This document shows, one piece after another, positions 1-32,437 of a stretch of 32,437 nucleotides of DNA (positions within the stretch are counted from its first letter, which is position 1; each line of letters begins with the position of its first letter). The position numbers were made by a program, and so were the translations under genes. The notes below the pieces were generated by a model that did no database searches, was not told where the DNA came from, and saw only the letters and a list, made by a program, of their open reading frames with translations. The DNA comes from a virus, in IMG/VR virus record IMGVR_UViG_3300027985_001168, positions 1 through 32,437 of that record; one strand, written 5' to 3'.

Positions 1-142
1 TATCGCTATCCGGAAGGGTAAAAGGTATAGAGTAAGAGCCTTCGGTGCTGTCGTTATCGAGCAGACCTGGAGAGAATTTAAGCGTTATTCCTTTAAGTGT
101 ACCAAGGTCTAGCTCCTGGCTATTGGCGATTATTTTGAGCAT
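1..142 (-). CDS. Phage tail structural protein, N-terminal 47 residues (partial)
   Basis: The gene starts with ATG at 142 and runs off the left edge of the window. The visible residues open MLKIIANSQELDLG and continue with a stretch ending SIPFTLPDSD. Bacteroidota siphophage proteins encoded just after the tape measure gene often begin this way, with a short beta-rich domain that carries an 'S-x-PF-x-LP' turn. That resemblance is from memory and no alignment was possible. The position, downstream of the tape measure protein on the same strand, fits a distal tail or baseplate role. Its upstream gap (143-360) is filled with 7-bp repeats, and a terminator at 352-390 separates it from the regulatory island. 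It therefore needs its own promoter or read-through from upstream. Confidence 0.6.
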   Translation of the reverse strand, partial: MLKIIANSQELDLGTLKGITLKFSPGLLDNDSTEGSYSIPFTLPDSD

Positions 143-150
143 GCTTTTGT

Positions 151-234
151 AATTAGAAATTGGAACTTAGAACTTAGAACTTAGAAATTGGAACTTTCTT
201 CGCTAATTTCTAAGTTCTAATACACTAATTTCTA
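151..234. repeat. Heptamer repeat array (GAAATTR/GAACTTR) forming an inverted pair
   Basis: The left half reads as head-to-tail 7-bp units GAAATTG, GAACTTA, GAACTTA, GAACTTA, GAAATTG. The right half carries the reverse units CTAATTTC and TAAGTTC, so the two halves can pair: a 16-bp arm TTAGAACTTAGAAATT matches AATTTCTAAGTTCTAA. This is one member of a family seen in at least nine gaps of this window. Confidence 0.8.
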
Positions 235-280
235 TTTACAAAGGTTGGGTGAAATGCGGAGGAATTAAAGGACAATATTT

Positions 281-352
281 GAAATTAGAACTTGGAAATT
301 AGAACCTGGAAATTTCTTCACTAATTTCTAAGTTCTAATAAACTAAGTTCTA
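281..352. repeat. Heptamer repeat array, second inverted copy
   Basis: Units GAAATTA, GAACTTG, GAAATTA, GAACCTG are followed by the reverse units TAATTTC and TAAGTTC, the same hairpin layout as at 151-234. The two copies differ at several bases, so they are not a recent exact duplication. No gene is visible in 143-447 other than these arrays, the terminator and the start of the cassette array. Confidence 0.75.
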
Positions 353-390
353 AAAAAAAAGGCGCTGGTTAAAATTTAGCGCCTTTTTTT
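352..390 (-). terminator. Rho-independent terminator closing the regulatory island and cassette array 1
   Basis: The stem GGCGCT (361-366) pairs with AGCGCC (378-383) around an 11-nt loop. On the minus strand the stem is followed by a run of nine T. A T-run also follows on the plus strand, so the hairpin is potentially bidirectional. It ends transcription of the antirepressor and cassette genes before the tail gene at 142. Confidence 0.85.
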
Positions 391-434
391 AAATTAATAT
401 GATTTAATGCAATATTTATTCCGACTATCGGAAC

Positions 435-740
435 GTTGGCGGTAATGCTAAGAAACATACTGCCGTTTTATTTGAAATCGGAGTTCAAACCCGAAAAAAC
501 ATAGCCTATATTGATACATTTCTGGGCTATGCCACCATTTTGCAATACCAAACAAACACCAGTCATCAGGTGGATATTTATGATTCCATCTGCAATAACC
601 ATATACTTTCTCAATAGAATGTTTATATTTTGTCCTCATAATAAAGCACATACCGCCAACAATATGTATAAACAAGCGGGCGGAAACATCTTACTTATAC
701 TGCGGGTTCATAGCATTGCCCGCCTGCTCATACATTTAAC
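435..740 (+). mobile_element. attC-like gene cassette A1 (array 1)
   Basis: The unit begins at GTTGGCGGTA (435-444), includes a small minus-strand ORF, and closes with TACCGCCAAC (651-660) plus a long palindrome up to the next GTT at 741. The first 10 nt are the exact reverse complement of 651-660 and the eleventh base differs. The strand given is that of the inferred recombination order, in which each palindrome belongs to the gene on its left. The left junction abuts a short hairpin, TTCCGA-TAG-TCGGAA, at 421-433, which probably belongs to the receiving phage DNA. Confidence 0.7.
448..639 (-). CDS. Small unknown protein of cassette A1
   Basis: This 63-aa protein, starting MRTKYKHSIEKVYGYCRW, is rich in Trp, Tyr, Cys and His. 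It contains WHSPEMYQYRLCFFGFEL, a composition that looks selected rather than random and resembles small phage or cassette proteins of unknown function. I choose the ATG at 639. The ATG at 651 overlaps the 10-nt cassette signature, and the longest frame (from 675) starts inside the attC palindrome. The stop codon lies 13 nt from the crossover GTT at 435. No membrane segment or known domain was recognised. It could be an anti-host or superinfection factor, which is pure inference from its cassette location. Confidence 0.55.
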   Translation of the reverse strand: MRTKYKHSIEKVYGYCRWNHKYPPDDWCLFGIAKWWHSPEMYQYRLCFFGFELRFQIKRQYVS

Positions 741-747
741 GTTATAA
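651..747 (+). repeat. attC-like palindromic recombination site of cassette A1
   Basis: The opening box TACCGCCAAC is followed by the arm 664-681, which pairs imperfectly with 718-735 (ATGTATAAACAAGCGGGC against GCCCGCCTGCTCATACAT). The loop is about 36 nt, and the closing box GTTATAA (741-747) follows TTAAC. The AACAAT...TTAACGTTA frame resembles integron attC ends. Confidence 0.7.
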
Positions 748-1125
748 GCAATAAAAATTACGATTGCGTTAATTCAGTATAGCCTGTTAATTCGCCAATT
801 TTTTCAGCAATTTCCCAAGCTGTTGCAAATCTCTCTTTTTTAAGAGCGCGGATAAATAATCGGTAATCGTCAAAAGTTTTTAATTGCTTATATTTTTGCA
901 AATCATTATTTTCAAGCATATTGAAAATTTCAGAATTTTGCGCTTTTGCCAGTTTTATAATAGATTGTTCCATATATTTTGATAATTAATTAAAGATTAA
1001 ATGCTTATAACATACAACATGCGTCAACCTGCCGTTTGGTGCAAGTAAGATGTTAAGCAGTAAATAAATAACTTTGTTTTTCAATACAACTTTGCGCTCC
1101 GGCAGGCTGCGCATGGTTGCTTTTC
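741..1125 (+). mobile_element. attC-like gene cassette A2 (array 1)
   Basis: The unit begins GTTATAAGCA (741-750) and carries one minus-strand ORF. It closes with TGCTTATAAC (1002-1011) plus a palindrome ending at the GTT at 1126. Complementarity is again exactly 10 nt. The right junction is remarkable: GTT at 1126 overlaps the TAA stop codon of the antirepressor gene, so the array was inserted immediately after that codon without damaging it. Confidence 0.7.
758..973 (-). CDS. Small unknown protein of cassette A2
   Basis: A 71-aa, mostly helical, charged protein starting MEQSIIKLAKAQNSEIF. It contains an aromatic-charged stretch (FDDYRLFIRALKKERFATAW) followed by EIAEKIGELTGYTEL. No domain was recognised. 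The ATG at 973 lies 38 nt inside the cassette from the opening box of its palindrome, so translation is entirely cassette-encoded. The stop is 17 nt from the crossover at 741. It is the sole ORF of its unit, as expected for an integron-type cassette. The function is unknown. Confidence 0.6.
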   Translation of the reverse strand: MEQSIIKLAKAQNSEIFNMLENNDLQKYKQLKTFDDYRLFIRALKKERFATAWEIAEKIGELTGYTELTQS

Positions 1126-1132
1126 GTTATTC
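1002..1132 (+). repeat. attC-like palindromic recombination site of cassette A2
   Basis: The arms 1015-1034 (CAACATGCGTCAACCTGCCG) and 1099-1120 pair imperfectly, with extra unpaired bases on the right arm. The loop of about 64 nt is AT-rich. The closing box GTTATTC at 1126-1132 contains the antirepressor stop codon in reverse. Confidence 0.7.
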
Positions 1133-1672
1133 ATTAAAATCAAACGGTATTTTAAACTGTCTGTCGTTCATTTTCCAATCGTCGAAAGATTGATGGCGGA
1201 CGATGTCTACTATTTTTGACTGCTCGTATAGCTTGTCTTTGGCCTCCTTAAAATTGAGCTTGATGGTTTTGAGTTTGTCCAGCTCTGCATTTAGCCGGTC
1301 CTGTTTTTCGTCCAGAAAACGGCTTTGGTCTGAAAAATAGCTGAATAAAATGTCATAGCATTCTTTTCTATACCTAAGCACCTTTTCCTTCGCGTCAGGA
1401 GCTACATTTTTAGGATTGATGGTAAATAACCAACCAAAAACATATCTGAATGGAATGGTTAGCATATCATACTGTTTACCGTCAGAACCAGTTGCGGTGC
1501 TTAGCACCGTAACTGGACCTATAATTTCATCCTCAATTATTTTTTTTCGTTGACTATCGACATCAATTCCAAGTGCCTCACAAATGGGTTTAATTGGAAC
1601 TCTTTTATCACCATTCTCAATTAATTGAATCTGCACATTGTTTACCAGTGCAATTGTACGTGTGGTTTCCAT
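1127..1672 (-). CDS. Phage antirepressor, P22_AR_N-type
   Basis: This 181-aa protein has the N-terminal antirepressor domain: RVPIKPICEALGIDVD (residues ~24-39), then a P-V-T-V-L-S-T stretch, a GSDGKQYDM loop, and PFRYVFGWLFTINPKNV (~74-90), followed by RYRKECYDILFSYF. These are the hallmarks of the P22 Ant / BRO-N-like family, whose members bind and inactivate phage repressors. The C-terminal third (from ~115) is a charged coiled coil in place of the KilA-C or ORF11-type domain of longer antirepressors. It lies 2 nt downstream of the 87-aa gene and shares a leader with it. It probably antagonises the XRE regulator at 2106-2405 or the one at the right edge. Confidence 0.85.
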   Translation of the reverse strand: METTRTIALVNNVQIQLIENGDKRVPIKPICEALGIDVDSQRKKIIEDEIIGPVTVLSTATGSDGKQYDMLTIPFRYVFGWLFTINPKNVAPDAKEKVLRYRKECYDILFSYFSDQSRFLDEKQDRLNAELDKLKTIKLNFKEAKDKLYEQSKIVDIVRHQSFDDWKMNDRQFKIPFDFNE

Positions 1673-1674
1673 AA

Positions 1675-1938
1675 TTACGCCCTCCCGATATTTTTAATTG
1701 AATACAGTTTTTCGAAAAAATTCACTATTGATTTGTAAGTGAACATTAATTCTGCCCGTTGTTCGTGGTCGAGCATGTACGATGGATTTCCGAATGACAT
1801 TTCAAGAAAATCCCACATTCTTTCTTTTAGTGAGTCTAATTCTTCGCGGTCTTTAAACTCTGCAATGATTTTGTTTAATTGCCATGTGGCATCGCCGGTG
1901 GCGTTTTGAGCGTTTTGCTCTTGTTGTTGATTTTTCAT
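1675..1938 (-). CDS. Small acidic helical protein co-transcribed with antirepressor
   Basis: An 87-aa protein from the ATG at 1938, starting MKNQQQEQNAQNATGDATW. It has an Asn/Gln-rich head and then a helical, charged body ending FFEKLYSIKNIGRA. I reject the longer reading frame from 1971 because it runs back through a T-tract and a terminator-like hairpin. The start context CTCACAAAATGAAAAA is nearly identical to that of the 27-aa leader ORF at 2057, so the two probably arose by duplication or share a control element. No domain was recognised. The next gene, the antirepressor, starts 2 nt after its stop, so the two form a translationally close pair. Confidence 0.65.
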   Translation of the reverse strand: MKNQQQEQNAQNATGDATWQLNKIIAEFKDREELDSLKERMWDFLEMSFGNPSYMLDHEQRAELMFTYKSIVNFFEKLYSIKNIGRA

Positions 1939-1951
1939 TTTGTGAGTATTT

Positions 1952-2040
1952 TGAGTAAAAAAATAAGGCACTGTTACAGGTGCTCATCGTTCTCACAAAC
2001 GCTGTGTCCTTTCGGAATATCACCACCAAACAGTGCCGTT
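1952..2040 (-). promoter_or_regulatory. Terminator-like hairpin (attenuator candidate) ahead of the antirepressor pair
   Basis: AACAGTGCC (2029-2037) and GGCACTGTT (1967-1975) form a 9-bp stem. On the minus strand this stem is followed by TTATTTTTTT, the layout of an intrinsic terminator. The 53-nt interior contains a small TCC-GAAA-GGA hairpin with a GNRA loop. The hairpin overlaps a 27-aa ORF, which suggests attenuation of the downstream antirepressor operon. Confidence 0.5.
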
Positions 2041-2057
2041 AATTTAATATTTTTCAT
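1974..2057 (-). CDS. 27-aa leader peptide candidate
   Basis: The ATG at 2057 opens MKNIKLTALFGGDIPKGHSV, followed by CENDEHL and a TAA inside the 3' arm of the hairpin at 1967-2037. Its start context (CTCACAATAATGAAAAA) closely matches that of the next gene at 1938. Translation of this ORF would unwind the 9-bp stem, so ribosome occupancy could control read-through into the antirepressor. No codon run typical of amino-acid attenuation is present. It may instead be a small functional peptide, or a remnant. Confidence 0.4.
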   Translation of the reverse strand: MKNIKLTALFGGDIPKGHSVCENDEHL

Positions 2058-2105
2058 TATTGTGAGATTTTAGAGACTACAAAGATATGGAAAATGTGTG
2101 AATTA

Positions 2106-2405
2106 TTAGTTATTTTTTAACTTATCGTGCCGTCGGCCAAGTTCTGTCATGGCACGCTCGAAGGCTAAATTTAGATCGCTGGTGCCGTCCTTATCTTCAA
2201 AATAGAAGTTAACGCCAATTGCCTGGGCAATTGACAGGAAAATGCGCAGGCTTGGGCAGGTTCCCAGCGAAAAAAAACGACTAATATTTTCCTGCTTTAG
2301 CCCTGTCTTTTCGGCGATATCGTTTTGCGATATTTTTTTTTCGGCGGCTATTTCCTTAAGAAGTAGCACCAGCGATTGCCAGTACTTTTTGTTTTGATTA
2401 TCCAT
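2106..2405 (-). CDS. XRE-family helix-turn-helix regulator
   Basis: A 99-aa, single-domain DNA-binding protein. The helix-turn-helix covers about residues 16-60: LLKEIAAEKKISQNDIAEKT, then GLKQENISRFF and SLRIFLSIAQAIGVNFYF. This is the five-helix XRE/Cro fold with a recognition helix at LKQENIS. The length and the charged C-terminal tail (RRHDKLKNN) suit a small Cro-like regulator or an antitoxin-like repressor rather than a self-cleaving CI. It is the third gene of an operon (2887, 2577, 2405) whose promoter overlaps two near-identical inverted operators at 2919-2934 and 2961-2976. Autorepression is the simplest reading. Confidence 0.85.
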   Translation of the reverse strand: MDNQNKKYWQSLVLLLKEIAAEKKISQNDIAEKTGLKQENISRFFSLGTCPSLRIFLSIAQAIGVNFYFEDKDGTSDLNLAFERAMTELGRRHDKLKNN

Positions 2406-2406
2406 T

Positions 2407-2577
2407 TTATTTATTTAAAAATTTCCTTACTGATTTTTCTGTATGCTTCATTTTATCTGGAATATTCGAATATGTTACGTGATTATGCTCTCCATTTCTA
2501 TCATAATCTACTGTTAAGTATTGTTTACCGAAATTGGAAAAGAATCTGAATGTTAAATTTTTTATATATGCTTTCAT
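2407..2577 (-). CDS. Small basic protein upstream of XRE regulator
   Basis: This 56-aa ORF (start MKAYIKNLTFRFFSNFGKQY, end KSVRKFLNK) occupies the whole gap between its neighbours: 1 nt to the next start at 2405 and 10 nt after the previous stop. It has a Lys-rich composition and a HVTYSNIPDKM stretch. The exact fit into the operon argues that it is real. It could be the toxin-like partner of the XRE protein, since the layout of a small basic protein followed by an XRE protein recalls HigBA. No RelE/HigB signature is clear, so this stays open. Confidence 0.55.
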   Translation of the reverse strand: MKAYIKNLTFRFFSNFGKQYLTVDYDRNGEHNHVTYSNIPDKMKHTEKSVRKFLNK

Positions 2578-2587
2578 AATATTAGGT

Positions 2588-2887
2588 TTAATATGATTTA
2601 CAATTCAATGCATCTAATCTTCTTTCTTCTGCAAAATCTTCGTCACTCATTGTTGAATATTTACTTTTTGCATATTCTTCTTTGCTCATGAAGTTAGCAG
2701 CGTTTAATTTCTTAGTTTTAGGGCTTGATTTTTTTGAACCGAATATTTCATTTTCTTCAACTTCTATAATTTCCACATTACAAGATTGAGTACATTTAAC
2801 CTGACCTTTTTCATTCAAATAATATACGAAAGAACCTCTTATTTCTTTAACCGCTAATTTTTTGTTTTCTAATGTTATTGCTTTCAT
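2588..2887 (-). CDS. Unknown small protein, first gene of regulator operon
   Basis: A 99-aa protein starting MKAITLENKKLAVKEIRGSF. The N-terminal 50 residues look like a small beta domain with two cysteines (VKCTQSCNVEI). A Lys/Ser linker (GSKKSSPKTKK) follows, then an acidic helical tail (MSKEEYAKSKYSTMSDEDFA). It is the promoter-proximal gene, directly behind two operator repeats. No family was recognised. Its position suggests an early or lysogenic regulatory accessory protein. Confidence 0.6.
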   Translation of the reverse strand: MKAITLENKKLAVKEIRGSFVYYLNEKGQVKCTQSCNVEIIEVEENEIFGSKKSSPKTKKLNAANFMSKEEYAKSKYSTMSDEDFAEERRLDALNCKSY

Positions 2888-2910
2888 CGTTTGCGTTTTT
2901 AATTATGATG

Positions 2911-2941
2911 TAAAGATATATCATTTTTGATATACAACAAA
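2911..2941 (-). promoter_or_regulatory. Bacteroidota-type promoter for the regulator operon
   Basis: On the minus strand a TTTG at 2941-2938 is followed, after 19 nt, by TATCTTTA (2918-2911). This is one mismatch from the Bacteroidota -7 consensus TAnnTTTG and shows the usual spacing to the -33 TTTG box. The ATG at 2887 lies about 24 nt downstream. Operator 1 sits exactly between the two boxes. Confidence 0.55.
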
Positions 2942-2976
2942 ACATTTTAACAATTATTTTATCATATTTGATATAT
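2919..2976. promoter_or_regulatory. Two operator-like sites, 42 bp apart
   Basis: TATCATTTTTGATATA (2919-2934) and TATCATATTTGATATA (2961-2976) differ at one base and each is an inverted repeat (TATCA...TGATA). The 42-bp spacing is four helical turns, which places both on one DNA face and fits cooperative binding of an XRE dimer pair. The first overlaps the promoter spacer. Confidence 0.65.
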
Positions 2977-2995
2977 TTATAATGATTCTAAATAA

Positions 2996-3032
2996 TAAAA
3001 AAGGTAGATAAAATTCGTGAATTTTATCTACC
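2996..3032 (-). terminator. Strong terminator after the tape measure gene
   Basis: A perfect 14-bp stem (3003-3016 with 3019-3032) with a 2-nt loop is followed on the minus strand by TTTTTTATTATTT. It closes the long morphogenesis operon and isolates the regulatory island to its left. Confidence 0.85.
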
Positions 3033-3039
3033 TGCGCGC

Positions 3040-3070
3040 ACTAATTTCTAATTTCTTATACACTAATTTC
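3040..3070. repeat. Heptamer repeat array (reverse units)
   Basis: Units TAATTTC repeat with a break (CTTATACA) between terminator and REP-like element. It belongs to the same family as 151-234. Confidence 0.6.
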
Positions 3071-3092
3071 ATCGTTGGTATCGAGTCGGCAG

Positions 3093-3118
3093 TGTGGCTT
3101 CGACTACGCTCAGCCACC
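3093..3118. repeat. REP-like palindrome
   Basis: GTGGCT (3093-3098) and AGCCAC (3112-3117) enclose TCGACTACGC. The core 'GGCTGAGCGTAGTCGAAGCC' is GC-rich within AT-rich DNA. It matches, from memory, a very common intergenic REP-type palindrome of Bacteroidota genomes. The spot is directly downstream of the tape measure stop codon. Confidence 0.5.
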
Positions 3119-3126
3119 GCATAGAA

Positions 3127-6069
3127 TTAAAGCCTCACCTTCGCCTCCAACGTACTCAAATCGCTCTCGGCATCCCTTATTTTCTGAATTTCGACATATA
3201 CTTCGAGGCTGCTTTGCCAGGTGGCAATGTCCTGCCGAAAGGCAATGAACTCATTGAGCAGGGCCATGCTGAGGTCTAAGGTTTGGGTTGAGGTTGAGGT
3301 AGAGGTTGAGGTAGAGGGGGTGGTGCCGAATGTGCCTCCTTCGGCAAAGCCACGGATATTTTCAAGAGCGCTGTTTACGCGCGCGTAGTTGAAATATTGC
3401 GGGCTTCGATTGCTCTGGTAGGCATCTATTGCACTCACGGCGCGTTGAATTGCCGGTACCTGTAAGGAACGGTTACTGACAACGAACTCGCGCTTGCCAT
3501 ATTCACCAACTAATACGGTTGGCTTATCTACATAGCCGCGCTGGTTTGGGCGGTAGCGTGCGCGGAATTGTTTTCCATCCTGGGCACGGGTGACTGGTAT
3601 TTCGCCACCATCCTCAAAACCTGAAACGATACCTTTTACCAATCCAAAGGAGGCCTCAATTAATCCGGCAAGTATAGCGGCTTTTGCCAAACCAGCGGCT
3701 CCGAAGGTGGCAATAGAATCGGCACTGGCCAGCGATGCGGCTGTTGCCTCGGCTACTTTCATCTGTACAAAGCGCTTAAGCATATCTAAAGACATGATAA
3801 GGAAATTTTTCATTGCCTCCTTTGCTGTCAAATTACCATCGGCAAAAGCCTGGGCAAAGATATCGCCAGCCTGAACGGCAAAATCGGTATATACTTTAAC
3901 CTTATCCTCCATGGCCTTTTTTTCATCCTTCTGGTATTTATCGCGGATGAATTTACGTGCTTTTTCCTGCTCTTCGGTAGTGAGTGTTTTAGCAAATTCG
4001 CTTGTTTCAAAGGCTTTTAATTCGGCATTCATTATTTCTTCCTCGGTTAACAGACCATATTGCTGTTTGAGGTCGAAAATTTGCTGCTCTGTAGTGGCCG
4101 TATTTTCAATTAAAAGGTTATTTATTTCCTCATTTTTAAGGCGTTTTAGCTCATTTATTTCTGTTTCTTTATCGCCCATTTCCACAAGTTTCTGTATTTG
4201 TGCCTCGTATTGAGCGTTTATTTTATCAATTTGCCCCTGTAGAGGGCTCATGCTATCGAGCTCGGCTTGTTTTGCCGCAATAAAATCGAGAATACCCTGG
4301 TAAGATTTTATTTGCTCATCGGCATACTTTTTATCAATAGCCTCTAACTTTTGTTTGTGCAGGGCCTCAAGCGTTTCAATGGCCTCGTTTTTAATTGTTT
4401 CCGATGCCTTTGATGCTTCAATTTTATCGCTTTCCTTTTTTGCCCATTGCTCTACCTCGGCATAGGCGCGTGCCTTATCGTCTTCAATGCGCTGAATGTT
4501 TGAGCTGGTGATGAAATCGAGTAAATCTTTATTTGCTTTCAGAATTTCTTCTAGTGCTTTTTTACGCTCAGCAGCTGATTTTTTTTCAGCTTCCGTAAGT
4601 TCTTTTACTACTTCTTTTTGCCCTCTGAATTTTTTAACCAATTCATCAGATATCTGGCCGGTTTCTTTCATTTTCTTACCGGCTGAATCAGGATATCTGA
4701 AGCCAAGAAACTCAACTACCTTATCTTTTAAGTCGCCAATTTTCTGAATGGCAAACCAAACGCCATTAATGGCACCGGCCAGTGCATCCTTAAATCCACC
4801 CCAAACACGGGAGAAAACGCTTTCGGAACCATCTACGGAACCGATAAGATTATTCCAGGCTTTGGAAAGATTGAGGGTGCCCTCCTCATTGCTCGACATT
4901 GTTTTTTTAACGTCGTCGAGGTTTAGTTTCATATCGCCAAGCATTTCAAGATACTTGCGACCGGCTTCCTCTCCATCGCCACCAAATACATCGGCAATAA
5001 TAGTTTGTGCCTGTTGTGCGGTAAGGTTGCTTTCTTTGAGTGCCTTACTTACTAATTGCACCGCTTCGGCAGAATTTCCAGCCGCAATTTTTTGCTGAAT
5101 TTGAAGCCTAATGCTTTCGTCAAGTGGTTGCAACGCGTCCTGTACAGCCTTTGTGTTTTCGCGCAGACGTTGTGCTGCTTCGGCAAAGGCCTGTATTCCT
5201 TTATCGGAATAGGCACCGGAAGTAATTGACTGGTTAACGATGGCAAAATATTCTTCGGCACTTACACCGGCATCGGCCATGCGTGCGGATGTTTCTTTAA
5301 TAATGGAATTAAATTCACCTGTTTTATTTGAGCCTTTGGCAAAACCTTCCTCCATTAAATCGAGTATTTTACCCAATGGCTCTCCAAACTTAAGCGTGGC
5401 TATGGTTGCAGATTCCGTATTCTCCTTATAATCAACATTGAATGTTTCAGATAGTGCATTTATTTGCGCCGAATAAAGCCTCAACTCATCAGCTCCAAGC
5501 GTAAATGAGGAATTTAAATCTTTCTGAATATCACGTAATTCATTTGAAGTTTCGATATATTTATCTACTCCTTTTGTTGCCAGGCCAATTGCCGATCCAA
5601 CTCCTGCAAAACCAATCGCTTGACCGGCAATGTCTTTTAGATTAAATGAGAATCCTTTGGCCGATTCTCCCGCGCCTTTCATCTCTTTTTTTACGCCTGT
5701 AATGGCCGATTCCAGTTTTTTAAGGTTGGCAGCATTGTTTTTAAACTCCGATGTGGATCGGTCGAGCTTTACGGTTTCGTTATAGAGTTGCTTATACGCC
5801 TTTTGCAATTCCTTAAGCGAGGCGCCCGAAAGGTTTTTAAGTACCGTTTGATAACTGACTGTCTGGTCTTTTACGCCTTTTATTTCTTTGTTAACGGCTG
5901 TCAACTGCGATTGTACGTCCTTAATTTTTTTATTATCGAGTAAATCCTGCTTTTTTAGGTCTACCAGTTGCTTTTTTAGCTCTACGGCCTGCTTTTCGAG
6001 CTTGTTTAATTCCTGAGATGCGTCGGCGCCATCTACTCGTACTTTTGCGGTTCCTACTACGTCTGCCAT
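3127..6069 (-). CDS. Phage tail tape measure protein
   Basis: A 980-aa protein that sets tail length and is threaded through the tail tube. The N-terminal 130 residues are coiled coil (repeated LKKQ, LKKLE heptads). A Gly/Ala-rich region around 145-165 (GQAIGFAGVGSAIGLA) is membrane-active-like. Long charged coiled coils follow at ~480-700, with a second hydrophobic Ala-rich segment at ~765-815. The C-terminus (FEDGGEIPVTRAQDG, VLVGEYGKREFVV) is the typical glycine-rich end of TP901-like tape measures. About 980 residues would give a tail near 0.15 um, that is, a siphovirus. Near residue 920-935 a Thr-Ser-Thr repeat is encoded by a hexanucleotide tract (3280-3325), a possible slippage site. 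Confidence 0.9.
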   Translation of the reverse strand: MADVVGTAKVRVDGADASQELNKLEKQAVELKKQLVDLKKQDLLDNKKIKDVQSQLTAVNKEIKGVKDQTVSYQTVLKNLSGASLKELQKAYKQLYNETVKLDRSTSEFKNNAANLKKLESAITGVKKEMKGAGESAKGFSFNLKDIAGQAIGFAGVGSAIGLATKGVDKYIETSNELRDIQKDLNSSFTLGADELRLYSAQINALSETFNVDYKENTESATIATLKFGEPLGKILDLMEEGFAKGSNKTGEFNSIIKETSARMADAGVSAEEYFAIVNQSITSGAYSDKGIQAFAEAAQRLRENTKAVQDALQPLDESIRLQIQQKIAAGNSAEAVQLVSKALKESNLTAQQAQTIIADVFGGDGEEAGRKYLEMLGDMKLNLDDVKKTMSSNEEGTLNLSKAWNNLIGSVDGSESVFSRVWGGFKDALAGAINGVWFAIQKIGDLKDKVVEFLGFRYPDSAGKKMKETGQISDELVKKFRGQKEVVKELTEAEKKSAAERKKALEEILKANKDLLDFITSSNIQRIEDDKARAYAEVEQWAKKESDKIEASKASETIKNEAIETLEALHKQKLEAIDKKYADEQIKSYQGILDFIAAKQAELDSMSPLQGQIDKINAQYEAQIQKLVEMGDKETEINELKRLKNEEINNLLIENTATTEQQIFDLKQQYGLLTEEEIMNAELKAFETSEFAKTLTTEEQEKARKFIRDKYQKDEKKAMEDKVKVYTDFAVQAGDIFAQAFADGNLTAKEAMKNFLIMSLDMLKRFVQMKVAEATAASLASADSIATFGAAGLAKAAILAGLIEASFGLVKGIVSGFEDGGEIPVTRAQDGKQFRARYRPNQRGYVDKPTVLVGEYGKREFVVSNRSLQVPAIQRAVSAIDAYQSNRSPQYFNYARVNSALENIRGFAEGGTFGTTPSTSTSTSTSTQTLDLSMALLNEFIAFRQDIATWQSSLEVYVEIQKIRDAESDLSTLEAKVRL

Positions 6070-6073
6070 GTTT

Positions 6074-6133
6074 TGGAAATTTGAAATTAGAAATTGGTGT
6101 ATTAGAAATTAGAAATTAGAAATTGGAAATTAG
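6074..6133. repeat. Heptamer repeat array between tail genes
   Basis: Plus-strand units GAAATTA/GAAATTG repeat about seven times with one interruption (GTGTATTA). They separate the stop of the 287-aa gene from the tape measure start and even run to the last codons of the upstream gene. Confidence 0.8.
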
Positions 6134-6993
6134 TATTTTTCGAATGGGGTGTCACTGCCTAAAGAATCTGACTGAAAATGGAAATCGACATATTTTGCAA
6201 GTACATCTCCGGTAACGATATTATCATCGCGATAGAACTTAACGTCGAGATTTGCTGATATTTTCTGATTTAAAATTGCCTGGATTGGTGGAAAGGTTGC
6301 TATTTGCAGAATGCTTCCATCAACATATGGCAATACTCCTTTGCTGCCTCCGGTATCTGATGTTTTTAGAGTAATCCAATCGGTTGGTATATGATCGCCA
6401 TTGTTATACAAGCGATATAGCAATGCCATTACAGGCTGATTTTCCGATGTTTGCCTATAATGGCAATGCAGGTAGATGCTTACTGTAACATCCTGCTTAT
6501 GCATCATCTGCACAACAAAATTGATTACTTCATTTATATCGTTTTGAGGGAAAAGCAGGCCCAGCTCGTTGTAATCGTAATCTGGTTTGTCGTTTATTCC
6601 CTGCTTGCTACGGGTAAGTGCTATACTGAAATCCTCCCACGGGCGTGCCTCTCCATGAAAGCGTAATACTCCATTCACTTTTATTTCAAGATAATTGCCA
6701 CCGGCTACATCGCCAAACAGGTAACTGTTTTCGGCGTTGGTCTGTGGCCTTAACCTAAAAAAAAAACTTTGCTTCAGGGCATCGTACAGCTCGTCCCTGG
6801 TTTCGTAGTCAGGAATGGTTACCTCCGAATGCCTGATGCGAAATTCGGAGAAGTCTGGCACGTTAATACGGATAAATTCTACATCATCATCATCTTTGCT
6901 TAGGATGGCGCGGTCGGGTGGCAGGCAGTAGGTTTTGTCGTTTACTACCATTTGCACGTTACCGTTAGGGAGTTTTTGGAATGTTGTTGCCAT
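6130..6993 (-). CDS. Phage virion protein upstream of tape measure
   Basis: A 287-aa protein starting MATTFQKLPNGNVQMVVNDK. It is beta-rich, with many short aromatic and polar strands and no membrane segment, which suits a tail or tail-tube component. The ATG at 7005 would add MTKK, but that ATG lies in the heptamer repeat, so I choose 6993. In siphophages this slot between tail completion genes and tape measure holds the tail tube protein and assembly chaperones. I recognise no family. It might be the tail tube or a tail chaperone. No slippery frameshift site with an extended second frame was seen before the tape measure gene. Confidence 0.6.
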   Translation of the reverse strand: MATTFQKLPNGNVQMVVNDKTYCLPPDRAILSKDDDDVEFIRINVPDFSEFRIRHSEVTIPDYETRDELYDALKQSFFFRLRPQTNAENSYLFGDVAGGNYLEIKVNGVLRFHGEARPWEDFSIALTRSKQGINDKPDYDYNELGLLFPQNDINEVINFVVQMMHKQDVTVSIYLHCHYRQTSENQPVMALLYRLYNNGDHIPTDWITLKTSDTGGSKGVLPYVDGSILQIATFPPIQAILNQKISANLDVKFYRDDNIVTGDVLAKYVDFHFQSDSLGSDTPFEKY

Positions 6994-6998
6994 TTTCT

Positions 6999-7051
6999 TA
7001 GTCATTAGTCATTAGTCATTGGTCATTAGATATTGGTCATTGGACAATGAC
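6999..7051. repeat. Heptamer repeat array (GTCATTR units)
   Basis: GTCATTA, GTCATTA, GTCATTG, GTCATTA, GATATTG, GTCATTG follow one another in phase. This is the GTC variant of the same 7-bp family. It lies directly upstream of the start codon at 6993. Confidence 0.8.
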
Positions 7052-7098
7052 TATTATTTGGCAAAGATGTGTAGGATGGATATAGTTAAAAAGGACAG

Positions 7099-7497
7099 TT
7101 AATTAACCCTCTCACTCAATTCATCACCAAATCCTGCTGCTATCATGGCGGCGCCTTTATTGGAGTACTTTTCAGCGAGTAGTTCGCTGAGGCGATAAAA
7201 TTCTTTGTAGAGTGTGAAAGTATAAACTTTGTAACGCTTGCGCCCATCGTTGGAGCCTATTGGAGAGCCACGGCCTACGCCCATGTCGAGCATGCGGAGA
7301 TAGTATTTAAATGCAAAGGAGATGAGTGCGGCGTTTCCTCCGGCTTCTGATGTGACTGATTGTTCAAAACTACGGAGCAAATCGCCACTGTAAATGAGGT
7401 TTTTCTGCACAATATTGAACTCCCATTTTTCAATGACTATTTCGGCCCATTTTACCAGGTCGACACTGTACTTGCTATCCTGTAGGTCGATGGTCAT
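7099..7497 (-). CDS. Tail completion-like protein (HK97 gp10-type candidate)
   Basis: A 132-aa protein starting MTIDLQDSKYSVDLVKWAEI. The ATG at 7497 overlaps the upstream stop as TAATG, so the genes are translationally coupled. The 7518 start is therefore not preferred. The features LIYSGDLLRSFEQSV, ALISFAFKYYLRMLDMGVGRG and RKRYKVYTFTLYKEFYRL suit the small basic head-tail joining/neck proteins, in which a helix, a 'SG-L..S' turn and an 'F..KYY..LDMGVG' strand recur. Its position between head and tape measure genes agrees. The family call is by motif impression only. Confidence 0.6.
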   Translation of the reverse strand: MTIDLQDSKYSVDLVKWAEIVIEKWEFNIVQKNLIYSGDLLRSFEQSVTSEAGGNAALISFAFKYYLRMLDMGVGRGSPIGSNDGRKRYKVYTFTLYKEFYRLSELLAEKYSNKGAAMIAAGFGDELSERVN

Positions 7498-7994
7498 TAG
7501 CTGATATTTGGTGCCCAAACATTTTGATTATAGGTGGGCGCGTATTTTTCTTCGTAAGAAATATTAAGCGCCATGCAGTAGAAGTTATCGGCAAAGCGCC
7601 CAATGGTAAACGGACTGATAGCGCGTACTACGTATCCTTTCATTATGGTTTCCTCTCTGATATCGCGCTCGAAGCGTGCATAAATATCGTCGCGGATGGA
7701 ACGTGCCACCAGGCGTGCGGCTTCAATATCCGATTCCTGTATGCGCGAGGCAATATAAAGCGTACCGGTAAGTTGTTGTCTCTTAAAATCTATGTTTGGC
7801 GATGGCAAAGTACCATCGTCGTTGAATTGGCTGATAAGGATATTATCGGAACAATTGCGGAGATTTTTATGAAAATCGGTATCCAACAATATACGAGCAG
7901 AGGCATACTCGCGAAAGAAAGCGGGTGTTTCTTCGGAGTGCTGTATTAATACGTGCTCCTCTGCCAGTGTTTTGAAATAGTTATTTAGGTCCAT
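7497..7994 (-). CDS. Head-tail junction or tail terminator candidate
   Basis: A 165-aa protein starting MDLNNYFKTLAEEHVLIQHS. It has a mixed alpha/beta pattern with a central helix (IQESDIEAARLVARSIRDDI) and C-terminal strands (MALNISYEEKYAP). It is coupled by TAATG to the next gene and overlaps the end of the 36-aa membrane protein upstream. Position and size suit a neck or tail terminator protein of a siphovirus. No family was recognised. Confidence 0.5.
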   Translation of the reverse strand: MDLNNYFKTLAEEHVLIQHSEETPAFFREYASARILLDTDFHKNLRNCSDNILISQFNDDGTLPSPNIDFKRQQLTGTLYIASRIQESDIEAARLVARSIRDDIYARFERDIREETIMKGYVVRAISPFTIGRFADNFYCMALNISYEEKYAPTYNQNVWAPNIS

Positions 7995-8091
7995 TTTTAC
8001 CTTTTTTGTAATTTAAATAAATATTGTAAATAACGTAAATAGCCATTCCAACCACGCAAAGCAGAGCAATTATAGCAGGTGCATCTTTCAT
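7981..8091 (-). CDS. 36-aa single-span membrane protein
   Basis: The ATG at 8091 overlaps the stop of the SiaC-like gene (ATGA). The product is MKDAPAIIALLCVVGMAIYV followed by IYNIYLNYKKGKNGPK: one transmembrane segment (residues ~5-24) and a basic cytoplasmic tail. Its 3' end overlaps the next gene by 14 nt. Both overlaps argue that it is translated. It lies next to another membrane protein (8525-9334). Possibilities include a holin-like or host-envelope factor. Nothing in the sequence decides. Confidence 0.6.
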   Translation of the reverse strand: MKDAPAIIALLCVVGMAIYVIYNIYLNYKKGKNGPK

Positions 8092-8525
8092 TGCCGTACA
8101 ATTAAGTTCACTTTAACCTTTGGATGGCTGTCGCGTATGATCTCGAAATTGGCTTCGTGCTTTTCGTCCTTCTCATCGATATACCAATTAACGGTAGTTT
8201 TGCATTCCGGGTAATGGTCCTGAAAAATTAAGAACATGCCGGTAACATAGCGTGATGAGCCTGAATTGAAATAGTCTATTTCAAATTCAACAATCACATC
8301 CTTTTTATTCGACATGAAAATGTCAATTTCTTCGAGCAATGGAGGCCACAATTTATGAGGGAACTCCGGAATTGCCTTTCCTTTAATGGTGATGGTGGAG
8401 CCATCAAGAATTAGTTTTGGCATATCCTTGTGAGCATCGTTATCACTTTCGCGGATAAGTTTTAATTTATCCTTGCGAGGCGGTTCCGGTTCCTGTTTCT
8501 TAATGAAATAATCTTTCCAGCTCAT
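8088..8525 (-). CDS. SiaC-like (DUF1987) regulatory protein in phage operon
   Basis: This 145-aa protein has, from about residue 35, the pattern of SiaC/DUF1987: PKLILDGSTITIKGKAIPE, then a W-x-PLL-x-x-ID helix, VEFEIDYFNSGSSRY (~81-95), and TTVNWYIDEKDEKHE (~113-127). SiaC proteins are STAS-like partner-switch proteins; in Pseudomonas they bind the diguanylate cyclase SiaD and are phosphorylated on Thr in a YFNT-S-S motif. Here that site reads YFNSGSS, so Ser replaces the phospho-acceptor position. The N-terminal 35 residues are a basic extension. It is coupled by TAATG to the membrane coiled-coil gene, so the two probably act together at the membrane. The family call is by motif recall, without an alignment. 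Confidence 0.65.
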   Translation of the reverse strand: MSWKDYFIKKQEPEPPRKDKLKLIRESDNDAHKDMPKLILDGSTITIKGKAIPEFPHKLWPPLLEEIDIFMSNKKDVIVEFEIDYFNSGSSRYVTGMFLIFQDHYPECKTTVNWYIDEKDEKHEANFEIIRDSHPKVKVNLIVRQ

Positions 8526-9334
8526 TAGTCAAAGTCTTTATAATTTTTGGCAAATCCGCTTTGCTGTCCTGTTGAACCATCCCATTCTTTTAATTCATTC
8601 CAGGTGCCCAACATCTTCATGTAATTGAAGCAGAATAGGTCTACCTGATCAGAAAATAGCTCAAGTATCTCATCGTTTGTTTTTCCATTTATTTCCAGCG
8701 CATCAATCAGCTTTTCGAAGCCGCGGTAAATGTCTCGTTTTACCATGAAATCTTTCAGCTTAACCGGCGTGTTCATGAAATTTTTAATGGATACAAATTC
8801 ACTGTCGAGATAGTTCTCAAACTTGGCCATCATTTCGCGTTTCAATTCGAGCAAAATTTTTTCGCGAAGTCGCTTCGATTGTTTTCGCTGAGGGCTTTTA
8901 AAATAATTATTGGCCAGCTTTTCAATCAGGTTTCCCCAGTAGGATATGACTGATTTATGCTCATCAGGAATCATCGGATTGTCCTTATTGACATTGGCAA
9001 CCACATCGATGGTAACCTTTTTTATATCCTTCTCAAGATAGTCCTCATTCAGATGATTTTGCAGCAGCTTTTCAAAGCGATTCATGGTGTCGTCGTTCTG
9101 AACCTGGCGCTCAATGATGATATTGAATTTTTCATCCAGCTTATTATTCTGTTTTTCCTCGCTTTTCGCAATTTTTTCTTTTAGTTCAATCTCTTTTTTC
9201 TTATTTGAATTGTTTGAAACTGCAATATATATAGGCAATCCAACGCCTCCAATGGTGCCAATAATTGACATGATTACATTGGTGATGGCAATGGCATCGG
9301 TGGATTGTTCGACCAGGAGAATAAGAAATGTCAT
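8525..9334 (-). CDS. Membrane-anchored coiled-coil protein, partner of SiaC-like protein
   Basis: A 269-aa protein. Residues ~10-40 are one long or two short membrane spans (AIAITNVIMSIIGTIGGVGL, PIYIAVS). A charged coiled coil follows (~43-105, KKKEIELKEKIAKSEEK), then a helical domain with basic and acidic patches and a C-terminal tail ending YKDFD. It overlaps the upstream gene by 4 nt (ATGA) and the SiaC-like gene by TAATG, so three genes are chained. Neither a phage structural motif nor an enzyme signature is visible. The pairing with a SiaC-like protein suggests a sensor-like or envelope function rather than a virion part. Confidence 0.6.
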   Translation of the reverse strand: MTFLILLVEQSTDAIAITNVIMSIIGTIGGVGLPIYIAVSNNSNKKKEIELKEKIAKSEEKQNNKLDEKFNIIIERQVQNDDTMNRFEKLLQNHLNEDYLEKDIKKVTIDVVANVNKDNPMIPDEHKSVISYWGNLIEKLANNYFKSPQRKQSKRLREKILLELKREMMAKFENYLDSEFVSIKNFMNTPVKLKDFMVKRDIYRGFEKLIDALEINGKTNDEILELFSDQVDLFCFNYMKMLGTWNELKEWDGSTGQQSGFAKNYKDFD

Positions 9335-10032
9335 GCGCGTTTTTTTTCTACGTTTTTATTAATTATACCCTGTAGGAAGGTCAATGCTTCGTACAGGTTT
9401 GAATTTTTAATAGCTTCATTTTTTGATACATCGTTAAGGTTTAGCGAATTAACCAGCCTGACGAATTCAAGTCCATCGGGTTTTGTTTTGGTTTCTGATT
9501 TGGTGAATACTGCAGGAAATTTTTTCTTAATGAAATTGCTGCACCCATTATAAAATGTCATAATGGCCAGCTTTTCAGCATCAGTCATGGCGCTGATTAT
9601 CTTTTTATTTTCGGCTGGCCCATTAAAATTATACATGGAGTTAATTAGATTGTCCACATCATTCCATTTGCCTGTTTGAATGGAATAAAAATAAGGCTCA
9701 GTCTCGCCAAGGAACTGCGCAAAAGTAAAGTTTGTGAGCGCAGGCTCAGGGCTTTTCATGGCGCCAATATCTCCGAATAAATTGATGGTTAACCAGATAT
9801 CCTGAAAAAGAAAGTTAAGGCACGACATTACGCGAGGCAATGCACCGCCAGGTATGGCCTCCAATTGCTTAAATTTTAATCCTGTAAGATGGCTTAGCAT
9901 CAGAAATTTGCGATAATCTTCGGTAGTTTCGAGCAACTGAATGCGGCAAAACTCAAGCAATTGTTCGCGAGTTAGCTCATTCCATTTTGATGGAAGCAGG
10001 TAAAGGGTTTCGTTGATTTCTAATCTGGTCAT
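9331..10032 (-). CDS. Phage protein of unknown function in head-tail region
   Basis: A 233-aa helical protein starting MTRLEINETLYLLPSKWNEL with 'LTREQLLEFCRIQLLE' and a conserved-looking FPAVFTKSETKTKPDG loop. Both ends overlap neighbours by 4 nt. The pattern (substrate-sized helical protein, 'WNELT..QL' opening) recurs in Bacteroidota phage genomes next to DUF6712 proteins, to my recollection without assigned function. It could be a tail assembly chaperone or a neck protein. Confidence 0.55.
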   Translation of the reverse strand: MTRLEINETLYLLPSKWNELTREQLLEFCRIQLLETTEDYRKFLMLSHLTGLKFKQLEAIPGGALPRVMSCLNFLFQDIWLTINLFGDIGAMKSPEPALTNFTFAQFLGETEPYFYSIQTGKWNDVDNLINSMYNFNGPAENKKIISAMTDAEKLAIMTFYNGCSNFIKKKFPAVFTKSETKTKPDGLEFVRLVNSLNLNDVSKNEAIKNSNLYEALTFLQGIINKNVEKKRA

Positions 10033-10850
10033 TTGAAAACATAAATAGTTTTATCTTGATTGTCCCATCGCTCTATTGGCGTGCCTGACAGGCTGGCTAT
10101 GTAAATTCTTAATTGTTCCAACAGGCTGGTGCCATTTAGCTGGTGCTCTTCACTCTCGAACTTTTTCCCGAAAGCCAGGCAGGCCTCGGCAGGTTTAATC
10201 AGGTCGAGCATGGCCTGTTGTTCAGCTGATGGGCTATCGTCCTGCACGGCTTTTAGTTCGTCGAATACGGTGGCACCCGTTATTTCCTTAATTTTAAGTT
10301 CTATTAGATACATGTTAGCACGCATCTCGAAGAAATCGCGGTTAAGTACCTCGGTGTAAATTAAGTCGTTCATTTCTTTTGCTGTGGAAACAAAGAAAGT
10401 ATTATCGAAAAGATAGGAATAAGTATCAGCAAAAACGGTTTTATTCTCCTGGATAAATAGAATTTGCATTTCCAGAGCATTGTACCCGGAAGAAAAGAAC
10501 TCGCTTTTAATTGAGTTCAACCGCTCATCCGGTAATGGCTGAAGGTTAGAGTTTGAAAACTCCATGATGCCATTCTCTCCTACGTAAATACCGAGGCGCT
10601 TAGTAGCTATAGCGTAGGCAAAATTGGCCAGTGTGCGGCGTGCATAGGTAAGTAGCTCGCTTAAATCTTCGTTGCCTGTGGCTCCATCCTCTACATAATC
10701 GAGCAATGAAATGAAAGTGTTATTGTCCATCCCTTTCAGAACAAACTTGTGCGCTTCAATTAAGTAGGGGTTGATGGTGTCAAATTTTGCAGACACATCC
10801 ACGGTTACATACTCGTGTACTTCTTTTATTGTTGTAAATAACGTTCTCAT
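10029..10850 (-). CDS. DUF6712-like head completion candidate
   Basis: A 273-aa protein from the ATG at 10850 (MRTLFTTIKEVHEYVTVDVS), which overlaps the portal stop as ATGA. The longer frame from 10934 lies inside the portal gene and is rejected. The opening 'TIKEVHEYVTVD...F..INPYLIEAHKFVL' and the mid-protein 'YARRTLANFAYAIATKRLGIYV' match my memory of DUF6712, a helical protein found beside portals in Bacteroidota phages. By position it resembles head completion or adaptor proteins (gp6-like). It is mostly helical with no membrane segment. Confidence 0.65.
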   Translation of the reverse strand: MRTLFTTIKEVHEYVTVDVSAKFDTINPYLIEAHKFVLKGMDNNTFISLLDYVEDGATGNEDLSELLTYARRTLANFAYAIATKRLGIYVGENGIMEFSNSNLQPLPDERLNSIKSEFFSSGYNALEMQILFIQENKTVFADTYSYLFDNTFFVSTAKEMNDLIYTEVLNRDFFEMRANMYLIELKIKEITGATVFDELKAVQDDSPSAEQQAMLDLIKPAEACLAFGKKFESEEHQLNGTSLLEQLRIYIASLSGTPIERWDNQDKTIYVFK

Positions 10851-12226
10851 TGTACAATAGTTTGAGTTTCTTTGCCTTGATCCAAAGTAGTAAGTATAAC
10901 ATCCTGAATGGTAATAACCAGCTGTGGAGGCCACTTGTTAATTTTCTTTACCATTTTCAAAAGGCTATACCATTCGTTACGTGTACGAATGGTAAATGTC
11001 TGATGAATACGGAGTAACTCGCGTTTATCGGAGCCTGATAAATTGGTGTTTGTTTTCGATGGGATTACGGAAATAACATTCGGGTGAACACGAAAAGCGG
11101 TGTAAGTCATGGCGCTCGCCTCCTGGCTATCTTCGTTATACTCACCACCTACCTTGTTATCAATAACATGAATACGGATATCTGGTATGTCTACCTTTCC
11201 ATCTGGTGTCATTTTGAAATAGGTAATGATTGGTTTACCAGCATTTTCCTGACCTGTAAGAAAGTCCTGAATGGCTTTGTATTCAGCTTTTATCCGCTCA
11301 TTTTTCGCATCACGAGTGTTAATACCTTCCTCGGCAAAAATGCGAGGGAAATAATCCATGCTGATTTCAATGTGATATTTCACATTAATCATATTGGTCA
11401 TCAGTGCTTTTTTGAAAACAGGTATTGCATTAGCAAAGTCCAGCCATCCGGATTTAATTATTGAATGCCATGCAGGCATTGGATAGTATTTTCGTGCCGG
11501 GCTGGCAAAACTTATTGGGTAAATGAAGCGCCTTTCTTCTGTAGCGTTTAACTTCCCATCAGTGTATGGCTTAATGCCCATACGTCGCTGTAAATCGAGC
11601 TGAGGTTTTTTGAAATCGAGTACGGGAGTAATTACATAATCGTCGCCATTTGGTTTCTCCCATTTTGCATAGTAGATGTGATTTTTAATCTGGCCTGCAT
11701 CATTCATTTCCTCCCAACGGGAGAATACCATTTCTTTGGTATTTATTTCAGCAATTGCAGTCCCTTTTAAATTTAAAATTAACTCAATAGGGCTGGTTGA
11801 CCACCAGTTAATATCATTAAATGATTCTGATAGTTGTAGGTTTAAGTTATTATCTTCAAAGAATTCTTTTACTTTTCTAAGATTCTCATCGCCTTCCAAT
11901 TCCTCTTCGGTATATTCAACAAATTTGCCTTCAACCATCTGGCCTAATTTGAAGCCGGAACCGTAAACCAAATCAGTTTTAAAATCAAGTAAGGTACTTG
12001 CCACCGGGTTTTTTTCAACTATTTGAATAACATTGTTGGGATAGGTATTATCCGATCCCCACGGGATGAATTTTATACTTTCCTTACTGCCTTGTAATAC
12101 ACGTGGCTGTATATCTTTATCCTCGTAAAAAAAATCCTTTGAGAAGGTGACAGCTGCTTTCGCACCTGGTAAGTATGCTGCCTTTGTTGAGATAATTGCC
12201 TCGGTATCGTTGTTATTTATTTCCAT
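10847..12226 (-). CDS. Phage portal protein
   Basis: A 459-aa protein that would form the dodecameric DNA gate at the capsid vertex. Visible portal-like features: KFIPWGSDNTYPNNVIQIVE near residue 50-70, NPVASTLLDFKTDLVYGSGF (~72-91), a mixed alpha/beta stem, and a C-terminal QTFTIRTRNEWYSLLKMVKK segment. Length and position (right after terminase and an 80-aa protein) agree. It ends with an ATGA overlap to the DUF6712-like gene and begins with a TAATG overlap, so packaging and portal genes are one operon. The family is the divergent Bacteroidota phage portal group, inferred by synteny and composition. Confidence 0.75.
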   Translation of the reverse strand: MEINNNDTEAIISTKAAYLPGAKAAVTFSKDFFYEDKDIQPRVLQGSKESIKFIPWGSDNTYPNNVIQIVEKNPVASTLLDFKTDLVYGSGFKLGQMVEGKFVEYTEEELEGDENLRKVKEFFEDNNLNLQLSESFNDINWWSTSPIELILNLKGTAIAEINTKEMVFSRWEEMNDAGQIKNHIYYAKWEKPNGDDYVITPVLDFKKPQLDLQRRMGIKPYTDGKLNATEERRFIYPISFASPARKYYPMPAWHSIIKSGWLDFANAIPVFKKALMTNMINVKYHIEISMDYFPRIFAEEGINTRDAKNERIKAEYKAIQDFLTGQENAGKPIITYFKMTPDGKVDIPDIRIHVIDNKVGGEYNEDSQEASAMTYTAFRVHPNVISVIPSKTNTNLSGSDKRELLRIHQTFTIRTRNEWYSLLKMVKKINKWPPQLVITIQDVILTTLDQGKETQTIVQ

Positions 12227-12468
12227 TAGTAGATTACTTTTTTGTTGTCAAATTCTAATATCAGAATTGAATAGATTTTACGAACCTGGTTATTAGTTAA
12301 TGACATGATATTGAATGTACTTGCTTCGTGAAATGAGCTGGTTACCACCGCATTTTTCATTGAAGCGATATAACCACCTCCACGCCTTTCGTTACCTTTT
12401 GCAACAAAAATAAAATCGTGAGGTTTATTATCCTGTGCCTGCAAAATCATATCGCTGTAACTAATCAT
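12226..12468 (-). CDS. Small protein between terminase and portal
   Basis: An 80-aa protein starting MISYSDMILQAQDNKPHDFI, with a KGNERRGGGYIASMKNAVVT loop. The start at 12468 (ATG) is chosen over a TTG two codons earlier. It has no recognised domain. It is coupled to the portal by TAATG. It could be a head-neck or scaffolding helper; nothing more can be said. Confidence 0.6.
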   Translation of the reverse strand: MISYSDMILQAQDNKPHDFIFVAKGNERRGGGYIASMKNAVVTSSFHEASTFNIMSLTNNQVRKIYSILILEFDNKKVIY

Positions 12469-12679
12469 AAGCAAATTTGTATCAACAAAAGAGAGTAAGA
12501 AAGGACAATAAATTTTTATGCGTGTAGATTATTGTTTTTATTTTGTCTAAATAAATATAAAATGCTGTTATATAATTGGTTAACAGGTTGGTAATAGTGG
12601 ATATTTGATAAAAAAGAACATTTTTCATACTCCGAATCGCGCCAAGCCCTGTCGCGGACGGCAATTTCCATTAAAAAAA
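12469..12679. other. Intergenic region with a GC-rich REP-like element
   Basis: This gap holds AT-rich DNA with only spurious short frames. At 12632-12661 a GC-rich block reads CCG-AAT-CGCG ... CGCG-GA-CGG, an interrupted inverted repeat that stands out by base composition. A promoter for the portal operon is expected here because a terminator precedes it, but no convincing TAnnTTTG box was fixed. Confidence 0.4.
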
Positions 12680-12701
12680 AATGCGTTATATGATAACGCA
12701 T
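12672..12701 (-). terminator. Terminator after the large terminase gene
   Basis: ATGCGTTAT (12681-12689) pairs with ATAACGCAT (12693-12701) across a 3-nt loop and is followed on the minus strand by a run of nine T. It divides the packaging genes from the portal operon. Confidence 0.8.
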
Positions 12702-12731
12702 TAAATAATTAACTAAATGATTGTAAGTTTA

Positions 12732-14369
12732 TTACATCTTCATGCTTGTGCTGATGCCTGACGCTATATGGTCTGACCTATAGATGCTACAACCAATATA
12801 AAGAGTATCCCATGCATCAGTGATATGTGTACGTTTTTCAACAGGATCATCCTCTGAGTCTGGTAACTTCTCGTCACGCTTATCTTTACCCCATCCATTT
12901 GATGTGATAATAGTTGTAGTCTTTTCCATTGCATCAATTAGGTCAGCGCAATTATGTCTATTGAATAATGGCTTAAGATTCTTTTGTCCTTTCATTCCCT
13001 GGTCTATCTCCTTATGCTTAAGGTTGTGCTCCATTGCATTACCTATGTAAACAGCAAATACATTCCATCCTTTGGCCGTAAGTACTCTGATAATTGTCTC
13101 ATTGAATCTTTCTGTACTTATCCCAGATCTTCCTTGTAGAAATGTATGGTCAAAATAGAAAACTATATTCCTGTGTGGTAATGGCTGATAGTATTCTGAT
13201 AATTCCTCACATACTTCTGGAAGCATACGCCCGCCTTTTACCTGGAATACATTGATGGTTCTCAATAATCCTTTTGAATAATCAGGCTGCCCCACCACTA
13301 TTCCATTAACTGCAATATTGGTATCACATCCAATATACAATGGCTGAGATAAGTTAATATCCACATCCTGTTTACAATTAAACTTTGTGCGGCTCGCTTC
13401 CTCGTAATTAATTGAGCCATCGCTCTTACGAAAACGCTCCAGGAAAGTAATATCATAAGCAGAATAATATAGTTTTTCGGATAAGGCACCGTAAAATCCT
13501 CCCTCAGTAAACTTTAATTTATAAGACATTATTGAAGTTAAAAACTTGCTCAATGGCAAATCGCGATATCTGTCTTTTACATATTGCTCTCCAACAACTT
13601 CAAGGTTTTCAAGTATTGAGAAATAAACAAATAAAATTGCTTCCTTCCTGAAAAAAGCAATTTCATTCTCCATTTCTTTAATTCTTTTCCTGTAATGAAG
13701 ACTATCCGTGCTGATTTGTTTTAAATTGTACAATTCAACAATCAATCCTTCCAATACTTCAATGATGGTTTTATCCATCTGCTTTTCCTTATTCAGCAAC
13801 CAAAGGCCTGATTTTGCCGTTGGCATATCAGATACATAAGTCTGTGAACCATCCCACGGGCAGTTTTGGAAATAAACCATTGGTGTTATTGCCGGCAATG
13901 TTTCATCTATCAATTTAGGCTCGCTTAATGTTTTTGCCTCATCGGCAATTACTGAGCTCAATGATAATGAATTGGAAGAATAAGGCACATCCTGCGAAAT
14001 AATTGGTGTTACGCTTCCATTGTACCAATGTATATAATGACTCCAGTCTTTTGGCTCAATATATGGCAAAGAAAAACCCATCTTATCAGGGGCTTTTCTT
14101 CCAACAAAATAGTGCATTCCTTCATTATATCCTAACCTTTTTAGCGCATGCAAAATGCCCGGAATAGTTCTGGTAAGTGCCTGCTTGTAAGTAGAAGCGA
14201 TAAAAGCATGCTGACCGCGTGGCATTTGCTGAATATTTCGCAAAAGTGTAGGCATGATAATACCCTCTGTTTTTCCCAAACGCCTGGAAGCAATTACATA
14301 TAAAATACGCACAGACAAAGCCATAAGGTACTGTTGTGCCCGATTGAAATAAACCTCTTTAGTCTTCAT
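12732..14369 (-). CDS. terL: Terminase large subunit
   Basis: A 545-aa ATP-driven DNA packaging motor with nuclease. The Walker A-like motif is SRRLGKTEG (28-36). Walker B is SSVIADEAK (138-146) with acidic D143-E144. The C-terminal RNase H-like nuclease shows YIGCDTN (D349), FYFDHT (D407) and a closing THITDAWDTLYIG. The divergent Walker A (RRLGKT rather than GxxGxGKT) is normal for terminases. It overlaps the small subunit by 11 nt and is followed by a terminator. The residues between 215 and 260 form a helical insertion. The call is firm. Confidence 0.9.
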   Translation of the reverse strand: MKTKEVYFNRAQQYLMALSVRILYVIASRRLGKTEGIIMPTLLRNIQQMPRGQHAFIASTYKQALTRTIPGILHALKRLGYNEGMHYFVGRKAPDKMGFSLPYIEPKDWSHYIHWYNGSVTPIISQDVPYSSNSLSLSSVIADEAKTLSEPKLIDETLPAITPMVYFQNCPWDGSQTYVSDMPTAKSGLWLLNKEKQMDKTIIEVLEGLIVELYNLKQISTDSLHYRKRIKEMENEIAFFRKEAILFVYFSILENLEVVGEQYVKDRYRDLPLSKFLTSIMSYKLKFTEGGFYGALSEKLYYSAYDITFLERFRKSDGSINYEEASRTKFNCKQDVDINLSQPLYIGCDTNIAVNGIVVGQPDYSKGLLRTINVFQVKGGRMLPEVCEELSEYYQPLPHRNIVFYFDHTFLQGRSGISTERFNETIIRVLTAKGWNVFAVYIGNAMEHNLKHKEIDQGMKGQKNLKPLFNRHNCADLIDAMEKTTTIITSNGWGKDKRDEKLPDSEDDPVEKRTHITDAWDTLYIGCSIYRSDHIASGISTSMKM

Positions 14370-14955
14370 CTTCGTCCTTTATTATTTCTGCTTCCTGAAT
14401 GGTCATCTTTCTAACAAATGCCTGGTAATCTGCATCATATTTTTTGCGTAGAGCAGCTTTCTTCCGCTCAAAATCTTCTGGCAATTCAATACCAAGCACT
14501 TTTGGATCTGATGTGATAACCGGCAGAAATGGTGTAATTTCTGAATAGTCTGGAATAACAACGTCCTCTTTATCGGCCATGTGGTATTTACCCAAAATTC
14601 CATTTGCATAAGCATATGCTTTCGAATCTCCTTTTTCTTCCGCCATTTGCATGGCTCTTTTTGCTCCCTGTTCTACCAGGTAACGAATCCATATTTTATG
14701 CGGATCTCCTTTTGGGTTTATCTGGTTAGCAATTAGCCTTTGAGCAACCATGATATCCTGCAAAACAATAGGATAAGTACATTTATAATCTTTTTTTATG
14801 ATATCGTATATCTGTTTATCTGTAATGGTAAAATCATTTATTATAATTTCCATAACTTTCAACATGCGGTCCCTGTGCTCAATTTCAAAATTGGTAAATT
14901 CAACATTTTTCCCATTAAATTGGTCTATAAACTTCTGTAGTGTTACTTTTCTCAT
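14359..14955 (-). CDS. terS: Terminase small subunit candidate
   Basis: A 198-aa protein. The N-terminal 100 residues are helical and contain a helix-turn-helix-like segment (TITDKQIYDIIKKDYKCTYP, IVLQDIMVAQRLIANQINP), as in DNA-recognising terminase small subunits. A C-terminal acidic tail ends IIKDEDED. The identification rests mainly on its 11-nt overlap with the large subunit gene. Upstream, a 7-bp stem with a GAAA loop (14971-14988) lies in the leader. Confidence 0.75.
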   Translation of the reverse strand: MRKVTLQKFIDQFNGKNVEFTNFEIEHRDRMLKVMEIIINDFTITDKQIYDIIKKDYKCTYPIVLQDIMVAQRLIANQINPKGDPHKIWIRYLVEQGAKRAMQMAEEKGDSKAYAYANGILGKYHMADKEDVVIPDYSEITPFLPVITSDPKVLGIELPEDFERKKAALRKKYDADYQAFVRKMTIQEAEIIKDEDED

Positions 14956-14970
14956 TGGTACATAGAATAA

Positions 14971-14988
14971 GAGCCGGTTTCCCGGCTC
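14971..14988 (-). promoter_or_regulatory. GNRA-capped hairpin in the terS leader
   Basis: On the minus strand the RNA is GAGCCGG-GAAA-CCGGCUC: a 7-bp GC-rich stem capped by a GAAA tetraloop, 16 nt upstream of the ATG. A T-run precedes it rather than follows it, so it is not a terminator for this strand. RNA processing, stability or attenuation are possible roles. Confidence 0.5.
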
Positions 14989-15021
14989 AAAAAAAAACTA
15001 ACTAATCAATAAACCCAAACC

Positions 15022-15768
15022 TTAGAGTTCCTTTTCAATCTCTTCGAGCTCTTTGACTACCTGGTTATAGTTATTTAACCATTCCTGATAATTTGGATGC
15101 TCTGTATTTTCAATCTTTTTTTTCAGTTTGGCGCGTTGGCTACGTAAATTATTTCTTTTCTGCAGTAGTTCAAATTTTTCATTTGTATTATCCTGCTTTT
15201 CTTCTTTATTAATTGAAGTAATTTCAAAATTATCAATCACTTTCCAGTTTTGAGTTTTTTCGCTTTGCAAGCTTACCAGCTTATCGGCAATATCCTTTCG
15301 CTCCTTATCAGTTTTTGCATGTTGGAGCGATGCATGAAGGCTCTTTAATTCACTTTCAATTTTTGAATTGGCGATTAATAACTCCTTTTTTCCCGAAAAT
15401 ACCTGCTCATTGCCAAAATATTCCTGCTCTTTCTGGCTTAAATCCTCCCATTTATAAGAAAGTAGTTTATTTGTCAACTCTTTACGCTTTTCGAGCTGTT
15501 TTTCAACTTCTGAATAGTGAATTTTCTTTACAGCAATCGGTTTTTGAATTTCAATTGCTGCTTTTACCTCAGTTTTCATTCCAGACTGCGACAAAATTCG
15601 AATAATATTCACAATCCTATTCTGCATCATGCTTAGATGCATTTTTTGTGGATTATTGCTATTTTTTGACAGGAATTCAGTTTCAGTCTTGTTTTTGCTG
15701 TATTTTTCAAGCAGTTTAATGCCTTCCTGGTAGTTTTTACTTTGTAGCCATGCTTTTAATTCTTCCAT
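15022..15768 (-). CDS. Coiled-coil phage protein upstream of terminase
   Basis: A 248-aa protein from the ATG at 15768 (MEELKAWLQSKNYQEGIKLL). The N-terminal 'LKAWL....Y..G..LLEKYSKNK' is a pattern I recall from Bacteroidota phage proteins next to terminases. The rest is strongly coiled coil (EKQLEKRKELTNKLLS; RNNLRSQRAKLKKKIE). The frame start at 15804 is less likely because it lacks the family-like opening. It has no enzyme motif. A structural or packaging-accessory role is inferred from location only. Confidence 0.6.
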   Translation of the reverse strand: MEELKAWLQSKNYQEGIKLLEKYSKNKTETEFLSKNSNNPQKMHLSMMQNRIVNIIRILSQSGMKTEVKAAIEIQKPIAVKKIHYSEVEKQLEKRKELTNKLLSYKWEDLSQKEQEYFGNEQVFSGKKELLIANSKIESELKSLHASLQHAKTDKERKDIADKLVSLQSEKTQNWKVIDNFEITSINKEEKQDNTNEKFELLQKRNNLRSQRAKLKKKIENTEHPNYQEWLNNYNQVVKELEEIEKEL

Positions 15769-15837
15769 TGGTTTATAATTTACTTTTTGAATAAATGAGA
15801 GCACAAATCTGTTGTTAAAATGGCAATTGCCAAAGGA

Positions 15838-17238
15838 CTAAATGAATGAATTTAATACCTCTGTCTGAAAACTATCATTCCGTGAGCAATTTGCGTAAAT
15901 AGTATCTGCATGGTTAATACTTTTCGACATCTTTATCCAGTTGGCACGGTGTTTAATAGCCATTACAGGTACATTCAGCGCTTTGGCCTTCTTTCCTGCC
16001 CAAATATCAGCCATGTTCGACGCCTCAAAATCCTTTATGGCAAATTGAATGGCATCAGTATGATAGGCCATCACTCCGGTTCCGGGAATATCAACCTCAA
16101 CATCTTTAGTTTGATTATACATGCATCCAATTTTCACCTCCGCACTACGGTAATAACTTACAGCCGGTTTTTTAATAAATTTTCGACCATGAAAGGAAAT
16201 GACTGCCTTTTTATCATAATATAAAATAGCTTCAATTGCCTTTTTTACATAATCTTTCGGATAAATAATATCATCATCAGTGGTAAGGTGATATCCTTCA
16301 ATTAATTGAGCTTTATAAAATTTCCCTGCATCTCCCAAATCGCCAATTTCCTCAGCAGAATGATAAAAAGTAATTTTAGGATGAAATAGAAAATCAGGTG
16401 TGTAGGTAAAATTATTAAGGTATATCCACAACTCATCTACCTGGTTAATCAGTGAATTTACCACCTCTTTTAATGAATCAATGCGCGAAGGTATTGCTGC
16501 CATTGTTGCCGTCACTTTTTCGTGATTTGTAATGAGCGGGTGATTAATTCTTTCGGTTGGGTGCATCTTACTTTCATGATTACCATGTATAAGCAGGCTC
16601 TTTGCTATCTGGTAAATTGAATGTCCTGAATTAATTATTTCTCTTGACAATTGTGCTCCAACTCCTGAGCTTAGTTGCTTATTTACCTGGTACATGCGCT
16701 CAACCTGGTATACTGAATAATCAATAATTTCAAAAAACCGCTTTTTAGCCATAAAACACATATCAATCCATCCTGTGGAATATACAGGATTGCCATTGAA
16801 GTATACAATTTTAGGCTGTGTGCCGGTCCAGCACGATGTGTTTATCCTCGAATAATCATTCAGCAGATTCAGGCAGCTTAATTTTTCATCTTTTATCGCC
16901 TCCCATTGTGTTATAGCTTTATGAATAAAACCATCTACTATCTGCACATCATCAGGTATCATCATAAAATAATCAAACGAATGATTTTTTACCTCATTAA
17001 AGGCAGCATTAACCAACTTCCAGTAATTTTCACGGCCTCCGTTTTCTTCATTTTTAAAATAATCAAATAGGAAGTTTTTAGTCAGGTATTTATGAATTTC
17101 GTCATAATTTTCTGTGGAGCAATCATCAAAAATCAATAAATGAAGTTTTTTTGAGTAAACATCTTCATTCAGTTCCTGTAAAAGTCTTAACAAACTCTCT
17201 GGTCTGTTGTAGGTGGTAATTAATACAAGTATTTTCAT
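15838..17238 (-). CDS. Tandem family-2-like glycosyltransferase
   Basis: A 466-aa protein with two GT-A-like domains. Domain 1 opens MKILVLITTYNRPESLL with FDDCS (37-41) and a DDV dyad (MMIPDDVQIV, ~92-101). Domain 2 begins near residue 244 (TATMAAIPSRIDSLKEVVNS) and has a D-x-D-like TTDDDIIYP at about 318-326. Such enzymes transfer sugars from nucleotide-sugars. In phages they decorate virion proteins, DNA or host surface polysaccharide. It sits between the head module and terminase with a terminator just upstream (17252-17275), so it is separately expressed. No membrane segment is seen, so it acts in the cytoplasm. The acceptor is unknown; modification of the capsid or of a surface receptor are the main options. 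Confidence 0.8.
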   Translation of the reverse strand: MKILVLITTYNRPESLLRLLQELNEDVYSKKLHLLIFDDCSTENYDEIHKYLTKNFLFDYFKNEENGGRENYWKLVNAAFNEVKNHSFDYFMMIPDDVQIVDGFIHKAITQWEAIKDEKLSCLNLLNDYSRINTSCWTGTQPKIVYFNGNPVYSTGWIDMCFMAKKRFFEIIDYSVYQVERMYQVNKQLSSGVGAQLSREIINSGHSIYQIAKSLLIHGNHESKMHPTERINHPLITNHEKVTATMAAIPSRIDSLKEVVNSLINQVDELWIYLNNFTYTPDFLFHPKITFYHSAEEIGDLGDAGKFYKAQLIEGYHLTTDDDIIYPKDYVKKAIEAILYYDKKAVISFHGRKFIKKPAVSYYRSAEVKIGCMYNQTKDVEVDIPGTGVMAYHTDAIQFAIKDFEASNMADIWAGKKAKALNVPVMAIKHRANWIKMSKSINHADTIYANCSRNDSFQTEVLNSFI

Positions 17239-17251
17239 CGATTTGGGTATT

Positions 17252-17275
17252 AAAAAAGCCCTGTTTAGGGCTTTT
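17252..17275 (-). terminator. Terminator overlapping the stop codon of the 90-aa gene
   Basis: AAAAGCCC and GGGCTTTT (17254-17261 / 17268-17275) form an 8-bp stem with a T-run on the minus strand. The TAA stop of the upstream gene lies in the stem-loop junction (17265), so translation termination and the terminator are physically linked. Confidence 0.8.
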
Positions 17276-17537
17276 CGTTATTAAAATATTTTTTGTTTTT
17301 CTTTTTTTCCCCTTCCGGTTCATCGGTTGTTAACTTTTTCACCTGGATGGGTTCTTTTTTCGGTTCGTACTTTTCACATCCTTCCTTGGTCAGACTTACG
17401 TAAGGGCATTTCCGTTCATAAGCCTTTTCCAGTTTTTCAATCGCCATGTTTTCATTATTGGCGTTTATTTCACCAATACCAGGGAGTACAAACCTTGTAC
17501 ACCCCGATATGATGAAATATGTTTTCCAACCTGCCAT
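17265..17537 (-). CDS. Small Lys-rich phage protein
   Basis: A 90-aa protein (MAGWKTYFIISGCTRFVLPG). Residues 1-60 look like a compact alpha/beta fold, with four Cys overall (GCTRF, RKCPY, EGCEKY). The last 30 residues are charged and probably disordered (GEKKKNKKYF). It starts within the stop of the 214-aa gene (TAATGG) and ends in a terminator. It is the last gene of the capsid transcript. The function is unknown. Confidence 0.6.
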   Translation of the reverse strand: MAGWKTYFIISGCTRFVLPGIGEINANNENMAIEKLEKAYERKCPYVSLTKEGCEKYEPKKEPIQVKKLTTDEPEGEKKKNKKYFNNEKP

Positions 17538-18181
17538 TAGCTTACTATTTCATCAGCTGCCAATGGAATAGTTCCTGCATATAAATACGGTGTTTTTTTA
17601 CCGTGGAAGGCTTGTATTGTGAATGTAATACCTTTTTCACCGTTCAGCTCAGTGCCCCAGTCTCCTGAAGAAACTAAGCGTGCCGGTAATTTTACGGTAC
17701 CTACCTGCTTAAAGTTTGCACTTTCAGAATTTTCCTCAATTAGAATTATCAGGTCTCTTCCGAGTAAAGCGCTGGCCAATGCAAGTGCATCGTCTTTTGT
17801 GGATGGGTGGAATAGCAGACCGGCAATTGAGAAGTTCTCAAAGTCTCTACCACCTTCAGCCGTAAAGCTTAGCGTACCTTTACCCTGGGTACTATACATT
17901 TTAATCCAGTATTTTGCTGTCTTAGGTATATGATTGCCAACAATTTGCAAAGCAGCTAAAGCCGTAGCCGGATTTGATACCGGTTTTGCTTCCACCTCCA
18001 AATCATCAACCAGAATAACATACGCACGAGCAACCCCAGGAAGATTATCATCACCATCAAAATCCAAAGGGATTAATGGCAATGCTGCAAAACTGACAGC
18101 GGTACCAATGATTCCAAAATCAAAATAAGCAACCGTAAACGCTACCAGGATGACAAAAATTGCTATCAAATATTTTTTCAT
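17537..18181 (-). CDS. Virion protein with N-terminal hydrophobic segment (tail-tube-like)
   Basis: A 214-aa protein. Residues 1-40 (MKKYLIAIFVILVAFTVAYF, then DFGIIGTAVSFAALPLIPLD) form a signal- or membrane-like stretch. The remainder is beta-rich: VARAYVILVDDLEVEAKPV, TAKYWIKMYSTQGKGTLSF, FSIAGLLFHPSTKDDALAL, KGITFTIQAFHGKKTPYLY. That body resembles Bacteroidota phage proteins placed right after the major capsid, which I take for tail tube or decoration proteins. The hydrophobic N-terminus is odd for a virion subunit and could be a membrane-targeting or assembly signal. No better start codon is evident downstream of the segment. Confidence 0.5.
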   Translation of the reverse strand: MKKYLIAIFVILVAFTVAYFDFGIIGTAVSFAALPLIPLDFDGDDNLPGVARAYVILVDDLEVEAKPVSNPATALAALQIVGNHIPKTAKYWIKMYSTQGKGTLSFTAEGGRDFENFSIAGLLFHPSTKDDALALASALLGRDLIILIEENSESANFKQVGTVKLPARLVSSGDWGTELNGEKGITFTIQAFHGKKTPYLYAGTIPLAADEIVS

Positions 18182-18204
18182 GATATGTATTTTTTATGAG
18201 TTTA

Positions 18205-18232
18205 AAAAAGCAGAGGGTGATGAGCCCTCTAC
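18205..18232 (-). terminator. Hairpin after the major capsid gene
   Basis: AGAGGG (18212-18217) and CCCTCT (18225-18230) form a 6-bp stem. On the minus strand CTTTTTTAAA follows. A weak or leaky terminator here would set the ratio of capsid to downstream proteins. Confidence 0.6.
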
Positions 18233-18242
18233 ATTAAATTTT

Positions 18243-19274
18243 CTAGCTATAGTCACCAGATAGTTGGTTAGCAGTCAATGAACCTGTATTTGTCAGGAAC
18301 ATTTTTTTATGATGTTGCCTCCACCTGGTTCCATATTCTGCCTGAATCCAATAGTTGATTTTATTTCTATCCTTATCCAGCCTGTTCACTTCGAAGAAAG
18401 TTTCATCTCCAAGCGTATTCATACCGAAGTCCATGTTTCCGGGTGCAGAAAGATAAATTCTATCTCCATTGCCCATATAAGAACTTTGCACGATACGAAT
18501 ATTGCTGTTCAAACCTTCGCCTTTATTCAAATATTCCTGCATATCGATGAAAGTAGCAGCCTTATTTGAAGTTTTATTTTTGAAAGCATCAATTACATTA
18601 ATAAATACCTGATCGGGTAAATAGAGATAAGGAGAGCTTTTCAATAAATCTTTCTGAGCTTGTCTTAACCAGTTTCTCAGGTTAATATATGCCTCAGTAT
18701 CGGTATCATTTGCCGGTGCATCAAATGCTCCTGAATCAATCAGGTTACCTTCTCCTGTTGCAATTTCACCGGATTGAACTGCTGCTTTTACTTTTGTTTC
18801 AAAACCATCAAACAAACCGAGTGGAGATTCATCAGCAACGTCTCTTTCTGCATTAAACAATGCATCAAGTATGTCCTCACCAAATGTGCGAACAACAGCC
18901 ATCATTAATTCAGCTTCAAAAGGATGTTTTTTTGTTTTGTTGGATCCAAGCATTTCCTCCGGAGTAATCATTACCACTGCCTTGTAGTTTTTGATATTGT
19001 CAGAAATACTCGCGTAGGCTGTTTCAACCTTCAATTTACTTTCCTTCATTTTTCCTGCTTCAGAATCAGAAATATTAATACCAGGAGCGTAAGGCTTAGC
19101 TACACCCTGCTTACGTAGGAAAGAAACAATGGTATGCTCATTTTGGATACCAGGGAAAAGAGTAATTCCGTGCTGTCCAAGTACTACGGCCATCACCGCG
19201 TAAGGAAGCATTTGGATATCTCTTTGATAAGTATTGGCTACTCTCTGCAGCCCGCTTATATCAACTGTTGCCAT
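18243..19274 (-). CDS. Major capsid protein (HK97-fold candidate)
   Basis: A 343-aa protein starting MATVDISGLQRVANTYQRDI. Typical capsid composition and order: N-terminal arm, 'VMAVVLGQHGITLFPGIQNE' , central A-domain-like region with YLYLPDQVFINVIDAFKNK, and a C-terminal strand-rich end with FFEVNRLDKDRNKINYWIQ and GTRWRQHHKKMFLT. It follows the S49 protease and a scaffold-like gene and precedes a hairpin. I recognise it by gene order and by composition rather than by a diagnostic motif. The family is the divergent Bacteroidota capsid type. Confidence 0.75.
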   Translation of the reverse strand: MATVDISGLQRVANTYQRDIQMLPYAVMAVVLGQHGITLFPGIQNEHTIVSFLRKQGVAKPYAPGINISDSEAGKMKESKLKVETAYASISDNIKNYKAVVMITPEEMLGSNKTKKHPFEAELMMAVVRTFGEDILDALFNAERDVADESPLGLFDGFETKVKAAVQSGEIATGEGNLIDSGAFDAPANDTDTEAYINLRNWLRQAQKDLLKSSPYLYLPDQVFINVIDAFKNKTSNKAATFIDMQEYLNKGEGLNSNIRIVQSSYMGNGDRIYLSAPGNMDFGMNTLGDETFFEVNRLDKDRNKINYWIQAEYGTRWRQHHKKMFLTNTGSLTANQLSGDYS

Positions 19275-19294
19275 TTTTTTATATTAAAAGGTGA

Positions 19295-19711
19295 TTATAA
19301 ATAAGCTTCTTTTACATTCCTTAAATTGGTAAGGAAATCATTACTTTCCGAAGTCACACACGGACTTGCATCCTGTGTCTTCACTGCATTGCTACTGGTT
19401 TTAATAGTAGCAGTCTGAGCGGCGGCCTGGTTACCAAGCGTTTCTAACTCGCCGGTAAGGCGTGTATTTTCCGAGGTCAATTGGTTATTCTGTGCATTTA
19501 CAGCATCCAATTGCCTTTGTGTCTCTGCAAGCACACTTTGTACAGCTTCCAGATCGGCGGTTAAGCGTGCAACTTCTGCAATGGCTTTATCTCTTTCGTT
19601 AATGATTTCTCCGGAAGCCTTAATCTGCTCCTCGGTCATTTCGAAAGATGCTTTTCCATCAACTATCTGCGCGCTTTTTATTCCCAAAAAGGCTAAGAAT
19701 TTTTCAAACAT
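19295..19711 (-). CDS. Coiled-coil scaffold or head assembly protein
   Basis: A 138-aa protein. The N-terminal 25 residues form an amphipathic helix (MFEKFLAFLGIKSAQIV). A long coiled coil follows at ~28-95 (EEQIKASGEIINERDKAIAE; QSVLAETQRQLDAVNAQNNQ), then a Ser/Thr-rich linker and a C-terminal helix (NDFLTNLRNVKEAYL). It sits between the protease and the capsid gene, exactly where scaffolding proteins are found. Removal by the upstream protease is likely. Confidence 0.7.
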   Translation of the reverse strand: MFEKFLAFLGIKSAQIVDGKASFEMTEEQIKASGEIINERDKAIAEVARLTADLEAVQSVLAETQRQLDAVNAQNNQLTSENTRLTGELETLGNQAAAQTATIKTSSNAVKTQDASPCVTSESNDFLTNLRNVKEAYL

Positions 19712-19715
19712 TTTT

Positions 19716-20573
19716 CTAAATTTTAATTGTTTTTACTGTTGGTTTTACTAAGGCAAGCGCGCGCTCAATGGCATAGTTCATAGTGCCTATTCCATCAATC
19801 AGGCTGCCTGTAATATCTTTGGCAAAAAATACTTTACCGGTCATCTGCTTTTCTGTTGCCTTTGGCCTGTTGGCCTTTACAGCATTAATAAAAGCATCTG
19901 CCAGAGGGTTCAGCATTTCTTTTTTTATCAATTCGTAGTCACCTTCCAGCGCTTTGTAGAAAACTTCGTTTTTATCCTTACTCTGGTCGGCACGTATGCG
20001 GTGGAATTTTACGCCCATTTGCTCCCACAATGGCTGCATATCGGCAAACTGTACCATAACGCCAATGCTTCCTATTTCATCATTTGGCGTGGAAGCTATC
20101 ACTTCGTCTGCGCTGGTACCTATCCATAATGCAGCGCTGCACATCATGCCATCAATAAAGGCAATAATGGGCTTTTTGGTGTTTTTTACAATATTGGCAA
20201 GCGCTTCGGTGCCGTCGACGGTTCCACCCGGAGAATCAATGAGCAAAATAATAGCGCTGATATTCGGATTGTTATCTGCCTGTTGTATTTGCATGCCTAT
20301 TTCCTGAGTACCTATAGGTCCGCATTCCTGCGAATATTTCATCAATTCGCCAATAATAGGAACAATGACCACGCTCCCCGGATTTGCATCGCTTACCGAT
20401 GAACGGGCGGCGCCTGCCTTTTCAATAGCATATGCCTGTGGGTATTCTTCTCTTTCCAGGGCCTTTCCTGTTTCCGAAAACAAAACAGAAAGCATTGAAC
20501 CATGCGCCAGTGCGGCACGTGGTTCAATGGCCCAAACAGATTTTAAAATGGTAGAGGTAAGACGATAATTCAT
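19716..20573 (-). CDS. Head maturation protease, S49 (SppA/ClpP-fold) type
   Basis: A 285-aa serine protease. ILLIDSPGGTVDG (109-121) gives the oxyanion-hole strand. FIDGMMCSAALWIG (139-152) carries the nucleophile Ser146. A lysine at the start of RADQSKDKNEVF (~194-205) is the probable catalytic partner, as in S49 phage protease C. The N-terminal 60 residues are a propeptide-like arm. It cleaves scaffold and capsid arms in procapsids. The gene is 4 nt from the scaffold gene. Confidence 0.85.
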   Translation of the reverse strand: MNYRLTSTILKSVWAIEPRAALAHGSMLSVLFSETGKALEREEYPQAYAIEKAGAARSSVSDANPGSVVIVPIIGELMKYSQECGPIGTQEIGMQIQQADNNPNISAIILLIDSPGGTVDGTEALANIVKNTKKPIIAFIDGMMCSAALWIGTSADEVIASTPNDEIGSIGVMVQFADMQPLWEQMGVKFHRIRADQSKDKNEVFYKALEGDYELIKKEMLNPLADAFINAVKANRPKATEKQMTGKVFFAKDITGSLIDGIGTMNYAIERALALVKPTVKTIKI

Positions 20574-20626
20574 TGTTGCTTGCTATTTTCAGCAAACAAA
20601 CAATGATTAGTTAAGGATAGAAAGGA

Positions 20627-21064
20627 CTATAAAGCTATAAAAAAAGCCTTGCAACTGCTTGAACGTGTTATGTTTAACTCGTTTTTTGTTACAAAGTTTT
20701 CTGATGAAAATGGAGTGATAACCTTGCAATAATTCTCCTTATCACCTATCAGTTTCATATCGCCATTGTCGTACTCAATTTTAAAAACCGGCTTCGAAAC
20801 TTCGAGGTCAATTAATGCCTGTTGAACGGTTTTATCGTCACCGGCAAGCACCATGTTTAACTTTTGCTGATACAAAATACCATTGGCGGTATCGCTTGCA
20901 TCTTCATTGTAGTTTGCTTCGGTGAATTTTATTTGCTCAAATTCATTGTCATCTATCAGACTGATGGATGCCTCCTGACCATTTTCAACTATCTCATCTA
21001 TTACATCGGCATCTATCCAAAATACCGAAACAATCTTTCTTAATTTTTCTGTCGATTCAATCAT
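20627..21064 (-). CDS. Unknown phage protein before the head protease
   Basis: A 145-aa acidic protein starting MIESTEKLRKIVSVFWIDAD, with alternating strands and helices (IVENGQEASISLIDDNEF; KPVFKIEYDNGDMKLIGD). It has a terminal SSSCKAFFIAL. No family was recognised. It is the second gene of the late transcript, between the repeat-rich region's first gene and the protease. It may be a head-decoration or regulatory protein. Confidence 0.55.
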   Translation of the reverse strand: MIESTEKLRKIVSVFWIDADVIDEIVENGQEASISLIDDNEFEQIKFTEANYNEDASDTANGILYQQKLNMVLAGDDKTVQQALIDLEVSKPVFKIEYDNGDMKLIGDKENYCKVITPFSSENFVTKNELNITRSSSCKAFFIAL

Positions 21065-21128
21065 TGTGTCATATATTATACGTTAGAATATTTCAAAATC
21101 GGACAATTCATAGACAACTTTTTTTGAA

Positions 21129-21596
21129 TTATTTTAGGATATTTTCTGCAATTATTTTCCTGATATTTTTCCTTTTTCTAAAATCACGTTTCAAAATCAT
21201 TTCCCAGGTTTCCATATTATCTGGTAGACCATAATGATAAATAAATGCGTTAGCAATGTCTTTTTGCCGGTAATTCTGTCGATACCCTTTTGCAAAAAAC
21301 AAATCCAGGTTTAAATTGAAACTACTCTGAATAAAATCGGATATCCATTTTTCTCGCTCCTTTGTTAAATAAGCCCAAAAAAATTCCGGATGCATTGAAT
21401 TACTATCAGGTAAAATAATAGATAATACTTTATCATCATCCAAAGGCCTTTCTTTAGTCCACTGAACAGTAGAGTAAATAAATTTACCAATATCGCTTGT
21501 CCGGGTAACTTTAACCGGTCCTGTTAAACAATCAAATTCCTTACGAATAAATTTCTCCTGGAAAATATTCAAATTTATCTTAACAATTGCGTTCAT
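21129..21596 (-). CDS. Conserved Bacteroidota phage protein, first late gene
   Basis: A 155-aa basic protein from the ATG at 21596 (MNAIVKINLNIFQEKFIRKE). The frame can be extended to 21677, but that part reads as AT-rich low complexity. Features: TGPVKVTRTSDIGKFIYSTV, then PEFFWAYLTKEREKWISDFI, FNLNLDLFFAKGYRQ, and a basic tail RDFRKRKNIRKIIAENILK. I recall similar proteins (a 'F.L....F...G......KDI..AF...Y..P' pattern) in Bacteroidota phages, without a known function. Being first behind the repeat-rich region, it could be a DNA-binding regulator of the late operon. Confidence 0.55.
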   Translation of the reverse strand: MNAIVKINLNIFQEKFIRKEFDCLTGPVKVTRTSDIGKFIYSTVQWTKERPLDDDKVLSIILPDSNSMHPEFFWAYLTKEREKWISDFIQSSFNLNLDLFFAKGYRQNYRQKDIANAFIYHYGLPDNMETWEMILKRDFRKRKNIRKIIAENILK

Positions 21597-21670
21597 AATG
21601 TTAGTTTTCACAAAGTTACGTAATTTTATCGACTTTTGGAACAGATTTGTATTATGTTCAAATTTTAATT

Positions 21671-22140
21671 TTGTCAACCAAATTCTTGTCCATTCATCAA
21701 TACATATTAAACGTATTGTAATTACATTTCATTTTGTAAAGTATTATTATAATTTAATAAACTGTTATTGTCATTTTTCTATACTGCTTAAAAAAGTGTC
21801 TGACCCAGGTTGTTGACTTTTTTTTAAATTTTTGTCAACTTGGTAACCAATTAACATATAATAAGTTACAGATGTATAAAAAGCACTATAAAACGCTATA
21901 AGCTGCACTGCCACTCGGTTACCATCACATTTACCCATTTTTGTTACGGATTTGTCAACTTTTTGTTATTTTTTTAAAATGTAAAGTATTAATAACAAAT
22001 AAAATCAGGCGAAAAACCAAAATAACAAACTCAATAACAAAAATTTTGTGTTTTTTTTAATTTTTGTCAACCGGATTAAAGTATTAAAAATAAGATAGTT
22101 AAATAGGTATTTTACTATAAAGTTGACAATAACAAAAATT
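21671..22140. promoter_or_regulatory. Repeat-rich non-coding region: late-operon control or replication origin candidate
   Basis: About 0.8 kb (21597-22391) lacks any credible gene and is very AT-rich. It contains TTGTCAAC or its complement five times (21671-21678, 21832-21839, 21952-21959, 22064-22071, 22122-22129) plus GTTGAC at 21812. TAAAGTATTA occurs three times (21737, 21982, 22077), and CAATAACAAAAATT twice (22032, 22127). Iteron-like or operator-like binding is the natural reading. It precedes the first head gene. Confidence 0.6.
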
Positions 22141-22198
22141 ATAATAAATTGAGGTTTTATATTTTTTTTAATAGTAAAGTAAAATAGACAAAATGTTT

Positions 22199-22233
22199 TT
22201 ATAAATAAAAAATCCTGCCCAAAAAAGCAGGAT
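22199..22233 (-). terminator. Terminator after cassette array 2
   Basis: AATCCTGC (22210-22217) pairs with GCAGGATT (22226-22233) across an 8-nt loop. On the minus strand TTTTTTATTT follows. It ends transcription of replication and cassette genes before the late-gene control region. Confidence 0.85.
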
Positions 22234-22329
22234 TCATTCAAACAATTTAAAATCAAATAAATAGAAAACTAAATTTTTAGTTATTGTCTTTTGTATATTT
22301 GAGTTTTGGTATACTTGTCTATTAATTAA

Positions 22330-22360
22330 TTATCCGTTTTTAACGGTTAAAAACGGATAA
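22330..22360. repeat. Perfect 15-bp palindrome beside the cassette array
   Basis: Arms TTATCCGTTTTTAAC and GTTAAAAACGGATAA are separated by a single G. It ends 17 nt from the first crossover GTT (22378). It lacks a T-run of terminator type. It may be a dimer-binding site, a recombination core, or part of the receiving site used by the cassettes. Confidence 0.6.
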
Positions 22361-22377
22361 GTTGCGTATATACAGAT

Positions 22378-23295
22378 GTTATAAGTAATTGCTACCATTC
22401 CGTTTCAAATGGAGTTTCGGGCGAAAAACTTTTATTAAAATCTTCCAACCGCACTTTAATTTTTTCAAAATTATTTGGTTCTAATTCCATCGTTATAAAT
22501 TGCCTGTTGGTTCTTAAACAAACTTCTGCCGTTGTTCCGCTTCCGCCAAAAGGGTCTAAAATTAATTGTCCTTCATTGCTCGATGCTAACACCAAATCAG
22601 TAATAATTGAAAGTGGTTTTTGGTCACGGTGTCCTGTGCGTTCTTTTGATAAGTGTCCGAGCAATGCTGGTCTTTCAATTACATCTCTTGGTAAAGCACC
22701 TTTTGAAGTATCATAAGCACTGCATTTATCCATTCTACCGCTTGATGGTCTTATTCTACCATTCAGTTTCTTTGTGCTTTCGTTGTATTCAACTCTTACT
22801 GCATCTTCATTAAAAATTGAATTACCTCTATATCCGTAAATTATTGGTTGCATACTCATTCTCCATCTACCCTTTGGTTTTGGTGAATTTTTGTAGTGCC
22901 AAATAAGTAATTCCTTTTTATCAATTTTCATTTGAGAAAACCAATGTTCAGCAATCATATTCTTATTTCCAAAAACATAAATTGAACCATCTTTACTCAA
23001 ACATCTAAGCATTTCTGCAAAGTATGGTTTCATATCTTCAATTTCGTATGGTGGGTCTGTTACGACTAAATCCACACTACCTGTTGGTATCAGTTTCATC
23101 AGTTCTAAACAATCACCAAATAATAATTTTCTTTTTCCTTCGCTCATTTTAATAAAAGTTTTTTTCGTTCTCCATATTTAAGTTTATGCTAAATAAACCG
23201 CAACTACTTATAACACGGTATATAAGCAAGTTTGCCATTAAGTTTATCGGTAATTTGAAACATTCTGTAAGGCAAACCTGCTCATATACACCACC
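22378..23295 (+). mobile_element. attC-like gene cassette C1 (array 2)
   Basis: It begins GTTATAAGTA (22378-22387). It holds a DNA methyltransferase gene on the minus strand and closes with TACTTATAAC (23205-23214) plus a palindrome to the GTT at 23296. The complementarity of the two ends is exactly 10 nt. The flanking sequence ACAGAT on the left is not palindromic, so this is the array's outer junction. Confidence 0.7.
22392..23147 (-). CDS. Orphan DNA methyltransferase (beta class) of cassette C1
   Basis: A 251-aa enzyme transferring a methyl group from SAM to DNA amino groups. The catalytic motif IV is TDPPYEI (30-36). Motif I, DPFGGSGTTAEVC, comes near the C-terminus (~195-207). That order, IV before I, defines the beta class of N4-cytosine/N6-adenine enzymes. 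GHLSKERTGHRDQKPLSI lies between them. No restriction nuclease is next to it, so protection of phage DNA from host restriction is the likely role. The stop codon is 14 nt from the crossover GTT. The start ATG at 23147 is 58 nt inside the palindrome's opening box, and the leader contains no other gene. Confidence 0.85.
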   Translation of the reverse strand: MSEGKRKLLFGDCLELMKLIPTGSVDLVVTDPPYEIEDMKPYFAEMLRCLSKDGSIYVFGNKNMIAEHWFSQMKIDKKELLIWHYKNSPKPKGRWRMSMQPIIYGYRGNSIFNEDAVRVEYNESTKKLNGRIRPSSGRMDKCSAYDTSKGALPRDVIERPALLGHLSKERTGHRDQKPLSIITDLVLASSNEGQLILDPFGGSGTTAEVCLRTNRQFITMELEPNNFEKIKVRLEDFNKSFSPETPFETEW

Positions 23296-23302
23296 GTTAT
23301 GC
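23205..23302 (+). repeat. attC-like palindromic site of cassette C1
   Basis: The opening box TACTTATAAC is followed by the arm 23217-23236 (GGTATATAAGCAAGTTTGCC), pairing with 23271-23292 (GGCAAACCTGCTCATATACACC), with about 34 nt of loop and closing GTTATGC at 23296. The right arm carries extra unpaired bases, as in attC sites. Confidence 0.75.
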
Positions 23303-23963
23303 CCCATTTAAGAAGCCTTCGATATAACCTCAAATGTAATTTGATTTGGGAGTATTCCATTGCAAACATACACACTTGAAAACGGAGGGTTTAAGCTCGG
23401 TTTTGGGTCTGTATAGCTTTTAAAATAGCTTATTCGTTTATCAAAGTACATTATTTCAAACTTGTTTTCTTTAAATAAATTGAAACGTTTTGCACTTTCA
23501 AATAAGCCAACTACACCAACAAGCATTGCAAAAGGTTTACCTATTTCAAATAGTTTTTTAAACACTTCAAATTTAAGACTGTAAGGTGGGTTTGAAATAA
23601 TGTAATCGCATTGTGGCACTTCCATTTCAAAAAAATCAAATCCATTTTCAATGTGCGTATTTAAAACCTTATGTCCTTGTGCTACTAATAGTTTCACAAA
23701 ATTACTATCTGTTGTATCAAATGGACACCATACATTACTATTCGGTTTTAAATATTTTAGCAATGGAATTATTGCATAGTTTGGTGTATAAAACTCGTCA
23801 TTTGGGTTTATTTCGCCTTGTCGTTCAGCTTTGTTTGTAATTAAATCAAATTTCATAAAATAAAGAATAAAAACGGGGCATAACACAGGCTATATGCAAT
23901 TGCCCAATTAAGTTTAGTGCAGTATTTAAAGTTTTTACAAGGGCTACTGCACATAGCCCTAAC
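23296..23963 (+). mobile_element. attC-like gene cassette C2 (array 2)
   Basis: It begins GTTATGCCCC (23296-23305) and closes with GGGGCATAAC (23875-23884) and a palindrome to the GTT at 23964. The 10-nt match is perfect and ends there. It holds one minus-strand methyltransferase-like gene. Confidence 0.7.
23308..23856 (-). CDS. N6-adenine-methyltransferase-like protein of cassette C2
   Basis: A 182-aa protein from the ATG at 23856 (MKFDLITNKAERQGEINPND). The frame extends to a GTG at 23886, but that lies in the crossover box. Motif IV, SNPPYSLKFEV, is clear (~89-99). A degenerate motif I (SNVWCPFDTTDSNFVKLL) is near residues 38-55, with a conserved F-Y-T-P-N-Y opening. This is the small class I methyltransferase group common in phages and cassettes, often labelled N6-adenine-DNA or RNA methyltransferase. 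The substrate is unproven. The stop is 12 nt from the crossover GTT. Confidence 0.75.
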   Translation of the reverse strand: MKFDLITNKAERQGEINPNDEFYTPNYAIIPLLKYLKPNSNVWCPFDTTDSNFVKLLVAQGHKVLNTHIENGFDFFEMEVPQCDYIISNPPYSLKFEVFKKLFEIGKPFAMLVGVVGLFESAKRFNLFKENKFEIMYFDKRISYFKSYTDPKPSLNPPFSSVYVCNGILPNQITFEVISKAS

Positions 23964-23970
23964 GTTACCC
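23875..23970 (+). repeat. attC-like palindromic site of cassette C2
   Basis: GGGGCATAAC opens the site. Arm 23887-23905 (AGGCTATATGCAATTGCCC) pairs with 23941-23960 (GGGCTACTGCACATAGCCCT) with one extra G. The closing box is GTTACCC at 23964. The loop shares TTAAGTTTA with the C1 site. Confidence 0.75.
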
Positions 23971-24449
23971 ACTATTTACATGAGCCACATTTCATCAGGT
24001 TCGCAATTCAATTCCTTACACGCACACCCAAAACTTTTACCATTCCACTTTTGAGCGCAATAGGCATTGGGATTACTGTATTTAGCCATTGAATACTCTT
24101 CCCATGTAATTTCACCGCTTATTTGCATCCTATCATAATGGGTATTATAGTCTTCATCTTCTTCCTCTCCAAATTCTTCATTTATTTTATTCATCCTACT
24201 TTTTGCACTCAAAATTTCATCCCGCAAAGTTTTTACTTTTTCAGTTACTTCTTCAGCGTTTAAAGTGGCGTAAACAAGTTGTTCTATACCTTCATACCCA
24301 CACTTAATAACTACATAAACAGTGGGTAACACGGTATTAACTTCATTGCCTTGTGGCTTTTCTGAAACTTCACTCATATATTTAAGTTTTAATCGTTTAA
24401 TAATCTGTTATGGTTAATCGAGCAACGGCAACGAAAGCCAATACCCATC
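23964..24449 (+). mobile_element. attC-like gene cassette C3 (array 2)
   Basis: It begins GTTACCCACT (23964-23973) and closes with AGTGGGTAAC (24321-24330) plus a long palindrome to the GTT at 24450. The gene's start codon lies inside the unit's own palindrome. Confidence 0.7.
23976..24377 (-). CDS. Small acidic Cys-containing protein of cassette C3, starts inside attC
   Basis: A 133-aa acidic protein. The N-terminal ~17 residues (MSEVSEKPQGNEVNTV) are translated from the palindrome, and 24321-24330 (the opening box) lies within codons 16-19. The apparent core starts VYVVIKCGYEGIEQLVYATL and ends GKSFGCACKELNCEPDEMWL. No ATG is available between the box and the core in this frame, so the start at 24377 seems real. 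Cassette and gene thus cannot be separated, which ties the palindrome to this gene. The core recalls short hypothetical proteins of Bacteroidota. Two conserved-looking Cys pairs could bind metal. The function is unknown. Confidence 0.6.
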   Translation of the reverse strand: MSEVSEKPQGNEVNTVLPTVYVVIKCGYEGIEQLVYATLNAEEVTEKVKTLRDEILSAKSRMNKINEEFGEEEDEDYNTHYDRMQISGEITWEEYSMAKYSNPNAYCAQKWNGKSFGCACKELNCEPDEMWLM

Positions 24450-24456
24450 GTTATGG
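24321..24456 (+). repeat. attC-like palindromic site of cassette C3 (longest)
   Basis: Arm 24331-24357 (ACGGTATTAACTTCATTGCC continuing to TTGTGGC) pairs with 24422-24449 with several mismatches. The loop is about 64 nt. The closing box is GTTATGG at 24450. The site overlaps 57 nt of coding sequence. Confidence 0.7.
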
Positions 24457-25044
24457 TTAATTAGATTTCGTAACATTTTGGAAACTCGTTAATACCACAA
24501 GTGCCTTTACGATCAATATCATTTGCATCATGAAATCTAATACAGTCTCCATAAATGAAACCTTCAATAATTGCTTTATCAAAGCAGTTTGGCATAAGTT
24601 TATTTATTTTTTTTGAATAAATATATCCAGGAACATAATAAAATTTTGGTTTGTAAATAGTTCCAGTAATTTCAGAAAGTTTTTTAAGTGAAATGCTACA
24701 TTCATGATGCTGTCCCAAACGATAATCATTTCCATAAATATTTATAGTCGCCCAATCAAATATTATTTGTAATCTTCCTTTTTTGAAATAATGCTTAGTT
24801 AACTCCGACGCATAATCTGAGATGACAAATCGCCCTTCTCGTTTGTATACATAATGAGTTATATCTCTAAAACCATGATTAAGTAATAGTTTAGCAAAAT
24901 TAACTCTATTTTCAGGTGTTTGTAAATTGAATATCATAATCAAAAATTTAACAGTAAATAACCATAACATGAGCTAAACGCAAGCCCTTTAAAGTTTATA
25001 GCTAAAATCTGGATGCTTACTTGGCTAGCTTTTAGCTTTATCCA
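24450..25044 (+). mobile_element. attC-like gene cassette C4 (array 2)
   Basis: It begins GTTATGGTTA (24450-24459) and closes with TAACCATAAC (24959-24968) plus a palindrome to the GTT at 25045. The right junction is 8 nt from the stop codon of the replication-region methyltransferase-like gene (25054). Confidence 0.7.
24461..24937 (-). CDS. Unknown protein of cassette C4
   Basis: A 158-aa protein from the ATG at 24937 (MIFNLQTPENRVNFAKLLLN). The longer frame from 24970 begins in the crossover box and gives a hydrophobic tail, so it is not preferred. It is rich in Tyr, Lys and Ile, with short strands and C-terminal Cys (GTCGINEFPKCYEI). Motifs such as YKREGRFVISDYASELTKHY look like a compact alpha/beta fold. 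No domain was recognised. The stop is 11 nt from the crossover. Confidence 0.6.
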   Translation of the reverse strand: MIFNLQTPENRVNFAKLLLNHGFRDITHYVYKREGRFVISDYASELTKHYFKKGRLQIIFDWATINIYGNDYRLGQHHECSISLKKLSEITGTIYKPKFYYVPGYIYSKKINKLMPNCFDKAIIEGFIYGDCIRFHDANDIDRKGTCGINEFPKCYEI

Positions 25045-25051
25045 GTTACAA
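24959..25051 (+). repeat. attC-like palindromic site of cassette C4
   Basis: TAACCATAAC opens the site. Arm 24972-24986 (AGCTAAACGCAAGCC) pairs with 25023-25037 (GGCTAGCTTTTAGCT). An internal copy (TAGCTAAAATCTGGATGC) can also pair with the right arm. Closing box GTTACAA at 25045. Confidence 0.65.
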
Positions 25052-25053
25052 TT

Positions 25054-25530
25054 TCACATCTCCCACCCAGTCACATCCACAAAATTCGAAAGTACTGCAG
25101 TTGTTTTTGGGTAGTAAGTATATTCCTTCACGTATTTAAAGAGAGGTAAAATCTTATTATAGCCATAGTAAGCCTTTTTTTCAAAGTCGTGCACTACCAA
25201 TATAAGCGCATGCTTAAATTTGGCAATGTCCACAATACGCCGCTCAGCCGGTGCATGGTCAATAAACACAATGGAGGCAGCTATTGCAGGCACATCCTTC
25301 CAGTCATTCACCAACTCAATGCGGTGGTTTTGGCATTCCAGCTCCTTTATGGTATTATAAAACTCCGGATTACTCTCAAAAGTAATTACTTTTCTCCCTG
25401 TGCGGGCAAACTGGTTAAGTAGCGGAGTACTCGAAAGCCCTCCGCCCATTTCAACCACTAGACCACTTTGCTCAAGCAAGGCCCTGGTTAAAAGTGGCAA
25501 GTGTGTGCCGTAGGTTATTAGATGTTTCAT
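25054..25530 (-). CDS. Class I SAM-dependent methyltransferase-like phage protein
   Basis: A 158-aa protein. Motif I is LVVEMGGGLSSTPLL (~24-38). A second strand VITFESNPEFY (~48-58) carries the acidic ligand of SAM ribose. Then VFIDHAPAERR (~89-99). That order fits the Rossmann methyltransferase fold. It lacks NPPY/DPPY, so it is not a DNA amino-methyltransferase. Phages often carry such short proteins, whose substrate is unknown. It lies downstream of the primase operon and just upstream of cassette array 2. Heptamer repeats precede its start. Confidence 0.65.
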   Translation of the reverse strand: MKHLITYGTHLPLLTRALLEQSGLVVEMGGGLSSTPLLNQFARTGRKVITFESNPEFYNTIKELECQNHRIELVNDWKDVPAIAASIVFIDHAPAERRIVDIAKFKHALILVVHDFEKKAYYGYNKILPLFKYVKEYTYYPKTTAVLSNFVDVTGWEM

Positions 25531-25558
25531 GATATTGTATATTAATTAGTTATCTTAT

Positions 25559-25634
25559 TTAAATTTCTAAGTTCTAATGACCAATGACCAATGACCAATG
25601 ACCAATGTCTAATGACCAATGACCAATGACCATT
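25559..25634. repeat. Heptamer repeat array mixing both unit types
   Basis: Units YAATTTC/TAAGTTC are followed without a break by TAATGAC, CAATGAC (three), CAATGTC, TAATGAC, CAATGAC (two). The AAA and TCA variants share one phase, which shows they are one family. Confidence 0.85.
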
Positions 25635-25809
25635 AAACCTCCCTCCAAAAAACCACCTCCACCCACTTCCCCACCTTCCTGCCATACTCCTCCATCTGCG
25701 TGCGCAAATGCGTCTCTCCAATGGCCTGCACCTTAATGGTCTTTGTAACTGTCCGCTTTTTTCGGACAAGCTTAAATGTAGTGCGGTAGGTGACTTCGTA
25801 AGTAGGCAT
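25633..25809 (-). CDS. 58-aa basic protein
   Basis: The ATG at 25809 opens MPTYEVTYRTTFKLVRKKRT, then VTKTIKVQAIGETHLRTQME and ends KWVEVVFWREV. The alternating pattern suggests a small beta/alpha/beta fold. It is a real gene in preference to a 75-aa overlapping frame (25542-25769), which translates the repeat array. It is flanked on both sides by heptamer repeats. Unknown function; possibly a phage DNA-associated protein. Confidence 0.6.
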   Translation of the reverse strand: MPTYEVTYRTTFKLVRKKRTVTKTIKVQAIGETHLRTQMEEYGRKVGKWVEVVFWREV

Positions 25810-25812
25810 TTA

Positions 25813-25858
25813 TTTAGAAATTAGTCATTAAGTCATTAGTCATTGTAAATAGTCATTT
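25813..25858. repeat. Heptamer repeat array
   Basis: GAAATTA, GTCATTA(A), GTCATTA, GTCATTG and a degenerate AGTCATTTG unit. It separates the 58-aa gene from the membrane protein pair. Confidence 0.7.
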
Positions 25859-26035
25859 GTTTAACTTTTTTGCACAAAAAATAAAACTGGCGAAGAAAAT
25901 GCCTGTCAACATTGTAAAATGTTCGTAAAAAGCGAGTTTTATTTTATAGTATTCAATTACCAGGTAAACTACCGCCGAAATGACCAGAAACAAAATAGTT
26001 CCGGTAATGATGATGATTTGTTTTGTTGTTATCAT
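25853..26035 (-). CDS. Small two-span membrane protein
   Basis: A 60-aa protein from the ATG at 26035 (MITTKQIIIITGTILFLVIS). Two hydrophobic segments (~5-27 and ~41-56) and a Lys-rich end. The 82-aa frame from 26101 is rejected because it overlaps the preceding gene. It forms a pair with the 55-aa membrane protein. Holin-like size and topology, but it is not near a lysis gene. Other options are a superinfection factor or replication-complex anchor. Confidence 0.6.
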   Translation of the reverse strand: MITTKQIIIITGTILFLVISAVVYLVIEYYKIKLAFYEHFTMLTGIFFASFIFCAKKLNK

Positions 26036-26054
26036 TATTCTTGTGTTTTGGTTA

Positions 26055-26222
26055 TTAGTGTACTTTAATTTGTTCGGTATAAATTTTTGTAATTGGTGCA
26101 TTTTTTCTTTTATAGGCCACTTTAAACGGCCAAATAACCACCTTCAAAGAATAAATTATTATTACAGAAATAGCCCATATCAGTATGGCTATTACTCTTA
26201 TTATCAGGTACGATTTGCTCAT
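26055..26222 (-). CDS. Small membrane protein, partner of the previous gene
   Basis: A 55-aa ORF from the ATG at 26222 (MSKSYLIIRVIAILIWAISV), one long hydrophobic helix to ~residue 30, then a basic tail (WPFKVAYKRKN). It ends 20 nt before the next start. Both genes are translated in the primase operon. Function unknown. Confidence 0.55.
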   Translation of the reverse strand: MSKSYLIIRVIAILIWAISVIIIYSLKVVIWPFKVAYKRKNAPITKIYTEQIKVH

Positions 26223-26226
26223 ATAA

Positions 26227-26265
26227 TTTCAAATTTCTAATTTCTAATTTCCAATTTCTAATATC
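26227..26265. repeat. Heptamer repeat array
   Basis: Units TAATTTC and CCAATTTC repeat five times in the gap between the primase stop and the small membrane protein start. Confidence 0.75.
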
Positions 26266-29200
26266 AAAATGGCAATTCCCCTCCACCATCTTCCTCAAAC
26301 CCAAACGCCATCTGCTCCGCTGTTTTCTTCAATTCAGCAATCGATTCCTTAATCGATTCTACATTTACATCGGTGGTGTCTTTTGGCATAATGTAGAAAT
26401 GCTCTGTGCTAATAGATTCGCCTTTGTCGTTCGTCTGTGTTTTAGATTTCTGGATAATGCGACCGCGTTTTTTATCATTAATTTCCTCCTCCGGGTTAAA
26501 AATGTAGCCGCGCAATTCGCAGTATAACTCCACCAGGTTCTTAAATTTCTGGCTGCTGCTGTAAACGTTGGTGCGCTGGTAAGGAGTCATGTTGTTGCGC
26601 ATGCGCTCTTTAAATTCGGTGAAAAATGGAACCCGGTCGATATAGCCAAAGCCCTGACCATTTTCAAAAAACAAATCAAGAAATTCAATCAGCGGCTCGC
26701 CGATGCGGTTCATCATCCTGAATTTTTCCATATCGAACATTGGCGGATTCACCTCACCATATTTGAGGTTCGACATATAGCAGTAAGCGAAAAGATTAAC
26801 CAGTTTGCTCTTATCTTCCTCTGTATCGTCCTGGAAAAGCATCCGACCAAAATAATCATTCGGACGGCGGCGATCCTTATGGCGTCCGCCCTTGTTATCA
26901 TGGAAGAAAGGAAAAACAAACATACGCCCCAGGCGCCTATCTACGCGCTCGCCTTCGTCATCAATATAATTGCGGGTAACAATTATTTTCGGGCTCTCAG
27001 TAAAAGGAATCTTACGCGGGCGCTTGTGCTTCGGGTTAACCTCAATTCCCTCCGAAAAGTCGGTAAGCATATTTCCAATACGGCTTTTCAGATGCATATC
27101 ATCAGCCACAATCACGCGCTCGCCATTGTAGTTTTCGTACCGGTGTTTGTCCTCGCACCAATCCTCTTTTTCAGCTTTCAGTATCAGCGTGCGTTTCACC
27201 TGCTTAATGGCCTTGGTGATGATAGATTTACCACCTCCGGCAGCTCCTTTGCGTTTCAAACTGTCCTCGTTGTCGATGGCATCAAGTATGGCCAGACCAA
27301 AGTCGTCGCTCATGCTCTTATAATCTTTCATCATGTAGCCCAACCAGGTCAGTTTGTTTATCAGGTGTAGTTTTATTTCGGAAATTTCTTCGGGTGTAAG
27401 CACCGTGTCCAGTTTATCAAAGAAGTCAGTAGGCTTTATTTCAATGCCTTTCATTTCCACTTTTTCGTAATATGCGTGACTTGTGAGGAAGAGGAATTGA
27501 AGAAAATAATTGCTCCGGTCAATGATTTCAATATCATATTTTTCGGTATTCTTCATTCCGGCAATGCTCATTTTCTTGTGGTAATACATTGGATTTGAGC
27601 GGTCCATTTCTTCCATCTCTTTCAGTTCCTTAAGGTATTCGGGCCTGTATTTTATTTTGAAAGGAGCCGGTCGAACCTCAGATGGGAATTTCAGCAAATC
27701 TTCCTCCCATACATATTTTTGCAAATCCTTCTGGCTGTGCCTACGAATGCCTGATAATGAAACGGTCCACATGGTGCCATCTGAAAAAAACCAGTTTTGA
27801 AAATTTTTGCCCGAGTTCTCAAAATCAAGTTGAATCTCCCTGATACCACTCAGGTTATTCTCTGAAAAGCGCGCACTGATGGAAACCTTATTGCGTAGTT
27901 TCACATTTTCGCCCCGGCGTTCCAGATAGTTATCGATAAAACTACTGATATGCCTCGAAAATGTGTCTTTGTCCATATACGATACGATGCGCCCATCAAT
28001 TTTAATATACATATAGCCTTCTTTTTCCTGTAGGGCCTTGTAAGTATAATAACCATTTGCACTAAGGAAGTTGCGAAGCTTGATAATGTTTAGCTCATAA
28101 TCATTCTTTTCATAGTCCCAAAATTTGTAGGGCAGGGCCGTGTTTAATTGTTTTTTGAAAATGCGCGGCTCCTGGTAATAGCTTAAAAAATCAGAAATAG
28201 ACTTATAAACTGCTCCATTCAGCTGGGGGATATGAAAAGTGCGGATATCGATAAACTTTAAACCGGTGCGCATGGCCATCGTCTGGCAGGCTCTGTCGGC
28301 TGTGGGTACCTGGTAAATGCTATCGGCATATCCTTCCAGCGTTTCAATATCATCGTAGCTATATTTGCCATTGAAATTATAGACCGGGTTTTCATCCACG
28401 GCAGCCAGGTTTAAAAAATCGCGCAAGTTGTAAGCAATGCTTACACGTTCGAGTTTTACGCTTGTGTTGGCTTTGCTATCTTCCACCACTCCAATAGCTT
28501 CGTATGCTGCTTCCACTTCGCTTAGTCCAAATAATTTTACATCGTCGCGCTTACCACCCTTAAACTCAAACTCAGCAAACTGACTGCTTTTTTTCGGGCG
28601 CCAGATAATGATAAAACCATCAGCTATTCGGATGATGAAAATGGGCATTTCAGGAACCGATTTGAACACATGAGCCGTTTTTTTTTCAAATACGGTCAGC
28701 TCGTTTACAAAGGTAATTTCGTATTTCTTAAATATGCTATCATCCAGCATATTGCTGCCACGGAATTGCTTTATGATTTCATCAGGAACTACATCGGCTT
28801 TATCAGCTTTCCATGTGCCGTCTTTTTCCTCGTTGGCTGCTGGACGGTTGTAATAATAATTTGGTAGCAATTTTGGGTGGTAGTTTTTCTCATCGGCCTT
28901 TATTTTCACCAGTTCGGTATCAATTAACTCCCTGGTTAACTCAACATAGTGATATTTTATGCCGATGTAACTTTCCAATGTGCCCTGCTGTAATAAATCA
29001 TTGGCATCCAATTTTTCTGGGAAAATGAGTACGGACAGAGACCTAATGCTAAACGAATTGAGAATAAAATCGGCTTGCTTGATTGCTGATTTTTGCCCGG
29101 CCTTATCGCCATCGAAGGCAATAATCACATCCTTATCATTGAAATAGGTCTTGAACTTATCCACATCGCTGATGTAGTTGGTGGTGGCGAAAAAGGCAAT

Positions 29201-29980
29201 GGCCGATTTTCCGCATTGAAACAGTGACATGGCATTGATAACCCCCTCTGTAATCAATATGTCACTGTTTTCGCTGCGAAATGTTTTATCGAAGACGCTG
29301 TTAAGCATTTCTCCATAGGTAAATGCTTTCTTAACGCCTTCGGGTAAATTATTATTAAGATATCGTTTGTTCAGGCAACGCATTTCAGTATCGAAGAAAA
29401 CCACGCCTTCGGGTAGATTCTGATAGGCTGCTGCCTGGTAATAGGTATTTTCAGGTAATTCATCTGTTTTAATCCCTCTGCTTTGCAGGTATTCAGTTGA
29501 ATTTTTGAGATCCTTAACATCCAGGATAAGGCCTTTGATGTATTCAAATTTTGATTTACGATCCTCTTCCTCGGCTTTTTGATCTTCTATGGACAGGCGC
29601 TTGCGTTCGGATAATTCGATGGTTTTTTTTGGTTGTTGTTGTTGATACAATTCATGAATTGTATCTACGACAATCCCACAATAATTCGCTCCAATGTATT
29701 CAATCGCTTCTTTGTATTCAAACCGGTGTAGGTGCATCACCAATTTTACAATGCCAGCTGCCTCGCCGCAACTGTAACATTTTGCTATGTTACTTCCAGC
29801 GTAAAAGGTAAATGCACCGTCCGATCCTTTGTGGTTTCCTGTGCCACTTCCACAGAATGGGCATGGGCCCTGTTTCTTTTTAAATACGTAGCCAGTTTCG
29901 GCTTCGTATATCTGGTCGAAAGAAAGGAAGTTTTCAACCTTTTCTACTATCTGGTTAAAACTGTTATTATAATCTGACAT
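26264..29980 (-). CDS. Primase-helicase replication protein (CHC2-type zinc finger, TOPRIM, SF3-like ATPase)
   Basis: A 1238-aa protein that would prime and unwind phage DNA. A four-Cys zinc ribbon is visible at 40-71 (PCPFCG ... CYSCGEAAGIVKL), a Cys4 variant of the DnaG CHC2 finger. A TOPRIM fold follows: LITEGVINAMSLF (~240-253) and FDGDKAGQKSA (~289-299). After a long middle region, the C-terminal third has Walker A AAGGGKS (K918) and Walker B RVIVADDM (~955-960), then a conserved VTRNYIDDEGERVDRR. This order is that of P4-like primase-helicase proteins. The central 300-900 region has no motif I can name. It probably replaces separate primase and helicase genes. Heptamer repeats precede its start. 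Confidence 0.85.
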   Translation of the reverse strand: MSDYNNSFNQIVEKVENFLSFDQIYEAETGYVFKKKQGPCPFCGSGTGNHKGSDGAFTFYAGSNIAKCYSCGEAAGIVKLVMHLHRFEYKEAIEYIGANYCGIVVDTIHELYQQQQPKKTIELSERKRLSIEDQKAEEEDRKSKFEYIKGLILDVKDLKNSTEYLQSRGIKTDELPENTYYQAAAYQNLPEGVVFFDTEMRCLNKRYLNNNLPEGVKKAFTYGEMLNSVFDKTFRSENSDILITEGVINAMSLFQCGKSAIAFFATTNYISDVDKFKTYFNDKDVIIAFDGDKAGQKSAIKQADFILNSFSIRSLSVLIFPEKLDANDLLQQGTLESYIGIKYHYVELTRELIDTELVKIKADEKNYHPKLLPNYYYNRPAANEEKDGTWKADKADVVPDEIIKQFRGSNMLDDSIFKKYEITFVNELTVFEKKTAHVFKSVPEMPIFIIRIADGFIIIWRPKKSSQFAEFEFKGGKRDDVKLFGLSEVEAAYEAIGVVEDSKANTSVKLERVSIAYNLRDFLNLAAVDENPVYNFNGKYSYDDIETLEGYADSIYQVPTADRACQTMAMRTGLKFIDIRTFHIPQLNGAVYKSISDFLSYYQEPRIFKKQLNTALPYKFWDYEKNDYELNIIKLRNFLSANGYYTYKALQEKEGYMYIKIDGRIVSYMDKDTFSRHISSFIDNYLERRGENVKLRNKVSISARFSENNLSGIREIQLDFENSGKNFQNWFFSDGTMWTVSLSGIRRHSQKDLQKYVWEEDLLKFPSEVRPAPFKIKYRPEYLKELKEMEEMDRSNPMYYHKKMSIAGMKNTEKYDIEIIDRSNYFLQFLFLTSHAYYEKVEMKGIEIKPTDFFDKLDTVLTPEEISEIKLHLINKLTWLGYMMKDYKSMSDDFGLAILDAIDNEDSLKRKGAAGGGKSIITKAIKQVKRTLILKAEKEDWCEDKHRYENYNGERVIVADDMHLKSRIGNMLTDFSEGIEVNPKHKRPRKIPFTESPKIIVTRNYIDDEGERVDRRLGRMFVFPFFHDNKGGRHKDRRRPNDYFGRMLFQDDTEEDKSKLVNLFAYCYMSNLKYGEVNPPMFDMEKFRMMNRIGEPLIEFLDLFFENGQGFGYIDRVPFFTEFKERMRNNMTPYQRTNVYSSSQKFKNLVELYCELRGYIFNPEEEINDKKRGRIIQKSKTQTNDKGESISTEHFYIMPKDTTDVNVESIKESIAELKKTAEQMAFGFEEDGGGELPF

Positions 29981-29992
29981 ATGAGGGAGTTT

Positions 29993-30040
29993 TTTGGAAA
30001 TTAGAAATTGGTTATTAGTAATTGGTCATTGGTCATTGAC
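29993..30040. repeat. Heptamer repeat array with mixed units
   Basis: GAAATTA, GAAATTG, GTTATTA, GTAATTG, GTCATTG, GTCATTG follow each other. The last repeats abut the stop codon of the 112-aa gene. The variable positions are 2-4 of the unit. Confidence 0.8.
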
Positions 30041-30378
30041 TACGCAATTTCAATCAATTCATAAAGTATAATAGCCACCTTTGTTTTGGCATTTATTTTA
30101 GGATACTTTTTTATGAGTACCTGTTGGCATTTTTTGCCATCAAAACCGTAGCCTAAGCGGAATATAAAGTTGAGTAAGGTCAATCGCTCAAATGTCTCAG
30201 AAAAATAGTCGTATAGCTTTATCATAGCTTTTTTACCGTCAACTTCGGCTTCAACTTCTTTTTGTACCGGATTCATTTTGTCATCGAACTGGCCTAGTAA
30301 CCATTCCGGATCCATTTTTTCAGCTAATTCTATAAATATGCTGAAATTATGCTTTGGTGTTGACTTAATTGATAGCAT
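30040..30378 (-). CDS. Unknown protein between sigma factor and primase
   Basis: A 112-aa protein (MLSIKSTPKHNFSIFIELAE). Helical, with KMDPEWLLGQFDDKMNPV and a beta hairpin (EAEVDGKKAMIKLYDY). No family was recognised. It starts 4 nt after the sigma factor stop, so co-transcribed. Possibly an accessory of replication or of the sigma factor. Confidence 0.55.
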   Translation of the reverse strand: MLSIKSTPKHNFSIFIELAEKMDPEWLLGQFDDKMNPVQKEVEAEVDGKKAMIKLYDYFSETFERLTLLNFIFRLGYGFDGKKCQQVLIKKYPKINAKTKVAIILYELIEIA

Positions 30379-30382
30379 AGTC

Positions 30383-31195
30383 TTAATTAAAATATTGTTT
30401 TAAACCCTTAATCCCTTTCAATTTCCTGATCGCTGATTCTTTAATTTGTCTCGCGCGCTCTCGTGTCAGTCCTATGTTTTCGCCAATTTCTTCGAGCGAA
30501 ATGGCCAGGCAGCCAATGCCAAAACTATTCCTGATAACATAGGCCTCGCGACTGCTTAGTCTGGTCATGAAAAGGCTTAGAAAAACATCGTGTAATTCAC
30601 CATTGAGCAGCTCCTTATCCTCGTCACCAGGGCGATAATTGGTCAAAATATCTTCTAAGGTGTCATTTTCTCCCATCTCATCGCTCAGATGGCGGGCAAC
30701 ATAACTAAATTCAACATGCTCAATATTGTATATGTCAGACAAATCCCCATTTTGGATTTTCTGATTGATTACCTCGTTTTTCCTGTTGTTAATCGAAATT
30801 TCGGAGCGCTTATTTTGCGGAAGGCGAATACTGTGCTTATTTGCCAGCTCCACATTAATCGACTGACGTATCCACCATACGGCATACGAAATAAACTTAA
30901 AACCACGGCTGGGGTCAAATCGCCTGGCTGCTTCAATAATGCCAAGGTTACCGGCCTGAATAAGGTCCTGCAGTTCAACACTCGGATCGAGGTATTGTTT
31001 GGCAACAGATACCACAAAGCGCAAATTTGCCTTAATCAAGCGCTCAGTTGCCTTCTGGTCTCCATTTTTTGAGAGCTCTGCCAGTTCAACCTCTTCCTCC
31101 ACAGTCAGCAATTCATATTTGCTGATATCAGAAAAGTATTTTGTAACCGACTCCCGGCGCTCTGTTATTCTATTTGTAATTTTAATATCTCTCAT
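30383..31195 (-). CDS. Phage-encoded primary-type sigma-70 factor
   Basis: A 270-aa sigma factor that would redirect host RNA polymerase. Region 1.2/2 is clear: KYELLTVEEEVELAELSKNG (27-46), KANLRFVVSVAKQYL (~58-72), DLIQAGNLGIIEAARRF (~79-95), RGFKFISYAVWWIRQSI (~98-114). Region 4 ends SLEEIGENIGLTRERARQIK (~233-252), like Bacteroidota RpoD. Between residues 130 and 200 the sequence is divergent and short compared with region 3. The N-terminus lacks the RpoD region 1.1. The close match to Bacteroidota primary sigma suggests capture from a host. Early genes or the late promoter in 21671-22140 are likely targets. Confidence 0.9.
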   Translation of the reverse strand: MRDIKITNRITERRESVTKYFSDISKYELLTVEEEVELAELSKNGDQKATERLIKANLRFVVSVAKQYLDPSVELQDLIQAGNLGIIEAARRFDPSRGFKFISYAVWWIRQSINVELANKHSIRLPQNKRSEISINNRKNEVINQKIQNGDLSDIYNIEHVEFSYVARHLSDEMGENDTLEDILTNYRPGDEDKELLNGELHDVFLSLFMTRLSSREAYVIRNSFGIGCLAISLEEIGENIGLTRERARQIKESAIRKLKGIKGLKQYFN

Positions 31196-31199
31196 ATAC

Positions 31200-31499
31200 C
31201 TAAATTTTAGTCAGTTTACTATACTCCTGTTTGCTGGTTGGAGTGCTGTACAAAGCTATTTTTAACAGCTCTTCTATGGTAAGTTTTGTCCCTATTCTTT
31301 GTTTGTTGTAATAATCAATAAAGCGATTATCAACCACGGCAAACGAGTTATTTTCGCCGTTTATCACATGCCACCTTCTGCGCGTTAATCTATGCAGTCT
31401 GTTTGCCTTTTTAACTGCTCTTTTAAACCTGATTGCTTTTATGGCGCTAATAATCCAGGAAGCAACTGTGAGGTAAATGATTAGGATTAATTTTTTCAT
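31200..31499 (-). CDS. Membrane-anchored small protein
   Basis: A 99-aa protein. Residues ~1-20 (MKKLILIIYLTVASWIISAI) are a signal-anchor helix, then a basic stretch (RFKRAVKKANRLHRLTRRRW) and a C-terminal domain with VVDNRFIDYYNKQRIG. The stop is 4 nt from the sigma factor start. The basic juxtamembrane region faces the cytoplasm. No domain recognised. Confidence 0.6.
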   Translation of the reverse strand: MKKLILIIYLTVASWIISAIKAIRFKRAVKKANRLHRLTRRRWHVINGENNSFAVVDNRFIDYYNKQRIGTKLTIEELLKIALYSTPTSKQEYSKLTKI

Positions 31500-31502
31500 G
31501 AC

Positions 31503-31886
31503 TTATTTATTTTCGGTTGCAACCTGTTTTTCTTCCAGCGATTGACTGGCAGTTTTTAAACGGTAAACTCTTACCGGATAGGAATCCAATTTTTCAGCGG
31601 CAGAGAAATCGCCACCACAGTGCATTTTATTACCATGTGAGTCGATAAAAAGAAACTCTTCTTTAAAATATCTTTTTTCAGGAAGGCAATCAGGCACCCT
31701 GTTAATCCATTGATTTTTAGTATGTAATTCCAGAATTAATTCAGCATTTAGTAAAATTAATTGCCAATCCTCCAATATTCTATTAATTAGCGCCCATTGA
31801 GTAGATGAAATTTTCCCCTCAATTTTTTGATTAAAACCGCTCTTCGACTTAAGCTTAATCTCAATTACTGCGTCTTTTTCTTCCAT
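31503..31886 (-). CDS. Unknown early phage protein
   Basis: A 127-aa protein starting MEEKDAVIEIKLKSKSGFNQ. N-terminal charged strands, a Trp-containing helix (STQWALINRILEDWQLILLN), and a loop (IDSHGNKMHCGGDF). The C-terminal part is polar. No family recognised. In the early operon, 3 nt before the membrane protein. Confidence 0.55.
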   Translation of the reverse strand: MEEKDAVIEIKLKSKSGFNQKIEGKISSTQWALINRILEDWQLILLNAELILELHTKNQWINRVPDCLPEKRYFKEEFLFIDSHGNKMHCGGDFSAAEKLDSYPVRVYRLKTASQSLEEKQVATENK

Positions 31887-31897
31887 TTTAAACTGAT

Positions 31898-32047
31898 TTA
31901 TTGATTAAAAACTAAATGCTCGCTGCAAGCCATTACCGATTTTGTACGTTCCAAAACCTGCTGACAATGCTTTATTTTTCTTTGCTGCTTTTCGCGTGCA
32001 GCGGCCAAATAAATCTGCATGTTAAGCGTTGGTAAATCGTTCATCAT
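31898..32047 (-). CDS. Small basic protein
   Basis: A 49-aa ORF from the ATG at 32047 (MMNDLPTLNMQIYLAAAREK), then QQRKIKHCQQVLERTKSVMA. It forms a single basic amphipathic helix pattern. It fills the gap between its neighbours with 11 nt before the next start. It could be a small phage helix-loop protein. The start could be the second ATG at 32044. Confidence 0.5.
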   Translation of the reverse strand: MMNDLPTLNMQIYLAAAREKQQRKIKHCQQVLERTKSVMACSEHLVFNQ

Positions 32048-32088
32048 CCGGTCAATTTATTCAATGACTAATTCGGCAGCGAGTATCT

Positions 32089-32262
32089 TTATTTCGTACA
32101 TATAGCCTGTTGTTTAATGACTTTGTGTTTTAGCATTGCCACCTCAAGCGGTGACATTTCAAGCTTTTCAATTTTTTGCTTAATACGCTGGTCTATTTTA
32201 AGCTGAGCGTCTATAAGCTGTTTTAGCTCAAGCGTATCAATTATTTTTTCAAGCTCATTCAT
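32089..32262 (-). CDS. Small coiled-coil protein overlapping the XRE gene
   Basis: A 57-aa protein from the ATG at 32262 (MNELEKIIDTLELKQLIDAQ). Helical leucine/lysine pattern. The start overlaps the stop of the XRE gene by 8 nt, indicating translational coupling. The longer frame to 32289 is rejected. It might be a small partner (antitoxin-like or regulator-binding) of the XRE protein. Confidence 0.6.
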   Translation of the reverse strand: MNELEKIIDTLELKQLIDAQLKIDQRIKQKIEKLEMSPLEVAMLKHKVIKQQAICTK

Positions 32263-32437
32263 CGATATCAAATAAGTGTTCGACATCAATTTTGAAAAAT
32301 TTGGCTATGCGTATGGCCAGACCAATCTTAGGCTCATTTTGCCCATTTTCAATCAAATTGGCATAAGTGCGTGAAATGCCAACTTCCTTAGCAAAATCTT
32401 TTTGGCTTATTCTCATCCGGGCACGTTCTACCCGTAT
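32255..32437 (-). CDS. XRE-family transcription regulator, C-terminal part (partial)
   Basis: Sixty residues are visible and the gene continues beyond the right edge. RMRISQKDFAKEVGISRTYA (residues 7-26 of the visible part) is the helix-turn-helix, followed by NLIENGQNEPKIGLAIRIAK and a C-terminal FFKIDVEHLFDID. This is the core of a Cro/CI-type repressor with the 'YLSKIENG'-like consensus YANLIENGQ. The short tail suggests a Cro-like or small regulatory protein. It probably controls the early operon running to the left. Confidence 0.85.
   Translation of the reverse strand: MRVERARMRISQKDFAKEVGISRTYANLIENGQNEPKIGLAIRIAKFFKIDVEHLFDIDE

What the first reader, a model, noticed from the sequence alone, without database searches (positions are those of the whole stretch)
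8088..9334. SiaC-like protein coupled to a membrane coiled-coil protein in the morphogenesis operon
The 145-aa protein matches the SiaC/DUF1987 pattern, known from bacterial stress and c-di-GMP partner-switch control. The phospho-acceptor region YFNTSS reads YFNSGSS. It is joined by TAATG to a membrane-anchored coiled-coil gene and by ATGA to a 36-aa membrane protein. Such a trio has no obvious virion role. It could rewire host biofilm or stress signalling, or block superinfection.
Basis: partly seen in the sequence, partly recalled or inferred. Interest (0 to 1): 0.72.

Follow-up and report, generated by a model that had tools for sequence, protein, structure and literature searches.

The report
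Phage membrane-anchor and SiaC gene pair
A bacteriophage carries a true but divergent member of a bacterial signalling-switch family (SiaC), coupled by gene order to a membrane-anchored stalk protein; the same two-gene module sits in an otherwise unrelated phage, so it looks like a portable tool for acting on the host cell rather than a part of the virus particle.

Summary
The 145-aa product (8088-8525, minus) is a genuine SiaC-family protein (PF09345, 64.9 bits against a cut-off of 24.5). It is translationally coupled to a single-TM, C-in, helical-stalk protein (269 aa) and to a 36-aa TM ORF.

(1) A probably complete phage with unrelated head, packaging and tail genes (G400/L090) carries the same pair in the same order: a TM-stalk protein (23% identity, homology confirmed by shuffling) overlapping a SiaC (37%), beside attP/integrase. 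The two SiaCs form a 100/98-supported clade. The 36-aa gene is not shared, so the unit is a pair, not a trio. (2) The insertion point is an accessory-gene site: in terminase relatives the flanking genes abut directly in 21 of 26 contigs; 5 others carry unrelated cargo there, including a KAP NTPase of candidate-defence family PDC-S20 and a HicA toxin.

No SiaA-, SiaB- or GGDEF-type domain was found in nine SiaC-bearing viral records. Ser at the acceptor position is ordinary. Best explanation: a host-acting membrane effector in which SiaC docks on its partner's cytoplasmic stalk, as SiaC does on SiaD. Docking and output are inferred; c-di-GMP rewiring is neither supported nor excluded.

The parts
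8525..9334 (-). 269-aa membrane-anchored stalk protein, partner of the SiaC-like protein
   Evidence: ORF; one TM window at residues 21-39 with 0 K/R in the 15 residues before and 5 after, so N-out/C-in; homolog in G400/L090:730-1527, 23% over 262 aa, 0 of 1500 local-composition shuffles reach the score; no informative family match in Pfam, PHROGs, NCBIfam or PADLOC
9218..9274 (-). single transmembrane segment of the 269-aa protein (residues 21-39)
   Evidence: Kyte-Doolittle mean 1.94 over 19 residues
8984..9208 (-). Pro/Gly-poor, highly charged helical stalk (about residues 43-117), the proposed docking site for the SiaC-like protein
   Evidence: composition and periodicity computed for residues 43-110; docking inferred from the SiaC-SiaD stalk structure (PMC8457831)
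8582..8983 (-). conserved C-terminal helical domain (about residues 118-251)
   Evidence: the part from residue 106 on, by itself, exceeds all 1500 shuffles against the G400 copy (score 99, shuffle mean 38, sd 8); AF2 model mostly helical but low confidence, pLDDT 45
8088..8525 (-). 145-aa SiaC-family (PF09345/DUF1987) protein
   Evidence: 64.9 bits, cut-off 24.5; AF2 model mean pLDDT 82, core above 90, SiaC-like strand/helix order; G400 copy 37% identical; clade 100/98 with the G400 copy
8262..8264 (-). codon of Ser88, equivalent to the phospho-acceptor Thr68 of Pseudomonas SiaC
   Evidence: alignments; Ser88 precedes helix 90-103 in the model, matching T68 at the N-terminus of helix alpha2 (PMC7647112)
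7981..8091 (-). 36-aa single-TM ORF, probably real but not part of the conserved unit
   Evidence: TM window mean 2.42; fills the 93-bp gap before the 165-aa gene; absent from G400
9331..10032 (-). 233-aa gene, upstream border of the accessory site (conserved gene next to the DUF6712 adaptor)
   Evidence: found in 48 ORFs of relatives by iterated profile
7497..7994 (-). 165-aa gene, downstream border of the accessory site
   Evidence: its homolog abuts the 233-aa homolog directly in 21 of 26 related contigs

Best explanation
The two genes at 8088-9334 are an accessory, portable two-protein membrane module rather than a virion part. The 269-aa protein sits in the inner membrane with its helical stalk and C-terminal domain in the cytoplasm. 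The SiaC-like protein docks on that stalk through its N-S-x-S loop and helix alpha2, as Pseudomonas SiaC docks between the parallel stalk helices of SiaD, and thereby sets the oligomeric state and activity of the membrane protein. Ser88 could be phosphorylated by a host SiaB-like kinase, which would release the SiaC and link the switch to host physiology. The likely output is on the infected cell (membrane state, exclusion of competitors, or lysis timing), not on the particle. Shown: family identity, conserved pairing in two unrelated phages, accessory-site location, no SiaA-, SiaB- or GGDEF-type domain found in the viral records; topology is predicted. Inferred: stalk docking, phospho-control, and the output.
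For: SiaC family hit. Same pair, same order, overlapping genes in G400, in which profiles of the window's terminase, portal, adaptor, neck and tape-measure genes find nothing. Homology of the partner confirmed by shuffling. Joint clade of the two SiaCs at 100/98 with shared residues A51, F55 and W60, rare or absent in cellular SiaCs. In G400 the pair lies between the late genes and attP/integrase and ends in a terminator-like hairpin. In the window it lies between two genes whose homologs abut directly in 21 of 26 related contigs, where 5 others carry unrelated cargo including PDC-S20 KAP NTPase (535 bits) and HicA (58.6 bits). C-in topology puts the stalk in the same compartment as SiaC. The SiaC-SiaD structure shows docking on parallel stalk helices, blocked by T68 phosphorylation, and its authors propose that DUF1987 proteins modulate adjacent proteins (PMC8457831). 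Other viral SiaCs are also followed by a TM protein (L170-L174 by ATGA overlap, L169).
Against: The pair is known in only two phages; scans of viral contigs, phages and plasmids gave no third, though the pattern-based scans have limited sensitivity. The window copy has no obvious promoter of its own: it is coupled to both structural neighbours, so it may be made late, when exclusion is less useful. Stalk periodicity is weak. The partner's structure could not be modelled (pLDDT 45) and complex prediction was not possible. No output domain is recognisable.
Confidence: 0.5

Rival explanations
1. Host-signalling decoy: the phage SiaC competes with the host's own SiaC proteins for SiaB kinase, SiaA phosphatase or SiaD-like effectors, and the membrane partner only localises it. 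The effect would be altered c-di-GMP, biofilm or stress output.
For: Bacteroidota genomes are rich in SiaC systems, up to 42 SiaC matches in one Microscilla genome, with SiaB immediately upstream of 47 of 89 SiaC hits. The phage protein keeps a phosphorylatable residue and the invariant E54, Y85, N87 and W114. No cognate kinase, phosphatase or cyclase domain in nine viral records, so any partner of that kind would be the host's.
Against: Does not explain why a specific, co-inherited stalk protein is kept beside it in two unrelated phages. The phage SiaC is divergent at positions conserved in cells (51, 55, 60). Host unknown; the SiaC ortholog model is missed by far (29 against 150 bits).
Confidence: 0.2
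2. Structural or assembly role: the pair is part of the neck/tail module, for example a membrane-tethered assembly scaffold or an ejected internal protein.
For: Lies inside the portal-to-tape-measure operon and is coupled by overlaps to both neighbours.
Against: No homologs found in terminase relatives, whose flanking genes mostly abut directly. The unrelated phage G400 keeps the pair outside its head-tail block. The pair bears a TM anchor and a signalling-family domain.
Confidence: 0.13
3. Lysis component: the TM-stalk protein is a spanin- or holin-like protein and the SiaC its regulator.
For: Weak PHROG Rz-like spanin match (E=0.021); no endolysin, holin or spanin recognised elsewhere in the window among the genes scanned; tiny TM ORF adjacent.
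Against: Positive-inside pattern gives C-in topology in both copies, opposite to an i-spanin. A cytosolic SiaC could not reach a periplasmic coil. The PHROG score is near chance level.
Confidence: 0.08
4. Transcription switch: the SiaC (STAS-like, related in fold to anti-sigma antagonists) and its membrane partner control the phage's own sigma-70 factor at 30383-31195.
For: The window encodes a full sigma factor, above cut-off in only 1 of 30 records searched; G400 has a weak sigma region-2-like ORF two genes upstream of its pair (14.6 bits, below cut-off). SiaC resembles anti-sigma antagonists (PMC7647112).
Against: No anti-sigma (HATPase) partner seen; the G400 match is below cut-off; two cases only; the genes are 21 kb apart in the window.
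Confidence: 0.05

Closest known systems
SiaC of Pseudomonas aeruginosa (DUF1987, PDB 6K4F/6KKO/7E6G; SiaABCD partner switch)
   Same: PF09345 domain above cut-off; invariant E/Y/N/W residues; phosphorylatable residue at the T68 position, just before helix alpha2; gene adjacent to a protein with a helical stalk
   Different: No SiaA-, SiaB- or GGDEF-type domain found in the phage record; far below the SiaC ortholog cut-off (29.3 against 150 bits); about 35-residue low-confidence N-terminal extension; partner has a TM anchor and no GGDEF domain
SiaC-SiaD stalk complex (PMC8457831)
   Same: SiaC-type protein next to a protein with an extended cytoplasmic helical stalk
   Different: Binding not shown here; partner membrane-anchored; no cyclase; the SiaD binding-motif residues are not recognisable in the partner sequence by eye
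Phage G400 (IMGVR_UViG_3300027985_001029) two-gene module
   Same: Same gene order, overlapping genes, homologous partner and SiaC
   Different: Unrelated phage backbone; located beside attP/integrase; no 36-aa ORF; SiaC lacks the N-terminal extension
Phage accessory ('moron') genes at the portal-tail junction of related Bacteroidota phages, e.g. MT835542 (KAP NTPase PDC-S20)
   Same: Same insertion point between homologous flanking genes
   Different: Cargo unrelated in sequence; other cargos include antisense genes, whereas this pair is co-directional and coupled

Membership tests
SiaC / DUF1987 (PF09345) superfamily | Profile score over the curated Pfam cut-off | tested here: met
   64.9 bits against 24.5, residues 36-142
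SiaC / DUF1987 (PF09345) superfamily | Invariant residues E54, Y85, N87, W114 (window numbering) | tested here: met
   All four present; each 74/74 in distinct cellular SiaCs
SiaC / DUF1987 (PF09345) superfamily | Phosphorylatable residue at the T68 position, N-terminus of alpha2 | tested here: met
   Ser88; T 60/74, S 14/74 in cells; helix 90-103 follows in the model
SiaC / DUF1987 (PF09345) superfamily | STAS-like alpha/beta fold | tested here: inconclusive
   AF2 model pLDDT 82 with matching strand/helix order; fold search could not be run
SiaC sensu stricto (NCBIfam NF038265 equivalog, SiaABCD) | Score over the equivalog cut-off | tested here: not met
   29.3 against 150 bits
SiaC sensu stricto (NCBIfam NF038265 equivalog, SiaABCD) | Encoded with SiaB kinase, SiaA (SpoIIE) phosphatase and SiaD (GGDEF) | tested here: not met
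   No PF19788, PF07228 or PF00990 match in the window or in the eight other SiaC-bearing viral records
SiaC sensu stricto (NCBIfam NF038265 equivalog, SiaABCD) | Activates a diguanylate cyclase; is phosphorylated by SiaB | not testable with these tools
   needs biochemistry
Known anti-phage defence families (PADLOC) | Convincing match of either protein to a defence model | tested here: not met
   No match for SiaC; only weak helical-region matches for the 269-aa protein, best E=0.0012 at 15 bits
i-spanin (Rz-like) | N-in anchor with periplasmic coil | tested here: not met
   Positive charges only after the TM segment in both copies, i.e. C-in by prediction
Conserved neck/tail protein of this phage group | Present in relatives at the same place | tested here: not met
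   No homolog in 80 terminase relatives (many partial contigs) by tblastn; flanking genes abut in 21 of 26 contigs holding both

The most novel reading that the evidence does not exclude
Bacteriophages carry a previously undescribed two-protein membrane switch in which an orphan, phage-specific SiaC clade controls a dedicated membrane stalk protein. It would be the first phage-encoded SiaC partner-switch system known to this search, used against the host or competing phages.
Probability: 0.35. Interest if true: 0.75.

Novelty: new variant of a known kind. Interest (0 to 1): 0.56.

Why it matters
SiaC proteins are known as switches in bacterial partner-switch signalling, and Bacteroidota genomes can hold dozens with unknown targets. 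A phage module that strips the system down to SiaC plus one membrane partner would give a minimal test bed for the proposal that DUF1987 proteins generally modulate the neighbouring gene product. It would also show phages using this signalling fold. The held literature has no paper that mentions both DUF1987 and phage. The mapped accessory site gives a place to look for more host-acting genes in these Bacteroidota phages.

Tried and rejected
Single-protein scans of viral and genome contigs with the SiaC, terminase and portal proteins returned no relatives; alignment-based queries were needed. Searching 395 Bacteroidota genomes for the partner and about 1,190 genome searches with the phage-type SiaC gave only ordinary-scoring cellular SiaCs (63 bits at most). 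The nearest cellular SiaCs in the tree (tandem genes in G821) lie among chromosomal genes without a stalk partner. Spanin identity was rejected on predicted topology. A shared 'KKG' end of small TM ORFs before the 165-aa gene in L002, L038 and L039 was considered as homology to the 36-aa ORF, but in the window those codons (AAAAAAGG) sit just before the next start codon and look like its ribosome-binding site, so no homology is claimed. Promoter and terminator scans were at chance level. The partner's AF2 model was too poor to use. Solved-structure profile searches identified neither border gene. A notebook count of six cargo-bearing relatives was corrected to five.

Full report
What was checked. 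The window is a whole IMG/VR virus record of 32,437 bases. The genes of the packaging and morphogenesis region all read on the minus strand: S49-type protease, capsid, terminase (12732-14369), portal (10847-12226), DUF6712 adaptor (10029-10934), a 233-aa gene, the 269-aa, 145-aa and 36-aa genes of the finding, then 165-aa, 139-aa and 291-aa genes and a tape measure. The three genes of the finding are real and coupled as described. ATGA also joins the first of them to the 233-aa gene, and the 36-aa ORF overlaps the 165-aa gene by 14 bp.

Family. The 145-aa protein matches Pfam SiaC (PF09345) at 64.9 bits against a cut-off of 24.5. It scores only 29.3 against the ortholog-level SiaC model, whose cut-off is 150, so it belongs to the superfamily but is not an ortholog of the biofilm protein. 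It keeps the four invariant residues, and the acceptor position is Ser88, found as Ser in 14 and Thr in 60 of 74 distinct cellular SiaCs. An AlphaFold2 model with 42 sequences has mean pLDDT 82 and a core above 90. Its elements run strand, strand, helix, strand, helix, strand, helix, strand, and Ser88 lies just before the second core helix, as T68 lies at the N-terminus of alpha2 in the crystal structure (PMC7647112). A profile of the same alignment finds Pseudomonas SiaC structures at E=3e-32. The fold comparison itself could not be run.

The partner. The 269-aa protein has one TM segment (residues 21-39) with no positive charge before it and five K/R just after it, so the stalk and C-terminal domain should be cytosolic; the G400 copy shows the same pattern. 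The stalk is charged and free of Pro/Gly over residues 43-110, but heptad periodicity is weak, so 'coiled coil' is a reasonable guess rather than a result. No family library gave an informative match.

A second phage carries the same pair. An alignment of the window SiaC with two Bacteroidota SiaCs found one clearly close viral relative: IMGVR_UViG_3300027985_001029 (L090, G400, 31,225 bp). Its first bases recur at position 31167 near its end, which suggests a complete circular genome, although IMG/VR completeness is not given. There a 265-aa protein homologous to the partner overlaps by 4 bp a 123-aa SiaC that is 37% identical to the window's. Because coiled sequences can align by composition, the partner match was tested against 1500 shuffles that preserve local composition. 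None reached the score for the full length, nor for the C-terminal part alone. Window terminase, portal, adaptor, neck and tape-measure profiles find nothing in G400, so the backbones are unrelated. In G400 the pair is followed by a terminator-like hairpin, a tRNA-like att sequence (read by eye) and the integrase, and has no third small TM gene. The two SiaCs form a clade at 100/98 on a long stem and share A51, F55 and W60, which are rare or absent in cells.

An accessory site. With an alignment of terminases, 80 related viral loci were fetched. None encodes the SiaC or its partner by tblastn, though many are partial contigs. Iterated profiles of the flanking genes show that the 233-aa and 165-aa homologs abut directly (gap -17 to +18 bp) in 21 of 26 contigs that hold both. 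Five others (L002, L026, L038, L039, L042) carry 1.9-6.5 kb of unrelated genes at that junction. Near-duplicate contigs reduce this to about 18 and 5. Flank orthology is remote (13-30% identity) but consistent with synteny. The cargo includes a KAP NTPase matching PADLOC candidate family PDC-S20 at 535 bits in MT835542 and a HicA toxin in L039. The window pair is therefore cargo at a recurrent accessory site. It differs from most other cargo in being co-directional and translationally coupled, so it is probably expressed with the late genes.

Other viral SiaCs. A broader scan found SiaC in further viral contigs: a group (L169-L174) in which SiaC is followed by a small TM protein (ATGA overlap in L170-L174), a 166-kb contig (L175) and very large contigs (L176, L177). 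None of nine such records, the window included, encodes a SiaB-type kinase, a SpoIIE phosphatase or a GGDEF domain, although some records are fragments. In cells SiaB lies immediately upstream of SiaC in 47 of 89 hits, a count whose denominator includes the viral ones. Viral SiaCs are thus orphans, and some are coupled to membrane proteins.

Mechanism. In Pseudomonas, SiaC binds the helical stalk of SiaD, with T68 inserted between two parallel stalk helices and phosphorylation preventing binding. The authors suggest that DUF1987 proteins commonly modulate adjacent proteins (PMC8457831). The window pair has the matching anatomy: a SiaC beside a protein with a cytosolic stalk. I therefore commit to stalk docking as the mechanism, with the output at the host membrane. 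Docking, phospho-control and output are inferences; confidence is about 0.5 for the whole statement and higher (about 0.8) for 'accessory, host-acting pair'. The decoy reading (c-di-GMP or biofilm) stays possible at about 0.2, the virion reading at about 0.13.

Verdict. The finding is real and somewhat more interesting than reported, because the pair recurs in an unrelated phage. It is a new variant built on a known family, with only two members and an undetermined output.

Noticed in passing
window 30383-31195 (-): Full sigma-70 factor (regions 1.2, 2 and 4) encoded by the phage; above cut-off in only 1 of 30 records searched. G400, the other carrier of the pair, has a weak sigma region-2-like ORF two genes upstream of its pair.
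   Followed up: partly
window 15838-17238 (-): Family-2 glycosyltransferase inside the capsid/terminase region; homologs sit at the same place in several related contigs (L010, L013-L015, L019, L020).
   Followed up: no
window 22392-23147 and 23308-23886 (-): N6/N4 DNA methylase and a weaker EcoRI-type adenine methylase match, close together.
   Followed up: no
L170-L174 and L169: Viral contigs with a SiaC-family gene followed by a TM protein (128 aa by ATGA overlap; 62 aa in L169): another viral SiaC-plus-membrane pairing, on a different SiaC branch.
   Followed up: partly
G004 (genome of L124): A Microscilla genome with 42 SiaC-family matches, suggesting massive expansion of this signalling family.
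   Followed up: no
L133:4447-5292: A Bacteroidales protein made of two SiaC domains in tandem.
   Followed up: no
L002:27398-28804 (MT835542): KAP NTPase of PADLOC candidate defence family PDC-S20 (535 bits) at the same accessory site, next to TM proteins and a DEDDh exonuclease.
   Followed up: partly

Follow-up and report, generated by a model that had tools for sequence, protein, structure and literature searches.

The viral record IMGVR_UViG_3300027985_001168, whose 32,437 nucleotides were analysed in full (the window), carries four units, each composed of one minus-strand gene and one hairpin, at positions 22378-25044. A preliminary description read these units as an integron-type cassette array inside a phage genome. 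This reading raises the question of whether such units are mobile and to which recombination system they belong.

Clusters of attC sites without an integrase (CALINs) have been reported in virulent phages by Qi et al. 2023 (PMC9892861), so the claim of the preliminary description that no phage is known to carry such an array was wrong. Among them is a cluster with two methyltransferases in the Flavobacteriaceae phage Polaribacter P12002L, whose attC sites were noted in divergent directions; when two P12002L sites were assayed in E. coli, IntI1 recombined one of them, acting on the attC bottom strand. The window resembles these CALINs in its attC-like clusters, the lack of an integrase and its methyltransferase cargo. 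Unlike the present data, the passages of PMC9892861 drawn on here describe no systematic gene reversal, position-11 mismatch, natural cassette movement or recombinase without the I2 insertion, and the main text of that paper leaves Flavobacterium unmentioned. The I2 insertion of integron integrases is described in PMC7790495 as known from no other protein, with intermediates missing.

Results and discussion

Organization of the arrays in the window

A sequence scan of the window confirmed the four units, with exact 10-nt end repeats and hairpins in 4/4 (Table 1). The two DNA methyltransferases claimed earlier were borne out by profile matches in C1 and C2, and, in agreement with the earlier remark that no integron integrase is visible, none was matched: the profile search of the window yielded no tyrosine recombinase (Phage_integrase), and the Rfam search of the window gave no match. 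The layout is attC-like, with complementary R''/R' boxes around an imperfect hairpin and GTT cores as bounds, the exact edges being taken from relatives. The C3 hairpin is 77% identical in a DNA alignment to one in LR756500.1. A palindrome in the array head, at about 22330-22360, is a possible terminator. A second, two-unit array at about 435-1125 was missing from the preliminary description.

Table 1. Features of the two cassette arrays in the window.
Feature	Positions	Strand	Details
Array head	22330..22377	+	candidate attI-like side
Cassette C1	22378..23295	+	start GTTATAAGTA; end repeat to 23214; hairpin 23215-23295
C1 gene	22392-23147	minus	N6_N4 DNA methyltransferase, Pfam PF01555, E 8.8e-29
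Cassette C2	23296..23963	+	end repeat to 23884; hairpin 23885-23963
C2 gene	about 23308-23856	minus	EcoRI-type methyltransferase, PHROG 799, E 6.9e-30
Cassette C3	23964..24449	+	end repeat to 24330; hairpin 24331-24449
C3 ORF	23976-24377	minus	function not assigned; first ATG within its own C3 hairpin
Cassette C4	24450..25044	+	end repeat to 24968; hairpin 24969-25044
C4 ORF	24461-24970	minus	function not assigned
Array tail	25045..25060	+	GTTACAATTTC
Unit B1, second array	435..740	+	GTTGGCGGTA; end repeat to 660; hairpin 661-740
Unit B2, second array	741..1125	+	GTTATAAGCA; end repeat to 1011; hairpin to about 1115-1125
B2 ORF, second array	758-973	minus	

The empty site of the window is predicted to join 22377 to 25045. 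Neither this site nor a close relative of the window was found among the viral contigs and phages searched: viral contigs searched by capsid, primase and terminase contained no relative, and in phages neither tblastn of C3 and C4 nor the second array as DNA query gave a match, while tblastn of the window primase returned only 5 remote records. The flank-gene search gave 5 remote loci, in which the sole match was one relaxed unit, probably due to chance.

Structure of the putative recombination sites

Four chained hairpins of the window are linked by three exact 10-nt repeats (C2-C4); the C1 repeat matches too, but without a hairpin ahead of C1. In dinucleotide shuffles of the window (n=200), the longest chain comprised two hairpins and occurred in 7 of them. 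The match had been described as stopping after exactly 10 nt; the 10 exact nucleotides hold, but the plain stop does not, since position 11 is a near-fixed mismatch, which creates the apparent stop, and pairing is back at positions 12-14 or 12-15. On the plus strand, position 11 is A at the start and C at the end in C1-C3, and A at both ends in C4; the A/G position-11 rule is kept in C1-C3 and broken in C4 and the second array. The unit starts (GTTATAA, GTTATGC, GTTACCC and GTTATGG) all depart from the R' consensus GTTRRRY at position 5, and a GTTAT start is also present in 27/47 units of IntI arrays.

Single-strand folding, proposed earlier as a check, was mildly non-random only: the bottom strand had the lower minimum free energy in 6/6 window sites, with z from -0.8 to -3.3, but only two sites went beyond -2, namely site 1 (-3.25) and the second of the pair in the small array (-2.28), and in site 2 the top strand has an equally good z. 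The bottom strand was the more stable in 62/76 phage hairpins and 25/31 host hairpins; this preference was weak in IntI arrays (34/56 hairpins). The strand asymmetry depends on G-T pairs, as the mean energies of the strands become nearly equal when these are disallowed. In the position profiles, the matches at positions 1-9 (phage) and 1-8 (IntI) follow from how the profiles were constructed. Phage strands were picked by the reversed gene, so that orientation is a choice and mismatch polarity a result; the host-region profile was printed under the same rule and hence represents the opposite strand.

Arrays beside recombinases lacking the I2 insertion

Host regions (3.4-19.9 kb long) were picked by recombinase homology regardless of arrays. 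Strict A/G units were found in 18/28 regions around IntI relatives without the I2 insertion, versus 0/20 IntI regions (p 1.8e-6) and 1/20 random regions (p 2.3e-5). The first unit lies less than 1 kb from the stop of the homologue in 11 of the 28 host regions and 2.7-7.5 kb off in 4; units are solely on the other side in 3, and 10 contain no strict unit, 3 of which end 0.1-0.83 kb from the gene. Genes in the host arrays are forward in 34 cases and reversed in none (of 37); relative to the unit start, the polarity of the mismatch and the choice of the stable strand are unchanged.

The I2 gap, taken from K to HxxR, is 65 aa in two phage proteins, 64-65 in the host proteins (measurable in 25/28), 64 in the NZ_CP111080 protein and 106 in IntI (measurable in 20/25); it was not measurable in the NZ_CP041688 protein. 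In the recombinase tree, the homologues group with IntI, away from XerC/XerD, and IntI is nested among them, so these relatives could represent extant intermediate stages in the origin of integrons; array presence does not track the clades. Relative to the XerA-like family (NF040815), the phage recombinase scores 194.5 bits, below the 220 cut-off, and, unlike XerA-like proteins, the recombinases here adjoin cassette arrays.

Among viruses, an I2-less recombinase was found in only 3 contigs, and it adjoins the array head in L135 and L136. Two of these contigs, with recombinases differing by 1 residue, have a 55-bp head in common and differ in their cassettes, which begin 51 bp from the recombinase ATG; the contig of the third viral homologue stops at the junction. 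On the Chryseobacterium plasmid NZ_CP041688 and on plasmid NZ_CP111080, a single strict unit and chained hairpins lie next to the homologue. No units were found in phages Freya_8 and Ingeline_1, whose integrases are more remote. In one further genome (G413), a 333-aa recombinase near units is only remotely related. The window head resembles host heads no more than chance would produce (6 matches vs 7.4 expected). The putative link of the I2-less recombinases to the arrays is one of position.

Gene orientation and relation to canonical integrons

Among 99 unique units, 96 genes are reversed, 1 is forward and 2 are undecided. These units come from 63 sources, including two from bacterial genome bins (L062 and L066); a separate strict-unit scan covered 60 sources, which overlap (the same phages twice). 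Canonical cassettes have the gene in the attC direction and attC 3' of it; here, the hairpin travelling with the gene sits on its 5' side, as seen in morran9-1 versus lillamy9-1. Extra bases placing the hairpin 3' of the gene were rejected on the same comparison. The hairpin contains the leader and, in one third of the units, also the first ATG, so that each cassette probably drives its own expression. Strict units are absent in 15 of the 48 viral loci found by pattern; since most viral loci were selected by the hairpin DNA pattern, their frequency among viruses is biased. Phage_integrase had no match in 32/34 records examined, window included; these comprise 29 of the 48 pattern loci, some without a strict unit, and 5 others, short whole contigs and repeats of Flavobacterium phages being left out.

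The window could alternatively represent an ordinary CALIN, with canonical cassettes moved by a host IntI and genes merely inserted backwards. IntI is above the cut-off in 105/395 sampled genomes of the phylum, IntI-linked arrays have the same layout of a roughly 10-nt repeat and a hairpin, and IntI may move these cassettes, given that IntI1 recombined a P12002L attC bottom strand (PMC9892861). Chromosomal integrons of Bacteroidota share units that start with GTT, complementary ends that are mostly 10-12 nt long and hairpins of mostly 76 or 98-119 nt. They differ in the I2 insertion of their IntI, and in 9 IntI regions the 47 units lack the second 4-bp stem and the fixed mismatch, while genes point forward, away from intI, 40 to 6; together with the zero count of strict units in IntI regions, this makes the ordinary CALIN unlikely. 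No IntI with the I2 insertion lies nearby in the window, and CALINs are without IntI by definition. P12002L itself contains one strict unit at 30952-31120; a relaxed chain, also seen, is weak. Membership of the window array in canonical integrons is doubtful because its genes are reversed and strict units are common beside the I2-less relatives and not found in the IntI regions. In the open-access literature searched, both the reversal and the association of strict units with I2-less relatives, not IntI, look new.

Natural movement of cassettes in Flavobacterium phages

The unit grammar of the window also fills arrays in isolated virulent Flavobacterium phages, where 18 arrays comprise 31 cassette types, 11 of them DNA methyltransferases; the tail is shared, the head is variable and a 70-nt head flank is identical in 18/18 arrays. 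Comparison of lillamy9-1 with morran9-1 revealed one inserted unit between flanks identical across the aligned stretch, and this distinguishing cassette is a DNA homologue (69%) of C2. Between lillamy9-6 and 9-7, a 439-bp cassette with 0 differences has left the interval between cassettes 12 and 15 for the array head, the 12|15 junction is restored exactly and the rest of the array matches. Insertion edges in the compared phages coincide with the GTT core. The presence or absence of one cassette and the relocation with an exact junction strongly support that the units are mobile cassettes. A fixed operon carried by many phages, named beforehand as a refuting outcome, was sought in related arrays and not encountered; the C2 homologue is a single cassette, present or absent. 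Of the integron-type reading, mobility thus stands, canonical membership is in doubt and novelty falls.

Homologous recombination between phages, in place of site-specific recombination, could be invoked for these differences, as long identical stretches are common to the phages and hemulen6-1 and stinky9-1 differ in a two-cassette block (19+3); the move of an identical cassette to the head, in an array that matches elsewhere and whose old junction is exact, and the insertion edges at the GTT core, render it very improbable. A reading of the end repeats and hairpins as structures of the mRNA instead of DNA recombination sites, suggested by the G-U at position 11 and the better folding of the phage coding strand, is scarcely credible and was rejected, since units move as DNA and since, in host arrays of opposite gene direction, mismatch polarity and the stable strand remain tied to the unit start.

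Proposed model and implications

The window is likely to carry mobile single-gene cassettes in an array that has no recombinase of its own and belongs to an integron-like system exchanging anti-restriction methyltransferases. Each unit consists of a GTT, a reversed gene, a complementary end repeat and a hairpin. As in the relatives, single units would be gained, lost or relocated with exact GTT-core edges, the hairpin 5' of the gene would move along with it, and the array head would be the variable end. Recombination may use the bottom strand of the hairpin in its folded form and take place at the attI-like head, through a recombinase acting in trans; this enzyme, putatively an integron-integrase relative without the I2 insertion, would come from the host, from a plasmid or from another phage. 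Virulent phages would, by exchanging DNA methyltransferases, escape restriction.

The broader proposition, which we hold to be evenly balanced, is that a second cassette-capture system is common to chromosomes, plasmids and phages of Bacteroidota, is run by I2-less IntI relatives, which could be present-day intermediates from the emergence of integrons, and is used by phages, with cassettes reversed, to exchange anti-restriction genes. If true, virulent phages would be shown to have an active cassette-shuffling platform in which relocations occur naturally. This platform might be tied to host range: as reported by Nilsson et al. (PMC7077304), the LMO9 phages plating poorly on LMO6 are all without one methyltransferase that is present in well-plating LMO9 phages. 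I2-less recombinases beside attC-like arrays would render the origin of integrons directly testable.

Structure of the cassette arrays

The four-unit array proposed in the preliminary description, with a minus-strand gene, a 10-nt repeat and a hairpin in each unit, is present in the window. Each unit consists of GTT N7, one minus-strand gene, the exact 10-nt reverse complement and a hairpin, which is immediately followed by the next GTT. A four-hairpin chain with exact 10-nt repeats was obtained in 0 of 200 dinucleotide shuffles, the longest shuffled chain comprising two. The two expected DNA methyltransferases are encoded by cassettes C1 and C2; the C3 and C4 proteins showed no clear family.

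Features of the window and a similar locus
Feature	Position	Remarks
Main array (C1-C4)	22378-25044	Filled by four head-to-tail units
Second, smaller chain	~435-1125	Two units; position 11 is A/T, not A/G
Palindrome TTATCCGTTTTTAACGGTTAAAAACGGATAA	22330-22360	Just beyond array head; terminator-like for minus-strand genes
Short direct repeats (gaccaat)	25578-25600	Downstream of right flank gene
L004 (LR756500.1), 462-kb metagenomic phage genome	2737-4419	Same-type units; one hairpin 77% identical to that of C3

The repeats were thought to end after 10 nt. They are indeed exact over this length, but there is no simple stop: position 11 is a built-in mismatch, and pairing resumes at positions 12-15. 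When 88 phage units were chained by requiring a match at positions 1-9 alone, pairing was seen at position 10 in 67 of them, at position 11 in none, at positions 12-15 in 82, 83, 77 and 66, and at position 16 in 12; in 76 of the 88, position 11 reads A in the start sequence and G in the reverse complement of the end. By comparison, in 47 units from arrays adjacent to integron integrases (IntI), chained on positions 1-8, pairing faded gradually (45 at position 9, 42 at 10, 33 at 11, 19 at 12 and 13 at 13). Bacteroidota IntI arrays (L098-L117) contain a T/G mismatch at position 11 (9/47) or 12 (12/47), which may correspond to the A/G of the phages.

A strict scan of 60 sources identified 121 A/G units, distributed over 39 of them; a single shuffle of every source yielded no such unit. 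Opened to all 16 position-11 combinations, the scan yielded 121 AG, 110 GA and 10 of any other kind, the GA class representing the same units read on the opposite strand. Strict units also occur on two short contigs binned as a proteobacterium (L066) and an uncultured bacterium (L062), which are possibly misbinned phage DNA.

The gene is reversed, pointing away from its own hairpin, in 96 of 99 unique units. Among 111 units with an ORF of at least 40 aa, the first ATG lies within the hairpin in 37, and the stop codon coincides with the TAA of the GTTA core in 26.

The presumed absence of described phages with such arrays did not hold, as phage CALINs (attC clusters without an integrase) carrying methyltransferases are reported in PMC9892861. 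In the mainly open-access literature covered, no report was found of cassettes that are systematically reversed, of the bipartite repeat, of virulent phages in which cassettes relocate naturally, or of arrays adjoining recombinases that lack the IntI-specific insertion (I2).

Cassette movement in Flavobacterium phages

Related arrays were reached via blastn in Flavobacterium phages from the Baltic Sea, described as virulent (PMC7077304), in which the array sits near the left genome end. A C2 homologue is the one unit by which the aligned stretches of lillamy9-1 and morran9-1 differ; its insertion point falls precisely in front of a GTT and leaves the adjacent hairpin intact, and thus the hairpin upstream of a gene belongs to the cassette of that gene. 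Before the inserted unit the two genomes are near-identical (33 differences in 6075 bases), and further on their cassettes differ. An identical 439-bp cassette is interior in one of lillamy9-6 and 9-7 and at the head in the other, the interior junction being restored to the base. Our catalogue comprises 31 cassette types across 18 arrays, in which the preceding 70 nt are identical (18/18), the first cassettes variable and the last ones shared. Integrons behave in the same way. The phage array is mobile.

Recombinases associated with the arrays

A Phage_integrase match was absent from 32 of 34 records examined. G418 (locus L135), one of the two exceptions, encodes a 277-aa recombinase that begins 51 bp from the array head. 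Contig L136 carries a recombinase differing from it by one residue, with the same head and other cassettes, and in L137 a 71% homologue lies at the contig end, at the junction. By alignment, the phage recombinase keeps R, K, HxxR, H and Y, the residue set of tyrosine recombinases, and lacks the IntI insertion; its scores fall below the cut-offs for both IntI (157 vs 265 bits) and XerA (194.5 vs 220). In a midpoint-rooted tree of a small sample, the phage enzymes, the host homologues and IntI form one group (100/99) that excludes XerC and XerD; IntI (100/100) is nested inside this group. In the integron-like subgroup of PMC8138268, the insertion is reported to be not fully conserved.

A homologue at E 1e-50 or better is encoded by 27 of 395 genomes sampled within the phylum to which a MAG titled Cyclobacteriaceae belongs. 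Strict A/G units occurred in 18 of 28 homologue regions, versus 0 of 20 IntI regions and, in the same genomes, 1 of 20 regions taken at random. They lie downstream of the recombinase and on its strand in 15 of the 18 (less than 1 kb from its stop in 11), and their genes are forward in 34 of 37 cases and reversed in none. On plasmids from Chryseobacterium sp. SNU WT5 (NZ_CP041688) and from Pontibacter kalidii (NZ_CP111080), one A/G unit per plasmid and a chain of hairpins follow the homologue on its downstream side. No such units were found in phages Freya_8 and Ingeline_1, which have remoter integrases.

Proposed mechanism

The units, the mismatch, the precision with which units are gained or lost and relocated among relatives, and the positional link to I2-less recombinases are established; the following steps are proposed. 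Strand choice would proceed through bottom-strand folding; G-T pairs make the bottom strand the more stable one in 62 of the 76 hairpins from phages and in 25 of the 31 from hosts. Gene direction differs between phages and hosts, whereas strand polarity is fixed relative to the unit start, which places the signal in the DNA rather than in the mRNA. In the window, the recombinase would be supplied in trans. IntI is a possible acting enzyme, since IntI1 recombined one of two P12002L sites tested (PMC9892861).

Cassette cargo and host range

When annotations were compared with unit coordinates, 11 of the 31 cassette types proved to contain an annotated DNA methyltransferase. One of these, cassette 19, is missing from both phages named in the regrowth test of PMC7077304 (lillamy9-1 and morran9-1) and from lillamy9-6, lillamy9-7, stinky9-1, snusmum9-1 and hattifnatt9-1; it is carried by hemulen9-1, sniff9-1 and filifjonk9-1. 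Since snusmum6-1, isolated on Flavobacterium strain LMO6, likewise lacks it, the link between cassette 19 and plating on LMO6 is only a lead. The arrays of hemulen6-1 and stinky9-1 (L119, L124) differ by a 1181-bp block, the length of cassettes 19 and 3 together, and these two phages offer a naturally occurring pair in which plating on LMO6 can be compared.
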